A stretch of 40,149 nt of DNA from Ignavibacteriales bacterium (GTDB taxonomy: Bacteria; Bacteroidota; Ignavibacteria; UBA10030), in assembly GCA_026390595.1 (NCBI GenBank), contig JAPLFQ010000028.1:1-40149 (forward strand), read 5' to 3'. Positions 1 through 40,149 of this stretch are shown here, one piece after another; position 1 is the stretch's first letter, and each line of letters begins with the position of its first letter. Made by a program: the position numbers and the translations under genes. The notes under the pieces are model-generated. The model had not been told where the DNA came from. It ran no database searches and saw nothing but the letters and a program-made list of their open reading frames with translations.

Positions 1-250
1 CTCCGGGTTTTACGATGACGACACCTGTCACTGATACAGTGTCTGCCAACGCATTGTCGAAGCGCCAGTTCGGCGACTTGTCGAGTTTCGTAGCGGTCGT
101 CGAGGCCTGCAGCGTATCAAGCTTCTTCAGCGAATCCAGCGGCACTTGCTGGAGCTGCGGAATCGTAACAGCTTTCTGGGCAAACCCGACTGATAGACTG
201 ATAGTCAGGACCATCACCAGAAGTAATGTCCGTATCAACCATCGATTCAT
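1..250 (-). CDS. Secreted protein, N-terminal part only (runs off the left edge)
   Basis: Reading leftwards from an ATG at 250 gives 83 codons with no stop before the window ends. A strong ribosome binding site (AAGGAGG) lies a few bases upstream of the ATG and decides the start. Residues 1-25 form a clear signal peptide (two basic residues, a hydrophobic core rich in L/V/T/S, then GFAQ). After it come a 'IPQLQQVPLDSLKKLD' stretch and a 'DTVSVTGVVIVKPG' segment, which looks like the opening strand of an OB-fold/DUF5689-like domain often seen at the start of surface proteins in this group. It follows the 694-residue secreted protein gene after 36 bases and is probably in the same transcript. 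The function cannot be stated from the part that is visible. Confidence 0.75.
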   Translation of the reverse strand, partial: MNRWLIRTLLLVMVLTISLSVGFAQKAVTIPQLQQVPLDSLKKLDTLQASTTATKLDKSPNWRFDNALADTVSVTGVVIVKPG

Positions 251-286
251 GGATACCTCCTTGTTGATGCAAGAATACAACCTGGA

Positions 287-2371
287 TTATTTGACCACCA
301 AAAACTTTCCTCTCTGAATCTCTCCCGTGTCTTTGTTCTTGACCGTGAAGAGGTACAAACCTGTTGCAATAGCCTGATCCTTTTTCGTGATGAGATCCCA
401 CGCATGTTCTCCCCCCGAGAGTTGCTGTGAGCCATCGGAGAAAGTCTGGAACCACCGGATGTCGCTTGCGTTGTACGTCGTCGCTTCATGGTCGAACTGG
501 TCGATCAGGTCTCCGACGAGCGTGTAGATTCTGATTTCAGCGTGCGGTGGGAGGTTGTTGAAGTAGAGCTTTCGAGATCGTTCAGCGCCGCCATCCCAGT
601 ATGCCCGGGCGTAGTACGGGTTTGGGTACACACCGACCTGCTTGTCGAAATTCTGGTTTGCCACGGTACCCGGAACCACGCGGCGAAGGGTCTGGAGCTT
701 GCTGCTCTCGAGGCTCTGGAGGTTTGTTGTCGCGTCGCCTGAATCATAGGCAGTGACAGCAAATCCATATTGCCACCCATTCAGCAGTTGCGGCACGACG
801 AACTTGTACGAGTAGCGCGTGGTATCCGGCAGGAATTGAACCGGAGCCGCGAGCCGGACATATCCAAAACCCGTGTTATAGCCTATCTTGTCGTCCGACT
901 TATCGAAGTCTCCGAGGAGGATAAGGTTTGAGAGGATGTTCTGCGACACCGTCAAATCAAACCCTACGGGCGTTCCGTAAATCCTATATCCCTCAAAGTC
1001 CTTCTGATTGGAAATTGGATCGACGGAGGCTTCTGCCACCTTGTCCCAGTACACTTCGACAGTTTTGTCCTTGGGCAGCACTTTCACGTGCGGCGGATCA
1101 GGCGGCGTCGGAAGGAAGTAGCGCTTTGGCACTCCGGGAGTCGACCAGCGCTCATTTGCGTCCTGAATACCATTACCATTCCTGTCTTCCCCGTTGTACG
1201 TCCTTTGCGACCACTCCGATGCCAACAGCAAATTCACTTTCTGGGCAGGTGAATCATCGATCGTCGGCGAAGCGCTCCTCTTTTTTGCTGCCATCAGCGC
1301 GAACACGACATTGATCGAGTCGCCTGCGGCGATACGGCTGAATGGCCCCACGCTGACCAGCGTCATGAAATTGCTCGGTTTCGGGATCGTTGTTATTTGA
1401 GCGGGGATCAGGCCGATAGACATCTTGCTATACCGCTCGATATCGGTCGAGGGGGAAAAGTATGTCGGATCTGACCCATTCCTGAATTGCCACGCATTGT
1501 ATATCGTCTGATTTTTGAACGGAGTTGAACCCAGGAACTTGATCGCCGCGTAGTTGTCAGCCAGCCCGCCATCTCCATCATAGTCATATGCGTAACCGAT
1601 ATGAGCAGAATCGATGTATCCCAATCCTCCATGGCTGTAGAACGGACTTCCGGATGTCGGGGGAGTAACGTTGGTGTTCCGTACGACAAGATCTGCCCAG
1701 ATGCCAACGTAGACGCTGTCGAGAGCGTAACGGTTCGTGTTCTTGATGGTGTAGTTGAAGATGACGAAATTATCGGCGAACGAGAAGTTGAACGCGTACG
1801 ACTCCATGTGAACGTCGATGCCGAGCGGGCTGTGGTTCGGAATCGGCTCGTTGTTCTGGTTGGGGTTTATCGTGTTGACGTCGGTGAAATCGGCGAGAAA
1901 ATCCTGATGACTGGTTGCCCGGGGATCGTAGAACGCGTTATCCGGAAGCGATGAACGCTCTAAAACACGTGAGCCTGTCCCGGTCGTAAATTCAAATCCC
2001 TCTGAGACACCGGCCCGAATCGACGAAACATCAACAGCTCCTGTTGTCACCCGCATCCCGCCGCCTGACCCATCTGAGCCAGCTCCTACCCAGAGTCCCC
2101 CCACAAAGAGGTGCTCTATGCCTGAACTGCGAGGGTACTGCATGGAGGGCTGCTGCGGCCAGAGACGAAAGCCATGGCCGATGACACCGAAGTTTGTCAC
2201 AGTGAGGGCGATATTCCCGACGCTCGTGAACTTCGAATTGTCGTCGCCAGACGTCTTGTTCAGCGGAGCGCCTCCCCTGTCTTGCGCCGGGGCGGTGCTG
2301 GTACCGAGGACGATGAGCAATATCAGAGCCAGAACAGAGGCACGCATCCAGTGAGATTTGACGTTATTCAC
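287..2371 (-). CDS. Large secreted protein of unknown function with a T9SS-like C-terminal region
   Basis: This is a 694-residue protein starting at a GTG (2371). An ATG nine codons in (2347) is an alternative, and neither has a convincing Shine-Dalgarno site. The N-terminus is a signal peptide ending near 'TSTAPAQD'. The long middle part ('GNIALTVTNFGVIGHGF', 'GGLWVGA', 'YNTGFGYVRL') resembles secreted proteins common in Ignavibacteria-type genomes but has no enzyme motif I recognise. Near residues 400-560 is an FN3-like stretch ('PPHVKVLPKDKTVEVYWDK'). The last ~110 residues contain 'VYPNPYYARAYWDGG' and end 'GLYLFTVKNKDTGEIQRGKFLVVK', arranged like a T9SS type A sorting domain although the NPFNP core is altered. 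An exported or surface location is likely; the role is unknown. Confidence 0.8.
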   Translation of the reverse strand: MNNVKSHWMRASVLALILLIVLGTSTAPAQDRGGAPLNKTSGDDNSKFTSVGNIALTVTNFGVIGHGFRLWPQQPSMQYPRSSGIEHLFVGGLWVGAGSDGSGGGMRVTTGAVDVSSIRAGVSEGFEFTTGTGSRVLERSSLPDNAFYDPRATSHQDFLADFTDVNTINPNQNNEPIPNHSPLGIDVHMESYAFNFSFADNFVIFNYTIKNTNRYALDSVYVGIWADLVVRNTNVTPPTSGSPFYSHGGLGYIDSAHIGYAYDYDGDGGLADNYAAIKFLGSTPFKNQTIYNAWQFRNGSDPTYFSPSTDIERYSKMSIGLIPAQITTIPKPSNFMTLVSVGPFSRIAAGDSINVVFALMAAKKRSASPTIDDSPAQKVNLLLASEWSQRTYNGEDRNGNGIQDANERWSTPGVPKRYFLPTPPDPPHVKVLPKDKTVEVYWDKVAEASVDPISNQKDFEGYRIYGTPVGFDLTVSQNILSNLILLGDFDKSDDKIGYNTGFGYVRLAAPVQFLPDTTRYSYKFVVPQLLNGWQYGFAVTAYDSGDATTNLQSLESSKLQTLRRVVPGTVANQNFDKQVGVYPNPYYARAYWDGGAERSRKLYFNNLPPHAEIRIYTLVGDLIDQFDHEATTYNASDIRWFQTFSDGSQQLSGGEHAWDLITKKDQAIATGLYLFTVKNKDTGEIQRGKFLVVK

Positions 2372-2764
2372 CTGCTAAGCCACTTATCAAAGACATCAGG
2401 AATTATGGGAGACTCGATGTTCCCAGCACGATGCACGAGGATCGGTCGACAGCGATGAACTCATACCATAAAGAGGAGAATCACGAAGTCGAACAGTCTG
2501 AATATGGATGGAAAATGGCCAAATGTCAATTAAGAAGTTGTTATGCGCAGGTTACCTTTCCGTGTGGCGCACGTGTCGCGCAATCCCGGAGAAAAGTGGT
2601 ACGAGTTCGGGATGTTGGTCAGAAACGGAAAACGGATCTTGAAAAGCCAGACGCTGAGAGAGGTGTGGAACGGTCCGGAGGGATGCGCAGAATCGGCGGG
2701 GTCAATATTGGGAAGTGACTGACAAAGACGGGTGAGGTCACCAAGCCGCTGAGCTCAACAGACG
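2372..2764. other. Intergenic stretch with no recognised gene
   Basis: About 390 bases between two minus-strand genes. A 95-codon plus-strand frame runs through most of it, but its product is highly charged, without signal, motif or ribosome binding site, and looks like chance. I see no clear promoter, terminator or structured RNA. The promoter of the 694-residue gene should lie near its right-hand side of 2371 but cannot be pinpointed. Confidence 0.4.
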
Positions 2765-3886
2765 TCAGACACGCAATACTTCACGACGCACCGTCAGCTC
2801 ATCAATGCGACCGATGTCGACCGAGACACCTATTCCCGGTTTCGACCTCGGAACGGTGATTTTCCCTTCCGTGTCCATCGTCCATTCAGGATGAACGATA
2901 TCCCGCACCCAGTACCTGTCGCTCGGAGAAATGTCGCCGGGCAAGGTGAAATTCTTCAGCGAGGCAAGTGCCACATTGTGCGCCCTGCCGACTCCGCTTT
3001 CGAGCATGCCGCCGCACCAAACCGGGATTCCGTGCCGCGCACAGAGATCGTGGATGGCAATCGATGACGTAAAGCCCCCCACCCTGCCGGGTTTGATGTT
3101 GACAATCCGCCCGCTGCCAAGTTCGATCATATCCTGAGCCCGTTCGACGCTCGTGATGGATTCGTCGAGACACAGTGGTGTCCTGAGCATTTTCTGCAGC
3201 TTTGCATGGCGTACGAGGTCATCGCAGGCCAGCGGCTGTTCGATCATCATGAGATCGAACTGGTCAAGCTGACACAGCGTTGCGAAGTCTCTTTCTTCGT
3301 AGGCATTGTTCGCGTCGACCATCAGGTGCGGATTCGAGCCCACCGCTTTGCGGACGAAGCGGACGAACTCAATGTCTTTGCCCGGCTCGATCTTCATCTT
3401 GATCTTCCGGTATCCCCGCTCGAGACTGCGTTGCACCTTTTCGAGCAGAATCTGAGGGCTTTCCTGAATTCCGATCGAAATCCCTACCTCGATTTCCCCT
3501 CTCACTCCTCCAAGAAGGTTTGAGAGCGGCACTCCGGCCGTCCGGGCCGACAACGCCCAGATTCCCATCTCGGCACCTGCCTTCGCCATGGAGTGGCCGC
3601 GAAAATCTGCCTCGAGCAACGGATACACTTCCCGCGGGCTCTTGATTTCCTTCCCGAGAATGCGGGGGGCGATCCATTCACGCAGAGCAAGCCAGGCTGT
3701 ATCGACAGTTTCGTATGAATAGTTTGGTTCTTCACCGGCAACACACTCGCTCCATTCGATGACTCCCTCCGAACTCATGAGCTCGAGGAGGCAGATCCTT
3801 CGAATGTCTGTGACTCCTGAAGAAATCCTGAACGGCTCTTTCAGAGGGAGATGGATCTCGCGGAGAGTGATGGAATCGATTCGCAC
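2765..3886 (-). CDS. menC: N-succinylamino acid racemase / o-succinylbenzoate synthase (enolase superfamily)
   Basis: Muconate-lactonizing subgroup of the enolase superfamily. I chose the GTG at 3886 because it gives the family N-terminus (MRIDSITLREIHLPLKEPF). A TTG at 3892, overlapping the upstream stop, and an ATG at 3925 are possible. With this start the catalytic residues are the KxK pair at 163/165 (KIKMKIE), metal ligands D191 (MVDANN), E216 (IEQPL) and D241 (CLDES), and K265 (NIKPGRVGG). This is close to the spacing known for the Amycolatopsis OSBS/NSAR enzyme. The family either makes o-succinylbenzoate in menaquinone synthesis or racemises N-succinyl amino acids, and many members do both. 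No other men gene is nearby. The overlapping GNAT gene upstream favours the N-succinylamino-acid racemase role, so the symbol names the family and does not claim a menaquinone function. Confidence 0.88.
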   Translation of the reverse strand: MRIDSITLREIHLPLKEPFRISSGVTDIRRICLLELMSSEGVIEWSECVAGEEPNYSYETVDTAWLALREWIAPRILGKEIKSPREVYPLLEADFRGHSMAKAGAEMGIWALSARTAGVPLSNLLGGVRGEIEVGISIGIQESPQILLEKVQRSLERGYRKIKMKIEPGKDIEFVRFVRKAVGSNPHLMVDANNAYEERDFATLCQLDQFDLMMIEQPLACDDLVRHAKLQKMLRTPLCLDESITSVERAQDMIELGSGRIVNIKPGRVGGFTSSIAIHDLCARHGIPVWCGGMLESGVGRAHNVALASLKNFTLPGDISPSDRYWVRDIVHPEWTMDTEGKITVPRSKPGIGVSVDIGRIDELTVRREVLRV

Positions 3887-3888
3887 GC

Positions 3889-4740
3889 TCAACCTTGTTC
3901 CCTTGCGGATAGGCAATAGTAGCAACGGCCTGCTTGTTCATCCCGGTAGAACCCAAGAACATCATAGCCCGCAGAAAGGTAATGCTGAAACGCTTCACGC
4001 GTGGCCCGCCTGCACTCGGCCGCGGTCACTGCAGAGAGGTTTCTTACTGCGTGAATGTCCGGAGGTATCTCGATCCTGACGCGTGGGGCGACTTCAACGT
4101 TCAGTCTCTGAAGAACCGAGCACGGCGCACCGGCATGGATCCTGGAGACGGCCAACGGAGCATCCATGAATCCTGTCACATCGTGCCCAAGAGCACCGGC
4201 AAGAATGGTCTCAACCCGTTTGGTATCAATCCGCCACACGACGACGAACCGATCGGTGCCAATTCCGCGAAACATTTCGCTGTCTTCGCCGGGACCGTAC
4301 ATGTCCTGAACATACTCCGTGACTTCGACTCCGAGAGCATTAAAATTGAGGTGTGCGTTACGGGCAACGAGAGGATCGTAGGTCCAATAGACTTCTTTGA
4401 TCCCGTTGCGAAGAAGGACGTCGCGCTGATAGAGTTTAAGCTTCCTTCCGATACCGGAGTCGCGGAGACTATCTTTGACTGCCAGCATGTGCGACCAATG
4501 GACAGGGAGTCCATTGCTGAACCCTGTGAAACCGAACACAAGTCCGACCATCGTTCCCCGTACATCGAAGGCTCCTGCTGCAATGCCTCCGATCCTCTGA
4601 ACGATCTTCGCCAGGGATGAGGTAACAACCTCAGAGACATTCTGGCCCCATATTTCCCTCTGGAGATCCTCGAAGGCTTGAAAGTCCTCCGAGGATTCCA
4701 GCGGGCGAATATTCACGCCATCGTCGACGGCGTCGGACAT
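3889..4740 (-). CDS. GNAT-family N-acyltransferase (COG3375-like), partner of the racemase
   Basis: A 283-residue cytoplasmic protein. Residues ~10-160 look like a GNAT fold: 'FEDLQREIWG', 'VGLVFGF', and the acyl-CoA-binding turn 'LAVKDSLRDSGIGRKLKLYQRD' region followed by 'VYWTYDPLVARNAHLNFNALG'. This pattern matches the COG3375 predicted acetyltransferases. Its TGA stop lies three bases before the GTG start of the racemase, so the two are translationally linked. Established knowledge: in Geobacillus and relatives a GNAT succinyltransferase next to an NSAR and an M20 hydrolase converts D- to L-amino acids through N-succinyl intermediates. I infer that this protein succinylates amino acids. 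The M20 hydrolase is not in the window. Confidence 0.8.
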   Translation of the reverse strand: MSDAVDDGVNIRPLESSEDFQAFEDLQREIWGQNVSEVVTSSLAKIVQRIGGIAAGAFDVRGTMVGLVFGFTGFSNGLPVHWSHMLAVKDSLRDSGIGRKLKLYQRDVLLRNGIKEVYWTYDPLVARNAHLNFNALGVEVTEYVQDMYGPGEDSEMFRGIGTDRFVVVWRIDTKRVETILAGALGHDVTGFMDAPLAVSRIHAGAPCSVLQRLNVEVAPRVRIEIPPDIHAVRNLSAVTAAECRRATREAFQHYLSAGYDVLGFYRDEQAGRCYYCLSAREQG

Positions 4741-4788
4741 ACGGGAACCGGTGCTTGAAATCGCGCTGCCTCTCCTGACATGTGAAGC

Positions 4789-7700
4789 TTACTTCTCGAG
4801 AATCATTCTCTTCGTCTGAACAAATGCGCCGGAGCGGAGTTCATACAGATACATGCCGCTTGGCAGGTTCTGCGCATTCACCTTCACGAGGTAATTTCCC
4901 GCAGCCTGATATTGATTGACGAGCTCAAACACTATTTTCCCCAGCACGTCATAAACGCGCAGCGTAACCATGCCGGACGCCGGGAGCGAATACTGAATCG
5001 TCGTCGCCGGGTTGAACGGGTTCGGATAGTTCTGACTCAGAACGAAGTCCGACGGAACCAAGCCATCAAGCTTCTCGACTGCGGTCGTGCGGATCGTCTT
5101 GAAGCTCCGTGCGGACGAGTAGGCACTGTAACCGGCGGCATTCTTGGAACGGACACGCCAGTAGTACGTCGTGTTCAGAGCCAGGCCGGTAACCGACTTC
5201 GAAGTCGTCGTCAACGTCGTGTCGTCGACCACGGTCGTCGCGAACGTTGCGGAGGCCGAGACCTGCAAGTGGTACGTTGTCGCGCCTGCTCCGGCGTTCC
5301 AGCTCAACGTTGTCGTAAGCTGCTGGTTGATGGAGGTGTCTGCAGGTGAAGCAAGTGTTGGAGCAGATGGTAACGCCACAATTGCCTTGAAGCTGAAAGC
5401 GGTCGAGAACGCGCTCGTTCCACCAGCATTTTTCGCGTTCACGCGCCAGTAGTAGGTTGCATTATTCGTCAACGGACCGACAGCCTTCGAAGTGCCTGTC
5501 AGAGTGGAATCGTCAACAAGCGTTGAAGCAAAATCAGCAACGGTCGAGAGCTGGACCCGATATGTCACCGCACCGGCGGAGGCATTCCAGGTCAATGTCG
5601 TTGATAATGCAACACCAGTTGCCAAATCGGCTGGGGATGAAAGAACCGGCGCAACCGGTGCTCCGACGATCGTCGTGAAGCTGCGTGCCGTCGAATAAGC
5701 GCTGGTTCCGCCTGCATTCGTGGCACTCACACGCCAGTAATACGTCGTATTGTTCAGGAGTCCTGACACGACTCGTGAAGTTCCGGTAAGCGTCGCATCA
5801 TCCACAACCGTAGTGGCAAACGATGAAGCGGTCGAGACCTGCAGCCGGTAAGTGGCCGCTCCCGCTGATGCGGTCCAACTCAGTGTGCTCGATACTGCCA
5901 ATCCGGTTGCAGCGTCAGCAGGCGCAGAAAGCGCCGGCGCCGACGGAGCAGCAACCAACGTTGTAAAGCTCCTGGTTGAAGAGTAAAGGCTGGCGCCTGC
6001 AGTATTTGCGGCGTTCACCTTCCAATAGTATGTCGTTCCATTCAGCAGCCCGCTCATCGCCTGGGAAGTGCCGGTGAGCCCGCTCTGATCGTAGACCGCG
6101 GTGCCAAAGTTCTGGTCCGTGGACACCACGAGCCGGTAGCTCGTCGCGGCGCTGACAGCTGACCAGCTGAGGGAGACGTTTGTCGCCTGGCCAGTTGCAC
6201 CGTTCGCGGGTGATGTGAGCGACGGGGCGCCCGGCGAAACGCTGGCAGCATCTCTGATTCTGCCGTTTGTGTAGGTGGAATTCATGTTAGTGCCGAGCGA
6301 ATCCGTGATGCTGCTCGGGGTTGTGTTCGCAAACGTCAAAGCGCTCGTTCCGCTGACATAATTGAAGAGCAGGTTGAACAATGTCCCTGTGCCGATGTTG
6401 AGCGCCGGAGAGACGTTGAACCACGAGATATTGATGCTGCCGTTCGCGTTTGCATTCGTGACGGAAGTCGAATTGAAAATGCCAAACGCAGGTTGGTTCG
6501 CGATTCCCGTAAAGGTGAGCACCGTTTTGTCAAACGTGATCGTCAGGCTGAATGATCCGACGTGCGTGAATCCGGTGACCCCGACAGGAACGTTGATTGC
6601 GCTGCCGACCGTCGCGACCATATCAGGCATGTTGAGGCCGAGCTGGCCCGTGGTACCCGAAGTCGTCGTGAAGCTGAATACGGTCGAGTAGGCACTCGTG
6701 CCGCCTGAGTTCGTCGCGTTCACTCGCCAGTAATACGTTGTGCTGTTCGCGAGTCCGGTTAATCCCTGCGACGTTCCCGTGATCCCTGATTGATCGAAGA
6801 TCGTCGATCCGAAATTCTGATCCGTGGAAACCTGTAGGCCGTAGCCAGCTGCACCGGCAGACGGATTCCAGCTGAGAGTCTGGGTCAACGGCTGGTTCGT
6901 GGCGCCATTTGCGGGAGCAGAAAGCGTCGGTGTCGGCGGAACGACAACAACTGTTGTAAAGCTGAACGTCGTCGAATACGCGCTTGTCCCGCCCGCATTC
7001 GCCGCACTGACACGCCAGTAGTAGGTCGTGCTCGAAACCAGTCCGGTCAACGCTTGCGATGTTCCCGTGACGCCGCTTTGATCGAGGAATGTTGTGGCGA
7101 AAGCGGAACTTGTGGACACCTGTACCCGGTAGCTTGTCGCCGTCGCGGAAGCGGTCCATGTAAGTGTCAGACTGGATGCTTGACCAGTTGCGACATTCGC
7201 GGGAGCGATAAGTGTCGGCGCCGCTGGTGCCGCTATACCGGTTGTGAAACTGAACGTGGCGGAATAGGCACTCGTGCCGGACGAATTCTTCGCGTTCACC
7301 CTCCAGTAGTACGTCGTGCTTGCCGCAAGCCCGCTGATGCTCTGAGATGTCGCTGTAAGAGTGCTGTCATTGTAGAACGTGGTGCCAAAATTCTGATCTG
7401 CGGAAACCTGCAGGCGGTAGGTCACAGCGCCTGTCGATGCTCCCCAGGTGAGCGTCACGGGGGTCGTGACACCAGTTGCGGCATTTGCAGGCGAGCTCAG
7501 AACGGGAACGGTCGGGGTTCCTGCCAGCGTCGTGAAACTCCTGATGCTGGAATAGGCACTGGTCCCCTGCGTGTTGTTCTTTGCCTTGACACGCCAATAG
7601 TACGTCGTGGCCGTCAGCAGGCCGCTCATCGCCTTTGAAGTCGTAGTCAGTGTGCTATCATCATACACTGTTGTGGCGAAGGACGAGCTTGTGGAAACTT

Positions 7701-8562
7701 GCAGCCGATATGCATCAGAACCTGGTGATGCAAACCAACTCAGGGTGACATTCGTCGCCTGGCCTGTTGCTGCGTCTGCGGGAGAAACGAGCGTCGGTGC
7801 AGCGGGAGGCGCAGCGACCGTCGTGAAGCTGTTCGCCGTTGGATAGGCACTCGTTCCGCCTGCGTTCGTGGCACTGACGCGCCAGTAATAGGTTGCGTTT
7901 CCGGAGAGCGGCCCAACTGCTTTCGACGCTGTCGTGATCGTTGCGTCGTCGAGTACTATTGATGTGAAAGCCGCATCCGTCGCAAGCTGGAGTCTGTATG
8001 TTTTCGCGATCACCTGTGAAGCCCAGCTCAGCGTTGGCGATACCGTGACAGCCGTTGCAGCATTTGCCGGCGCTGTCAAGGAGACCGTTGACGGAGGACC
8101 TGCGATTCGGCCATGAGTCCAAGTTCCAGGCATATTGTTGCCGAGTGAATCTGTCACGTTGCTTGGAGAGGTATTGAAAGTGAGATCTGAATAACCGGTC
8201 TTGTGAGTGAACAGAGCCGAAAGAAGTGTGCCAGTTCCAATATTCAGCGCCGGAGAAATATTGAACCATGAAAAGGAGACGCTTCCATTGTTGTTGGCAT
8301 TCGTTACCGATGTCGCGTTGAAAATCCCGACTGTGGGCTGGCCGCTGTAGCCATTGTAGGTCAGAGCATTCTTGTCAAATGTGATCGTAATACTGAAGGA
8401 ACCGACATGGTTGAATCCAGTCACTTTCACGGGGAGCGTATATGCCGCCCCGTTTACACCAGCAGTATCAGCGATGCTAACTGAAACCTGAGCAACAGCC
8501 AGGCTTGCGCCCATTAATAGCAACAGGGCAATCAAACAAAGCTTCAGCAGGTTGATTTTCAT
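4789..8562 (-). CDS. Giant secreted protein: two cohesin-like domains, nine FN3-like repeats, T9SS sorting tail
   Basis: A 1257-residue surface or secreted protein. The signal peptide ends near residue 25 (LAVAQ). Residues ~26-154 form a cohesin-like domain ('VGSFSITITFDKNALTYNG', 'SVSFSWFNISPALNIGTGTL', 'SNVTDSLGNNMPGTWTHGRI'). Five FN3-like repeats follow to ~637, each about 96 residues with the signature TYYWRV..N/K..GTSAYS...SFTT. A second cohesin-like domain spans ~638-777, then four more FN3 repeats to ~1164. The last 93 residues are a T9SS type A sorting domain (NYPNPFNPATTIQYSLP ... LPSGMYLYEL ... KRMILEK). Cohesin-like modules bind dockerins or other ligands in known systems, but no dockerin is visible here. 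A role in adhesion, matrix or carbohydrate binding is plausible but unproven. Confidence 0.88.
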   Translation of the reverse strand: MKINLLKLCLIALLLLMGASLAVAQVSVSIADTAGVNGAAYTLPVKVTGFNHVGSFSITITFDKNALTYNGYSGQPTVGIFNATSVTNANNNGSVSFSWFNISPALNIGTGTLLSALFTHKTGYSDLTFNTSPSNVTDSLGNNMPGTWTHGRIAGPPSTVSLTAPANAATAVTVSPTLSWASQVIAKTYRLQLATDAAFTSIVLDDATITTASKAVGPLSGNATYYWRVSATNAGGTSAYPTANSFTTVAAPPAAPTLVSPADAATGQATNVTLSWFASPGSDAYRLQVSTSSSFATTVYDDSTLTTTSKAMSGLLTATTYYWRVKAKNNTQGTSAYSSIRSFTTLAGTPTVPVLSSPANAATGVTTPVTLTWGASTGAVTYRLQVSADQNFGTTFYNDSTLTATSQSISGLAASTTYYWRVNAKNSSGTSAYSATFSFTTGIAAPAAPTLIAPANVATGQASSLTLTWTASATATSYRVQVSTSSAFATTFLDQSGVTGTSQALTGLVSSTTYYWRVSAANAGGTSAYSTTFSFTTVVVVPPTPTLSAPANGATNQPLTQTLSWNPSAGAAGYGLQVSTDQNFGSTIFDQSGITGTSQGLTGLANSTTYYWRVNATNSGGTSAYSTVFSFTTTSGTTGQLGLNMPDMVATVGSAINVPVGVTGFTHVGSFSLTITFDKTVLTFTGIANQPAFGIFNSTSVTNANANGSINISWFNVSPALNIGTGTLFNLLFNYVSGTSALTFANTTPSSITDSLGTNMNSTYTNGRIRDAASVSPGAPSLTSPANGATGQATNVSLSWSAVSAATSYRLVVSTDQNFGTAVYDQSGLTGTSQAMSGLLNGTTYYWKVNAANTAGASLYSSTRSFTTLVAAPSAPALSAPADAATGLAVSSTLSWTASAGAATYRLQVSTASSFATTVVDDATLTGTSRVVSGLLNNTTYYWRVSATNAGGTSAYSTARSFTTIVGAPVAPVLSSPADLATGVALSTTLTWNASAGAVTYRVQLSTVADFASTLVDDSTLTGTSKAVGPLTNNATYYWRVNAKNAGGTSAFSTAFSFKAIVALPSAPTLASPADTSINQQLTTTLSWNAGAGATTYHLQVSASATFATTVVDDTTLTTTSKSVTGLALNTTYYWRVRSKNAAGYSAYSSARSFKTIRTTAVEKLDGLVPSDFVLSQNYPNPFNPATTIQYSLPASGMVTLRVYDVLGKIVFELVNQYQAAGNYLVKVNAQNLPSGMYLYELRSGAFVQTKRMILEK
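5065..8100 (-). repeat. Nine ~290-base FN3 coding repeats in two blocks, interrupted by a cohesin domain
   Basis: Within the 1257-residue gene the FN3 units recur about every 290 bases. They lie in a block of five (about 6650-8100) and a block of four (about 5065-6235), with the second cohesin domain between them. Short near-identical nucleotide segments, for example those encoding TTYYWRV, recur in every unit. Such repeats can recombine and can mis-assemble from short reads, so the copy number should be treated with care. Confidence 0.75.
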
Positions 8563-8911
8563 GTTGTACTCCGTAGTGGTTGTGGGAGAAATCTTCTGGA
8601 TCCAAGCTTGGAAAAACAGTGATCAAAATCAGGGAAAGACGTGACGAACTTGCCCTAATTTGCGTTTGTAAGACTGCAAAAGCAAGAGGGAATGTCGTGT
8701 TTGGTCGGCTGTGTGAGCGCTCTCACGCACCCGAACGGGCATGGCACTTGCCAAACTTCCCAACACAAGGCCAAACGAGTGCGCCTCGTGCTGAACCGGT
8801 GCGGCGATGCCTTGCCGCGCCGAGACTGGGACAGACAACACTTGCATAGGTAGTGAACATTCGCTATCCTCGAAGTAGTTCCATCCACAGATGAAGAGTT
8901 GAACCGCGCCG
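8563..8911. other. Divergent intergenic region between the cohesin/FN3 gene and the DUF4249 cluster
   Basis: This ~350-base region must hold the promoters of both divergent units. I could not identify a convincing Bacteroidota-type -33/-7 pair on either strand. A short GTGAG-CGCT-CTCAC inverted repeat lies near 8714-8727. A minus-strand frame of 147 codons crosses it and the start of the next gene, but it has no signal or motif and is probably a shadow. Confidence 0.35.
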
Positions 8912-9895
8912 ATGTCGAAATACTCCTCTTTGTTGTTGAATTTTCTTGCGACCCTCTTCCTCCTGAGCTGTAACCAGCCTTTCGATCCCAAAGCCCCCTT
9001 CCAGGAGCAGCTTGTCGTTTTCTCAGTCCTTTCGACGGACCGAAACGCCCAATTTGTGCGGGTCGAGCGCAATTATATGCCGCCGGATTTCGACCCCCTG
9101 GCGGTCGTTGACGACAAGGCCATTCCAGGCGCTCAAGTCACTGTGACGGACGGACTATCCACCTACCGCTTCCGGGATACCACCCTCCCCCGTCTGGATA
9201 CCTCCCGATTCAGGTCTCCAATTCATGCTTTTGTCATGAGCCCGTTTTCGCCTCAGGCAGGCAAGACATACCGCTTCACTGTGCAAACGCCCGGCGTGGA
9301 ATCTGCTTCTGCCTCTGCGACCATTCCGTCGAAATCCTTTCCCAGCATGGGGATAACTGTTCCAATGATCCTGGATAGCCCCGGCAGTTTCAACAGCAAC
9401 GAAGAAATGGTGTTCAATGTCGTGCTCTCGACGATTACGAGAGGTTTCGTCGGTCGGCTCTTCCTTGATTACGAGGTCCTCGAAGGTTCTGAATGGGCCA
9501 GCAAACGCACTGAAGTCCCGCTCATAGCGCTCGACCCTAAGTTCACGAGCTTGAAATATGTCACCTATCCACAGATGATAGCGCGAACCTCCACCGGCTT
9601 CGCAGCCCAGATATTCAGGAACTATCTTTATACCGCGACGCTAAGTTCGATCTCCTACGACCGATACAAATCGAACAAGATCATTTTCAACCGCGTGGTT
9701 TTTCAGGTGTTGCAAGCCGACAAGAACCTTTTCAACTATTTCAACGTAGCGCACGCGTATCGCGACGCGCAGTCAATACGACTGGATGAGCCAATGTTCT
9801 CGAATGTCACCGGGGGGACCGGTCTCGTGGGGGCCTATGCGCTGGACTCCCTCGTCCACCTCCTGCCGGAGGACTTCGTCTACAACAAGAGGTAA
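8912..9895 (+). CDS. DUF4249 family lipoprotein (first of two paralogues)
   Basis: A 327-residue protein with a lipoprotein signal: hydrophobic core then LLSC with the lipidated cysteine at residue 20, followed by NQPFDP. The DUF4249 hallmarks are a beta-rich body opening with 'LVVFSVLSTDRNAQFVRVERNYMPP' and closing with 'SIRLDEPMFSNVTGGTGLVGAYALDSLV'. DUF4249 proteins are usually encoded beside a TonB-dependent receptor and are thought to sit at the outer membrane as its accessory lipoprotein; their ligand is unknown. The paralogue at 10168 shares the same landmarks, so this looks like a gene duplication. The 270 bases between the copies contain a palindromic repeat element. Confidence 0.85.
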   Translation: MSKYSSLLLNFLATLFLLSCNQPFDPKAPFQEQLVVFSVLSTDRNAQFVRVERNYMPPDFDPLAVVDDKAIPGAQVTVTDGLSTYRFRDTTLPRLDTSRFRSPIHAFVMSPFSPQAGKTYRFTVQTPGVESASASATIPSKSFPSMGITVPMILDSPGSFNSNEEMVFNVVLSTITRGFVGRLFLDYEVLEGSEWASKRTEVPLIALDPKFTSLKYVTYPQMIARTSTGFAAQIFRNYLYTATLSSISYDRYKSNKIIFNRVVFQVLQADKNLFNYFNVAHAYRDAQSIRLDEPMFSNVTGGTGLVGAYALDSLVHLLPEDFVYNKR

Positions 9896-9964
9896 CTCCG
9901 CAGGTTCTGTCAATTGCCATTGTCGAGTATTCTGGCTACAATTCATCTCAAAAACGCCAACTAC

Positions 9965-10110
9965 GTCATTGCGAGGCGTTTCTTGCCGAAGTCCCGCTCT
10001 TTGGATCCGCCTCTATGCGGGATCCAGAAAGGCGGACAATCTCTCTTTTGTCTCGGCATACGTTGGTGAGATTGCTTCGCTCGCCCCTGCGGGGCATCGC
10101 TCGCAATGAC
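9965..10110. repeat. 146-base palindromic interspersed repeat (MITE-like) between the DUF4249 paralogues
   Basis: The element is bounded by perfect 11-base terminal inverted repeats, GTCATTGCGAG (9965-9975) and CTCGCAATGAC (10100-10110). Inside are a GGATCC-based hairpin (10003-10025) and a GCCCC-TGC-GGGGC hairpin (10083-10095). It holds no ORF of note. From memory, sequences with 'GTCATTGCGAG ... GATTGCTTCG ... CTCGCAATGAC' ends occur as multicopy intergenic repeats in several bacterial groups; only one copy is seen in this window, so the copy number here is unknown. Confidence 0.75.
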
Positions 10111-10167
10111 TCTGAGGGTTAGAGACACGTATCAACCAAGAACGATAGTTTGGACAATCGCACCACG

Positions 10168-11145
10168 ATGTCTCAGAGAATTCTCCTCGTTTTGATTTGC
10201 CTGTCGTTCTCGTTACTGACTGCCTGCAATGAGGCGTTTGACCCGCGGGCTTCACTTGACGAGAAGATGGTCGTTTTCTCCGTGCTTTCCACGGACCGTG
10301 ACGTACAATTCGTTCGCGTCCAGACGAACTATATGCCTCCCGAGTACGATCCTCTTTCGTACACTTCGGACAATGTGCTGAGAGATGCAATCGTCACGAT
10401 TCGGGAATCCAACAAAACGTTCCGACTGCGAGACACACTTCTGGCGAGATCGGACAGCACTCGATACAAGTTTCCGCTCCGGACATATTACCTGAACAGC
10501 TTCACACCGCAACGCGGGAAATCGTACAGCGTGATCGTGCAATCCCCCTCGTACGGCCAGGCATCCGCCTCTATTATTATTCCCGATCAACCGAGGATCA
10601 CGCTCTCTCCCGAGATGCTGCAGGTGCTGGATCGCCCGGACAGGTCTCCGCAGGACGCTCCCATCATATTCATTGTGCAACTGTCAAGCATTTCGAAGGG
10701 CTACGTCGGGCGGCTGCTCATCTACTACGACGTTCTCAAAGGGTCGGAGTGGGTCGAGGAAAGGGTCGAGATCCCTGTCTCGTCCGCGGATTCATCGAAG
10801 TACAGTCTCGACATTCCACAATACCCTGACCTGAGGGTCTCCCCTAACACTTCGCAGATCGGGCTGATCTATCGCAATGGCTATTACAAAGGCATACTGA
10901 ACAAAGTGAATGAAAAGTACAAATCTACGAGGATCATTTTCAAATGGGCAACACTCGTGTTGCTCCAGGCCGACAGGAACCTCTACGACTACTATAGTAT
11001 CGTGCACGCGAGTCGTGATCCGTTTTCCATTCGGCTGGATGAACCGATGATCTCAAGAGTCACCGATGGCCTTGGACTTGTCGGCGCGTATAGCCTCGAC
11101 TCGCTCGTGAACATTTTACCAGAGAACTTTTGGGGAAACCGATGA
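10168..11145 (+). CDS. DUF4249 family lipoprotein (second paralogue, coupled to the TonB receptor)
   Basis: The ATG at 10168 gives a 325-residue protein. A TTG at 10150 would add six residues but is less likely. The lipobox LLTAC places the lipidated cysteine at residue 20, exactly as in the upstream paralogue, followed by NEAFDP versus NQPFDP. Shared landmarks are VVFSVLSTDR, NYMPPEYDPL, GYVGRLL, LLQADRNLYDYY, SIRLDEPM and GLVGAYSLDSLV. Its TGA stop overlaps the ATG of the TonB-dependent receptor (ATGA), so the pair is translationally coupled. A role as outer-membrane accessory lipoprotein for that receptor is inferred from this arrangement, which is usual for the family. Confidence 0.87.
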   Translation: MSQRILLVLICLSFSLLTACNEAFDPRASLDEKMVVFSVLSTDRDVQFVRVQTNYMPPEYDPLSYTSDNVLRDAIVTIRESNKTFRLRDTLLARSDSTRYKFPLRTYYLNSFTPQRGKSYSVIVQSPSYGQASASIIIPDQPRITLSPEMLQVLDRPDRSPQDAPIIFIVQLSSISKGYVGRLLIYYDVLKGSEWVEERVEIPVSSADSSKYSLDIPQYPDLRVSPNTSQIGLIYRNGYYKGILNKVNEKYKSTRIIFKWATLVLLQADRNLYDYYSIVHASRDPFSIRLDEPMISRVTDGLGLVGAYSLDSLVNILPENFWGNR

Positions 11146-13379
11146 TGCGACTCTCAATGCGACACTCCGCCTTTATCTTCCTCATCCTTCTGACAGTATG
11201 TGTCAATGCACTCTTCGCACAGACAACTGACGTCTACGGGGTCGTGACGGACAGCCTCACGAAACAGCGGATTCCGTTCACCAATATCTCTGTCGTTGGT
11301 ACCCTGCGGGGAGCTGCCGCCAATAACCTCGGCTTCTATTTCATTCCCAAGCTTCCGCCGGGCACGTATGAGCTTGCGGCGAGTTCGATCGGCTACATCA
11401 GGGCTGTCCGGACGGTGGTTGTCCGGGAAGGCAGGTCGGTAGAGCTCAATTTCGAGCTCTCTCCTGTTGCCGTGCAGAACGAAGAAGTCCTCGTAACCGG
11501 GACCAGAAAGCGTCTGGAAATAGAGACAAAGACGACAAGCGTCCATGTGCTCGACAAACAGGACCTGAAGCTCGTTCCGGTCGCCGGCCAGCAGGACTTG
11601 CTGCAGTCGCTCAAGATTCTCCCCGGTATCGTTTCCACGAGCGACGTCAGCTCGAGGTTCTACGTACGCGGCGGCGCAGGCGATCAGAACCTGTTCATGT
11701 TTGATGGAATCAGGATCTACTATCCGTTCCACGCCCTCGGAATCTACAGTGTGTTCAGTCCGGAAGTTGTCGACAACGTCGAAGTCTACACTGGCGCATT
11801 CCCGCCGGGATACGGTGGCAAGCTCTCATCGGTCGTGAACATTACCGCCCGCGACGGCAGAGCAGACAGAATTGCGTCCCGTGCAAACATCAATTTCCTT
11901 TCGTCAGAGTTTGAGATTGAGGGACCTGCGATTTCCAAGTCGTCGTTCGTGATCAACGCCCGTAAATCCATCTCTTCCCACACGTTCGGCAACATCGTCG
12001 GACAGGATGTTCCCCTGTCGTTCTACGACGCGACGGCGAAGCTCTCGACGCAGCCGGGAGGCGTGCAGAAGTTCGACATCACGTTTCTGACGAGCGGAGA
12101 TATTCTCTCCTCCCGCAGCCCTTCTGAACCAGAGTACTCGTGGAGAACCAACGGATTTGCGCTTTCAGGCTCAGGCCTGCCGAGCGCCAGGATGTTCGTG
12201 AACTGGCTTGTCTACGTGAGCAATTATACGGCCAGCCGGAGCGAAAGCGTCTCCGGGAACGTCACGGCGGCCTCGACATCCGTGAAGGAACAAGGACTAC
12301 GGGCTAACGCTACTGTCTATACGGGTCCGCAAGACATGTACTACTTCGGATTCGATTTCAGTTTCCCCACGCTCGACTACTCATTCGTGAATAGACTGGG
12401 TCTGGCGCAGAAAATCCCGAGTTCACTTCTTGAAGTCTCCTCGTGGGCGAGGTATTCGACAGCCATCGGGCCTCTGACAATCGACGGCGGACTGCATGTG
12501 GAAATCGGTTCTCTCTTTGACGGTGGTGATGCCCTGCGTGAAATACAGCCCCGTGTCAATGCTAGTTATCTCGTGCTGGGAACGTGGAGAGCGAAAGCAT
12601 CATACGGACGGTTTTCGCAACGAATGCTCACGGTCGGCAACGAAGATGACGTGATATCGATCTTCGATGCATGGATTCGCGTCCCGCGGGAGATGAAACC
12701 CCAGCAGGCAGATCACTACGTCATAGGACTCTCCGGAAGCATTACAGAACAGGCTTCGTTGAATTTCGAATCATATTACAAGCGGTACAATTCTCTGGTC
12801 GTCTACAATCGGGACAAGATCGACGCCACCGATCCTGACTACATCAAGGGTGACGGCGATTCCTACGGTGCAGAGGTTACGCTCCGTTCCCACTCTCCAC
12901 TTGTCGATCTCTATGGAGTCTACTCTCTGAGTTGGGCGAAGATCAACAATGGAGGATTCGTCTACTATCCCCGGTACGACCGCCGTCACCATATCAACCT
13001 GATGGCAATTGGCCATCTCGTGCGAGGGCTGACGACGACCGTGAAGTGGGAGTTCGGTTCCGGATTTCCGTTTTCGCAGACGGTGGGATACTTCGACCGG
13101 TTGACGCTTGACAATGCGTTGCCCGGTCAGTTTGAGTCCGAGACAGGGTCACCATACATCATGCTCGGGCCGAAGAATGCCGCGAGACTTCCCGCCTATC
13201 ATCGGATGGACGTAAGCGTGGCATACAACCTCCAGGTACTCGGACTCGACGTGAACGTTGGAGCTGACTTGTTGAACGTGTACAACAACAAGAACATTTT
13301 CTACTTCGACCGGCGGACAGGACAGCGGGTCAACATGTTGTCGTTCTATCCTTCGGCGACGCTGACGATTACGTACTGA
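11142..13379 (+). CDS. TonB-dependent outer-membrane receptor with an N-terminal carboxypeptidase-regulatory-like domain
   Basis: A ~745-residue outer-membrane protein. The start is the ATG at 11142, overlapping the preceding stop, with GGGGA a few bases upstream. A second ATG follows at once, and a TTG at 11130 is unlikely. Domains: signal peptide to ~27 (ALFAQ); CarboxypepD_reg-like domain ~28-110 ('VYGVVTDSLTKQRIPFTNISVVGT ... SIGYI'); plug ~115-240 ('VLVTGTRKR', 'SLKILPGIVSTSDVSSRFYVRGG', 'LFMFDGIRIYYP', 'GAFPPGYGGKLSSVVNI'); then a beta-barrel ending in an aromatic strand (ATLTITY). Such receptors import siderophores, vitamins or sugars using TonB energy. The substrate here is unknown; the coupled DUF4249 lipoprotein is the best clue. 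Confidence 0.92.
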   Translation: MMRLSMRHSAFIFLILLTVCVNALFAQTTDVYGVVTDSLTKQRIPFTNISVVGTLRGAAANNLGFYFIPKLPPGTYELAASSIGYIRAVRTVVVREGRSVELNFELSPVAVQNEEVLVTGTRKRLEIETKTTSVHVLDKQDLKLVPVAGQQDLLQSLKILPGIVSTSDVSSRFYVRGGAGDQNLFMFDGIRIYYPFHALGIYSVFSPEVVDNVEVYTGAFPPGYGGKLSSVVNITARDGRADRIASRANINFLSSEFEIEGPAISKSSFVINARKSISSHTFGNIVGQDVPLSFYDATAKLSTQPGGVQKFDITFLTSGDILSSRSPSEPEYSWRTNGFALSGSGLPSARMFVNWLVYVSNYTASRSESVSGNVTAASTSVKEQGLRANATVYTGPQDMYYFGFDFSFPTLDYSFVNRLGLAQKIPSSLLEVSSWARYSTAIGPLTIDGGLHVEIGSLFDGGDALREIQPRVNASYLVLGTWRAKASYGRFSQRMLTVGNEDDVISIFDAWIRVPREMKPQQADHYVIGLSGSITEQASLNFESYYKRYNSLVVYNRDKIDATDPDYIKGDGDSYGAEVTLRSHSPLVDLYGVYSLSWAKINNGGFVYYPRYDRRHHINLMAIGHLVRGLTTTVKWEFGSGFPFSQTVGYFDRLTLDNALPGQFESETGSPYIMLGPKNAARLPAYHRMDVSVAYNLQVLGLDVNVGADLLNVYNNKNIFYFDRRTGQRVNMLSFYPSATLTITY

Positions 13380-13408
13380 TCTCGTCCGAGGAGACAGAAG
13401 CCATCGCA

Positions 13409-13551
13409 AATCCGAAAAACGAAAACCGAAATCTCAAACGAACTCGAAAAACGAAATGCTTAAGACACTTCTGCTCTTGGTCATTTCTGACTTTGAGACA
13501 TTCGGATTTGGTATTTGTTTCGAGTTTCGGATTTAATGTTTAGGATTTGAG
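13409..13551. repeat. Inverted pair of A-rich 'TCCGAAA/CTCGAAA' dispersed repeats
   Basis: The left arm (13409-13458) reads as short AATCCGAAA, ACCGAAA and CTCGAAA units. The right arm (13500-13551) carries the complementary TTCGGATTT and CGAGTTTCGGATTT units, so the two are inverted copies about 40 bases apart. A third copy in the same orientation as the left arm lies at 14708-14750, beyond the lipoprotein gene. No coding potential. They look like dispersed intergenic repeats that together flank the lipoprotein gene. Confidence 0.65.
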
Positions 13552-13566
13552 AACGCGAACCTCACC

Positions 13567-14694
13567 ATGAACATCCATCGACACACAGAAAGCAATCCTG
13601 CATTCTTTACTTTTCTTCCTTTGCTCGTCGTCCTGCTCCTTCTAGGCTGTGCGAACTCATTAGACTCTCCTTCGCAGTCAAGCAACGGGACATGGACCGT
13701 CTCCGGCAAGACGACGCTGATCGGAGCTTTGAATCCCCTTCCCGGGGTCACAGTCAAGTGCGGCGGACAGAGCACGATGTCGGGAACGGACGGTTCATAC
13801 GAACTCCACGGGGTCCCCGAAGGAGTTCAGATCATTTCTGCCGAAGGGCCCAACTGCAAGCCGTATTCGAAGTCGATCGAAGTCAGATCCAGCACAAAGC
13901 ACTTCATCTACCTGGATTTCAACGGGACAACCCTTTCTGGATACGTGAGCAATATCCTCGACGGCCCGATACAGGGGGCAGCCGTCAGGATCGGAATGCT
14001 TTCTGATCTTACTGACCAAGCCGGCCGTTACGAAATTTCCAATGTCCCCCTCAAGAGCGACAGCCTGATAGTCACGCACACGAGGTACTACTCCGCTCGC
14101 GCAATCGTCTCCCCTTCTGGACCTGACTCGCACGCCGATTTCAAATTGCAGCGAGACACCGTGATCTCAGGAAGGATAACAGCTGACCAGTATGTTGACC
14201 AGGCGCAGCCATATTCCGTTTTCATCAATGCACGCTTGGCGCTTGCCAACAATGGTTACATCGGGGCGACCTACTATGGAAGCATAAGCAAGCACATCTA
14301 CATCAATTTCGATTTCCCGGCCTTCATGAAGGATCCTGGCGTCACGCTCCTCGATGGGACTCTCGACCTTTGCACGGATGGGGCTTATACCACCATCGGA
14401 TATGACGTGTATGCTGTATCTTCAGGATGGTTCTACTTCAGTCTCACGTACAATCAACAGCCGCTCGTTGGTTTGCCCATGGGGTCCAGTACGGGCACAA
14501 GCGCTACAGGGCCGCGCTATGAGACGGTACTTAATGCGGTAGGATTGAATCAACTTCTCTCCAACTATCGTTCGGCCGGACTCATCTACGGATTGGTCAT
14601 ACAGGCGCGGACGGGCTCCGTAATCTCAAGGAACTACTATTCCATGCGGTCAACGATCAATCAGCCGCGTGTGAGCTTCAAAGTGAGGTTTTAA
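13567..14694 (+). CDS. Lipoprotein with two carboxypeptidase-regulatory-like domains and a DNRLRE-like domain
   Basis: A 375-residue protein with the lipobox LLGC (cysteine 28). Two carboxypeptidase-regulatory-like beta-sandwiches follow: ~40-115 ('VSGKTTLIGALNPLPGVTVKCGG ... GTDGSYELHGVPEG') and ~118-195 ('LSGYVSNILDGPIQGAAVRIG ... DQAGRYEISNVPL'). The C-terminal half (~200-375) has alternating strands and features such as 'IYINFDFPAF', 'GTLDLCTDG' and 'NQPRVSFKVRF', reminiscent of DNRLRE/CBM96-like modules. No enzyme motif is seen. It is probably anchored in the outer membrane and may be exposed at the surface. It is flanked on both sides by copies of an A-rich dispersed repeat and is separate from the TonB operon by 187 bases. 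Confidence 0.75.
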   Translation: MNIHRHTESNPAFFTFLPLLVVLLLLGCANSLDSPSQSSNGTWTVSGKTTLIGALNPLPGVTVKCGGQSTMSGTDGSYELHGVPEGVQIISAEGPNCKPYSKSIEVRSSTKHFIYLDFNGTTLSGYVSNILDGPIQGAAVRIGMLSDLTDQAGRYEISNVPLKSDSLIVTHTRYYSARAIVSPSGPDSHADFKLQRDTVISGRITADQYVDQAQPYSVFINARLALANNGYIGATYYGSISKHIYINFDFPAFMKDPGVTLLDGTLDLCTDGAYTTIGYDVYAVSSGWFYFSLTYNQQPLVGLPMGSSTGTSATGPRYETVLNAVGLNQLLSNYRSAGLIYGLVIQARTGSVISRNYYSMRSTINQPRVSFKVRF

Positions 14695-14707
14695 AAGTCA
14701 TGAAATG

Positions 14708-14750
14708 AAATCCGAAAAACGAATCCCGAAAACCGAAACAAACTCGAAAC
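14708..14750 (+). repeat. Third copy of the A-rich dispersed repeat
   Basis: This run of AATCCGAAA, CCCGAAA, ACCGAAA and CTCGAAA units follows the lipoprotein stop by a few bases. It is in the same orientation as the 13409-13458 arm. The remaining bases to 14888 show no clear promoter. Confidence 0.6.
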
Positions 14751-14888
14751 ACTCAATCTCGACGCTCGAAACCTGTTGTGTTCTATGATATGCCGATCTT
14801 CACGCCGTTGAGTGAGAGGAAATCCGGGGTCCAGTTATAGAATTCAGCGTCCTGTACTCTCTGAATCCAGTCTCACACAGAGGTCGTT

Positions 14889-17081
14889 ATGAAAAGACTC
14901 TCTCGTTTTCTTCTCGCGCTCGTCTTGTTCCTGATAATCTCGTCGACGAGCACCACCTCCCAAGAATCCTGGTTCTGGCAAAATCCCCGGCCTCATGGTA
15001 ATCATCTCCGTGCGGTGCAGACGATCAATGCCAGTCTGGTAGTTGCCGTGGGCGACCGCGGAACAGTGATGAAGAGCACCAATGGCGGGGGTCAGTGGAC
15101 CATCCAAAACACCGGCGTGACGGCGAACCTGAACGGAGTGGCATTCATCGATGCAAATACTGGTATCATCGTCGGCGACGGCGGGACAGTATTGCGCACT
15201 ACTGATGGCGGACTGGCCTGGGTGCCCCTCACTGCCGGAACGGCCGGGCCTCTTTATGGAGTGGCGTTTGTCAATTCGACTACGGGAACAATTGTAGGCG
15301 ATGCAGGACTCGCTCTTCGCACAACTGACGGCGGCAGAAGCTGGACGCAGCAATTTCCAGGCGGAGCGAGCACGTACTATTCTGTGTCGTTCACAAGTGT
15401 GACAGTCGGGACCATCGTGGGTTCATCAGGCACCGTGTTCAGAACCACGAATGGAGGTTCAAGCTGGAGCCGCCGCAATATCCCGACCACGAACCGTCTG
15501 TTCTGCTCCTCCTTTCCCGACGCAAGCAACGGTACTGTCGTAGGTGAGTTCGGAACCATACTGCGAACGACCGACGGCGGTATTACCTGGACCACGCAAT
15601 CAAGCAATACGCTTAATCGTTTGAGTGCCGTATCATTTTCAGACGGAATGACCGGTACGATTGTGGGAGAAAACGGCATCGTCTTTCGTACAACTGATGG
15701 TGGAGCCAACTGGAACATTCAACCCATCGCAACGTTTTCATCTCTTACAGGCATTTCATTCACGAACGCCACGGTTGGTACGATCGTCGGGATTTTCGGT
15801 CAGGTGTTCCGCACTGTCGACGGCGGCGCCACCTGGAATCTCCTCACATCGGGCTTGCGTTCACCCTTCTATGGCGTCGCGTTTACAGATCAGTCGAAGG
15901 GAACAATCGTGGGTTATGCCGGACTTGTTTTGAGGACGACGAATTCGGGTACGACCTGGGCGAATCAAACGAGCGGAAAGACAACACATCTTCGCGGCAT
16001 CGCATTTGCCGATCCGAACACGGCCACAGCCGTCGGTTGGAACAACACGGTGCTGCGGACCACGGATGCCGGAGCGACATGGACTGATCAGTCGTTCAGC
16101 GATAATCTCAAACGCACGTACTTCTTCACCGCCGTGGCGTTCAATCCGAGTAATCCTCAGATCGGCATCATCGTTGGCAAGATGGATACGATGATAACTC
16201 CAATACTGCTTGAATCCCGAAGCATGATCTACCGCACAACGAACCGCGGCCTGACGTGGAGCCGTGCGACGATCGGCGGCGACACCTGGCCTCTCCGTTA
16301 TCTTCATGCGGTCGCATTTGCCGATTCACTGAGAGTTTCAGCCGTCGGCGAAAAGGGCGGGCTGCTGACATCATCCGATGCCGGGCAGAACTGGACTGTA
16401 GTACAGTCACCACTTCAGTCCACCCTTCTCGGCATTTCGAACTTCGCAGGGCAACTCACCGCTGTTGGCGACAACGGGTCGATCCTAAGGTCAACGAATC
16501 AAGGCATCAACTGGAGCCTAGGACAAAGCGGCGTCAAAGTTGCGTTGCGTGCGGTGCGAATGTTCGACCAGGGCTTCGGGATTGCGATCGGCGACAGCTC
16601 GACTGTCCTGAAAACTTCAGACGGAGGCACGACATGGGCTGTGCAATCGAGCGGTTCAGATGCAACTCTTAATGCGATGTCGTTTTGGAACACGCTGCAG
16701 GGTACGATGGTCGGTGATGGTGGAATAATCATGAGCACGACTCCGATTACAACCAATGTGCGGGAGGAGCAGGTGAGCGGTGCTGGTGTTCCAAGGCAGT
16801 TCGAGTTGATGCAGAATTATCCGAACCCGTTTAACCCGACAACAGCTATTAGCTATCAGCTATTGGCCAACAGCTTCGTGAACCTCAGTGTGTATGATGT
16901 TCTAGGAAGAGAAATTGCCAGCCTTGTGGAGGGCATTCGGGCTCCGGGTACATACACGGTTCATTGGAATGCCGGGCCGGTTCCGAGCGGAGTGTACATT
17001 TGCCGGTTAAGTGTGAACGAAGCGGGAGACGGAGTCGGACAACGGTTTGAGCAATCGAGAAAGATGCTCCTGCTGAAGTAA
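14889..17081 (+). CDS. Secreted YCF48/BNR-type beta-propeller with T9SS sorting domain
   Basis: A 730-residue protein. The signal peptide spans residues 1-25, then comes 'WFWQNPRPHGNHLRAVQ'. At least eleven repeats of about 40-45 residues carry the YCF48 (photosystem II stability factor HCF136-like) pattern 'GxIVGxxGTVLRTTDGGxTW', filling residues ~30-620 and predicting one or two beta-propellers. The last ~90 residues are a T9SS type A domain (NYPNPFNPTTAISYQL ... VYDVLGREI ... VPSGVYICRL ... RKMLLLK). Many bacteria without photosystems encode such secreted propellers, and the name does not imply photosynthesis. An extracellular or surface scaffold role is likely. Repeats at the DNA level are more diverged than those of the FN3 protein. 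Confidence 0.88.
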   Translation: MKRLSRFLLALVLFLIISSTSTTSQESWFWQNPRPHGNHLRAVQTINASLVVAVGDRGTVMKSTNGGGQWTIQNTGVTANLNGVAFIDANTGIIVGDGGTVLRTTDGGLAWVPLTAGTAGPLYGVAFVNSTTGTIVGDAGLALRTTDGGRSWTQQFPGGASTYYSVSFTSVTVGTIVGSSGTVFRTTNGGSSWSRRNIPTTNRLFCSSFPDASNGTVVGEFGTILRTTDGGITWTTQSSNTLNRLSAVSFSDGMTGTIVGENGIVFRTTDGGANWNIQPIATFSSLTGISFTNATVGTIVGIFGQVFRTVDGGATWNLLTSGLRSPFYGVAFTDQSKGTIVGYAGLVLRTTNSGTTWANQTSGKTTHLRGIAFADPNTATAVGWNNTVLRTTDAGATWTDQSFSDNLKRTYFFTAVAFNPSNPQIGIIVGKMDTMITPILLESRSMIYRTTNRGLTWSRATIGGDTWPLRYLHAVAFADSLRVSAVGEKGGLLTSSDAGQNWTVVQSPLQSTLLGISNFAGQLTAVGDNGSILRSTNQGINWSLGQSGVKVALRAVRMFDQGFGIAIGDSSTVLKTSDGGTTWAVQSSGSDATLNAMSFWNTLQGTMVGDGGIIMSTTPITTNVREEQVSGAGVPRQFELMQNYPNPFNPTTAISYQLLANSFVNLSVYDVLGREIASLVEGIRAPGTYTVHWNAGPVPSGVYICRLSVNEAGDGVGQRFEQSRKMLLLK

Positions 17082-17700
17082 GAAGAAGCACTCCGAGAAA
17101 TCTCAGCGATTTCTTAATGTCCGGTGAAGGATTCTATAGACTGTACTGGCGGCTGAAGAGGGATGGACGGGAAAAGAATCTTACGATTGCGTTGGCAACA
17201 CGGTATACGATCGGTCGTTTCATTGTCAGTTCGAGATAATCAATTTTCGTTGTATGTTCAGTAGTTACGCCAATATGTGCAAGTAATGTGCCAAGCGAAA
17301 TGCTGCGCATGCGGCTCAATTTCGCAAGCTTTGTTTTCCTCTATTGTTTCAATTTGATACCGTCGCCTCAGAATGAGTCAAGGGCGGCTTGACGAAAAGC
17401 GAGGGGATCGTACACCTGGTTATGGCAGAAATGACGAAGAAGATTCGCGGTTCCCACCCACTCTGGCGGCACACAGTTTTCCTCATGCATGCCAGACTTA
17501 TCTGTCGATAGTCTCCGTTGTGACGGATGGCTTCTTCTGCACCTGCTGGCTGACTCGATGAACATCGGATTAGGATTTGCCGCAGCAGCACGGCACGGTG
17601 CAAGCTGTGCTCCCTGAGTAGCACGAGTCAAACTGATTTCGGCTTTCTCTGCATACAGGATGCTCGGACGGATTCCCTAGGGTGTTTCACAACGGGTCAC
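17082..17700. other. ~620-base gene-poor stretch before the tRNA-Asp zone
   Basis: Several frames of 60-90 codons exist on both strands, but none has a signal, motif or ribosome binding site that persuades me. A minus-strand frame at 17134-17319 has slightly more protein-like composition and could be the eroded end of an older gene; this is a guess. No rRNA or structured RNA was recognised. Confidence 0.35.
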
Positions 17701-17740
17701 GCAAGAAGTTCTTGCAAATCGAGACCCGTTTTGCTATATT
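17701..17740 (+). promoter_or_regulatory. Putative tRNA-Asp promoter with a palindrome over its -35 region
   Basis: TTGCAA (17712-17717), a 17-base spacer and TATATT (17735-17740) form a sigma-70-like promoter. A perfect palindrome, GCAAGAAGTTCTTGC (17701-17715), overlaps the -35 box and could be an operator or a Fis-like site. The tRNA gene starts 215 bases further on, and the tandem tRNA-fragment repeats lie between. This suggests that those repeats expanded a formerly shorter leader. Confidence 0.45.
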
Positions 17741-17816
17741 AAAAACCTGACAAATGGTTCCTAGCGGACGACAAACCAGGGAAAAACCTAAATTTCTCCG
17801 GGTCATAGTCCTTCGT

Positions 17817-17965
17817 CTCAGCCCAAAAAACGGGCTTCGCTCAGGGCTAGATGGTTCCAACTCTGAAAATACATGGGGTCGTAGCTCAGCCCTTCGGCTC
17901 GTGCCAACAAACGGCACTCGCTCAGGGCCAGGTGATTCAAGCAGTGAAAATTCATGGGGTCGTAG
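17817..17965 (+). repeat. Two tandem units, each ending in a truncated copy of the tRNA-Asp 5' end
   Basis: Unit 1 (17817-17884, 68 bases) and unit 2 (17885-17965, 81 bases) both begin CTCAGCCC, carry a small hairpin (GCCC-A6C-GGGC or GTGCC-A-rich-GGCAC), then CGCTCAGGGC, then a common end finishing ATGGGGTCGTAG. The end of unit 2 is the true tRNA start. A 26-base stretch (17864-17889 versus 17945-17970) differs at one base only. After GTAGCTCAG the upstream copy leaves the tRNA sequence and enters the repeat, so it cannot fold as a tRNA. A weaker GGGTCATAG (about 17800-17808) may be an older third copy. Confidence 0.75.
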
Positions 17966-18030
17966 CTCAGTTTGGTTAGAGCGCCTGCCTGTCACGCAGG
18001 AGGTCGCGAGTTCGAGTCTCGTCGGCCCCG
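17956..18030 (+). tRNA. tRNA-Asp (anticodon GTC)
   Basis: The full cloverleaf is visible. The acceptor stem is GGGGTCG (17956-17962) with CGGCCCC (18023-18029); a D arm GCTC...GAGC follows. The anticodon stem-loop is CCTGC-CTGTCAC-GCAGG with anticodon GTC. The T arm GCGAG-TTCGAGT-CTCGT has the invariant TTCGA. The discriminator G is at 18030, as expected for aspartate. The terminal CCA is not fully encoded (G then CAA). Truncated copies of its 5' end lie upstream, and a split copy of its 3' half lies 290 bases downstream, beyond a GIY-YIG gene. Confidence 0.97.
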
Positions 18031-18038
18031 CAAAAAGA

Positions 18039-18067
18039 AGCCCTCCCTCACCTCTGGAGGGCTTTTT
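18039..18067 (+). terminator. Rho-independent terminator of tRNA-Asp
   Basis: AGCCCTCC (18039-18046) pairs perfectly with GGAGGGCT (18056-18063) around a nine-base loop and is followed by a run of T. It starts nine bases after the tRNA and precedes the GIY-YIG gene. Confidence 0.85.
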
Positions 18068-18081
18068 CATTTGACTGCTGC

Positions 18082-18351
18082 ATGCCTCACTTCGCCTATA
18101 TAGTCCAGAGCGACTCCGATCATTCCTTTTATGCAGGATCATCGCATGACCCTGTTCTAAGATGTCAACGGCACAACGAAGGCTGGACAATCTCCACCAA
18201 AGGCAAAGGACCGTGGAGGCTGGTCTGGGCAAAGGAGTTCCCCACAAAAACTGAGGCGCTTGAATTCGAACGCCACATTAAGAAGATGAAAAGCCGTGCC
18301 TTCATAGAAAAGCTGATTCGTGACGCAGGAGGTCGTCCCGATGGCCACTAG
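18082..18351 (+). CDS. Small GIY-YIG nuclease family protein with a tRNA-derived C-terminus
   Basis: An 89-residue single-domain GIY-YIG protein. The core is 'FAYIVQSDSDHSFYAGSSHDP' with the two GIY/YIG-like strands (AYI and YAG), then an Arg in 'VLRCQRHNEG', 'TKGKGPWRLVWAKEF', and the conserved Glu in 'TEALEFERHIKKMKSRAFIEKLI'. This places it in the small YhbQ-like group (COG2827). It starts 14 bases after the tRNA-Asp terminator and has no obvious ribosome binding site. Its last residues (DAGGR then PDGH) are encoded by 13 bases identical to the tRNA-Asp anticodon-arm/variable region (18323-18335 versus 17994-18006) and by the left arm of a perfect palindrome whose loop supplies the TAG stop. 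The family cleaves DNA in repair, restriction or homing contexts. What this member does is not known; its position suggests an element that inserted at the tRNA. Confidence 0.85.
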   Translation: MPHFAYIVQSDSDHSFYAGSSHDPVLRCQRHNEGWTISTKGKGPWRLVWAKEFPTKTEALEFERHIKKMKSRAFIEKLIRDAGGRPDGH

Positions 18352-18383
18352 GCCATCGGGAAGTCTCGTCGGCCCCGCAAAAA
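18323..18383 (+). repeat. Split copy of the tRNA-Asp 3' half interrupted by a perfect 11-bp palindrome
   Basis: The bases 18323-18335 match tRNA positions 17994-18006 exactly (13 bases), and 18362-18383 match 18015-18036 exactly (22 bases, through the discriminator, CA and the following A-run). Between them the eight tRNA bases CGAGTTCG are replaced by a 26-base hairpin: TCCCGATGGCC (18336-18346), loop ACTA, GGCCATCGGGA (18351-18361). The GIY-YIG stop codon falls at the loop. Together with the intact tRNA upstream this brackets the GIY-YIG gene with direct repeats of the tRNA 3' end. Confidence 0.85.
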
Positions 18384-18416
18384 AAAGAATCCCCCCTCTT
18401 TGGGGGGATTTCTTTT
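18384..18416 (+). terminator. Terminator after the duplicated tRNA 3' end
   Basis: AAAGAATCCCCCC and GGGGGGATTTCTTT form a strong G/C stem with A and T flanks, one base bulged. It lies in the same position relative to the duplicated tRNA end as the terminator of the true tRNA, but its stem sequence is different. Confidence 0.8.
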
Positions 18417-18501
18417 CGTGTATCGTCCTGACATCGCTGTGTCTCGATTGCCCTCCGAAGCCCGTTTCTCAGGGCGCAGGTGGGTCAGCCCCGCAGAAAC
18501 G

Positions 18502-18529
18502 AAAACAGCACCCCGAGGGGCTGTTTTTG
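18502..18529. terminator. Third terminator-like hairpin of the zone
   Basis: AAAACAG, a CA bulge and CCCC pair with GGGG and CTGTTTT (18517-18527). It is preceded by CAGCCCCGCAGAAACG (18486-18501), which resembles the GGCCCCGCAAAAA that precedes the first two terminators. It may be a third, degraded copy of the tRNA-end-plus-terminator arrangement. It could also end transcription of the converging RAYT gene. Confidence 0.6.
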
Positions 18530-18564
18530 TTTCCTGTAATCGGCCAGAGACTCCTGTCTATCCT

Positions 18565-18587
18565 GTCCGCCCATCTAGATGGCGGAC
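18565..18587. repeat. REP-like palindrome immediately downstream of the RAYT gene
   Basis: GTCCGC and CATCT (18565-18576, with one bulged C at 18571) pair with AGATG and GCGGAC (18577-18587). It lies two bases beyond the stop codon of the RAYT gene. RAYT transposases are typically linked to such imperfect palindromes. Confidence 0.65.
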
Positions 18588-18589
18588 AT

Positions 18590-19159
18590 CTAGGCCTCCT
18601 TCGCCAAATCATTTCCCGGGTTCTCATTCTCCTCGAACCATTTGCTGACATTGTTCATGATATACATTCGGATACGCCCTAGATCCTGACCGTCTCGGAT
18701 GATGTGCTCGTAGAAACGAGATTGCCAGGCAAACGTTGAGCAGCCTTCAGAATGAATTCGCTTTGAGGATGCAGATTTGAACGAGCGAATGATCGTCGAT
18801 AAGGATCCACTCACAGGCCTGCTGAATTGCTCGCACCTTCGAGGCAAGACATTCTTCTGTCGGGACACGGCAGGCCGTGTCCCGACTTGATCGACGAGAA
18901 CAATAATCCCATGCATATGATCGGGCATTATCACAAATTGATCGAGGGTCGCGTGGGGAAAATGACCCGGGATCTCCTCCCAACAGCCTTTCACGATCTC
19001 TCCGATCGTTGAGAGTCGGATACCACCTTGGCTGATCTCCCCCAGAAGAGGCTTCCGGTCCTTCACGCAAAGGGTAACGTAGTATCCACCGGCCTGCGTG
19101 TAGTCGAATCCTCTTAACCTAATCGACCGCCGGTGATTTCTCATCGGGCTATAGTACAT
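18590..19159 (-). CDS. REP-associated tyrosine transposase (RAYT, IS200/IS605-related Y1-HUH)
   Basis: The ATG at 19159 gives the usual family start, 'MYYSPMRNHRRSIRLRGFDY', and 189 residues. A start at 19219 would add 20 unconserved residues. The HUH metal-binding motif is HMH at residues 81-83 (VIMPDHMHGII) and the catalytic tyrosine is about Y150 (SRFYEHIIRD). RAYTs are single-copy relatives of IS200/IS605 transposases that nick single-stranded REP palindromes and are thought to spread or maintain them. Here several REP-like palindromes lie close by, and one perfect example is inside this gene. The preserved active-site residues argue that it is not a decayed copy. Confidence 0.9.
   Translation of the reverse strand: MYYSPMRNHRRSIRLRGFDYTQAGGYYVTLCVKDRKPLLGEISQGGIRLSTIGEIVKGCWEEIPGHFPHATLDQFVIMPDHMHGIIVLVDQVGTRPAVSRQKNVLPRRCEQFSRPVSGSLSTIIRSFKSASSKRIHSEGCSTFAWQSRFYEHIIRDGQDLGRIRMYIMNNVSKWFEENENPGNDLAKEA
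18859..18886. repeat. Perfect 13-bp REP-like palindrome inside the RAYT coding sequence
   Basis: GTCGGGACACGGC (18859-18871), loop AG, GCCGTGTCCCGAC (18874-18886). On the minus strand it encodes residues ~92-101 of the RAYT (VGTRPAVSRQ), a variable stretch after the HUH motif. The reading frame is kept. A related but imperfect sequence opens the intergenic palindrome at 20701-20731. Confidence 0.85.
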
Positions 19160-19278
19160 AGAGTGCCTCAGATATAAAGAGATCCCTGCCAATGAGGCAC
19201 ATTCCTCAGCCACACGCAACGAAATTGAATTGGCAAAGAGATATCGATCAAATCACGGGCACAAGCCCACGCAGAACG

Positions 19279-19307
19279 AAAAAAGTCCCCTTCGTGGGGA
19301 CCTTTTT
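19279..19307. terminator. Bidirectional terminator between the serine hydrolase and RAYT genes
   Basis: GTCCCC (19285-19290) pairs with GGGGAC (19296-19301), with an A-run before and a T-run after, so it can act in both directions. It probably ends the leftward serine hydrolase transcript. The bases before it (AAGCCCACGCAGAACGAAAA) again resemble the sequence before the 18502 terminator. Confidence 0.75.
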
Positions 19308-19344
19308 CGGTTGGACAGTAAGCCGACCTGACAATCCTCCTGCT

Positions 19345-20616
19345 TCAGTCCACGATTGCCTGGTAAATAAGCGCCCTCAGTTTCCCGTGATCATCCAGTC
19401 CTCCCGCAGGGATTAGTTGGGTGAAGTACACCACCACCATGTCTTCTTTCGGATCCACCCAGTACGTCGAGTGATACGCACCTCCCCAACCGAACTCACC
19501 TTCCGATCCAAGTCTCCCTCTGTCACCAAGCTTGTCTGTGACCTCGAAGCCCAGACCGAATCCCGCGCCATCTGCGTAAGGAATATTCCGCAGGTGATCG
19601 ACAGTCATGAGTTCGACGCTCTTCCGCGAGAGGATACGCTTTCCGTTGTGCACACCTTTGTTGAGTACCATAGTAAGAAAGGCTGCATAGTCACGGGCTG
19701 TGGAGAGGATTCCTGCTCCTCCCGAGAAGCTCTTGCGCGGTCCGGCTACATACATCCCCTGTCCAATCATCTTCCCGGGGTCAGCGGCCCGTGTCACTGG
19801 GCCGTTCTTTTCCGACGAGTATACTGTGGCAAGCCGTGACGCCTTTCCTTTCGGCAGATAGAAATATGTGTCGGTCATTCCGAGCGGTCTGAAAACTCTC
19901 TCTTCCATGAAAACGTCGAGCGGCTTGCCTGATGCCCGTTCGATGACAACCCCGAGGATATCTGTGTTGTATCCATAGACGAACTTCTCTCCAGGCTGGG
20001 CATCCATCGGAAGAGCTGCCATCCGCTGCACGGTCGATGCGATTGGCTCGTCGCGGTCGGCAAAGTACCACCCCTGGATTCCCGCCTCTTTCCACTTGTC
20101 AGCCGCAGGACCGGAACCATAGCCGATCCCGGCCGTGTGAGTGAGCAAATCCCTGATGGATATTTTTCGTTTTGCCGGAACAACGTTGTATCCCCCTCCC
20201 TCTTTAGCAATAGCGACAGTAGTCGAGTCAAATTGCGGGATATACTTTCCGACAGGATCTGAGATGAGGAGCTTTCCCTCTTCCTGCAGGATCATAACAC
20301 CAAGGCTGATGAGTGCCTTTGATTGCGAAGCGATACGGAAGATAGCATCGTCGGTCATCGGCGACCTCGATTCGATATCCCGATACCCGACGGCCTTCAG
20401 GTACGCCACCTTCCCATGGCGCACTACGAGGGCAACTGCGCCGGAGAGCTTGCCTTCATTCACATAGCCGTTGAGGAGATCCGTGAGATGCTGAAGCCGC
20501 TCTGCAGACATCCCGACTCTTGCCGATGTAACCGTGTTCGACTGTTGAGCGGTTAGTGAGATGTTGAGAAGCAGGACCAGTATGCCTGCGAGGAAGCCAC
20601 GCGAGATTCGAGTCAT
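19345..20616 (-). CDS. Exported serine hydrolase, class C beta-lactamase/esterase family
   Basis: The ATG at 20616 has CCGGAG upstream and begins a signal peptide (MTRISRGFLAGILVLLLNISLTAQ), giving 423 residues; an upstream in-frame start at 20700 would hide the signal. The catalytic S-x-x-K motif is SQSK at residues 97-100. The second motif is in 'KFVYGYNTDILG' (~212-222), where the Tyr replaces the class C YxN tyrosine. 'GWGGAYHSTYWVDP' near the C-terminus lies at the KTG/HxG position. This pattern fits the broad beta-lactamase-fold esterase/peptidase group, not an established antibiotic-resistance enzyme. It is periplasmic or secreted; the substrate is unknown. Confidence 0.88.
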   Translation of the reverse strand: MTRISRGFLAGILVLLLNISLTAQQSNTVTSARVGMSAERLQHLTDLLNGYVNEGKLSGAVALVVRHGKVAYLKAVGYRDIESRSPMTDDAIFRIASQSKALISLGVMILQEEGKLLISDPVGKYIPQFDSTTVAIAKEGGGYNVVPAKRKISIRDLLTHTAGIGYGSGPAADKWKEAGIQGWYFADRDEPIASTVQRMAALPMDAQPGEKFVYGYNTDILGVVIERASGKPLDVFMEERVFRPLGMTDTYFYLPKGKASRLATVYSSEKNGPVTRAADPGKMIGQGMYVAGPRKSFSGGAGILSTARDYAAFLTMVLNKGVHNGKRILSRKSVELMTVDHLRNIPYADGAGFGLGFEVTDKLGDRGRLGSEGEFGWGGAYHSTYWVDPKEDMVVVYFTQLIPAGGLDDHGKLRALIYQAIVD

Positions 20617-20913
20617 AACGTACTCCGGTTCTTGGATATTGCCGATGGTCTGAGGGAACAGCCTTGCCTCAAAACTACTGCAGTTCGCGCTGAAAGGCAA
20701 GTCGGGACGGCAGGCGGTTGAATGACCCGACGGTTCTCGGGCGCATCGTTCGCCCGTTGCACATTTCCAGAGCCCGGAGGCCGTGATTACGGTGTTTTCC
20801 GATAAGGCTCTTGCATCGTTGCTTATGCGTTCGTATTTTCAGGTGCGATTCCTCACCGACCTCTGCCTTCTCGTTTCCACCGGTGTCTTTCGCGGTATCT
20901 CCCTTCATTCATC
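20617..20913. other. Divergent intergenic region with a degenerate REP-like palindrome
   Basis: About 300 bases between the leftward serine hydrolase and the rightward transporter. It contains an inverted repeat bounded by GTCGGG and CCCGAC (20701-20731), and a small CGGGCG/CGCCCG hairpin (20738-20756). No ORF is convincing and no promoter could be fixed. Confidence 0.4.
20701..20731. repeat. REP-like palindrome related to the one inside the RAYT gene
   Basis: It starts GTCGGGACGGCAGGC and ends CCCGAC. The left part matches the RAYT-internal palindrome (GTCGGGAC, two extra bases, GGCAGGC), but the right arm is diverged. It is the nearest candidate for a dispersed copy of the same repeat family. 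Confidence 0.5.
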
Positions 20914-21507
20914 ATGAGCAACGGAGTCACTATGGAATCTGGAAAACTCGCTAACCCGGCGCCCCTCGGACTCATGGGCTTCGGCATGACAACAGTGCTT
21001 CTCAATATTCATAACGCAGGATTCTTTCCCATCGGCTCAATGATTCTGGCCATGGGGATCTTCTATGGCGGGATTGCGCAAATAATTGCAGGCGTACTCG
21101 AATACAAGAAAGGAAACACATTCGGACTCACCGCCTTTGTCTCGTATGGATGCTTCTGGCTGACACTCGTCTTCATCCTTATCATGAGAACCTTTGTCAA
21201 GGACATGCTTGTCGACAACGTAGTATTCATGGGATGGTACTTGTTCGTTTGGGGCGTCTTCACCTTCTTCATGTGGCTCGGCACGTTCGGCAAGAACAAA
21301 GCCATCCGGTTCATATTCTTGTCATTGACTATCCTCTTCATGCTCCTGGCTCTAAGGGACTGGACAGGCAGCAGTATCATCGGGACTGTTGCAGGATACG
21401 AAGGGATTCTTTGCGGCACATCAGCGATCTATCTTGCTATGGCGGAAGTCCTGAGGGAAGCACTTGGACGGGATGTCTTGCCAATCGGCTCGCCGAAAGC
21501 AAAATAA
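20914..21507 (+). CDS. Acetate/succinate transporter family (GPR1/FUN34/YaaH, SatP-like) membrane protein
   Basis: A 197-residue inner-membrane protein with about six transmembrane helices. The family signature NPAPLGL is at residues 14-20, followed by 'GFGMTTVLLNIHNAG' and 'MILAMGIFYGGIAQIIAGVLEYKKGNTFG'. Members such as E. coli SatP move acetate or succinate with protons. A substrate cannot be assigned from sequence alone. It stands as a single gene, divergent from the serine hydrolase and 199 bases before the cohesin-like gene. An ATG six codons further in is an alternative start. Confidence 0.9.
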   Translation: MSNGVTMESGKLANPAPLGLMGFGMTTVLLNIHNAGFFPIGSMILAMGIFYGGIAQIIAGVLEYKKGNTFGLTAFVSYGCFWLTLVFILIMRTFVKDMLVDNVVFMGWYLFVWGVFTFFMWLGTFGKNKAIRFIFLSLTILFMLLALRDWTGSSIIGTVAGYEGILCGTSAIYLAMAEVLREALGRDVLPIGSPKAK

Positions 21508-21706
21508 AGTATTCTGCGCCGGAGCGTAGATCAGGCTTGGCCTGTCGAATCTCCGACACTTTGGGAATCCATGGGCCTGGCGCTGATCACACCTCCCCTT
21601 CAATAAACGCTATTTTTTTCGTATCATTCTGATGAAGCGTTGACTCACGGTCGGAGTCAACCGTTTGCCCAAGAGTCACGCTTCGCATACCAAGAAGGGT
21701 GTCTTA

Positions 21707-22216
21707 ATGCACAGAAGAGTTATCGAAGTTGCTATCCTGCTGTTCCTCGCCGGGATCACATTCGGGCAGGTCAAACTCAATCTTCCCGACACTACGGCTG
21801 CACCAGGTTCTTCTCTAATCCTTCCAATATTCGCCGAAGGGTTCAAGAGCGTCGGGTCGTTGAGCCTGACCATTGCTTTCGACAAGAGTGTGATGACCTT
21901 CAATGGAGTGAGGAATCAGCCGAAGTTCGGGTACTTCAACGCAACCGCAGCAGCTTCCGCCAACGTCAAGGGGTCTGTGTCACTGTCGTGGTTCAATGTC
22001 TCCCCCGCTCTCACTATTCGCCGCGGGAAACTCCTCGATCTCGACTTCACCTACAAGAACGGCATAAGCCCGCTGACATTCGAGAGAATAGTCCCAAGTT
22101 CTGTAACGGATTCCCTCGCCAACAATTTGAAAGCAGCCTTCAGGAACGGAAAAGTGTCGCCGCTGAAAGAGCTCCCTGCTGCTCGGACCGTGAAACCCTC
22201 GTCAGGCTTGAAATAG
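21707..22216 (+). CDS. Small secreted stand-alone cohesin-like protein
   Basis: The ATG at 21707 (GAAGG upstream) gives 169 residues: a signal peptide to about residue 20 (GITFGQ) and then one cohesin-like domain ('VGSLSLTIAFDKSVMTFNG', 'GSVSLSWFNVSPALTIRRG', 'VPSSVTDSLANN'). These lines repeat the landmarks of both cohesin-like domains in the 1257-residue protein, so the three share an ancestor. No FN3 repeats and no T9SS tail are present; the C-terminus is short and basic. It may be periplasmic, or released by another route. Confidence 0.82.
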   Translation: MHRRVIEVAILLFLAGITFGQVKLNLPDTTAAPGSSLILPIFAEGFKSVGSLSLTIAFDKSVMTFNGVRNQPKFGYFNATAAASANVKGSVSLSWFNVSPALTIRRGKLLDLDFTYKNGISPLTFERIVPSSVTDSLANNLKAAFRNGKVSPLKELPAARTVKPSSGLK

Positions 22217-22277
22217 GGCCCTCTCGAGATATGGCAAGCGGCGATTATCGCATTTCTGTCACTTCGCAGGTTTTCGC

Positions 22278-22308
22278 TTGCCCTTCACTTCAAAGGTTCT
22301 TATTTTTG
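22278..22308 (+). promoter_or_regulatory. Possible Bacteroidota-type promoter of the acyl-ligase gene
   Basis: TTG (22278-22280), about 20 bases of spacer, and TATTTTTG (22301-22308), which fits the -7 form TAnnTTTG. The ATG with a GGAGAG site follows at 22358, 50 bases further on. The -33 box is weak, so the promoter is uncertain. Confidence 0.45.
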
Positions 22309-22357
22309 CAAACCTTCTGCCACCGGTCCCGGCAACATATCTAAAGACGGAGAGAAC

Positions 22358-22516
22358 ATGCTGCTGCACCACCAATTCATTCGCACGGCAAAAAAGTACG
22401 AATCGAAGCTCGCCATTATTGACAGAACTCTGAACCGCCGACTGACGTACAAGCGGGCATTGATCGGCGCCCTCCCAATTCCGCCGGCTCCGTTCTGGCG
22501 ATCCTCGGCACTCTGA
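22358..22516 (+). pseudogene. N-terminal fragment of a broken acyl-ACP/CoA ligase gene
   Basis: From an ATG with a good ribosome binding site (GGAGAG) 52 codons can be read: 'MLLHHQFIRTAKKYESKLA', 'IIDRTLNRRLTYKRALIGAL'. This is the usual N-terminus of the ligase that follows. The frame then fails and stops with a TGA that overlaps the ATG at 22516. In the other frame the family sequence resumes at once with 'NSAGSVLAILGTLMSGRVPV'. About 20 expected residues between 'RALIGAL' and 'SAGSVLAIL' are missing. This points to a small deletion that shifted the frame, or to an assembly error. Confidence 0.75.
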
Positions 22517-23823
22517 TGAGCGGCCGGGTTCCTGTCATGATCAACTACTCCACCGGCGCTGCGCTGAATTGCGAGTTTGCCCAGAAAAAGTGCGCCTTCA
22601 AAACCATCATTACTTCGAAAGCCCTTCTGGAGAAGATCAATTGCCGCCCCATCGAAGGGATGGTATTCCTCGAAGATGTGATGAAATCCGTTTCGATCCT
22701 TGACAAGATCAAAGCGGCATTCACGGCCGGACTTCCGGCAGAGCGCGTTGTCAGTTCCGTCCACCAGGGAAAAGATGACGACACGCTGCTCATCCTGTTC
22801 ACCAGCGGGAGTGAAAAAGAGCCGAAAGGCGTTCAACTCACACACCGCAACATCACCCAGAACTACGAGAGCCTCATAAGAGCTTTTGCGTTCTCGTCTG
22901 ATGATATCTTCCTCGCGAACCTCCCCTATTTCCATGTTTTCGGCCAAACGGCAAACCTATGGGTGCCGCTCTCGATGGGCATGACCATCGTGACGTACGC
23001 AAACCCGCTCGATTTCAAGACCGTCGCTGAAATCATACGGGAGGAGCGAATAACCCTGGTGGCAGGAACACCCACCTTTTTCTGGGGTTATCTCAGAGCG
23101 TCGAAGCCAGGAGATTTCGCGACCACCCGGATCCTTCTCAGCGGCGCCGACAAGTGCCCCGATGCACTGCGAAAGGGGTTCATGGACAAGCACGACAAGA
23201 TCTTATTGGAAGCGTACGGAACGACAGAGACAAGCCCGGCAATAACAGTGAACACTCTCGAATTCAATCGACCGGGAAGCGTCGGGAGACCAATCGAGGG
23301 AGTTCAGGTCAGGCTGGAGCACTATGAAACTGGAGAGCCGTGTGCAGTCGGAGAGATAGGCAAGATCCTTGTCAAGGGTGACAATGTGATGAAGGGGTAC
23401 TTCGATGACTTTGAACAGACGTCTCTGAGCATCCGGCACGGATGGTACGATACGGGCGACATGGGATTCCTTGACGCCGAAGGCTATCTCTGGCACGTCG
23501 GGCGCTTGAAGCGGTTCCTCAAAGTTGCCGGTGAGATGGTGTCATTGATCAAGGTGGAGGATGTCCTTGAAAAATTCCTCCCCCCTGACGTCGAGTGCTG
23601 TGTTGTTGAGGTCCCAGACGCGCTTCGCGGGGCCAAAATCGTCGCCGCCGTCACTCAACCGATTGACGACAAAGCCACGTTGAAGAAAATGGCGGAGCAC
23701 CTGCCAAACATTGCATTGCCAAGCAAGTTCGTGGTCGTTTCAGAAATGCCAAAAACTGGAAGTGGGAAGATTGACTTCCGAGCCATAACAGAAAAAGTTC
23801 GCGATATCATTCAAGCACAGTAG
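22516..23823 (+). CDS. AMP-forming acyl-ACP/acyl-CoA ligase (Aas-like), N-terminally truncated by a frame break
   Basis: The open frame of 435 residues covers most of an adenylate-forming ligase. P-loop-like motif A3 is 'LILFTSGSEKEPKGVQLTHR' (~93-112), A5 is 'LLEAYGTTETSPAI' and A7 is 'GWYDTGDMG'. The C-terminal catalytic lysine lies in 'KTGSGKIDFRAI'. The sequence is closest in style to the acyl-ACP synthetase half of Aas proteins ('NLPYFHVFGQTANLWVPLSMG'). It activates fatty acids with ATP. The ATG at 22516 is inside the original gene: the true N-terminus is the out-of-frame fragment at 22358-22516. Whether a working protein is still made depends on whether the break is real. Confidence 0.85.
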   Translation: MSGRVPVMINYSTGAALNCEFAQKKCAFKTIITSKALLEKINCRPIEGMVFLEDVMKSVSILDKIKAAFTAGLPAERVVSSVHQGKDDDTLLILFTSGSEKEPKGVQLTHRNITQNYESLIRAFAFSSDDIFLANLPYFHVFGQTANLWVPLSMGMTIVTYANPLDFKTVAEIIREERITLVAGTPTFFWGYLRASKPGDFATTRILLSGADKCPDALRKGFMDKHDKILLEAYGTTETSPAITVNTLEFNRPGSVGRPIEGVQVRLEHYETGEPCAVGEIGKILVKGDNVMKGYFDDFEQTSLSIRHGWYDTGDMGFLDAEGYLWHVGRLKRFLKVAGEMVSLIKVEDVLEKFLPPDVECCVVEVPDALRGAKIVAAVTQPIDDKATLKKMAEHLPNIALPSKFVVVSEMPKTGSGKIDFRAITEKVRDIIQAQ

Positions 23824-23837
23824 CAAAGATCACCGTT

Positions 23838-23877
23838 ATCCCGGATGATCTGGAAGGTCATTTCAGACATCCGGGAT
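23838..23877 (+). terminator. Strong hairpin after the ligase gene (terminator-like or repeat)
   Basis: ATCCCGGATG (23838-23847) pairs perfectly with CATCCGGGAT (23868-23877), and an inner TCTG/CAGA extends the stem after one bulged base. No T-run follows directly, so it could be a repeat or an RNA-stabilising hairpin instead of a terminator. Confidence 0.5.
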
Positions 23878-23921
23878 TGAGATCTACAATCCCTCCTTTT
23901 ACCACAAACCAACTCACACCC

Positions 23922-26000
23922 ATGACCGAGAATCAACGCACCACACCGTTCGTTCCAGCCGAATCAGATATGCCGGAGTTCACTTTGAGAGCCGTTTTTC
24001 TCGGAGTGGCAATGGCCGTCGTGGTCGGAGCTGCCAATACATATCTTGGTTTGATGGCAGGAATGACAATCGCCGCGACGTACACCACCGCGGTCATCGG
24101 CATGGCCGTCCTTAAAACCATGAAAGGGACGTTGCTTGAAGAAAACACAGCAAGGACCGTAGGGTCGATCGGAGGAAATGTCGCCACCGGCGCCATCTTC
24201 ACGCTGCCTGCGTTCTTCATCTCTTCTGCCTGGCCTCAGTTCTTCACGCTCGAACATTATCTGATCTCAACTGTCGTCCTTATCGTCGCCGGTATCCTCG
24301 GAATCATGTTCGTGACGATCCTGCGTCGTGTTCTTGTCGAGGATGCAGAACTCCCCTTTCCGGAATCCATAGCCGCCTCAGAGATCCACAAGTCGGGACA
24401 AAAAGGGACTCAGAACTCGAAATACCTCTTCGCCGGAATGGGGATCGGGGCGTTTTTCAAAGCGCTCGTGGAATTCAAGTTCATCGCAGGAGGCTGGCAA
24501 CAGATCGTCAGTCTCACGAAGGGGAACCTGCTCCTGCGCGGACCCGGTGTAAACCCAGCGTACTTCGCTGTTGGATACATCATCGGTCCCAAGCTCGGCT
24601 CCCTGAACTTCGCCGGCGGCGTGCTCGCATGGGGACTCCTTACTCCGCTTATCGCATACTTTATCCATCGGGACAACCCCGCGGCTGTCACAGACTGGGT
24701 AGCGGAGTTAACATACGTCTGGAAGAACATCGTGCGGTACATCGCCATCGGCGGAATGCTCGTCGGTGCATTTTACACACTCTACAAGATGCGCAAGAGC
24801 CTCTTCACGGGTATAACAAGATCGTTTTCATACATCAGGAGATCTTCTGCCGGCGAGGCCGGAATCCCCCGGACTGAGCGGGACATCAGCATCCGATGGT
24901 CGCTCCCTGCCATCGGGCTCATCACCGTTCTGATGTTCTTCATCTTCGGTTACTTCACAGCAGCGCCTCTTCCGGCTGCGGCTGCTGCAGTGGTGATGCT
25001 GGTACTTGGCTTCATCTTCGCGGCAGTGTCAGGTTATCTCGTCGGCATCATCGGCGTCAGCAACAATCCAACCAGCGGTCTGACGGTTTCAGTACTTATC
25101 GTTGTTGCTTTCCTGATGGTAGGATTTGGACTAAAGGGAGAAGCCGCGATTGCAGCGGTTCTTGGCGTCGCTGCATTCACCTGCACGAGCGTTTCGGTCG
25201 CGGGCGAAATGATGCAGGATCTGAAGGCGGGGCACATACTGGGATGCACCCCCTGGAAAATGCAGATCGGCGATCTGTTCGGGATCACAGCAGCTGCGTC
25301 AGTAATGTTTCTCATTCTTTCGCTCCTCCACCTCGGCGACATCAAACGTGTCGTGGGGGATGAACTCGAGAAGCTGGAGAAGAGCGGGGTGGCGACGGTC
25401 GTCTACAAAGGAAAGAATCCCGAACTGGCCGGCAAACAATACAGGATCAATGACATCAGGCTTCTCGAGCCTGAGCAACAAAATGAGATCCTCGGCGCAC
25501 AGGCAGGGTTCGGCGGGGAGAAACTTCCGGCCCCTCAGGCAAGCCTGATGGCCGTCGTTGGACGCGGCATTGTCGAGGCAAAAACCGAACTGATCCTTAT
25601 CATTGTCGGCATGTTCATGGGATGCGCGTTGATCATGATGCAAGTGAAGAGTCCCATGCTTATCAGTGTCGGCATGTACCTCCCCATCGACACCACGTTC
25701 GCCATTTTCCTCGGCGGCATGATGAAAGGGCTGGTGGACAAGATCGCGGCGAAGAGGTCAATAGAAGGAGAGCGCAAAGAGAGCATGGACAACGTGGGCA
25801 TACTGATTGCCTCGGGTTTGATCGCGGGTGAAGCGTTGCTCGGATTGCTGTTCGCGGGACTCGCATTTGCTGACATCAAGCTCTTCAAGGTCTTCGACTC
25901 CCCTTCGTACCTGGTAAGCTTGATTGGCATCGTCTTGATCGGGTACTTCATGACTCGGGCTTCGCTGAGTTCAGTTGAGGGGCCGAAGAAGCTACCCTAA
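23922..26000 (+). CDS. OPT family oligopeptide (or metal-chelate) transporter
   Basis: An inner-membrane protein of ~692 residues from the ATG at 23922; a TTG at 23877 would add 15 unlikely residues. There are about 14-16 hydrophobic segments. OPT landmarks include 'EFTLRAVFLGVAMAVVVGAAN', 'NTYLGLMAGMTIAATY', 'GSIGGNVATGAIFTLPAFF', 'AELPFPESIAASEIHKSGQKG', 'GVSNNPTSGLTVS' and 'GCTPWKMQIGDLFG'. A soluble stretch near residues 470-540 is charged. Bacterial members are believed to take up peptides, or metals bound to chelators, using the proton gradient; the substrate is not predictable. It is followed by a perfect terminator. Confidence 0.92.
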   Translation: MTENQRTTPFVPAESDMPEFTLRAVFLGVAMAVVVGAANTYLGLMAGMTIAATYTTAVIGMAVLKTMKGTLLEENTARTVGSIGGNVATGAIFTLPAFFISSAWPQFFTLEHYLISTVVLIVAGILGIMFVTILRRVLVEDAELPFPESIAASEIHKSGQKGTQNSKYLFAGMGIGAFFKALVEFKFIAGGWQQIVSLTKGNLLLRGPGVNPAYFAVGYIIGPKLGSLNFAGGVLAWGLLTPLIAYFIHRDNPAAVTDWVAELTYVWKNIVRYIAIGGMLVGAFYTLYKMRKSLFTGITRSFSYIRRSSAGEAGIPRTERDISIRWSLPAIGLITVLMFFIFGYFTAAPLPAAAAAVVMLVLGFIFAAVSGYLVGIIGVSNNPTSGLTVSVLIVVAFLMVGFGLKGEAAIAAVLGVAAFTCTSVSVAGEMMQDLKAGHILGCTPWKMQIGDLFGITAAASVMFLILSLLHLGDIKRVVGDELEKLEKSGVATVVYKGKNPELAGKQYRINDIRLLEPEQQNEILGAQAGFGGEKLPAPQASLMAVVGRGIVEAKTELILIIVGMFMGCALIMMQVKSPMLISVGMYLPIDTTFAIFLGGMMKGLVDKIAAKRSIEGERKESMDNVGILIASGLIAGEALLGLLFAGLAFADIKLFKVFDSPSYLVSLIGIVLIGYFMTRASLSSVEGPKKLP

Positions 26001-26019
26001 ATGCAGCAGATCCACGAAT

Positions 26020-26047
26020 GAAGAAGCCCCGTTAGCGGGGCTTCTTC
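26020..26047 (+). terminator. Perfect terminator of the OPT transporter gene
   Basis: GAAGAAGCCCCG (26020-26031), loop TTAG, CGGGGCTTCTTC (26036-26047), then GTTTC. It is a 12-bp perfect stem placed 20 bases after the stop. Confidence 0.9.
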
Positions 26048-26344
26048 GTTTCAACTGCGGGATATTCTCCCGGGTGCATCGAGGTGCAAACGGATGGCTG
26101 AGGATACCGGGATTCGAGCACATCAGAAGCAATGCCTTGATGAAAACGTCGCACCGGCCGACGATTCCATCCGTCAAATCCTTCAATTCTCCTATTCGCG
26201 ATCAAAGTGAAAAGACGTGTTCACAATCGGGAATGCCGATTCCCCTACACTTGTTGATTTTGCAGATTTGTTTCGTAAATTCAACTTGATTTCTCACCTG
26301 ATTGCCAGCAGCCTATCAACCCTGCTTTCGATAAACGCGACACT
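26048..26344. other. Upstream region of gatE, no gene seen
   Basis: About 300 bases with no convincing frame. A T-rich stretch near 26250-26290 (TTGTTGATTTTGCAG, then CGTAAATTC) is the likeliest promoter area for gatE-gatD, but no pair of boxes fits well enough to call. Confidence 0.35.
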
Positions 26345-28258
26345 ATGACCTTCAAGCCGTTCAACGAGATGACTGAAAGCGACTATGCTGCTGTCGGCTT
26401 CAAGTCAGGACTCGAAATCCATCAGCAACTGCTCACCAAGAAAAAACTCTTCTGCCGCTGCCCTGCGGGCCTGTACAGCGATTCTTTCAACGCCGAAATT
26501 CTCCGCCACATGCGTCCCACCCTCTCCGAACTGGGCGAGTACGATGGCACGGCACTGATGGAGTTCAAGACCAGGAAAGAGATCATTTACCAGATCAACC
26601 GCGCAACCGTCTGCACATACGAAATGGACGATACGCCCCCCTTCGAATTGAACGACGAGGCACTCGATATCGCCCTTGAGGTGGGCCTGTTATACGGCTG
26701 CGCAATGGTGGACGAGATCCACATCGCCAGAAAACAATATCTGGATGGCAGCATACCAACCGGCTTTCAACGCACTACCATAGTGGGAGTCGACGGCAGC
26801 ATCCCCTACAAGGACCGGCGGATCAACATTGTCCAGCTAGGTCTTGAAGAAGATGCATGCCGGGAAGTGAGCGATACAGGCCATCTCCGGGTCTATCTCA
26901 CAGACCGCCTTGGAATGCCGCTGATCGAGTCGGTCACTGCCCCAGAAATGCGCACCCCTCAGGAAGTCGCCGAAGTGGCCGACATCCTCCGCAAACTTGT
27001 GAGGAGCACAGGCAAGGTGCGCACAGGGATTGGCGCAGCGCGGCAGGATGTGAACGTGAGCGTCACGGGCGGCACTCGTATCGAAATCAAAGGCGTCCCG
27101 CGCATCCCCAATATTCCCCTTCTCACCTACCACGAGGCGATGAGACAATACAATCTGCTCCGCCTGAGAGACGAACTCCATCGCCGCGGCATCACGAAAG
27201 AGACCTTCTCTTCGAAGACCGAAGAAGTAACAAAACTGCTGCGCAAGACCCGCTATCAACCGTTGAAGAACGCAATCACCGAAGGATTAAAAGTTCATTG
27301 TGTCCTCCTCAGGGGTTTCAAGGGTCTGCTCCGTTGGCAAACGCAGACTGATACGTTCTTCTCGCGTGAGATCTCCGACCGGGTGCGCGTCATCTCATGT
27401 CTTACCACCCTTCCGAATATTGTGCATTCGGACAGCCCTTCTGAGACACTCGCCTCCTCCGAATGGCAGCTGCTGAAGAAATCCGCCGGCGCGACAGACG
27501 ATGACACCATCGTCCTCGTCTGGGGAAGCAAGCAGGACGTGACATCGGGGGCTGCAGAAATCGTCATTCGAGCGAGGGAAGCCGCGATCGGAATTCCCTC
27601 CGAAACACGCCAGGCACTCCGCGATGGCACGAACGGCTTTGAGCGAATTCTCCCCGGTGCGGATCGCATGTACCCGGACACAGATCTCCCACCCCGCAGA
27701 ATCACTCAGGCGCACCTCTCAACCATCAGAACCTCCGTGCCTGCGCCCTTCTGGGACAACGAGTCGTGGTACAGATCGCTCAGCATTCCGGCTGACGTCA
27801 TCGAACCACTCAGCTACTCCCCCCTTGCGCCTCTTTTCGCGGCAGCTGTGAAAGAGTGGAAACTGCCTCCTACGCTTGTCGCCGTCACATTGATCCAGTT
27901 GCCCAAACGTGTCGCGAAGGCTATCGGACGACGTGTCACTTTCTCAATCGACACCATGCGGGAACTTCTCCTTGCACACAAAGACGGCTTGCTCGCGCGG
28001 GAGGGCTTTCTGGGTGTCCTCATGCATGCGGCCCGGGGTCACGAGTTCGCGAGAACCTCACTGTATAGGATTTCGGACGAAGAGTTGACCGCGTTGATCG
28101 ATCGCACCAGGCACGAACTTTCGGAAGTCACATTGCGTCACCCTGAAAACGAACACAATGTGCTTATGGGAATGGTCATGAATCGGATACGCGGAAAGGT
28201 GAACGGAAGATCATTGTCGGAGAATATTCTCGGGAACGGTGCGGAGGAACGGCGATGA
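26345..28258 (+). CDS. gatE: Glu-tRNA(Gln) amidotransferase subunit E (archaeal type)
   Basis: A 637-residue cytoplasmic enzyme. With GatD it converts Glu-tRNA(Gln) to Gln-tRNA(Gln): GatE binds and phosphorylates the misacylated tRNA and GatD supplies ammonia. The opening 'GLEIHQQLLTKKKLFCRCP' is the GatB/GatE signature with zinc-site cysteines. The block 'MEFKTRKEIIYQIN ... TVCTYEMDDTPP' and 'IEIKGVPRIPNIP' follow the GatE line, not GatB. An AspRS-like (GAD) insertion begins near 'VHCVLLRGFKGLL' (~320-430); GatB lacks it. The C-terminal helical/tail part is present ('GVLMHAARG', 'VLMGMVMNRIRGKVNG'). The length agrees with archaeal GatE (about 620-635). Its stop overlaps the gatD ATG by four bases. 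GatDE is generally described as archaeal, so its presence in an otherwise bacterial window is notable. Confidence 0.94.
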   Translation: MTFKPFNEMTESDYAAVGFKSGLEIHQQLLTKKKLFCRCPAGLYSDSFNAEILRHMRPTLSELGEYDGTALMEFKTRKEIIYQINRATVCTYEMDDTPPFELNDEALDIALEVGLLYGCAMVDEIHIARKQYLDGSIPTGFQRTTIVGVDGSIPYKDRRINIVQLGLEEDACREVSDTGHLRVYLTDRLGMPLIESVTAPEMRTPQEVAEVADILRKLVRSTGKVRTGIGAARQDVNVSVTGGTRIEIKGVPRIPNIPLLTYHEAMRQYNLLRLRDELHRRGITKETFSSKTEEVTKLLRKTRYQPLKNAITEGLKVHCVLLRGFKGLLRWQTQTDTFFSREISDRVRVISCLTTLPNIVHSDSPSETLASSEWQLLKKSAGATDDDTIVLVWGSKQDVTSGAAEIVIRAREAAIGIPSETRQALRDGTNGFERILPGADRMYPDTDLPPRRITQAHLSTIRTSVPAPFWDNESWYRSLSIPADVIEPLSYSPLAPLFAAAVKEWKLPPTLVAVTLIQLPKRVAKAIGRRVTFSIDTMRELLLAHKDGLLAREGFLGVLMHAARGHEFARTSLYRISDEELTALIDRTRHELSEVTLRHPENEHNVLMGMVMNRIRGKVNGRSLSENILGNGAEERR

Positions 28259-29643
28259 CTACAACCGACAACTATCGAGGTTATCGCGGCGAGGCGCTTG
28301 ATACGCTCAAATCGTACAATGCGGAGGTGTGGAGCGATGTCGAGATCAAAACCGTGAGTGGGTCATTCACTGGCATCGTACTCCCCCGGTCCGAAACTGC
28401 GGACCCGCACCATATCGTTGTGAAGCTTCGGAGCGGTTACAATGTCGGAGTGGCTGCGGCCAGCGTTCAATCGATTCAGGTGCAAGGGCGCAAAGAGGCA
28501 CACTACAAAATCCCGGAGAAGGACTTTCCGTACGATCCTGCGAAACCCCGCGTGAAACTCTTCGGGACTGGCGGAACAATTGCCAGCCGCTTGGATTACC
28601 GGACCGGCGCAGTCATCCCGGCCTTCTCCCCCGGCGAACTCTACGGGTCAGTCCCCGAGCTCGCAGACATCTGCAATCTCGAAACACAGAAACTCTATGG
28701 TGTTTTCAGTGAGAACATGGGACCCGAACAGTGGATCGGAACCGCCCAGGCAATCGGCCAGGAAATCGAAAAAGGAGTTCAGGGAATCGTCATCGGCCAT
28801 GGAACCGATACGATGCATCATACGGCTGCGATTCTCTCTTTTATGGTGCAAAACTCACCGGTGCCAATTGTCATGGTGGGCTCGCAGCGATCAAGCGATC
28901 GGCCCTCCTCTGATGCCGCACTCAATCTCATGCACAGCGTGAAGACCGCGGCGGAAAGCGATATCGCCGAGGTCACAGTCTGCATGTTCGGCCCTACATC
29001 CGATCAGTACGGCCTTCTTCATCGCGGGACCCGTGTCAGGAAGATGCATTCGAGCTACCGGTCAACGTTCCGCACAATCGGAGACATCCCCATTGCAATG
29101 GTCAGCCGCGACGCCATTACGCCGTTGCGCCAGGACTACCTGCGCCGGAGGGCCGACAAGAACGTACGGGTGAATACAGCGTTCGAAGAGAAAGTCAGTA
29201 TTGTGTACTACTACCCGAACATGAAGCCCGACATCATTGACTCGCTCATCGACAATGATTACAGAGGTATTATCATTGCAGGAACCGGATTGGGGCACGT
29301 CAACAAACCGCTCTATCCAGCACTGAAGCGGGCACACGAGAAAAATATCGCTGTATTCATGACGGTCCAGACTCTCTGGGGCTACGTGCAGATGTACGTG
29401 TACGACACCGGACGTGACATGATGGAACTCGGCGTCATACCGTCAGCAAACATGTTACCGGAGGTCGCTTATGTGAAACTCGGCTGGGCCCTCGGCCAAA
29501 CGCAGGATCTCGCCAAAGTCCGTGAAATCATGTTGACTCCGATTGCGGGAGAAATCACCGAGCGCGAACCGAGCAACGGGTATCTGATTTTTCAGGGCGG
29601 CATCCCCGAAGTGGAAGAATTTATTTCCCGGTATCGAAAGTAG
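28255..29643 (+). CDS. gatD: Glu-tRNA(Gln) amidotransferase subunit D (asparaginase-like glutaminase)
   Basis: A 462-residue glutaminase subunit of GatDE. Residues ~1-85 form the GatD N-terminal beta-barrel ('AEVWSDVEIKTVSGSFTGIVLPRSE'). The asparaginase-like domain follows, with the catalytic Thr in GTGGTIAS (Thr105/Thr108 region), the second motif HGTDT (182-186), the Lys/Ser-rich 'GSQRSSDRPSSDAALNLMHS', and the C-terminal 'TQTLWGYVQM'-type dimer region. The N-terminal domain, the length and the coupling to gatE separate it from simple type I asparaginases of about 330 residues. The ammonia it frees from Gln or Asn is passed to GatE. The start ATG overlaps the gatE stop (ATGA), so the two are translationally coupled. 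Confidence 0.93.
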   Translation: MTTTDNYRGYRGEALDTLKSYNAEVWSDVEIKTVSGSFTGIVLPRSETADPHHIVVKLRSGYNVGVAAASVQSIQVQGRKEAHYKIPEKDFPYDPAKPRVKLFGTGGTIASRLDYRTGAVIPAFSPGELYGSVPELADICNLETQKLYGVFSENMGPEQWIGTAQAIGQEIEKGVQGIVIGHGTDTMHHTAAILSFMVQNSPVPIVMVGSQRSSDRPSSDAALNLMHSVKTAAESDIAEVTVCMFGPTSDQYGLLHRGTRVRKMHSSYRSTFRTIGDIPIAMVSRDAITPLRQDYLRRRADKNVRVNTAFEEKVSIVYYYPNMKPDIIDSLIDNDYRGIIIAGTGLGHVNKPLYPALKRAHEKNIAVFMTVQTLWGYVQMYVYDTGRDMMELGVIPSANMLPEVAYVKLGWALGQTQDLAKVREIMLTPIAGEITEREPSNGYLIFQGGIPEVEEFISRYRK

Positions 29644-29758
29644 ATCATTCGTTTGATCATCGCGTAGTTCGCCCCTGCTTGATGAATCCCTTCTTCCTAC
29701 CAGGGTCAATTTATCTGACATAGCTCGCTTGAGGCGACACGACGAGGCAATTCTCATT

Positions 29759-29789
29759 TTTGATTTTATTCAATTTCTTCTTATATTTG
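29759..29789 (+). promoter_or_regulatory. Bacteroidota-type -33/-7 promoter of the pdh genes
   Basis: TTTG (29759-29762), a 19-base spacer and TATATTTG (29782-29789) match the known Bacteroidota consensus (TTTG-N19-TAnnTTTG) exactly. The pdhA ATG is 52 bases further on, leaving a short leader. Confidence 0.8.
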
Positions 29790-29841
29790 TGGCAGTGTAC
29801 TAAAGAATCTACGACTGTCAATTCGAAGTGAAAAAAGCATA

Positions 29842-30873
29842 ATGAAAAGTACTGCAGCGGTCGCTCCGAAACAAAGCCACTCGAAATTGCTCGGCCTGTC
29901 ACGCGAAACCCTCCTCAGTTGGTACGATGACATGCTCCTTGTTCGCCGATTCGAGGAAAAGTGCGCCCAACTTTATGGGATGGGCAAGATTATGGGATTC
30001 TGCCATCTTTACAACGGCCAGGAGGCGGTGTCAACGGGGGCCATCAAGGGGGCACTCAATCCGGATGACTACGTCATCACCGCATACAGGGATCACGGGC
30101 AGGCGATTTCCAAGGGCGTTGACCCGAAAGCTATCCTGGCAGAGCTGCTCGGCAAGTATACCGGTACAACGAAGGGAAAAGGCGGGTCAATGCATATCTT
30201 TGACCGTGCAACGAACTTTCTTGGCGGACACGCGATCATCGGCGGACACATACCACTTGCCTCCGGCGTCGGTTTCGCCATCAAGTACCGCGGTGAAAAG
30301 AAGGTGTGCCTCTGCTTCATGGGGGACGGAGCAACCAATATCGGCGCCTTTCACGAGGCCCTGAATCTGGCGGGACTCTGGAAACTCCCGGTCATTTTCA
30401 TCATTGAAAACAACAAGTACGCGATGGGTACAGCGGTCGAGCGGTCTTCTGCAGTCCAGGATCTTCACAAGAAAGCGATTGCCTACAACATCCCGAGCGA
30501 AGTTGTGAACGGGATGGATGTCCTCGAAATATATCAGAAAGTGAAAGTGGCTGCAGATCGGGCCCGAACCACGTATGAGCCCACTCTCCTCGAGATAGAA
30601 ACGTATCGCTTTCGCGGTCATTCGATGTCCGATCCGGTTCATGGCGTTTATCGCTCAAAAGACGAAGTCGAGAGACTGAAGCAATCAGACCCCATCCTTC
30701 TGTTCGGCGAGACACTGAAAGAAGAGGGCGTCATCACAGAGCAATTTATTGACGAAGCCGAACAACGCATCAAATCAATTGTCGAAGAGTGCGTCGAATT
30801 CGCTGAGAACAGCCCGGAACCCCCCATTGAGGAACTTTGGAAAGATGTCTACATCGAAGGGAAGGGGGAATAA
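29842..30873 (+). CDS. pdhA: Pyruvate dehydrogenase E1 component, alpha subunit
   Basis: A 343-residue thiamine-diphosphate-dependent decarboxylase subunit; E1 takes CO2 off pyruvate and passes the acetyl group to the lipoyl arm of E2. The ThDP/Mg motif runs from GDGATN (161-166) to ENN (189-191). The substrate loop includes 'YRDHGQAISKG' and 'GKGGSMHIF', and 'FRGHSMSDPVHGVYR' is the conserved E1-alpha loop. The length is typical of the alpha2beta2 type. It is the first gene of a pdhA-pdhB-pdhC operon, with pdhB three bases after its stop, and has a consensus promoter upstream. Confidence 0.95.
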   Translation: MKSTAAVAPKQSHSKLLGLSRETLLSWYDDMLLVRRFEEKCAQLYGMGKIMGFCHLYNGQEAVSTGAIKGALNPDDYVITAYRDHGQAISKGVDPKAILAELLGKYTGTTKGKGGSMHIFDRATNFLGGHAIIGGHIPLASGVGFAIKYRGEKKVCLCFMGDGATNIGAFHEALNLAGLWKLPVIFIIENNKYAMGTAVERSSAVQDLHKKAIAYNIPSEVVNGMDVLEIYQKVKVAADRARTTYEPTLLEIETYRFRGHSMSDPVHGVYRSKDEVERLKQSDPILLFGETLKEEGVITEQFIDEAEQRIKSIVEECVEFAENSPEPPIEELWKDVYIEGKGE

Positions 30874-30876
30874 CTC

Positions 30877-31863
30877 ATGGCCATTGTGAGTTTGCGTGAA
30901 GCGATCAACCAGGCAATCGACGAGGAAATGGCTCGTGATGAGCGGGTATTCCTCATGGGCGAAGAAGTAGCGAACTATCAAGGGGCATACAAAGTGAGTC
31001 AGGGGTTGTTGCAGAAGTGGGGGGCCAAGCGCATCGTTGACACACCGATTGCGGAAGCCGGGTTTGCCGGCGTTGGGGTCGGCGCCGCGATGGTGGGACT
31101 TCGACCGATTGTGGAGTTCATGACGTGGAACTTCTCGCTTGTCGCGTATGACCAGATTGTCAACAACGCCGCCAAGATGCTCTCCATGTCGGGCGGAAAC
31201 TTCCACGTCCCCATCGTTTTCCGGGGACCGGGCGGAGCCGCACACGGGCTCGGAGCGACTCATTCGCAGGCGCTCGAATCGATCTATGCGCACTTTCCCG
31301 GGCTCAAAGTTGTCATGCCTTCAAACTGCAAGGACGCCAAAGGGTTGCTCAAAACGTCGATCCGGGATGATAATCCGATCGTCTTCATCGAGAGCGAAGT
31401 CATGTATGGAGACAAGGGGGAGATTCCGGACGGCGAATACACGATCCCTCTGGGAGTCGGCGAGATCAAGAAGGAAGGCAAGGACCTGACTATCGTTTCG
31501 TGGTCGAAGATCCTGGCACTCGTCGTTCTCAAGGCCGTGGATGTTCTGCAGGAAGAGCTTAACATAAGTATCGAGGTGATTGATCCGCGCACGATCAGGC
31601 CGATGGACTATGACATCATCGTTAATTCGGTGAAGAAGACCAACCGGCTCGTGATTGTGGAAGAAGGCTGGCCCTTCGCAGGCGTTGGCGCCCAGATTTC
31701 ACATGAAATCTCCTCCAGAGCCTTCGACTATCTCGATGCACCTGTTGAGCGGGTGACTCAGGAAGATGTTCCGCTCCCGTACGCACACGATCTGGAGAAA
31801 TTCTCCATCCCCAATCTCGATAAAATCAGGACAGCGGTTAAAAAGGTTCTTTACATAGACTGA
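30877..31863 (+). CDS. pdhB: Pyruvate dehydrogenase E1 component, beta subunit
   Basis: A 328-residue partner of PdhA. It has the transketolase central and C-terminal domains: 'REAINQAIDEEMARDERVFLMGE', 'DTPIAEAGFAGVGVGAAMVGLRPI', 'GPGGAAHGLGATHSQALES', and 'EVIDPRTIRPMDYD'. Together with PdhA it forms the alpha2beta2 E1 enzyme. It starts three bases after pdhA with GGGGGA upstream and is followed by pdhC after 18 bases. Confidence 0.95.
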   Translation: MAIVSLREAINQAIDEEMARDERVFLMGEEVANYQGAYKVSQGLLQKWGAKRIVDTPIAEAGFAGVGVGAAMVGLRPIVEFMTWNFSLVAYDQIVNNAAKMLSMSGGNFHVPIVFRGPGGAAHGLGATHSQALESIYAHFPGLKVVMPSNCKDAKGLLKTSIRDDNPIVFIESEVMYGDKGEIPDGEYTIPLGVGEIKKEGKDLTIVSWSKILALVVLKAVDVLQEELNISIEVIDPRTIRPMDYDIIVNSVKKTNRLVIVEEGWPFAGVGAQISHEISSRAFDYLDAPVERVTQEDVPLPYAHDLEKFSIPNLDKIRTAVKKVLYID

Positions 31864-31881
31864 TCCCACAAAGGCAATTCC

Positions 31882-33087
31882 ATGGCAACGAAAATCATGA
31901 TGCCGAAGCTGAGTGACACGATGGAAGAAGGTGTCATCCTGAAGTGGCTTCGGAAAGAAGGGGATAAGATCAAGCAGGGCGAGATCATCGCCGAAATTGA
32001 ATCGGACAAAGCCGACATGGAACTCGAGGCGTATGATTCCGGGTTCCTCCGCAAGATCGTCGTTGCCGAGGGAGGAAAGGCTCCCATCGGCGGACTGATA
32101 GCAATTATTGGCGGAGTTGATGAAGACATCACTCCCCTCCTCTCAGGGAACGCTCCTGTTCCTGCACCGAACAAAGCCGACAAAACGGCTCCCCCCATCC
32201 TGGCTTCCGTTTCGTCCACTACGGTTGCCGGTCAGCCGACGGACGGGAAGACCAAAGCGTCCCCTCTCGCCAGACGCCTGGCGGTCGAGAAGAAGATCGA
32301 TCTTTCACGCGTTTCAGGCAGCGGACCTCAGGGACGTGTCATAAAGCGTGATCTTGAAGGGCTATCCGGGACAATCGCGGCACCAGCTTCACGTCCGATT
32401 ATCCCCGGAACGACAGAAGATGTCGATCTCTCCCCCATCCGGAAAACCATTGCTAAGCGGATGGCGGAAAGCAAAGTTACCGCACCGCACTTCTATGAGA
32501 CCATAGAGGTCGATATGGATCCCGCCATGACGTTCCGGGACCAGATCAATGCCGTGACGGAACTCAAACTGAGCTTCACCGACATCGTTATTAAAGCAAC
32601 AGCAACCGCGCTGATGAAACATCCATATGTCAACGCCACTTTCCTTGGTGACAAGATGCGCCAGTATCATTTTGCGCACATCGGCATTGCGGTTGCACTC
32701 GAGGAAGGTCTTGTGACGCCCATTCTGCGCAACTGTGAGCAGAAAAAACTAGACCAGATCAACGCAGAGTTGCGCGATCTCGCAGACAGAGCCCGATCCC
32801 GGAAACTCAAACCCGAGGAGTACACCGGCGCGACGTTCACGATCAGCAATCTCGGCATGTTCGGCGTTGAGCAGTTTGCAGCAATCGTCAATCCGCCTGA
32901 GGGGGGAATCCTGGCAGTCGGGACAATCGTCGAAAAACCTGTTGTGAAAAATGGGCAGATTGTCATCGGCCATACGATGAAGATGACACTTTCCGCCGAT
33001 CACAGGATCATTGACGGGGCTGTTGCTGCCCGCTTCCTGCAGGATCTCAAGAAGATCGTGGAGAATCCTGCTTCACTTACTCTTTGA
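31882..33087 (+). CDS. pdhC: Dihydrolipoamide acetyltransferase, E2 of pyruvate dehydrogenase
   Basis: A 401-residue core subunit that carries the acetyl group from E1 to CoA. There is one lipoyl domain (~1-80) with the lipoylated Lys43 in ESDKADM. A linker is followed by the E1/E3-binding domain (~128-160: 'SPLARRLAVEKKIDLSRVSG'). The catalytic domain (~185-401) ends with the His374/Asp378 pair in 'DHRIIDG'. The single lipoyl domain is the common short form. No E3 (dihydrolipoamide dehydrogenase) gene follows; it must be encoded elsewhere or shared with another complex. A perfect terminator ends the operon 26 bases after the stop. Confidence 0.95.
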   Translation: MATKIMMPKLSDTMEEGVILKWLRKEGDKIKQGEIIAEIESDKADMELEAYDSGFLRKIVVAEGGKAPIGGLIAIIGGVDEDITPLLSGNAPVPAPNKADKTAPPILASVSSTTVAGQPTDGKTKASPLARRLAVEKKIDLSRVSGSGPQGRVIKRDLEGLSGTIAAPASRPIIPGTTEDVDLSPIRKTIAKRMAESKVTAPHFYETIEVDMDPAMTFRDQINAVTELKLSFTDIVIKATATALMKHPYVNATFLGDKMRQYHFAHIGIAVALEEGLVTPILRNCEQKKLDQINAELRDLADRARSRKLKPEEYTGATFTISNLGMFGVEQFAAIVNPPEGGILAVGTIVEKPVVKNGQIVIGHTMKMTLSADHRIIDGAVAARFLQDLKKIVENPASLTL

Positions 33088-33112
33088 TCGTTCGCACGAG
33101 GCACAATTTGCC

Positions 33113-33147
33113 CAAGAGAACCCGGCCACTGTCGGGTTCTCTTGTTT
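33113..33147 (+). terminator. Terminator of the pdh operon
   Basis: CAAGAGAACCCG (33113-33124), an eight-base loop and CGGGTTCTCTTG (33133-33144), then TTT. It separates pdhC from the ECF transporter genes. Confidence 0.9.
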
Positions 33148-33165
33148 CATCAGATTAGGATACTC

Positions 33166-33783
33166 ATGGTTCTCTCTATTCGCCGGCGGATCACCGATGA
33201 GATGTCCGGCGCAGCACTCCCCTTCGTAGCATTCTGCATCGCTCTCAACCTCAGCGCTGGTCAGATCACCGCTGCACTCAAGATTCCTCTCTATCTCGAC
33301 TCCATCGGCACAGTGCTCGTTGCCGTTCTGGTGGGACCCTGGGCGGCCGTCATCTGCGGAAGCGCCGCGAACCTCCTCGCTGCGGCTTTTGGAAACCCAT
33401 CGATGATGTTCTTCATTCCTGTGGTCGCCGTGATCGGAGCATTCACGGGATTTCTTGCCAGGCGCGAGTGGTTCAGAACATGGTATCTTGTAGCGCTGGG
33501 GGGCTTGCTGCAGGGGATTCTCGCGGCGATCGTTTCGGCTCCCATTTCGGCCTACCTCTTTTCCGGAGTGATGATGGCGGGAACAGACTTCGTTGTCCTG
33601 TATTTTCGCTCGGTCGGCAATACTCTGCTCAACAGCGTGTTGTACCAAGGGTTAACATCTGATCCTGCCGACAAGCTTGTCACTTACCTTATCGTGTTCT
33701 TTCTGACAAAGAATCTCCCCCAGCGGCTCGTCAGCAGGCTCCGTGGCGCATCCAACCTCAGGGTTCCGGACAAAACGACGTGA
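33166..33783 (+). CDS. ECF transporter S component (substrate unknown)
   Basis: From the ATG at 33166 (AGGA upstream), 205 residues with about five to six transmembrane helices. Features of the S-component fold include 'FVAFCIALNLSAGQITAALK', 'IPLYLDSIGTVLVAVLVGPW', 'AAVICGSAANLLAAAFGNP' and 'GNTLLNSVLYQG'. Its place at the head of a complete T-A-A set supports this strongly. S components bind vitamins, queuosine precursors or metal ions. I cannot identify the ligand here, and no riboswitch is visible in the short gap after the pdh terminator. The next gene overlaps its stop by four bases. Confidence 0.82.
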   Translation: MVLSIRRRITDEMSGAALPFVAFCIALNLSAGQITAALKIPLYLDSIGTVLVAVLVGPWAAVICGSAANLLAAAFGNPSMMFFIPVVAVIGAFTGFLARREWFRTWYLVALGGLLQGILAAIVSAPISAYLFSGVMMAGTDFVVLYFRSVGNTLLNSVLYQGLTSDPADKLVTYLIVFFLTKNLPQRLVSRLRGASNLRVPDKTT

Positions 33784-34538
33784 GTACTGAACGACTCCTC
33801 TCACGAAAACTCGCTTTCGTTCTGCTGCTGTGGGTGTGTGCGTTCACACTTCCCTGGGCTGTCCAGGCTTCACTCTGCCTTGTGCTCATCATCGCACGGT
33901 ACGCGATTCCGGTTCTTCGTCCCGCCTCATTGCGTGCGGCGAGAGCATTCTCCAGGTTTATACTCTACAGCGTCGTCGTCGCGTCACTGGTCATCGTGCT
34001 GAACGCTGTCCTGATCAAGGAAGGGACAGTGCTGACAACCACCTTCGGAATTCCGATTCATCAGGAAGGGATGCTCTTTGGTGCGCGGACCGCGTCGAGG
34101 CTCCTTCTTCTCTCATTTTCCATTTTGCTGTTCTTCACCTCCACGCCGATTCCAGATTTCACCCGTTATCTGCAGCACAAGGGCCTGCCGCCATCTCTCG
34201 TGCTTGTGCTTCTGCTGACGCTGCATTTCCTTGACCAGGTACCAGCGAGAATTCATCAAATCTTTCTCGCTCAACAGGCACGGGGCGCCCCCGTTGATTC
34301 AGGTATTGTCTCACGCACGAAATCGCTGTTTTCGATCCTCTCCCCTCTGGTGCTTTCGTCCATCGTGGAAAGCGTCGAACGAGGAACCGCTCTCGAGCTT
34401 CGTGGATTCCTTCAAAGACCACCATCGACACAGAGACGCGAGTTGGACCAATCTCACAAGGACTGGTCTACGCTGCTGCTCATTGCTGTCAGTGGTATCA
34501 TACTCGTTTACCGGATGGTGCAATGGCTGATCGGATAA
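33780..34538 (+). CDS. ecfT: ECF transporter transmembrane component EcfT
   Basis: A 252-residue membrane scaffold that links the S component to the two ATPases. The GTG at 33780 overlaps the stop of the S component by four bases. There are four or five N-terminal helices, then the cytoplasmic coupling region with the ECF signature 'QQARGAP' (~168-174) and a second ARG-like site, 'LELRGF'. These are the elements that contact EcfA subunits in the family. A last helix (SGIILVYRMVQWLIG) ends the protein. It overlaps the first ATPase gene by 16 bases. Confidence 0.88.
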   Translation: MSTERLLSRKLAFVLLLWVCAFTLPWAVQASLCLVLIIARYAIPVLRPASLRAARAFSRFILYSVVVASLVIVLNAVLIKEGTVLTTTFGIPIHQEGMLFGARTASRLLLLSFSILLFFTSTPIPDFTRYLQHKGLPPSLVLVLLLTLHFLDQVPARIHQIFLAQQARGAPVDSGIVSRTKSLFSILSPLVLSSIVESVERGTALELRGFLQRPPSTQRRELDQSHKDWSTLLLIAVSGIILVYRMVQWLIG

Positions 34539-35356
34539 CACTGACGTCTTTCTCCCTCCGGTACTCCGAAGCCGCCGCGGAAGTGCTGTCATCGATATCG
34601 CTCGATGTTACCGGCGGAACGTGCTGCGCGATTCTGGGGCCGACAGGTGCGGGCAAATCATCGCTCCAACAGTGCCTCGCAGGCACGATGCGCCGTCATC
34701 ACCCGGAGTGCGTTTCATCCGGCAGCATACAGATAGGCGACAGTTCCTTCGCCGGGCTTCCAAGCAACATCCTCTTCCCGACTGTCGGCCTCGTTTTGCA
34801 GGATCCCCACGTGCAGATTTCCGGTGTCCGCGATACCGTGCTCGACGAAGTTCTCTTCACGCTCGAAAATACCGGACAGGTCCCCGATGACCCCGAAGCC
34901 GAGCTCTTGCCTCTGCTCAGGAACCTCGGGATAGATCACCTGGCGACGCGAAAACCCACCAGTCTTTCGGGCGGCGAAACCCAACGAGTGGCTCTTGCCA
35001 CCATCCTGGTCGCCAAACCGCGTGTTCTTCTCCTTGACGAGCCAACAACGGCCCTCGATCTGGCCGCACAGGACAAATTGCGCGGCATTCTCAAATCCAT
35101 GAAAGTGACAACAACGATTGTTCTGGCGGACACACAACTGGACTTCGCGCTTGGCATCTGCGATCAGATCGTCGTCCTCGACCGCGGCAGAATAGTGTTC
35201 GACGGCACCCCCGGAGCATTCATGGGAAGGCTGGAGGAATTCCAGGACGCTATTCCGCTCGAGAACTGGATTCCTTTGAAGCAGAAGATTCTGAAGCTCA
35301 CGGACGACCGCTCCCGAAATGGTGCGCGCATCGCAGAAACACTGGGCCTCCTATGA
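34523..35356 (+). CDS. ecfA1: ECF ATPase A1: canonical LSGGE signature, H-switch histidine missing
   Basis: A 277-residue ABC ATPase. Walker A GPTGAGKSS is at 39-47, the Q-loop Gln at 93 (LQDPHVQISG), the signature LSGGE at 148-152 and Walker B 'RVLLLDEP' at 167-174. The switch region reads TIVLADTQLD (~198-207), where relatives have THD or SHD; the histidine that activates hydrolysis appears to be replaced. The partner ATPase keeps its histidine but has lost its signature. The ATG at 34523 lies inside the end of ecfT. ATP hydrolysis by the A1/A2 dimer drives import through EcfT and the S component. Confidence 0.9.
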   Translation: MADRITLTSFSLRYSEAAAEVLSSISLDVTGGTCCAILGPTGAGKSSLQQCLAGTMRRHHPECVSSGSIQIGDSSFAGLPSNILFPTVGLVLQDPHVQISGVRDTVLDEVLFTLENTGQVPDDPEAELLPLLRNLGIDHLATRKPTSLSGGETQRVALATILVAKPRVLLLDEPTTALDLAAQDKLRGILKSMKVTTTIVLADTQLDFALGICDQIVVLDRGRIVFDGTPGAFMGRLEEFQDAIPLENWIPLKQKILKLTDDRSRNGARIAETLGLL

Positions 35357-36096
35357 GCATTGGATTCCGAAACGTGGATTTTGCTTACGATGAGAAAAGT
35401 CCTATTCTCCAAGACCTCTCGTTTTCTGTTGACGACGGGAGTTTTCTTCTCGTCATCGGGCAGAATGGTGTCGGCAAGAGTACGCTCCTCAAGTTACTCA
35501 ACGGTATCCTGAAACCCACAAGCGGGACAGTACTTGTCAACGGCCTTGCAACCGCGACTGAGCCGACGTCACGACTCGCGAAGGAGATCTGCGTTACCTT
35601 CCAGAATCCGGCCGACCAGATATTCTCTTCAACGATACGAGCTGAGGTCGAGTTTGGTCCAAAAAGCCTGCATCGACCGAACGTCAGTCAGCTGGTGACT
35701 GAGGCGCTCTCACTGTGCTGCCTCGACAAACTCTCCTCACATCACCCTTACGATCTGCCTGCGGCTGAGCGAAAACTCCTCACCATTGCGAGCGCAGTTG
35801 CGTCGGGATCTCCCTTCCTGGCCTTCGACGAACCAAGCGCGGGTCTTTCACAACTCGAGCGATCGGTGCTTGTACGCCTGCTGGCCCATCTGAAGCAGAC
35901 TGACCGAGGGCTTATCGTCGTCTCGCACGATCTGGGCCTGCTGCTGCCATTTGCCACGAGAGTCCTGATTCTTGCAAAAGGCACGATGGTGTACTTCGGC
36001 GACACGAAGGAGGTATTCGAACGCAAGGAGCTTTTGCGAAAAGCCGGATTGCAGCTTCCGCTTGCTCATCGTCTCGGTTCAATTCTCGAAATGTAG
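35353..36096 (+). CDS. ecfA2: ECF ATPase A2: H-switch present, LSGGQ signature degenerate
   Basis: A 247-residue ABC ATPase. Walker A GQNGVGKST is at 36-44, the Q-loop in FQNPADQIF (~83-91) and Walker B 'FLAFDEP' at 155-161. The switch histidine is present in VVSHD (189-193). The signature position reads DLPAAER (134-140), not LSGGQ, so the protein can form a normal site only with the signature of A1. Its start overlaps the A1 stop by four bases (ATGA). It ends 15 bases from the convergent mltD stop. Confidence 0.9.
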   Translation: MSIGFRNVDFAYDEKSPILQDLSFSVDDGSFLLVIGQNGVGKSTLLKLLNGILKPTSGTVLVNGLATATEPTSRLAKEICVTFQNPADQIFSSTIRAEVEFGPKSLHRPNVSQLVTEALSLCCLDKLSSHHPYDLPAAERKLLTIASAVASGSPFLAFDEPSAGLSQLERSVLVRLLAHLKQTDRGLIVVSHDLGLLLPFATRVLILAKGTMVYFGDTKEVFERKELLRKAGLQLPLAHRLGSILEM

Positions 36097-36111
36097 TGCT
36101 GAAGTGCGTTC

Positions 36112-38565
36112 TTAGCGGCGGGGAGCTGTATTCGATGCTCCAGTAGCTCCCGGGATCTTGAGGACCTGGTTCGCTTTGATCTTTGTAGAACGAAGATTGT
36201 TGTACTGCTTCAATTCCTTGATGCTTGTGCCAAACTGTCTCGCGATCTCGGAAAGGGTCTCTCCTTTCCTGACCTTGTGAGTCTGTTCAATCGATTTGTC
36301 CTTCGCGGCGACCTGCTGTTTCGGGACGAGCTGCAGTTTTGATCCGGCGGGCGGTTTCGATTCTGGCTTGGACTTGGTTGCCGACTTTGATTTCACTTCC
36401 ACTTTCGGAGCTGACACTGGAGTCTCGATAATCTTCGCACGTTCCTCCGGCTCACCGAAAATGTCGAGCAATTGGCCCGCCTGGATCTTGTCCATCTTCA
36501 ATCCATTCCACGTTTTCAAGTCCGCCACGCTCACCCCGTGCTCCTTGGCGATCGTCACCAACGCATCCCCGGCCTTGACTGTATATTGAACCCATCCCCG
36601 ATCCGAGTCCCTTTCGCTGGCAGCGCCTTCCGAAGCCGTTGCGTTGCCGTTGCTCCCAACTTCCTTTCGCAGCAATTCCTGCTTCTGCGAGAACGTCATG
36701 CCATCGATGTTCTTGAGCTGGTTAGCTTTCGACGCATCCACCCAGATCGTGAGTTCTTCGCCTGCGCGGAGATAACTGCCATAGCTGATATCGTTCCAAT
36801 TACGGATATCGCTTGCCCGGACGCCGTACCATTCGGCGAGATGACCCATCGTGTCACCGCGTTTAACCTTGTAACTCAGCTGCGTTTTGCCCTGAGGCGC
36901 TGTCACAGAGCGCTTTGAAGGCTTGGATGGTTTTCCGGCTTGCGGTTGTTTTGCCGCTGCGGCAAGGGCGGCCTGTGACCCTTTGCCAAACGTCACCCTG
37001 TCAATTTTCTTGTCGTACTCAAATGGCACTTTCTCTGCGATTTCAATATCCGCCGCAGACATCGGTATCCAAAGTGTTGTTCCGACCTTCAGAGGCCGCG
37101 TCGACTTGATACCGTTGATCTCTCTAAGAGCTGCCGCACTGACTTTGTATTTGGCTGCAATTTTGGCAAGGCTGGTCTGTGTCTTTGCCACTTTGTGAGT
37201 CATCCATTGTTTTTTCTCTTCGGATGACAACCGAGCGTAATTCGCTTCAAAAGCCGATTTCTTTCCAAGCGGTATCCTGAACCGATAGCCCGTGACCCCC
37301 GCAGGCGTATGCATGCGAAGCAGTTCCGGATTGAGTTCCCGTAACGTCTCAACGTCTGTCTCCGCACACTGCCCAAGAACTCTGAAGTCGATACAATCGT
37401 CCACCAGGACGACATCGTAAAGCAGAGGGTCCGCCGGCTTCACTTCAAACCGGTATTTCTCCGGTTCCATGGCGATGCGTGCAACAGCGATGTACTGGGG
37501 AACATAGTTTCTCGTCTGCCTGGGAAGGTACTTCCTCATGTCCCAGAAGTCGAGCTGGCCACTCCGCCGTATCCCCCGATACACCCTTCCCGCTCCCGCG
37601 TTGTAGGATGCGAGGACGAGGTTCCAATCACCGAGATCCCTGTAGAGATCCTTCATATGCCGCGCAGCGGCGCGGGTGGATTTCTCAAAATCCCTGCGTT
37701 CGTCATACCAAAACGACACCCGGAGCCCATATAGACTTCCCGTGGCCTTCATGAATTGCCACAATCCAACCGCTCTCGCCCATGATTGGGCGTCGGCCCT
37801 GAGACCGCTTTCGGCCATTGAAAGGTAGATCAGCTCCTGCGGGACCCCTTCGTCTTGAAATATCTTCTTCATCGTCGGAAAGTATTTGCCGGACAGGTAC
37901 AGCCAGCGTTCCATATGTTCTCTGCCACGGTTCATGAAGAAGCTAATTGCGCGTTCAACAAACTCATTATACGGCAAGGGAACAGCCGTACCGACAATCT
38001 CGTTCTTGGGAATCTCAACGTGAGGAACACCGTTCTTTTCTATCGCCGAATTGAGCCATTCATGCAGAGCAGAGACAGAAGCTTCCCGTCCCGGCATCGG
38101 GTGGGTATTGATGTACTTCTGATAATCTTCAATGACGCTCCCGCTCAAATCGAGATAGTCTTTGTTTGTCTCGATGTCATTGTGATAGGTCAGTTCGTTC
38201 AGAATGTTGATTGCGGCTTCAAACTCGTCAACAATGAGCGTCGAATCAGCCGCCTCCTGCGAACCCAACGCGGCCACATAATGCTGACGCGCAAGCTCGA
38301 GCTGGCGTGACACAAACGCCGACTCAGTTTCAAGCGTGTCGACCTCACTATTGCCAGTCACCAATTGAGTGTCAGTTGCTGCTGAAACCAGAGTTGAAGG
38401 TTGAACTACAGGGGAATTTCCAAAGGAGGGAATTGAATCTGCCGGAGTACCCGACTCCTTCACGATCTTCTCAATGCGGGCCAAGACTGCCTCTTCCCTC
38501 GTGGAACGCGAGGAAGAGCAACTCAATACCAGGAAACCCAGAACGCATAGTGCTAATCGCTTCAT
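36112..38565 (-). CDS. mltD: MltD-like membrane-bound lytic murein transglycosylase with four LysM domains
   Basis: The ATG at 38565 (GGAG upstream) gives 817 residues; an upstream frame start at 38655 is less likely because it would hide the lipoprotein signal (lipobox VLSC, Cys16). The SLT domain lies at ~225-380 with the catalytic Glu252 in 'YLSMAESGL', then '[15 protein letters not shown]' and '[10 protein letters not shown]'. Four LysM peptidoglycan-binding domains follow at about 480-520, 570-620, 670-720 and 765-810, joined by Lys/Ser/Pro-rich linkers. The enzyme cuts glycan strands to 1,6-anhydro-muropeptides during wall growth or remodelling. It is convergent with the ECF genes and 111 bases upstream of the carboxyltransferase stop on the same strand. 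Confidence 0.93.
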
Positions 38566-38676
38566 CAGCTCCGTAGTTAAAGTGAAATGATAACGAACCT
38601 TTCCAAGATAGCACAATATCAACACAAAATCAACGGCCTGGGTGGACTCGCCCAATAAATCCGGACGCGGTGGGAG

Positions 38677-40149
38677 TCAAAGCGGAATGTTGCCATGTTT
38701 CTTTTTCGGATTGGAGTCGACCTTGTTCTCCAGAAATCTGAGCGCCTTGATAAGTTTCGGCCGGGTCTCGCTCGGCACAATGACTTCGTCGATGAACCCC
38801 CGCTCCGCAGCGATGTACGGATTCGCAAGCTTTTCCCGATACTCGTTTACTTTTTGCTCAGTCGCCTGCTCTTTGTCAGCTGCTTGCTCGATCTCCTTGC
38901 GGAAGATGATCTCGACAGCTCCCTTGGGACCCATGACGGCTATCTCAGCGGTCGGCCACGCAAGGTTGACGTCACCACGAATGTGTTTGGAGTTCATCAC
39001 ATCGTACGCACCTCCGTACGCTTTTCTGGTGATGACGGTCAACTTCGGAACCGTGGCCTCACAGAATGCATAGAGGAGCTTCGCCCCGTTCTTGATTATC
39101 CCTCGCCATTCCTGGTCAGTTCCGGGGAGAAACCCTGGAACGTCTTCGAAAACAACAAGTGGTATGTTGAAGGCGTCGCAAAACCTTACAAACCGGGCCC
39201 CTTTCACCGAGGCATCGATATCCAGAACTCCCGCCAGCACGGAGGGCTGATTTGCCACGACTCCAACAGACATTCCTCCAAGTCGACCAAAACCCACGAT
39301 CAGGTTTCGCGCATAGAACTCCTGGACTTCGAAAAAGACGCCGCTGTCCACAATCTTGTTGATAACTTCTTTCATATCGTACGGTTTGTTCGGATTCTCT
39401 GGCACGAGTGTGTCGAGCACGTCGTCCATGCGTTCTGGATCATCTGTGGAAGTGATACGAGGCGGATCTTCCAGGTTGTTAAGCGGAATATAACCAAGCA
39501 AACGCCGGATGGACTGAAGACACTCCACTTCATTCTCGCAGGCAAAGTGGGCCACTCCGCTTTTTGTCGCGTGCGTCATCGCTCCGCCCAGTTCTTCGAA
39601 CGTCACATCTTCGTGTGTGACCGTCTTGACCACATTGGGGCCCGTCACAAACATGTAGCTCGTGTTCTTTACCATGAACACAAAATCGGTGATCGCCGGC
39701 GAATAGACTGCTCCCCCCGCACATGGGCCGAGAACTGCTGAAATCTGTGGAACGACTCCGGATGCAAGCGTATTGCGAAGGAAGATGTCCGCATATCCTC
39801 CAAGACTCACCACTCCTTCCTGGATACGTGCACCCCCCGAGTCATTGAGGCCGATGACAGGCACTCCAAGCTTGAGTGCCATGTCCATAATCTTGCAGAT
39901 TTTCTGGGCGTGGGTTTCCGACAACGACCCGCCGAATACTGTGAAATCCTGACTGAAGAGCAGCACCGGGCGCCCGTCGATCGTCCCATGGCCAGTCACA
40001 ACACCATCTCCAAGGTACTTCTGCTTTTCAATACCAAAATCCGTCGAACGGTGCTGCACGAACATCCCGATCTCCTCAAAACTCCCCTTGTCAAGAAGGA
40101 TGTCGATGCGCTCACGAGCGGTCAGCTTCCCTTTCTTGTGTTGCTCCTC
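38677..40149 (-). CDS. pccB: Acyl-CoA carboxylase carboxyltransferase (propionyl-CoA type), 5' end beyond the window
   Basis: The open frame reaches the right edge: 490 residues are seen, beginning '[20 protein letters not shown]', which lacks only about 20 residues of a usual ~515-residue protein. Both crotonase-fold halves are present: '[12 protein letters not shown]', '[12 protein letters not shown]' (oxyanion hole) in the first, and '[10 protein letters not shown]', '[11 protein letters not shown]', '[14 protein letters not shown]' in the second. The enzyme transfers CO2 from biotin to propionyl- or acetyl-CoA. The same sequence family includes the alpha subunit of methylmalonyl-CoA decarboxylase (MmdA). 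With no biotin carboxylase or Na+-pump gene in the window the two cannot be told apart, so the symbol is provisional. Confidence 0.88.

Follow-up and report, generated by a model that had tools for sequence, protein, structure and literature searches.

The tRNA-Asp locus

The DNA analysed here (the window) is a stretch of 40,149 nt from an Ignavibacteriales genome. It carries an intact tRNA-Asp gene, a small gene for a GIY-YIG nuclease and a broken second copy of the tRNA, arranged as follows.

17807-17968, forward strand: two tandem 81-nt repeats, 79% alike
17956-18031, forward strand: intact tRNA-Asp (GTC) (ARAGORN; Rfam RF00005, 69.6 bits)
18035-18067, forward strand: terminator (inverted repeat and T run) 3' of the intact tRNA-Asp
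18082-18351, forward strand: GIY-YIG nuclease gene, 89 aa (open reading frame; PF01541, E 4.7e-14)
18320-18335, forward strand: broken tRNA-Asp copy, piece 1 (tRNA nt 36-51, one mismatch)
18336-18361, unstranded: 26-nt palindrome TCCCGATGGCCACTAGGCCATCGGGA replacing tRNA nt 52-59 (T arm)
18362-18378, forward strand: broken tRNA-Asp copy, piece 2 (tRNA nt 60-76)
18382-18450, forward strand: terminator and resident-type trailer after the broken copy (alignment with the trailers of genomes G003 and G015)
about 18436-18530, forward strand: probable earlier 3' copy, now decayed (CTGTGTCTCG..GTCAGCCCCGC), and a terminator belonging to it (by eye)

An earlier note, made from the sequence of the window, had described a tRNA-Asp followed by its terminator and by an 89-aa GIY-YIG gene, and this order was borne out by ARAGORN, Rfam and PF01541. 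The duplicated bases that it reported are exact: 17994-18006 recurs at 18323-18335 over 13 nt (extending to 16 nt, one of them mismatched, when taken from 17991 and 18320), and 18015-18036 recurs at 18362-18383 over 22 nt, the identity to the intact tRNA continuing five bases past the second piece. When the tRNA was sought in the 3.3-kb locus L011, pieces nt 39-51 and 60-76 were recovered at E 0.003 and 1.1e-5, above chance. The 3' part of the nuclease gene runs through the first piece, and the last residues of the protein had been taken to be encoded by tRNA sequence. This holds for D-A-G-G-R but not for P-D-G-H and the stop codon, which derive from the palindrome, the stop being located in its loop.

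Within the unit, 17956-18383, the GIY-YIG reading frame is the sole identified gene. No integrase gene is present, as had been noted, since there is no room for one, the copy lying 300 nt from the tRNA; nor is there a group I intron, Rfam at the gathering threshold finding only the tRNA in the window. On the upstream side, 17875-17889 repeats tRNA nt 1-15 and is followed by a palindromic stretch (about 17890-17927), while the end of the second 81-nt repeat overlaps the intact tRNA-Asp. Similar 5' copies lie upstream of tRNA-Asp in two congeners that have no GIY-YIG gene there (G002 and G003). The probable older 3' copy was recognised by eye, from its recurrence in relatives.

The nuclease

The window protein belongs to the GIY-YIG superfamily (PF01541, 52.9 bits against a cut-off of 22.6), and its active-site residues Y6, Y17, G19, R27, H31 and E63 were invariant in an alignment of 27 sequences. 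AlphaFold predicted a confident single domain (mean pLDDT 88.6), and no Pfam domain besides GIY-YIG was found in the 89 aa. A separate DNA-recognition domain is usual, while not strictly defining, for free-standing homing endonucleases. Values of dN/dS were 0.02-0.17 in nine of 12 pairs, the other three having saturated dS. The invariant residues, confident fold and low dN/dS suggest that the protein is a maintained nuclease domain and is probably active.

Its closest solved structures were the UPF0213 protein 1zg2 and SLX1, both by sequence (E 7.5e-17 and 8.3e-10) and by fold (2.9e-5 and 8.4e-4); the catalytic domain of I-TevI followed by fold at 0.25. PHROGs had no family for the window protein, and two of its homing-endonuclease families each matched two of the 27 relatives, with a best E of about 1e-4.

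A class of tRNA-linked loci

Related loci were chosen by protein similarity alone. Matches were present in 76 of the 100 related genomes searched and yielded 30 loci and another 60 stretches, with E values reaching about 2.5e-9 among the matches listed, the last of the 60 repeating an earlier locus. A scan of genome contigs with a motif of the Asp clade supplied the best 80 of at least 468 relatives, and viral contigs supplied four loci. Removal of duplicates and of another GIY-YIG branch left 166 loci. This set omits L001-L004 (the other branch), L100, L131-L137 and L140 (repeat records), L005 and L010 (the same locus as L011) and matches under 40 bits; L006, L008 and L009 were not matched by the family profile. 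The loci are interrelated, and the counts given here are of non-independent events.

A search of relatives for GIY-YIG genes near tRNA genes had been proposed in the earlier note, and it was productive: ARAGORN placed a tRNA within 250 nt of the gene in 136 of the 166 loci (in one, L188, a tRNA without determined identity). The nearest tRNA was on the same strand in all 136, at a median distance of 47 nt; it lay upstream of the gene in 103, downstream in 30 and between genes in three. Outside the tRNA itself and within 500 nt of the gene, 268 tRNA pieces were detected at E <= 0.01, distributed over 120 of the 136 loci, against none with the reversed tRNA and two with shuffled tRNA, so the duplication stands above chance in the relatives also. 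Sixteen tRNA-linked loci had no piece at this threshold, some of them at contig ends; those away from contig ends are L025, L038, L046, L052, L064, L075, L090, L195 and L203. Weaker or longer-range tRNA traces were seen in some of the 16.

The remaining 30 loci had no same-strand tRNA within 250 nt. Among 16 of these scanned with Rfam, a single weak tRNA came up, in L159. In an uncontrolled inspection by eye, tRNA-derived stretches were recognised in 24 of 29 such loci, several of these being half tRNAs or lying at contig ends; L037 and L043 were ambiguous, none was seen in L026, L212 or L214, and L213 was outside the inspected set. Six further GIY-YIG matches from the genome that holds the window (L001-L003, L006, L008 and L009) served as a control and showed no tRNA in flanks of up to 1.5 kb (only 202 nt upstream of L003), and this included L001-L003, which scored 69-77 bits with the family profile and yet lie away from tRNA genes. 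L004, of the other branch, is situated about 300 nt after the 3' part of a tRNA-Asn, and in the same genome a group I intron precedes the 3' part of a tRNA-Asn.

Hosts include Bacteroidota (with isolates such as Niabella, Pontibacter, Marinifilum and Aquimarina), Ignavibacteria, Balneolales, Cloacimonadota, Calditrichaeota and Neomarinimicrobiota, as well as single MAGs labelled Desulfobacterales, Peregrinibacteria and Woesearchaeota. In the protein tree the locus with the Woesearchaeota label (L143) pairs with L147, which belongs to a Cloacimonadota MAG; the two MAGs come from one sample series, for which reason a binning error is suspected. In the Desulfobacterales locus (L149) the tRNA terminates in an encoded CCA, and so does the 3' piece of its copy, indicating that the copy derives from the local tRNA. 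The plasmid collection held only two distant records and the phage collection none at E 1e-5. Among the viral contigs, one locus (L211) has the full arrangement at a tRNA-Pro; L212 and L214 have no tRNA, and ARAGORN found none in L213, apparently a twin of L212.

Isotype fidelity

Protein clades keep one tRNA isotype across phyla. On a tree of 101 proteins, 86 of them labelled by isotype, 16 isotype changes were required, compared with a mean of 55.6 after shuffling of the labels; on a tree of 190 proteins, 164 of them labelled, there were 29 changes compared with 109. None of 200 shufflings reached so low a value in either case. The smaller tree omits L100 and rows under 50 residues and leaves 15 of its 101 rows unlabelled, while the larger omits matches of the second set under 60 bits, leaves 26 of its 190 unlabelled and includes 18 loci labelled by hand. 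Both rest on about 75 columns and resolve few forks, and near relatives would cluster by descent alone. Asn formed a single clade in both trees and Met in the 190-protein tree; Asp was a single clade in the smaller tree and showed three changes in the larger, and Val and Gly were scattered. The window's own genome carries units at two isotypes, Ser (L007) and Asp (the window). The arrangement first seen in the window is confirmed and belongs to a widespread, isotype-faithful class.

Broken copies and palindromes

The place at which a copy is interrupted depends on isotype. In Asp copies the gap lies between nt 51 and 60 or between nt 50 and 59, in the T arm, in 27 of 32, and T-arm gaps also occur in three of four Gly and three of three Phe copies. 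Met copies are interrupted in the anticodon arm (between nt 27 and 45, or 28 and 44) in 13 of 17, as are most of the Pro(cgg) and Leu(taa) copies. Ala, Arg, Ser and Pro(ggg) copies are broken at varied places, the D loop among them. Stems of five or more pairs were present in 113 of 165 gaps, and 108 exceeded shuffled sequences at p < 0.05. CCCGA near the start together with TCGGG near the end was found in 64 of the 165, and TGGCGCC..GGCGCCA in several Pro copies. In one locus (L161), ARAGORN annotates the palindrome-swapped copy as a real tRNA gene.

The pieces are polarised. Upstream of the intact tRNA, 68 of 138 start at the tRNA 5' end and six end at its 3' end; downstream of it, 119 of 283 end at the 3' end and five start at the 5' end (pieces taken at E up to 0.2, some of the short ones being chance matches). 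This is the pattern that would be left by a unit inserting, with an intact tRNA of its own, into a tRNA gene. Two or more nuclease-copy units stand in tandem at L142, L150, L158, L174, L202 and L207.

Palindromes of the type TCCCGA..TCGGGA were enriched genome-wide over a reversed control in six of nine hosts. The window's own genome had 44 against 3 (40 against 1 in a second pattern count) and G101 had 85 against 0; there was little or no enrichment in Pontibacter G104 (10 against 14), in G105 (10 against 6) or in G107 (4 against 4). Where they are common genome-wide, the palindrome of the unit may come from elsewhere. It may be a substrate of the nuclease, a footprint of repair, or simply a common palindrome of the genome.

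Occupied and empty sites

Comparison with relatives that lack the gene, also suggested in the earlier note, showed that sites with and without the gene exist both in the genus of the window and in Pontibacter. Within the genus, the comparable locus of G003 lacks the gene and has tRNA-Asp and the upstream 5' copies. Synteny with the window is based on these 5' copies and on one shared downstream gene at different distances, 3.7 kb from the tRNA in the window and about 0.3 kb in G003; the interval in the window holds a RAYT and two other genes. Past a tRNA-adjacent insert, the trailer of G003 aligns after the broken copy of the window and not after the intact tRNA, whose terminator (18035-18067) gave no alignment with it. 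The trailer of G015, in which the gene is present, likewise aligns after the broken copy.

In Pontibacter, tRNA-Ala(GGC) was identical over 75 nt in 39 of 41 genomes, with or without the gene. By HMM, ten of these 39 loci carry an intact gene, two a remnant and 27 none, and a further remnant was recognised by eye in L219. L233 matches the empty locus L228 at 91% along a 1.6-kb stretch that reaches the tRNA and continues through it, and L217 matches the empty L221 at 80% over 0.9 kb downstream. The trailer that follows the copy in L217 resembles those of the empty loci L221, L222 and L227, so that L217 and the window are two cases with a resident-type trailer 3' of the broken copy. Trailers differ between Pontibacter loci while the tRNA stays identical. 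In L216 and L242 the trailers are alike after the tRNA and after the copy, which fits a simple tandem duplication. A TCCC..GGGA hairpin was present, by eye, in eight of nine inspected copies, and the strict palindrome-copy pattern occurred in six of 14 loci with gene or remnant and in none of 33 without.

Presence and absence at comparable loci, as characterises a free-standing homing endonuclease, are thus seen both between the window and G003 and in the Pontibacter pairs. A classical homing site would need a resistant allele. A model of this kind was prompted by a census of 21 complete tRNA-Asp genes, in which the GAGGG T-stem allele occurred in none of seven with gene or remnant and in eight of 14 without (uncorrected for relatedness), but it was unsupported in Pontibacter, where the intact tRNA is the same with and without the gene and a changed tRNA would therefore not be what protects the host. 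The junction between tRNA and trailer could be the real target site.

A proposed homing-like mini-element

The best explanation, to which we give a probability of about 0.62 on this comparative evidence, is that of a selfish, homing-like mini-element living in and beside tRNA genes. The unit would consist of a single-domain GIY-YIG gene and a palindrome-swapped tRNA copy, next to an intact tRNA. The nuclease would make a recombination-starting DNA break at a tRNA locus, which would be repaired from a locus bearing the element, with the two tRNA copies serving as homology arms. The nuclease gene would be copied in between the tRNA copies and one intact tRNA kept, with the tRNA half of the resident ending up in the broken copy and its trailer after that copy. 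Unequal repair would give tandem arrays, and loss of the gene would leave broken copies behind. The observations in support are the anatomy of the unit, its association with tRNA genes, isotype fidelity, purifying selection, the occupied/empty polymorphism and the two resident-type trailers. Mobility appears well supported by this pattern; cleavage, the position of the cut, transfer and the role of the palindrome are what we infer. Several observations count against this explanation: the identical Pontibacter tRNA, the single recognised domain of the protein, the like trailers of L216 and L242, the 16 tRNA-linked loci with no piece at E <= 0.01, the fit of the strict palindrome-copy pattern to six of 14 Pontibacter loci, the genome-wide frequency of such palindromes in six of nine hosts, and a synteny between the window and G003 based on one gene and the 5' copies.

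The earlier note had proposed that a nuclease-carrying unit inserted at the tRNA, and this is supported by patchy presence, tandem arrays, many isotypes and several phyla, as well as by the two resident-type trailers 3' of a broken copy. Its further proposal, that the insertion left or rebuilt the tRNA end, was half right: the copy is not a clean 3' end, being interrupted by palindromes in the arms, and at some loci (30 of 136) the intact tRNA follows the gene instead of preceding it. The module of about 350 bases that it envisaged would presumably itself move.

The strongest rival, which we consider unlikely, keeps the same element but has another trigger, a structure-specific nuclease resembling SLX1 that cuts the extruded palindrome hairpin in the donor copy, the tRNA flanks then guiding the ends to any tRNA gene of the same isotype. 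Isotype fidelity would then reside in the DNA arms and not in recognition by the protein. The frequency of stems in the gaps (113 of 165 with at least five pairs) despite their varied sequence, the kinship to UPF0213 and SLX1 as nearest solved structures, the single-domain protein and the identity of the Pontibacter tRNA with and without the gene would all fit. However, cutting the donor copy would be more likely to eliminate the element than to propagate it, the Asp palindrome replaces only part of one arm, and in some hosts such palindromes are common away from tRNA genes.

It is improbable that the nuclease acts on the tRNA as RNA, in a toxin-like or regulatory role, with the intact tRNA as supply and the arm-swapped copy as decoy. 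Many copies of one isotype do have the replaced stretch at one and the same position, as expected of an RNA cleavage site, but the copies degenerate, and in most of them part of the acceptor stem is missing (by eye, the third copy of L202, and L235), occupied and empty Pontibacter loci share the same tRNA, and to our knowledge the GIY-YIG enzymes described so far are DNA nucleases.

We regard as very improbable that the copies are a by-product of REP palindromes spread into them by a Y1 transposase. A RAYT-like gene is present in the window at 18590-19219 (NF047646, 58 bits, below the cut-off of 80), and TCCCGA palindromes are enriched in both counts of its genome. Against this, a relative of that RAYT was found at one of 166 loci, the window itself (flanks to 1.5 kb, this type alone being sought), the palindromes keep isotype-specific positions even between phyla, and the palindrome is not enriched genome-wide in Pontibacter (G104). 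For the same scarcity beside the loci, the RAYT was rejected as a component of the unit, and the arrangement is not that of a REPtron.

Vertical inheritance of a conserved host gene that stays beside its tRNA would fit isotype fidelity and purifying selection, and is equally hard to credit given the patchy distribution in Pontibacter (10 intact, 2 remnant and 27 none of 39), the tandem arrays, the occurrence of two isotypes in one genome (L007 at Ser, the window at Asp) and the Asp unit of the congener G004 (L102), where 1.7 kb of sequence shares only the tRNA and the gene with the window. The least probable source is a tyrosine-integrase island at a tRNA 3' end with the GIY-YIG gene as cargo: nine Pontibacter genomes do have half tRNAs (nt 29/30-75) some 9-21 kb away from tRNA-Ala(GGC), and by eye half tRNAs adjoin some GIY-YIG genes, but a gene or remnant was present at only two of eight exact-match Pontibacter half-tRNA loci (one of them, L253, at the same place as L198, adjoins a run of N), the 300 nt between tRNA and copy in the window are too few to hold an integrase gene, and 5' copies and tandem arrays are at odds with attL/attR.

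Taking the homing-like reading further, and more tentatively, the units could be minimal mobile elements of a new class, in which a module of about 300 bp draws its arms from a host tRNA gene and has radiated over a dozen isotypes and several phyla. With the host tRNA gene as homology arms, the choice of target would lie in these DNA arms and not in the protein. If so, a common and very small selfish element lives on essential genes, and may have been overlooked because its protein could pass for any ordinary GIY-YIG nuclease and its traces in the DNA for tRNA debris. It would link the SegB-type nucleases of phage tRNA genes with bacterial chromosomes, and would offer a testable route to the duplication and decay of tRNA genes. 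It also calls for caution in annotation, as palindrome-swapped copies can be taken for real tRNA genes.

Comparison with known systems

No bacterial unit of this kind was found in searches of the open-licence literature in PubMed Central, and the miniature tRNA-gene element is apparently undescribed. Tyrosine-integrase elements target tRNA 3' ends and leave a copy of the tRNA end; the units share the tRNA gene as target and the copy left behind, but are about 350 bp long, have a copy interrupted by a palindrome, and show 5' copies and tandem units as well. Bacterial group I introns occur in tRNA anticodon loops and are likewise selfish DNA in tRNA genes, whereas the units described here keep an extra intact tRNA instead of splicing out.

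The GIY-YIG domains of UPF0213 and SLX1 are nearest to the window protein by sequence and fold. We know of no reported linkage of such domains to tRNA genes, and none was found for UPF0213 in the open-licence literature of PubMed Central. In excerpts from a 2006 survey of the GIY-YIG superfamily, tRNA is mentioned three times, in connection with a methylase fusion and in two references (PMC1564403).

Nearest in function is SegB of the T-even phages, according to excerpts from two papers a free-standing GIY-YIG homing endonuclease encoded in the phage tRNA cluster, which breaks DNA within tRNA genes and drives tandem amplification of the tRNA region; in phages, a frequent association with tRNA genes within 1 kb was also reported (PMC13096335, PMC2988022). 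The likeness lies in a GIY-YIG gene beside tRNA genes, and may extend to the site of action: the SegB motif given there, RAWTSGAAC, reads GTTCSAWTY on the other strand, which would place it close to the tRNA T loop, and the T-loop region is where the Asp, Gly and Phe copies of the present study are broken. SegB is phage-borne, and the excerpts report no isotype preference, whereas the units described here reside in bacterial chromosomes, form isotype-faithful clades, encode a single-domain protein of about 80-100 aa and carry palindrome-swapped copies of the tRNA.

Origin of the tRNA copies

The partial tRNA copies beside the GIY-YIG genes, in which part of an arm is replaced by a palindrome, may derive from the local tRNA. 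A sign of this came from L149, a locus in a MAG labelled Desulfobacterales, where the unit occurs at a tRNA-Asp with an encoded CCA, since the copy also carries the CCA. The complete arrangement was also found at a tRNA-Pro in L211 (IMGVR_UViG_3300031707_006572), close to the end of a viral-classed contig, and it included three long palindrome-swapped copies; the contig may represent either a carrier of the unit or the edge of a prophage. In L161, swapped tRNA-Met copies were called tRNA-Ala(TGC) by ARAGORN, and automatic annotation is at risk of passing them as such.

Palindromes and neighboring genes

TCCCGA..TCGGGA palindromes were strongly enriched across the window's own genome (40 versus 1 control), three of them close to tRNA genes. 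A RAYT-like gene lies ~240 nt downstream of the tRNA-Asp/GIY-YIG unit, and no relatives of it were found near the other GIY-YIG loci of the 166-locus set.

18590-19219, minus strand: RAYT-like Y1 transposase gene (PF01797; NF047646 58 bits, below cut-off)

Possible islands and a group I intron at tRNA genes

Nine Pontibacter genomes carried a half tRNA-Ala (nt 29/30-75) ~9-21 kb away from the intact gene, and these halves look like the ends of islands integrated at the same tRNA.

Examples, G124:C2:315272 and G111:C3:123764 (L245, L246): half tRNA-Ala, Pontibacter

In the same genome as the window, a group I intron precedes the 3' part of a tRNA-Asn (locus L004), followed ~300 nt downstream by a distant GIY-YIG gene.

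L004 887-1198 (G000:C13): group I intron (Rfam)

By eye, this intron comes with an apparent HNH reading frame, and three test strings gave no match to the 5' exon of the tRNA-Asn. The tRNA-Asn copies of relatives are broken between nt 36 and 47, which would place the break close to the usual intron site.
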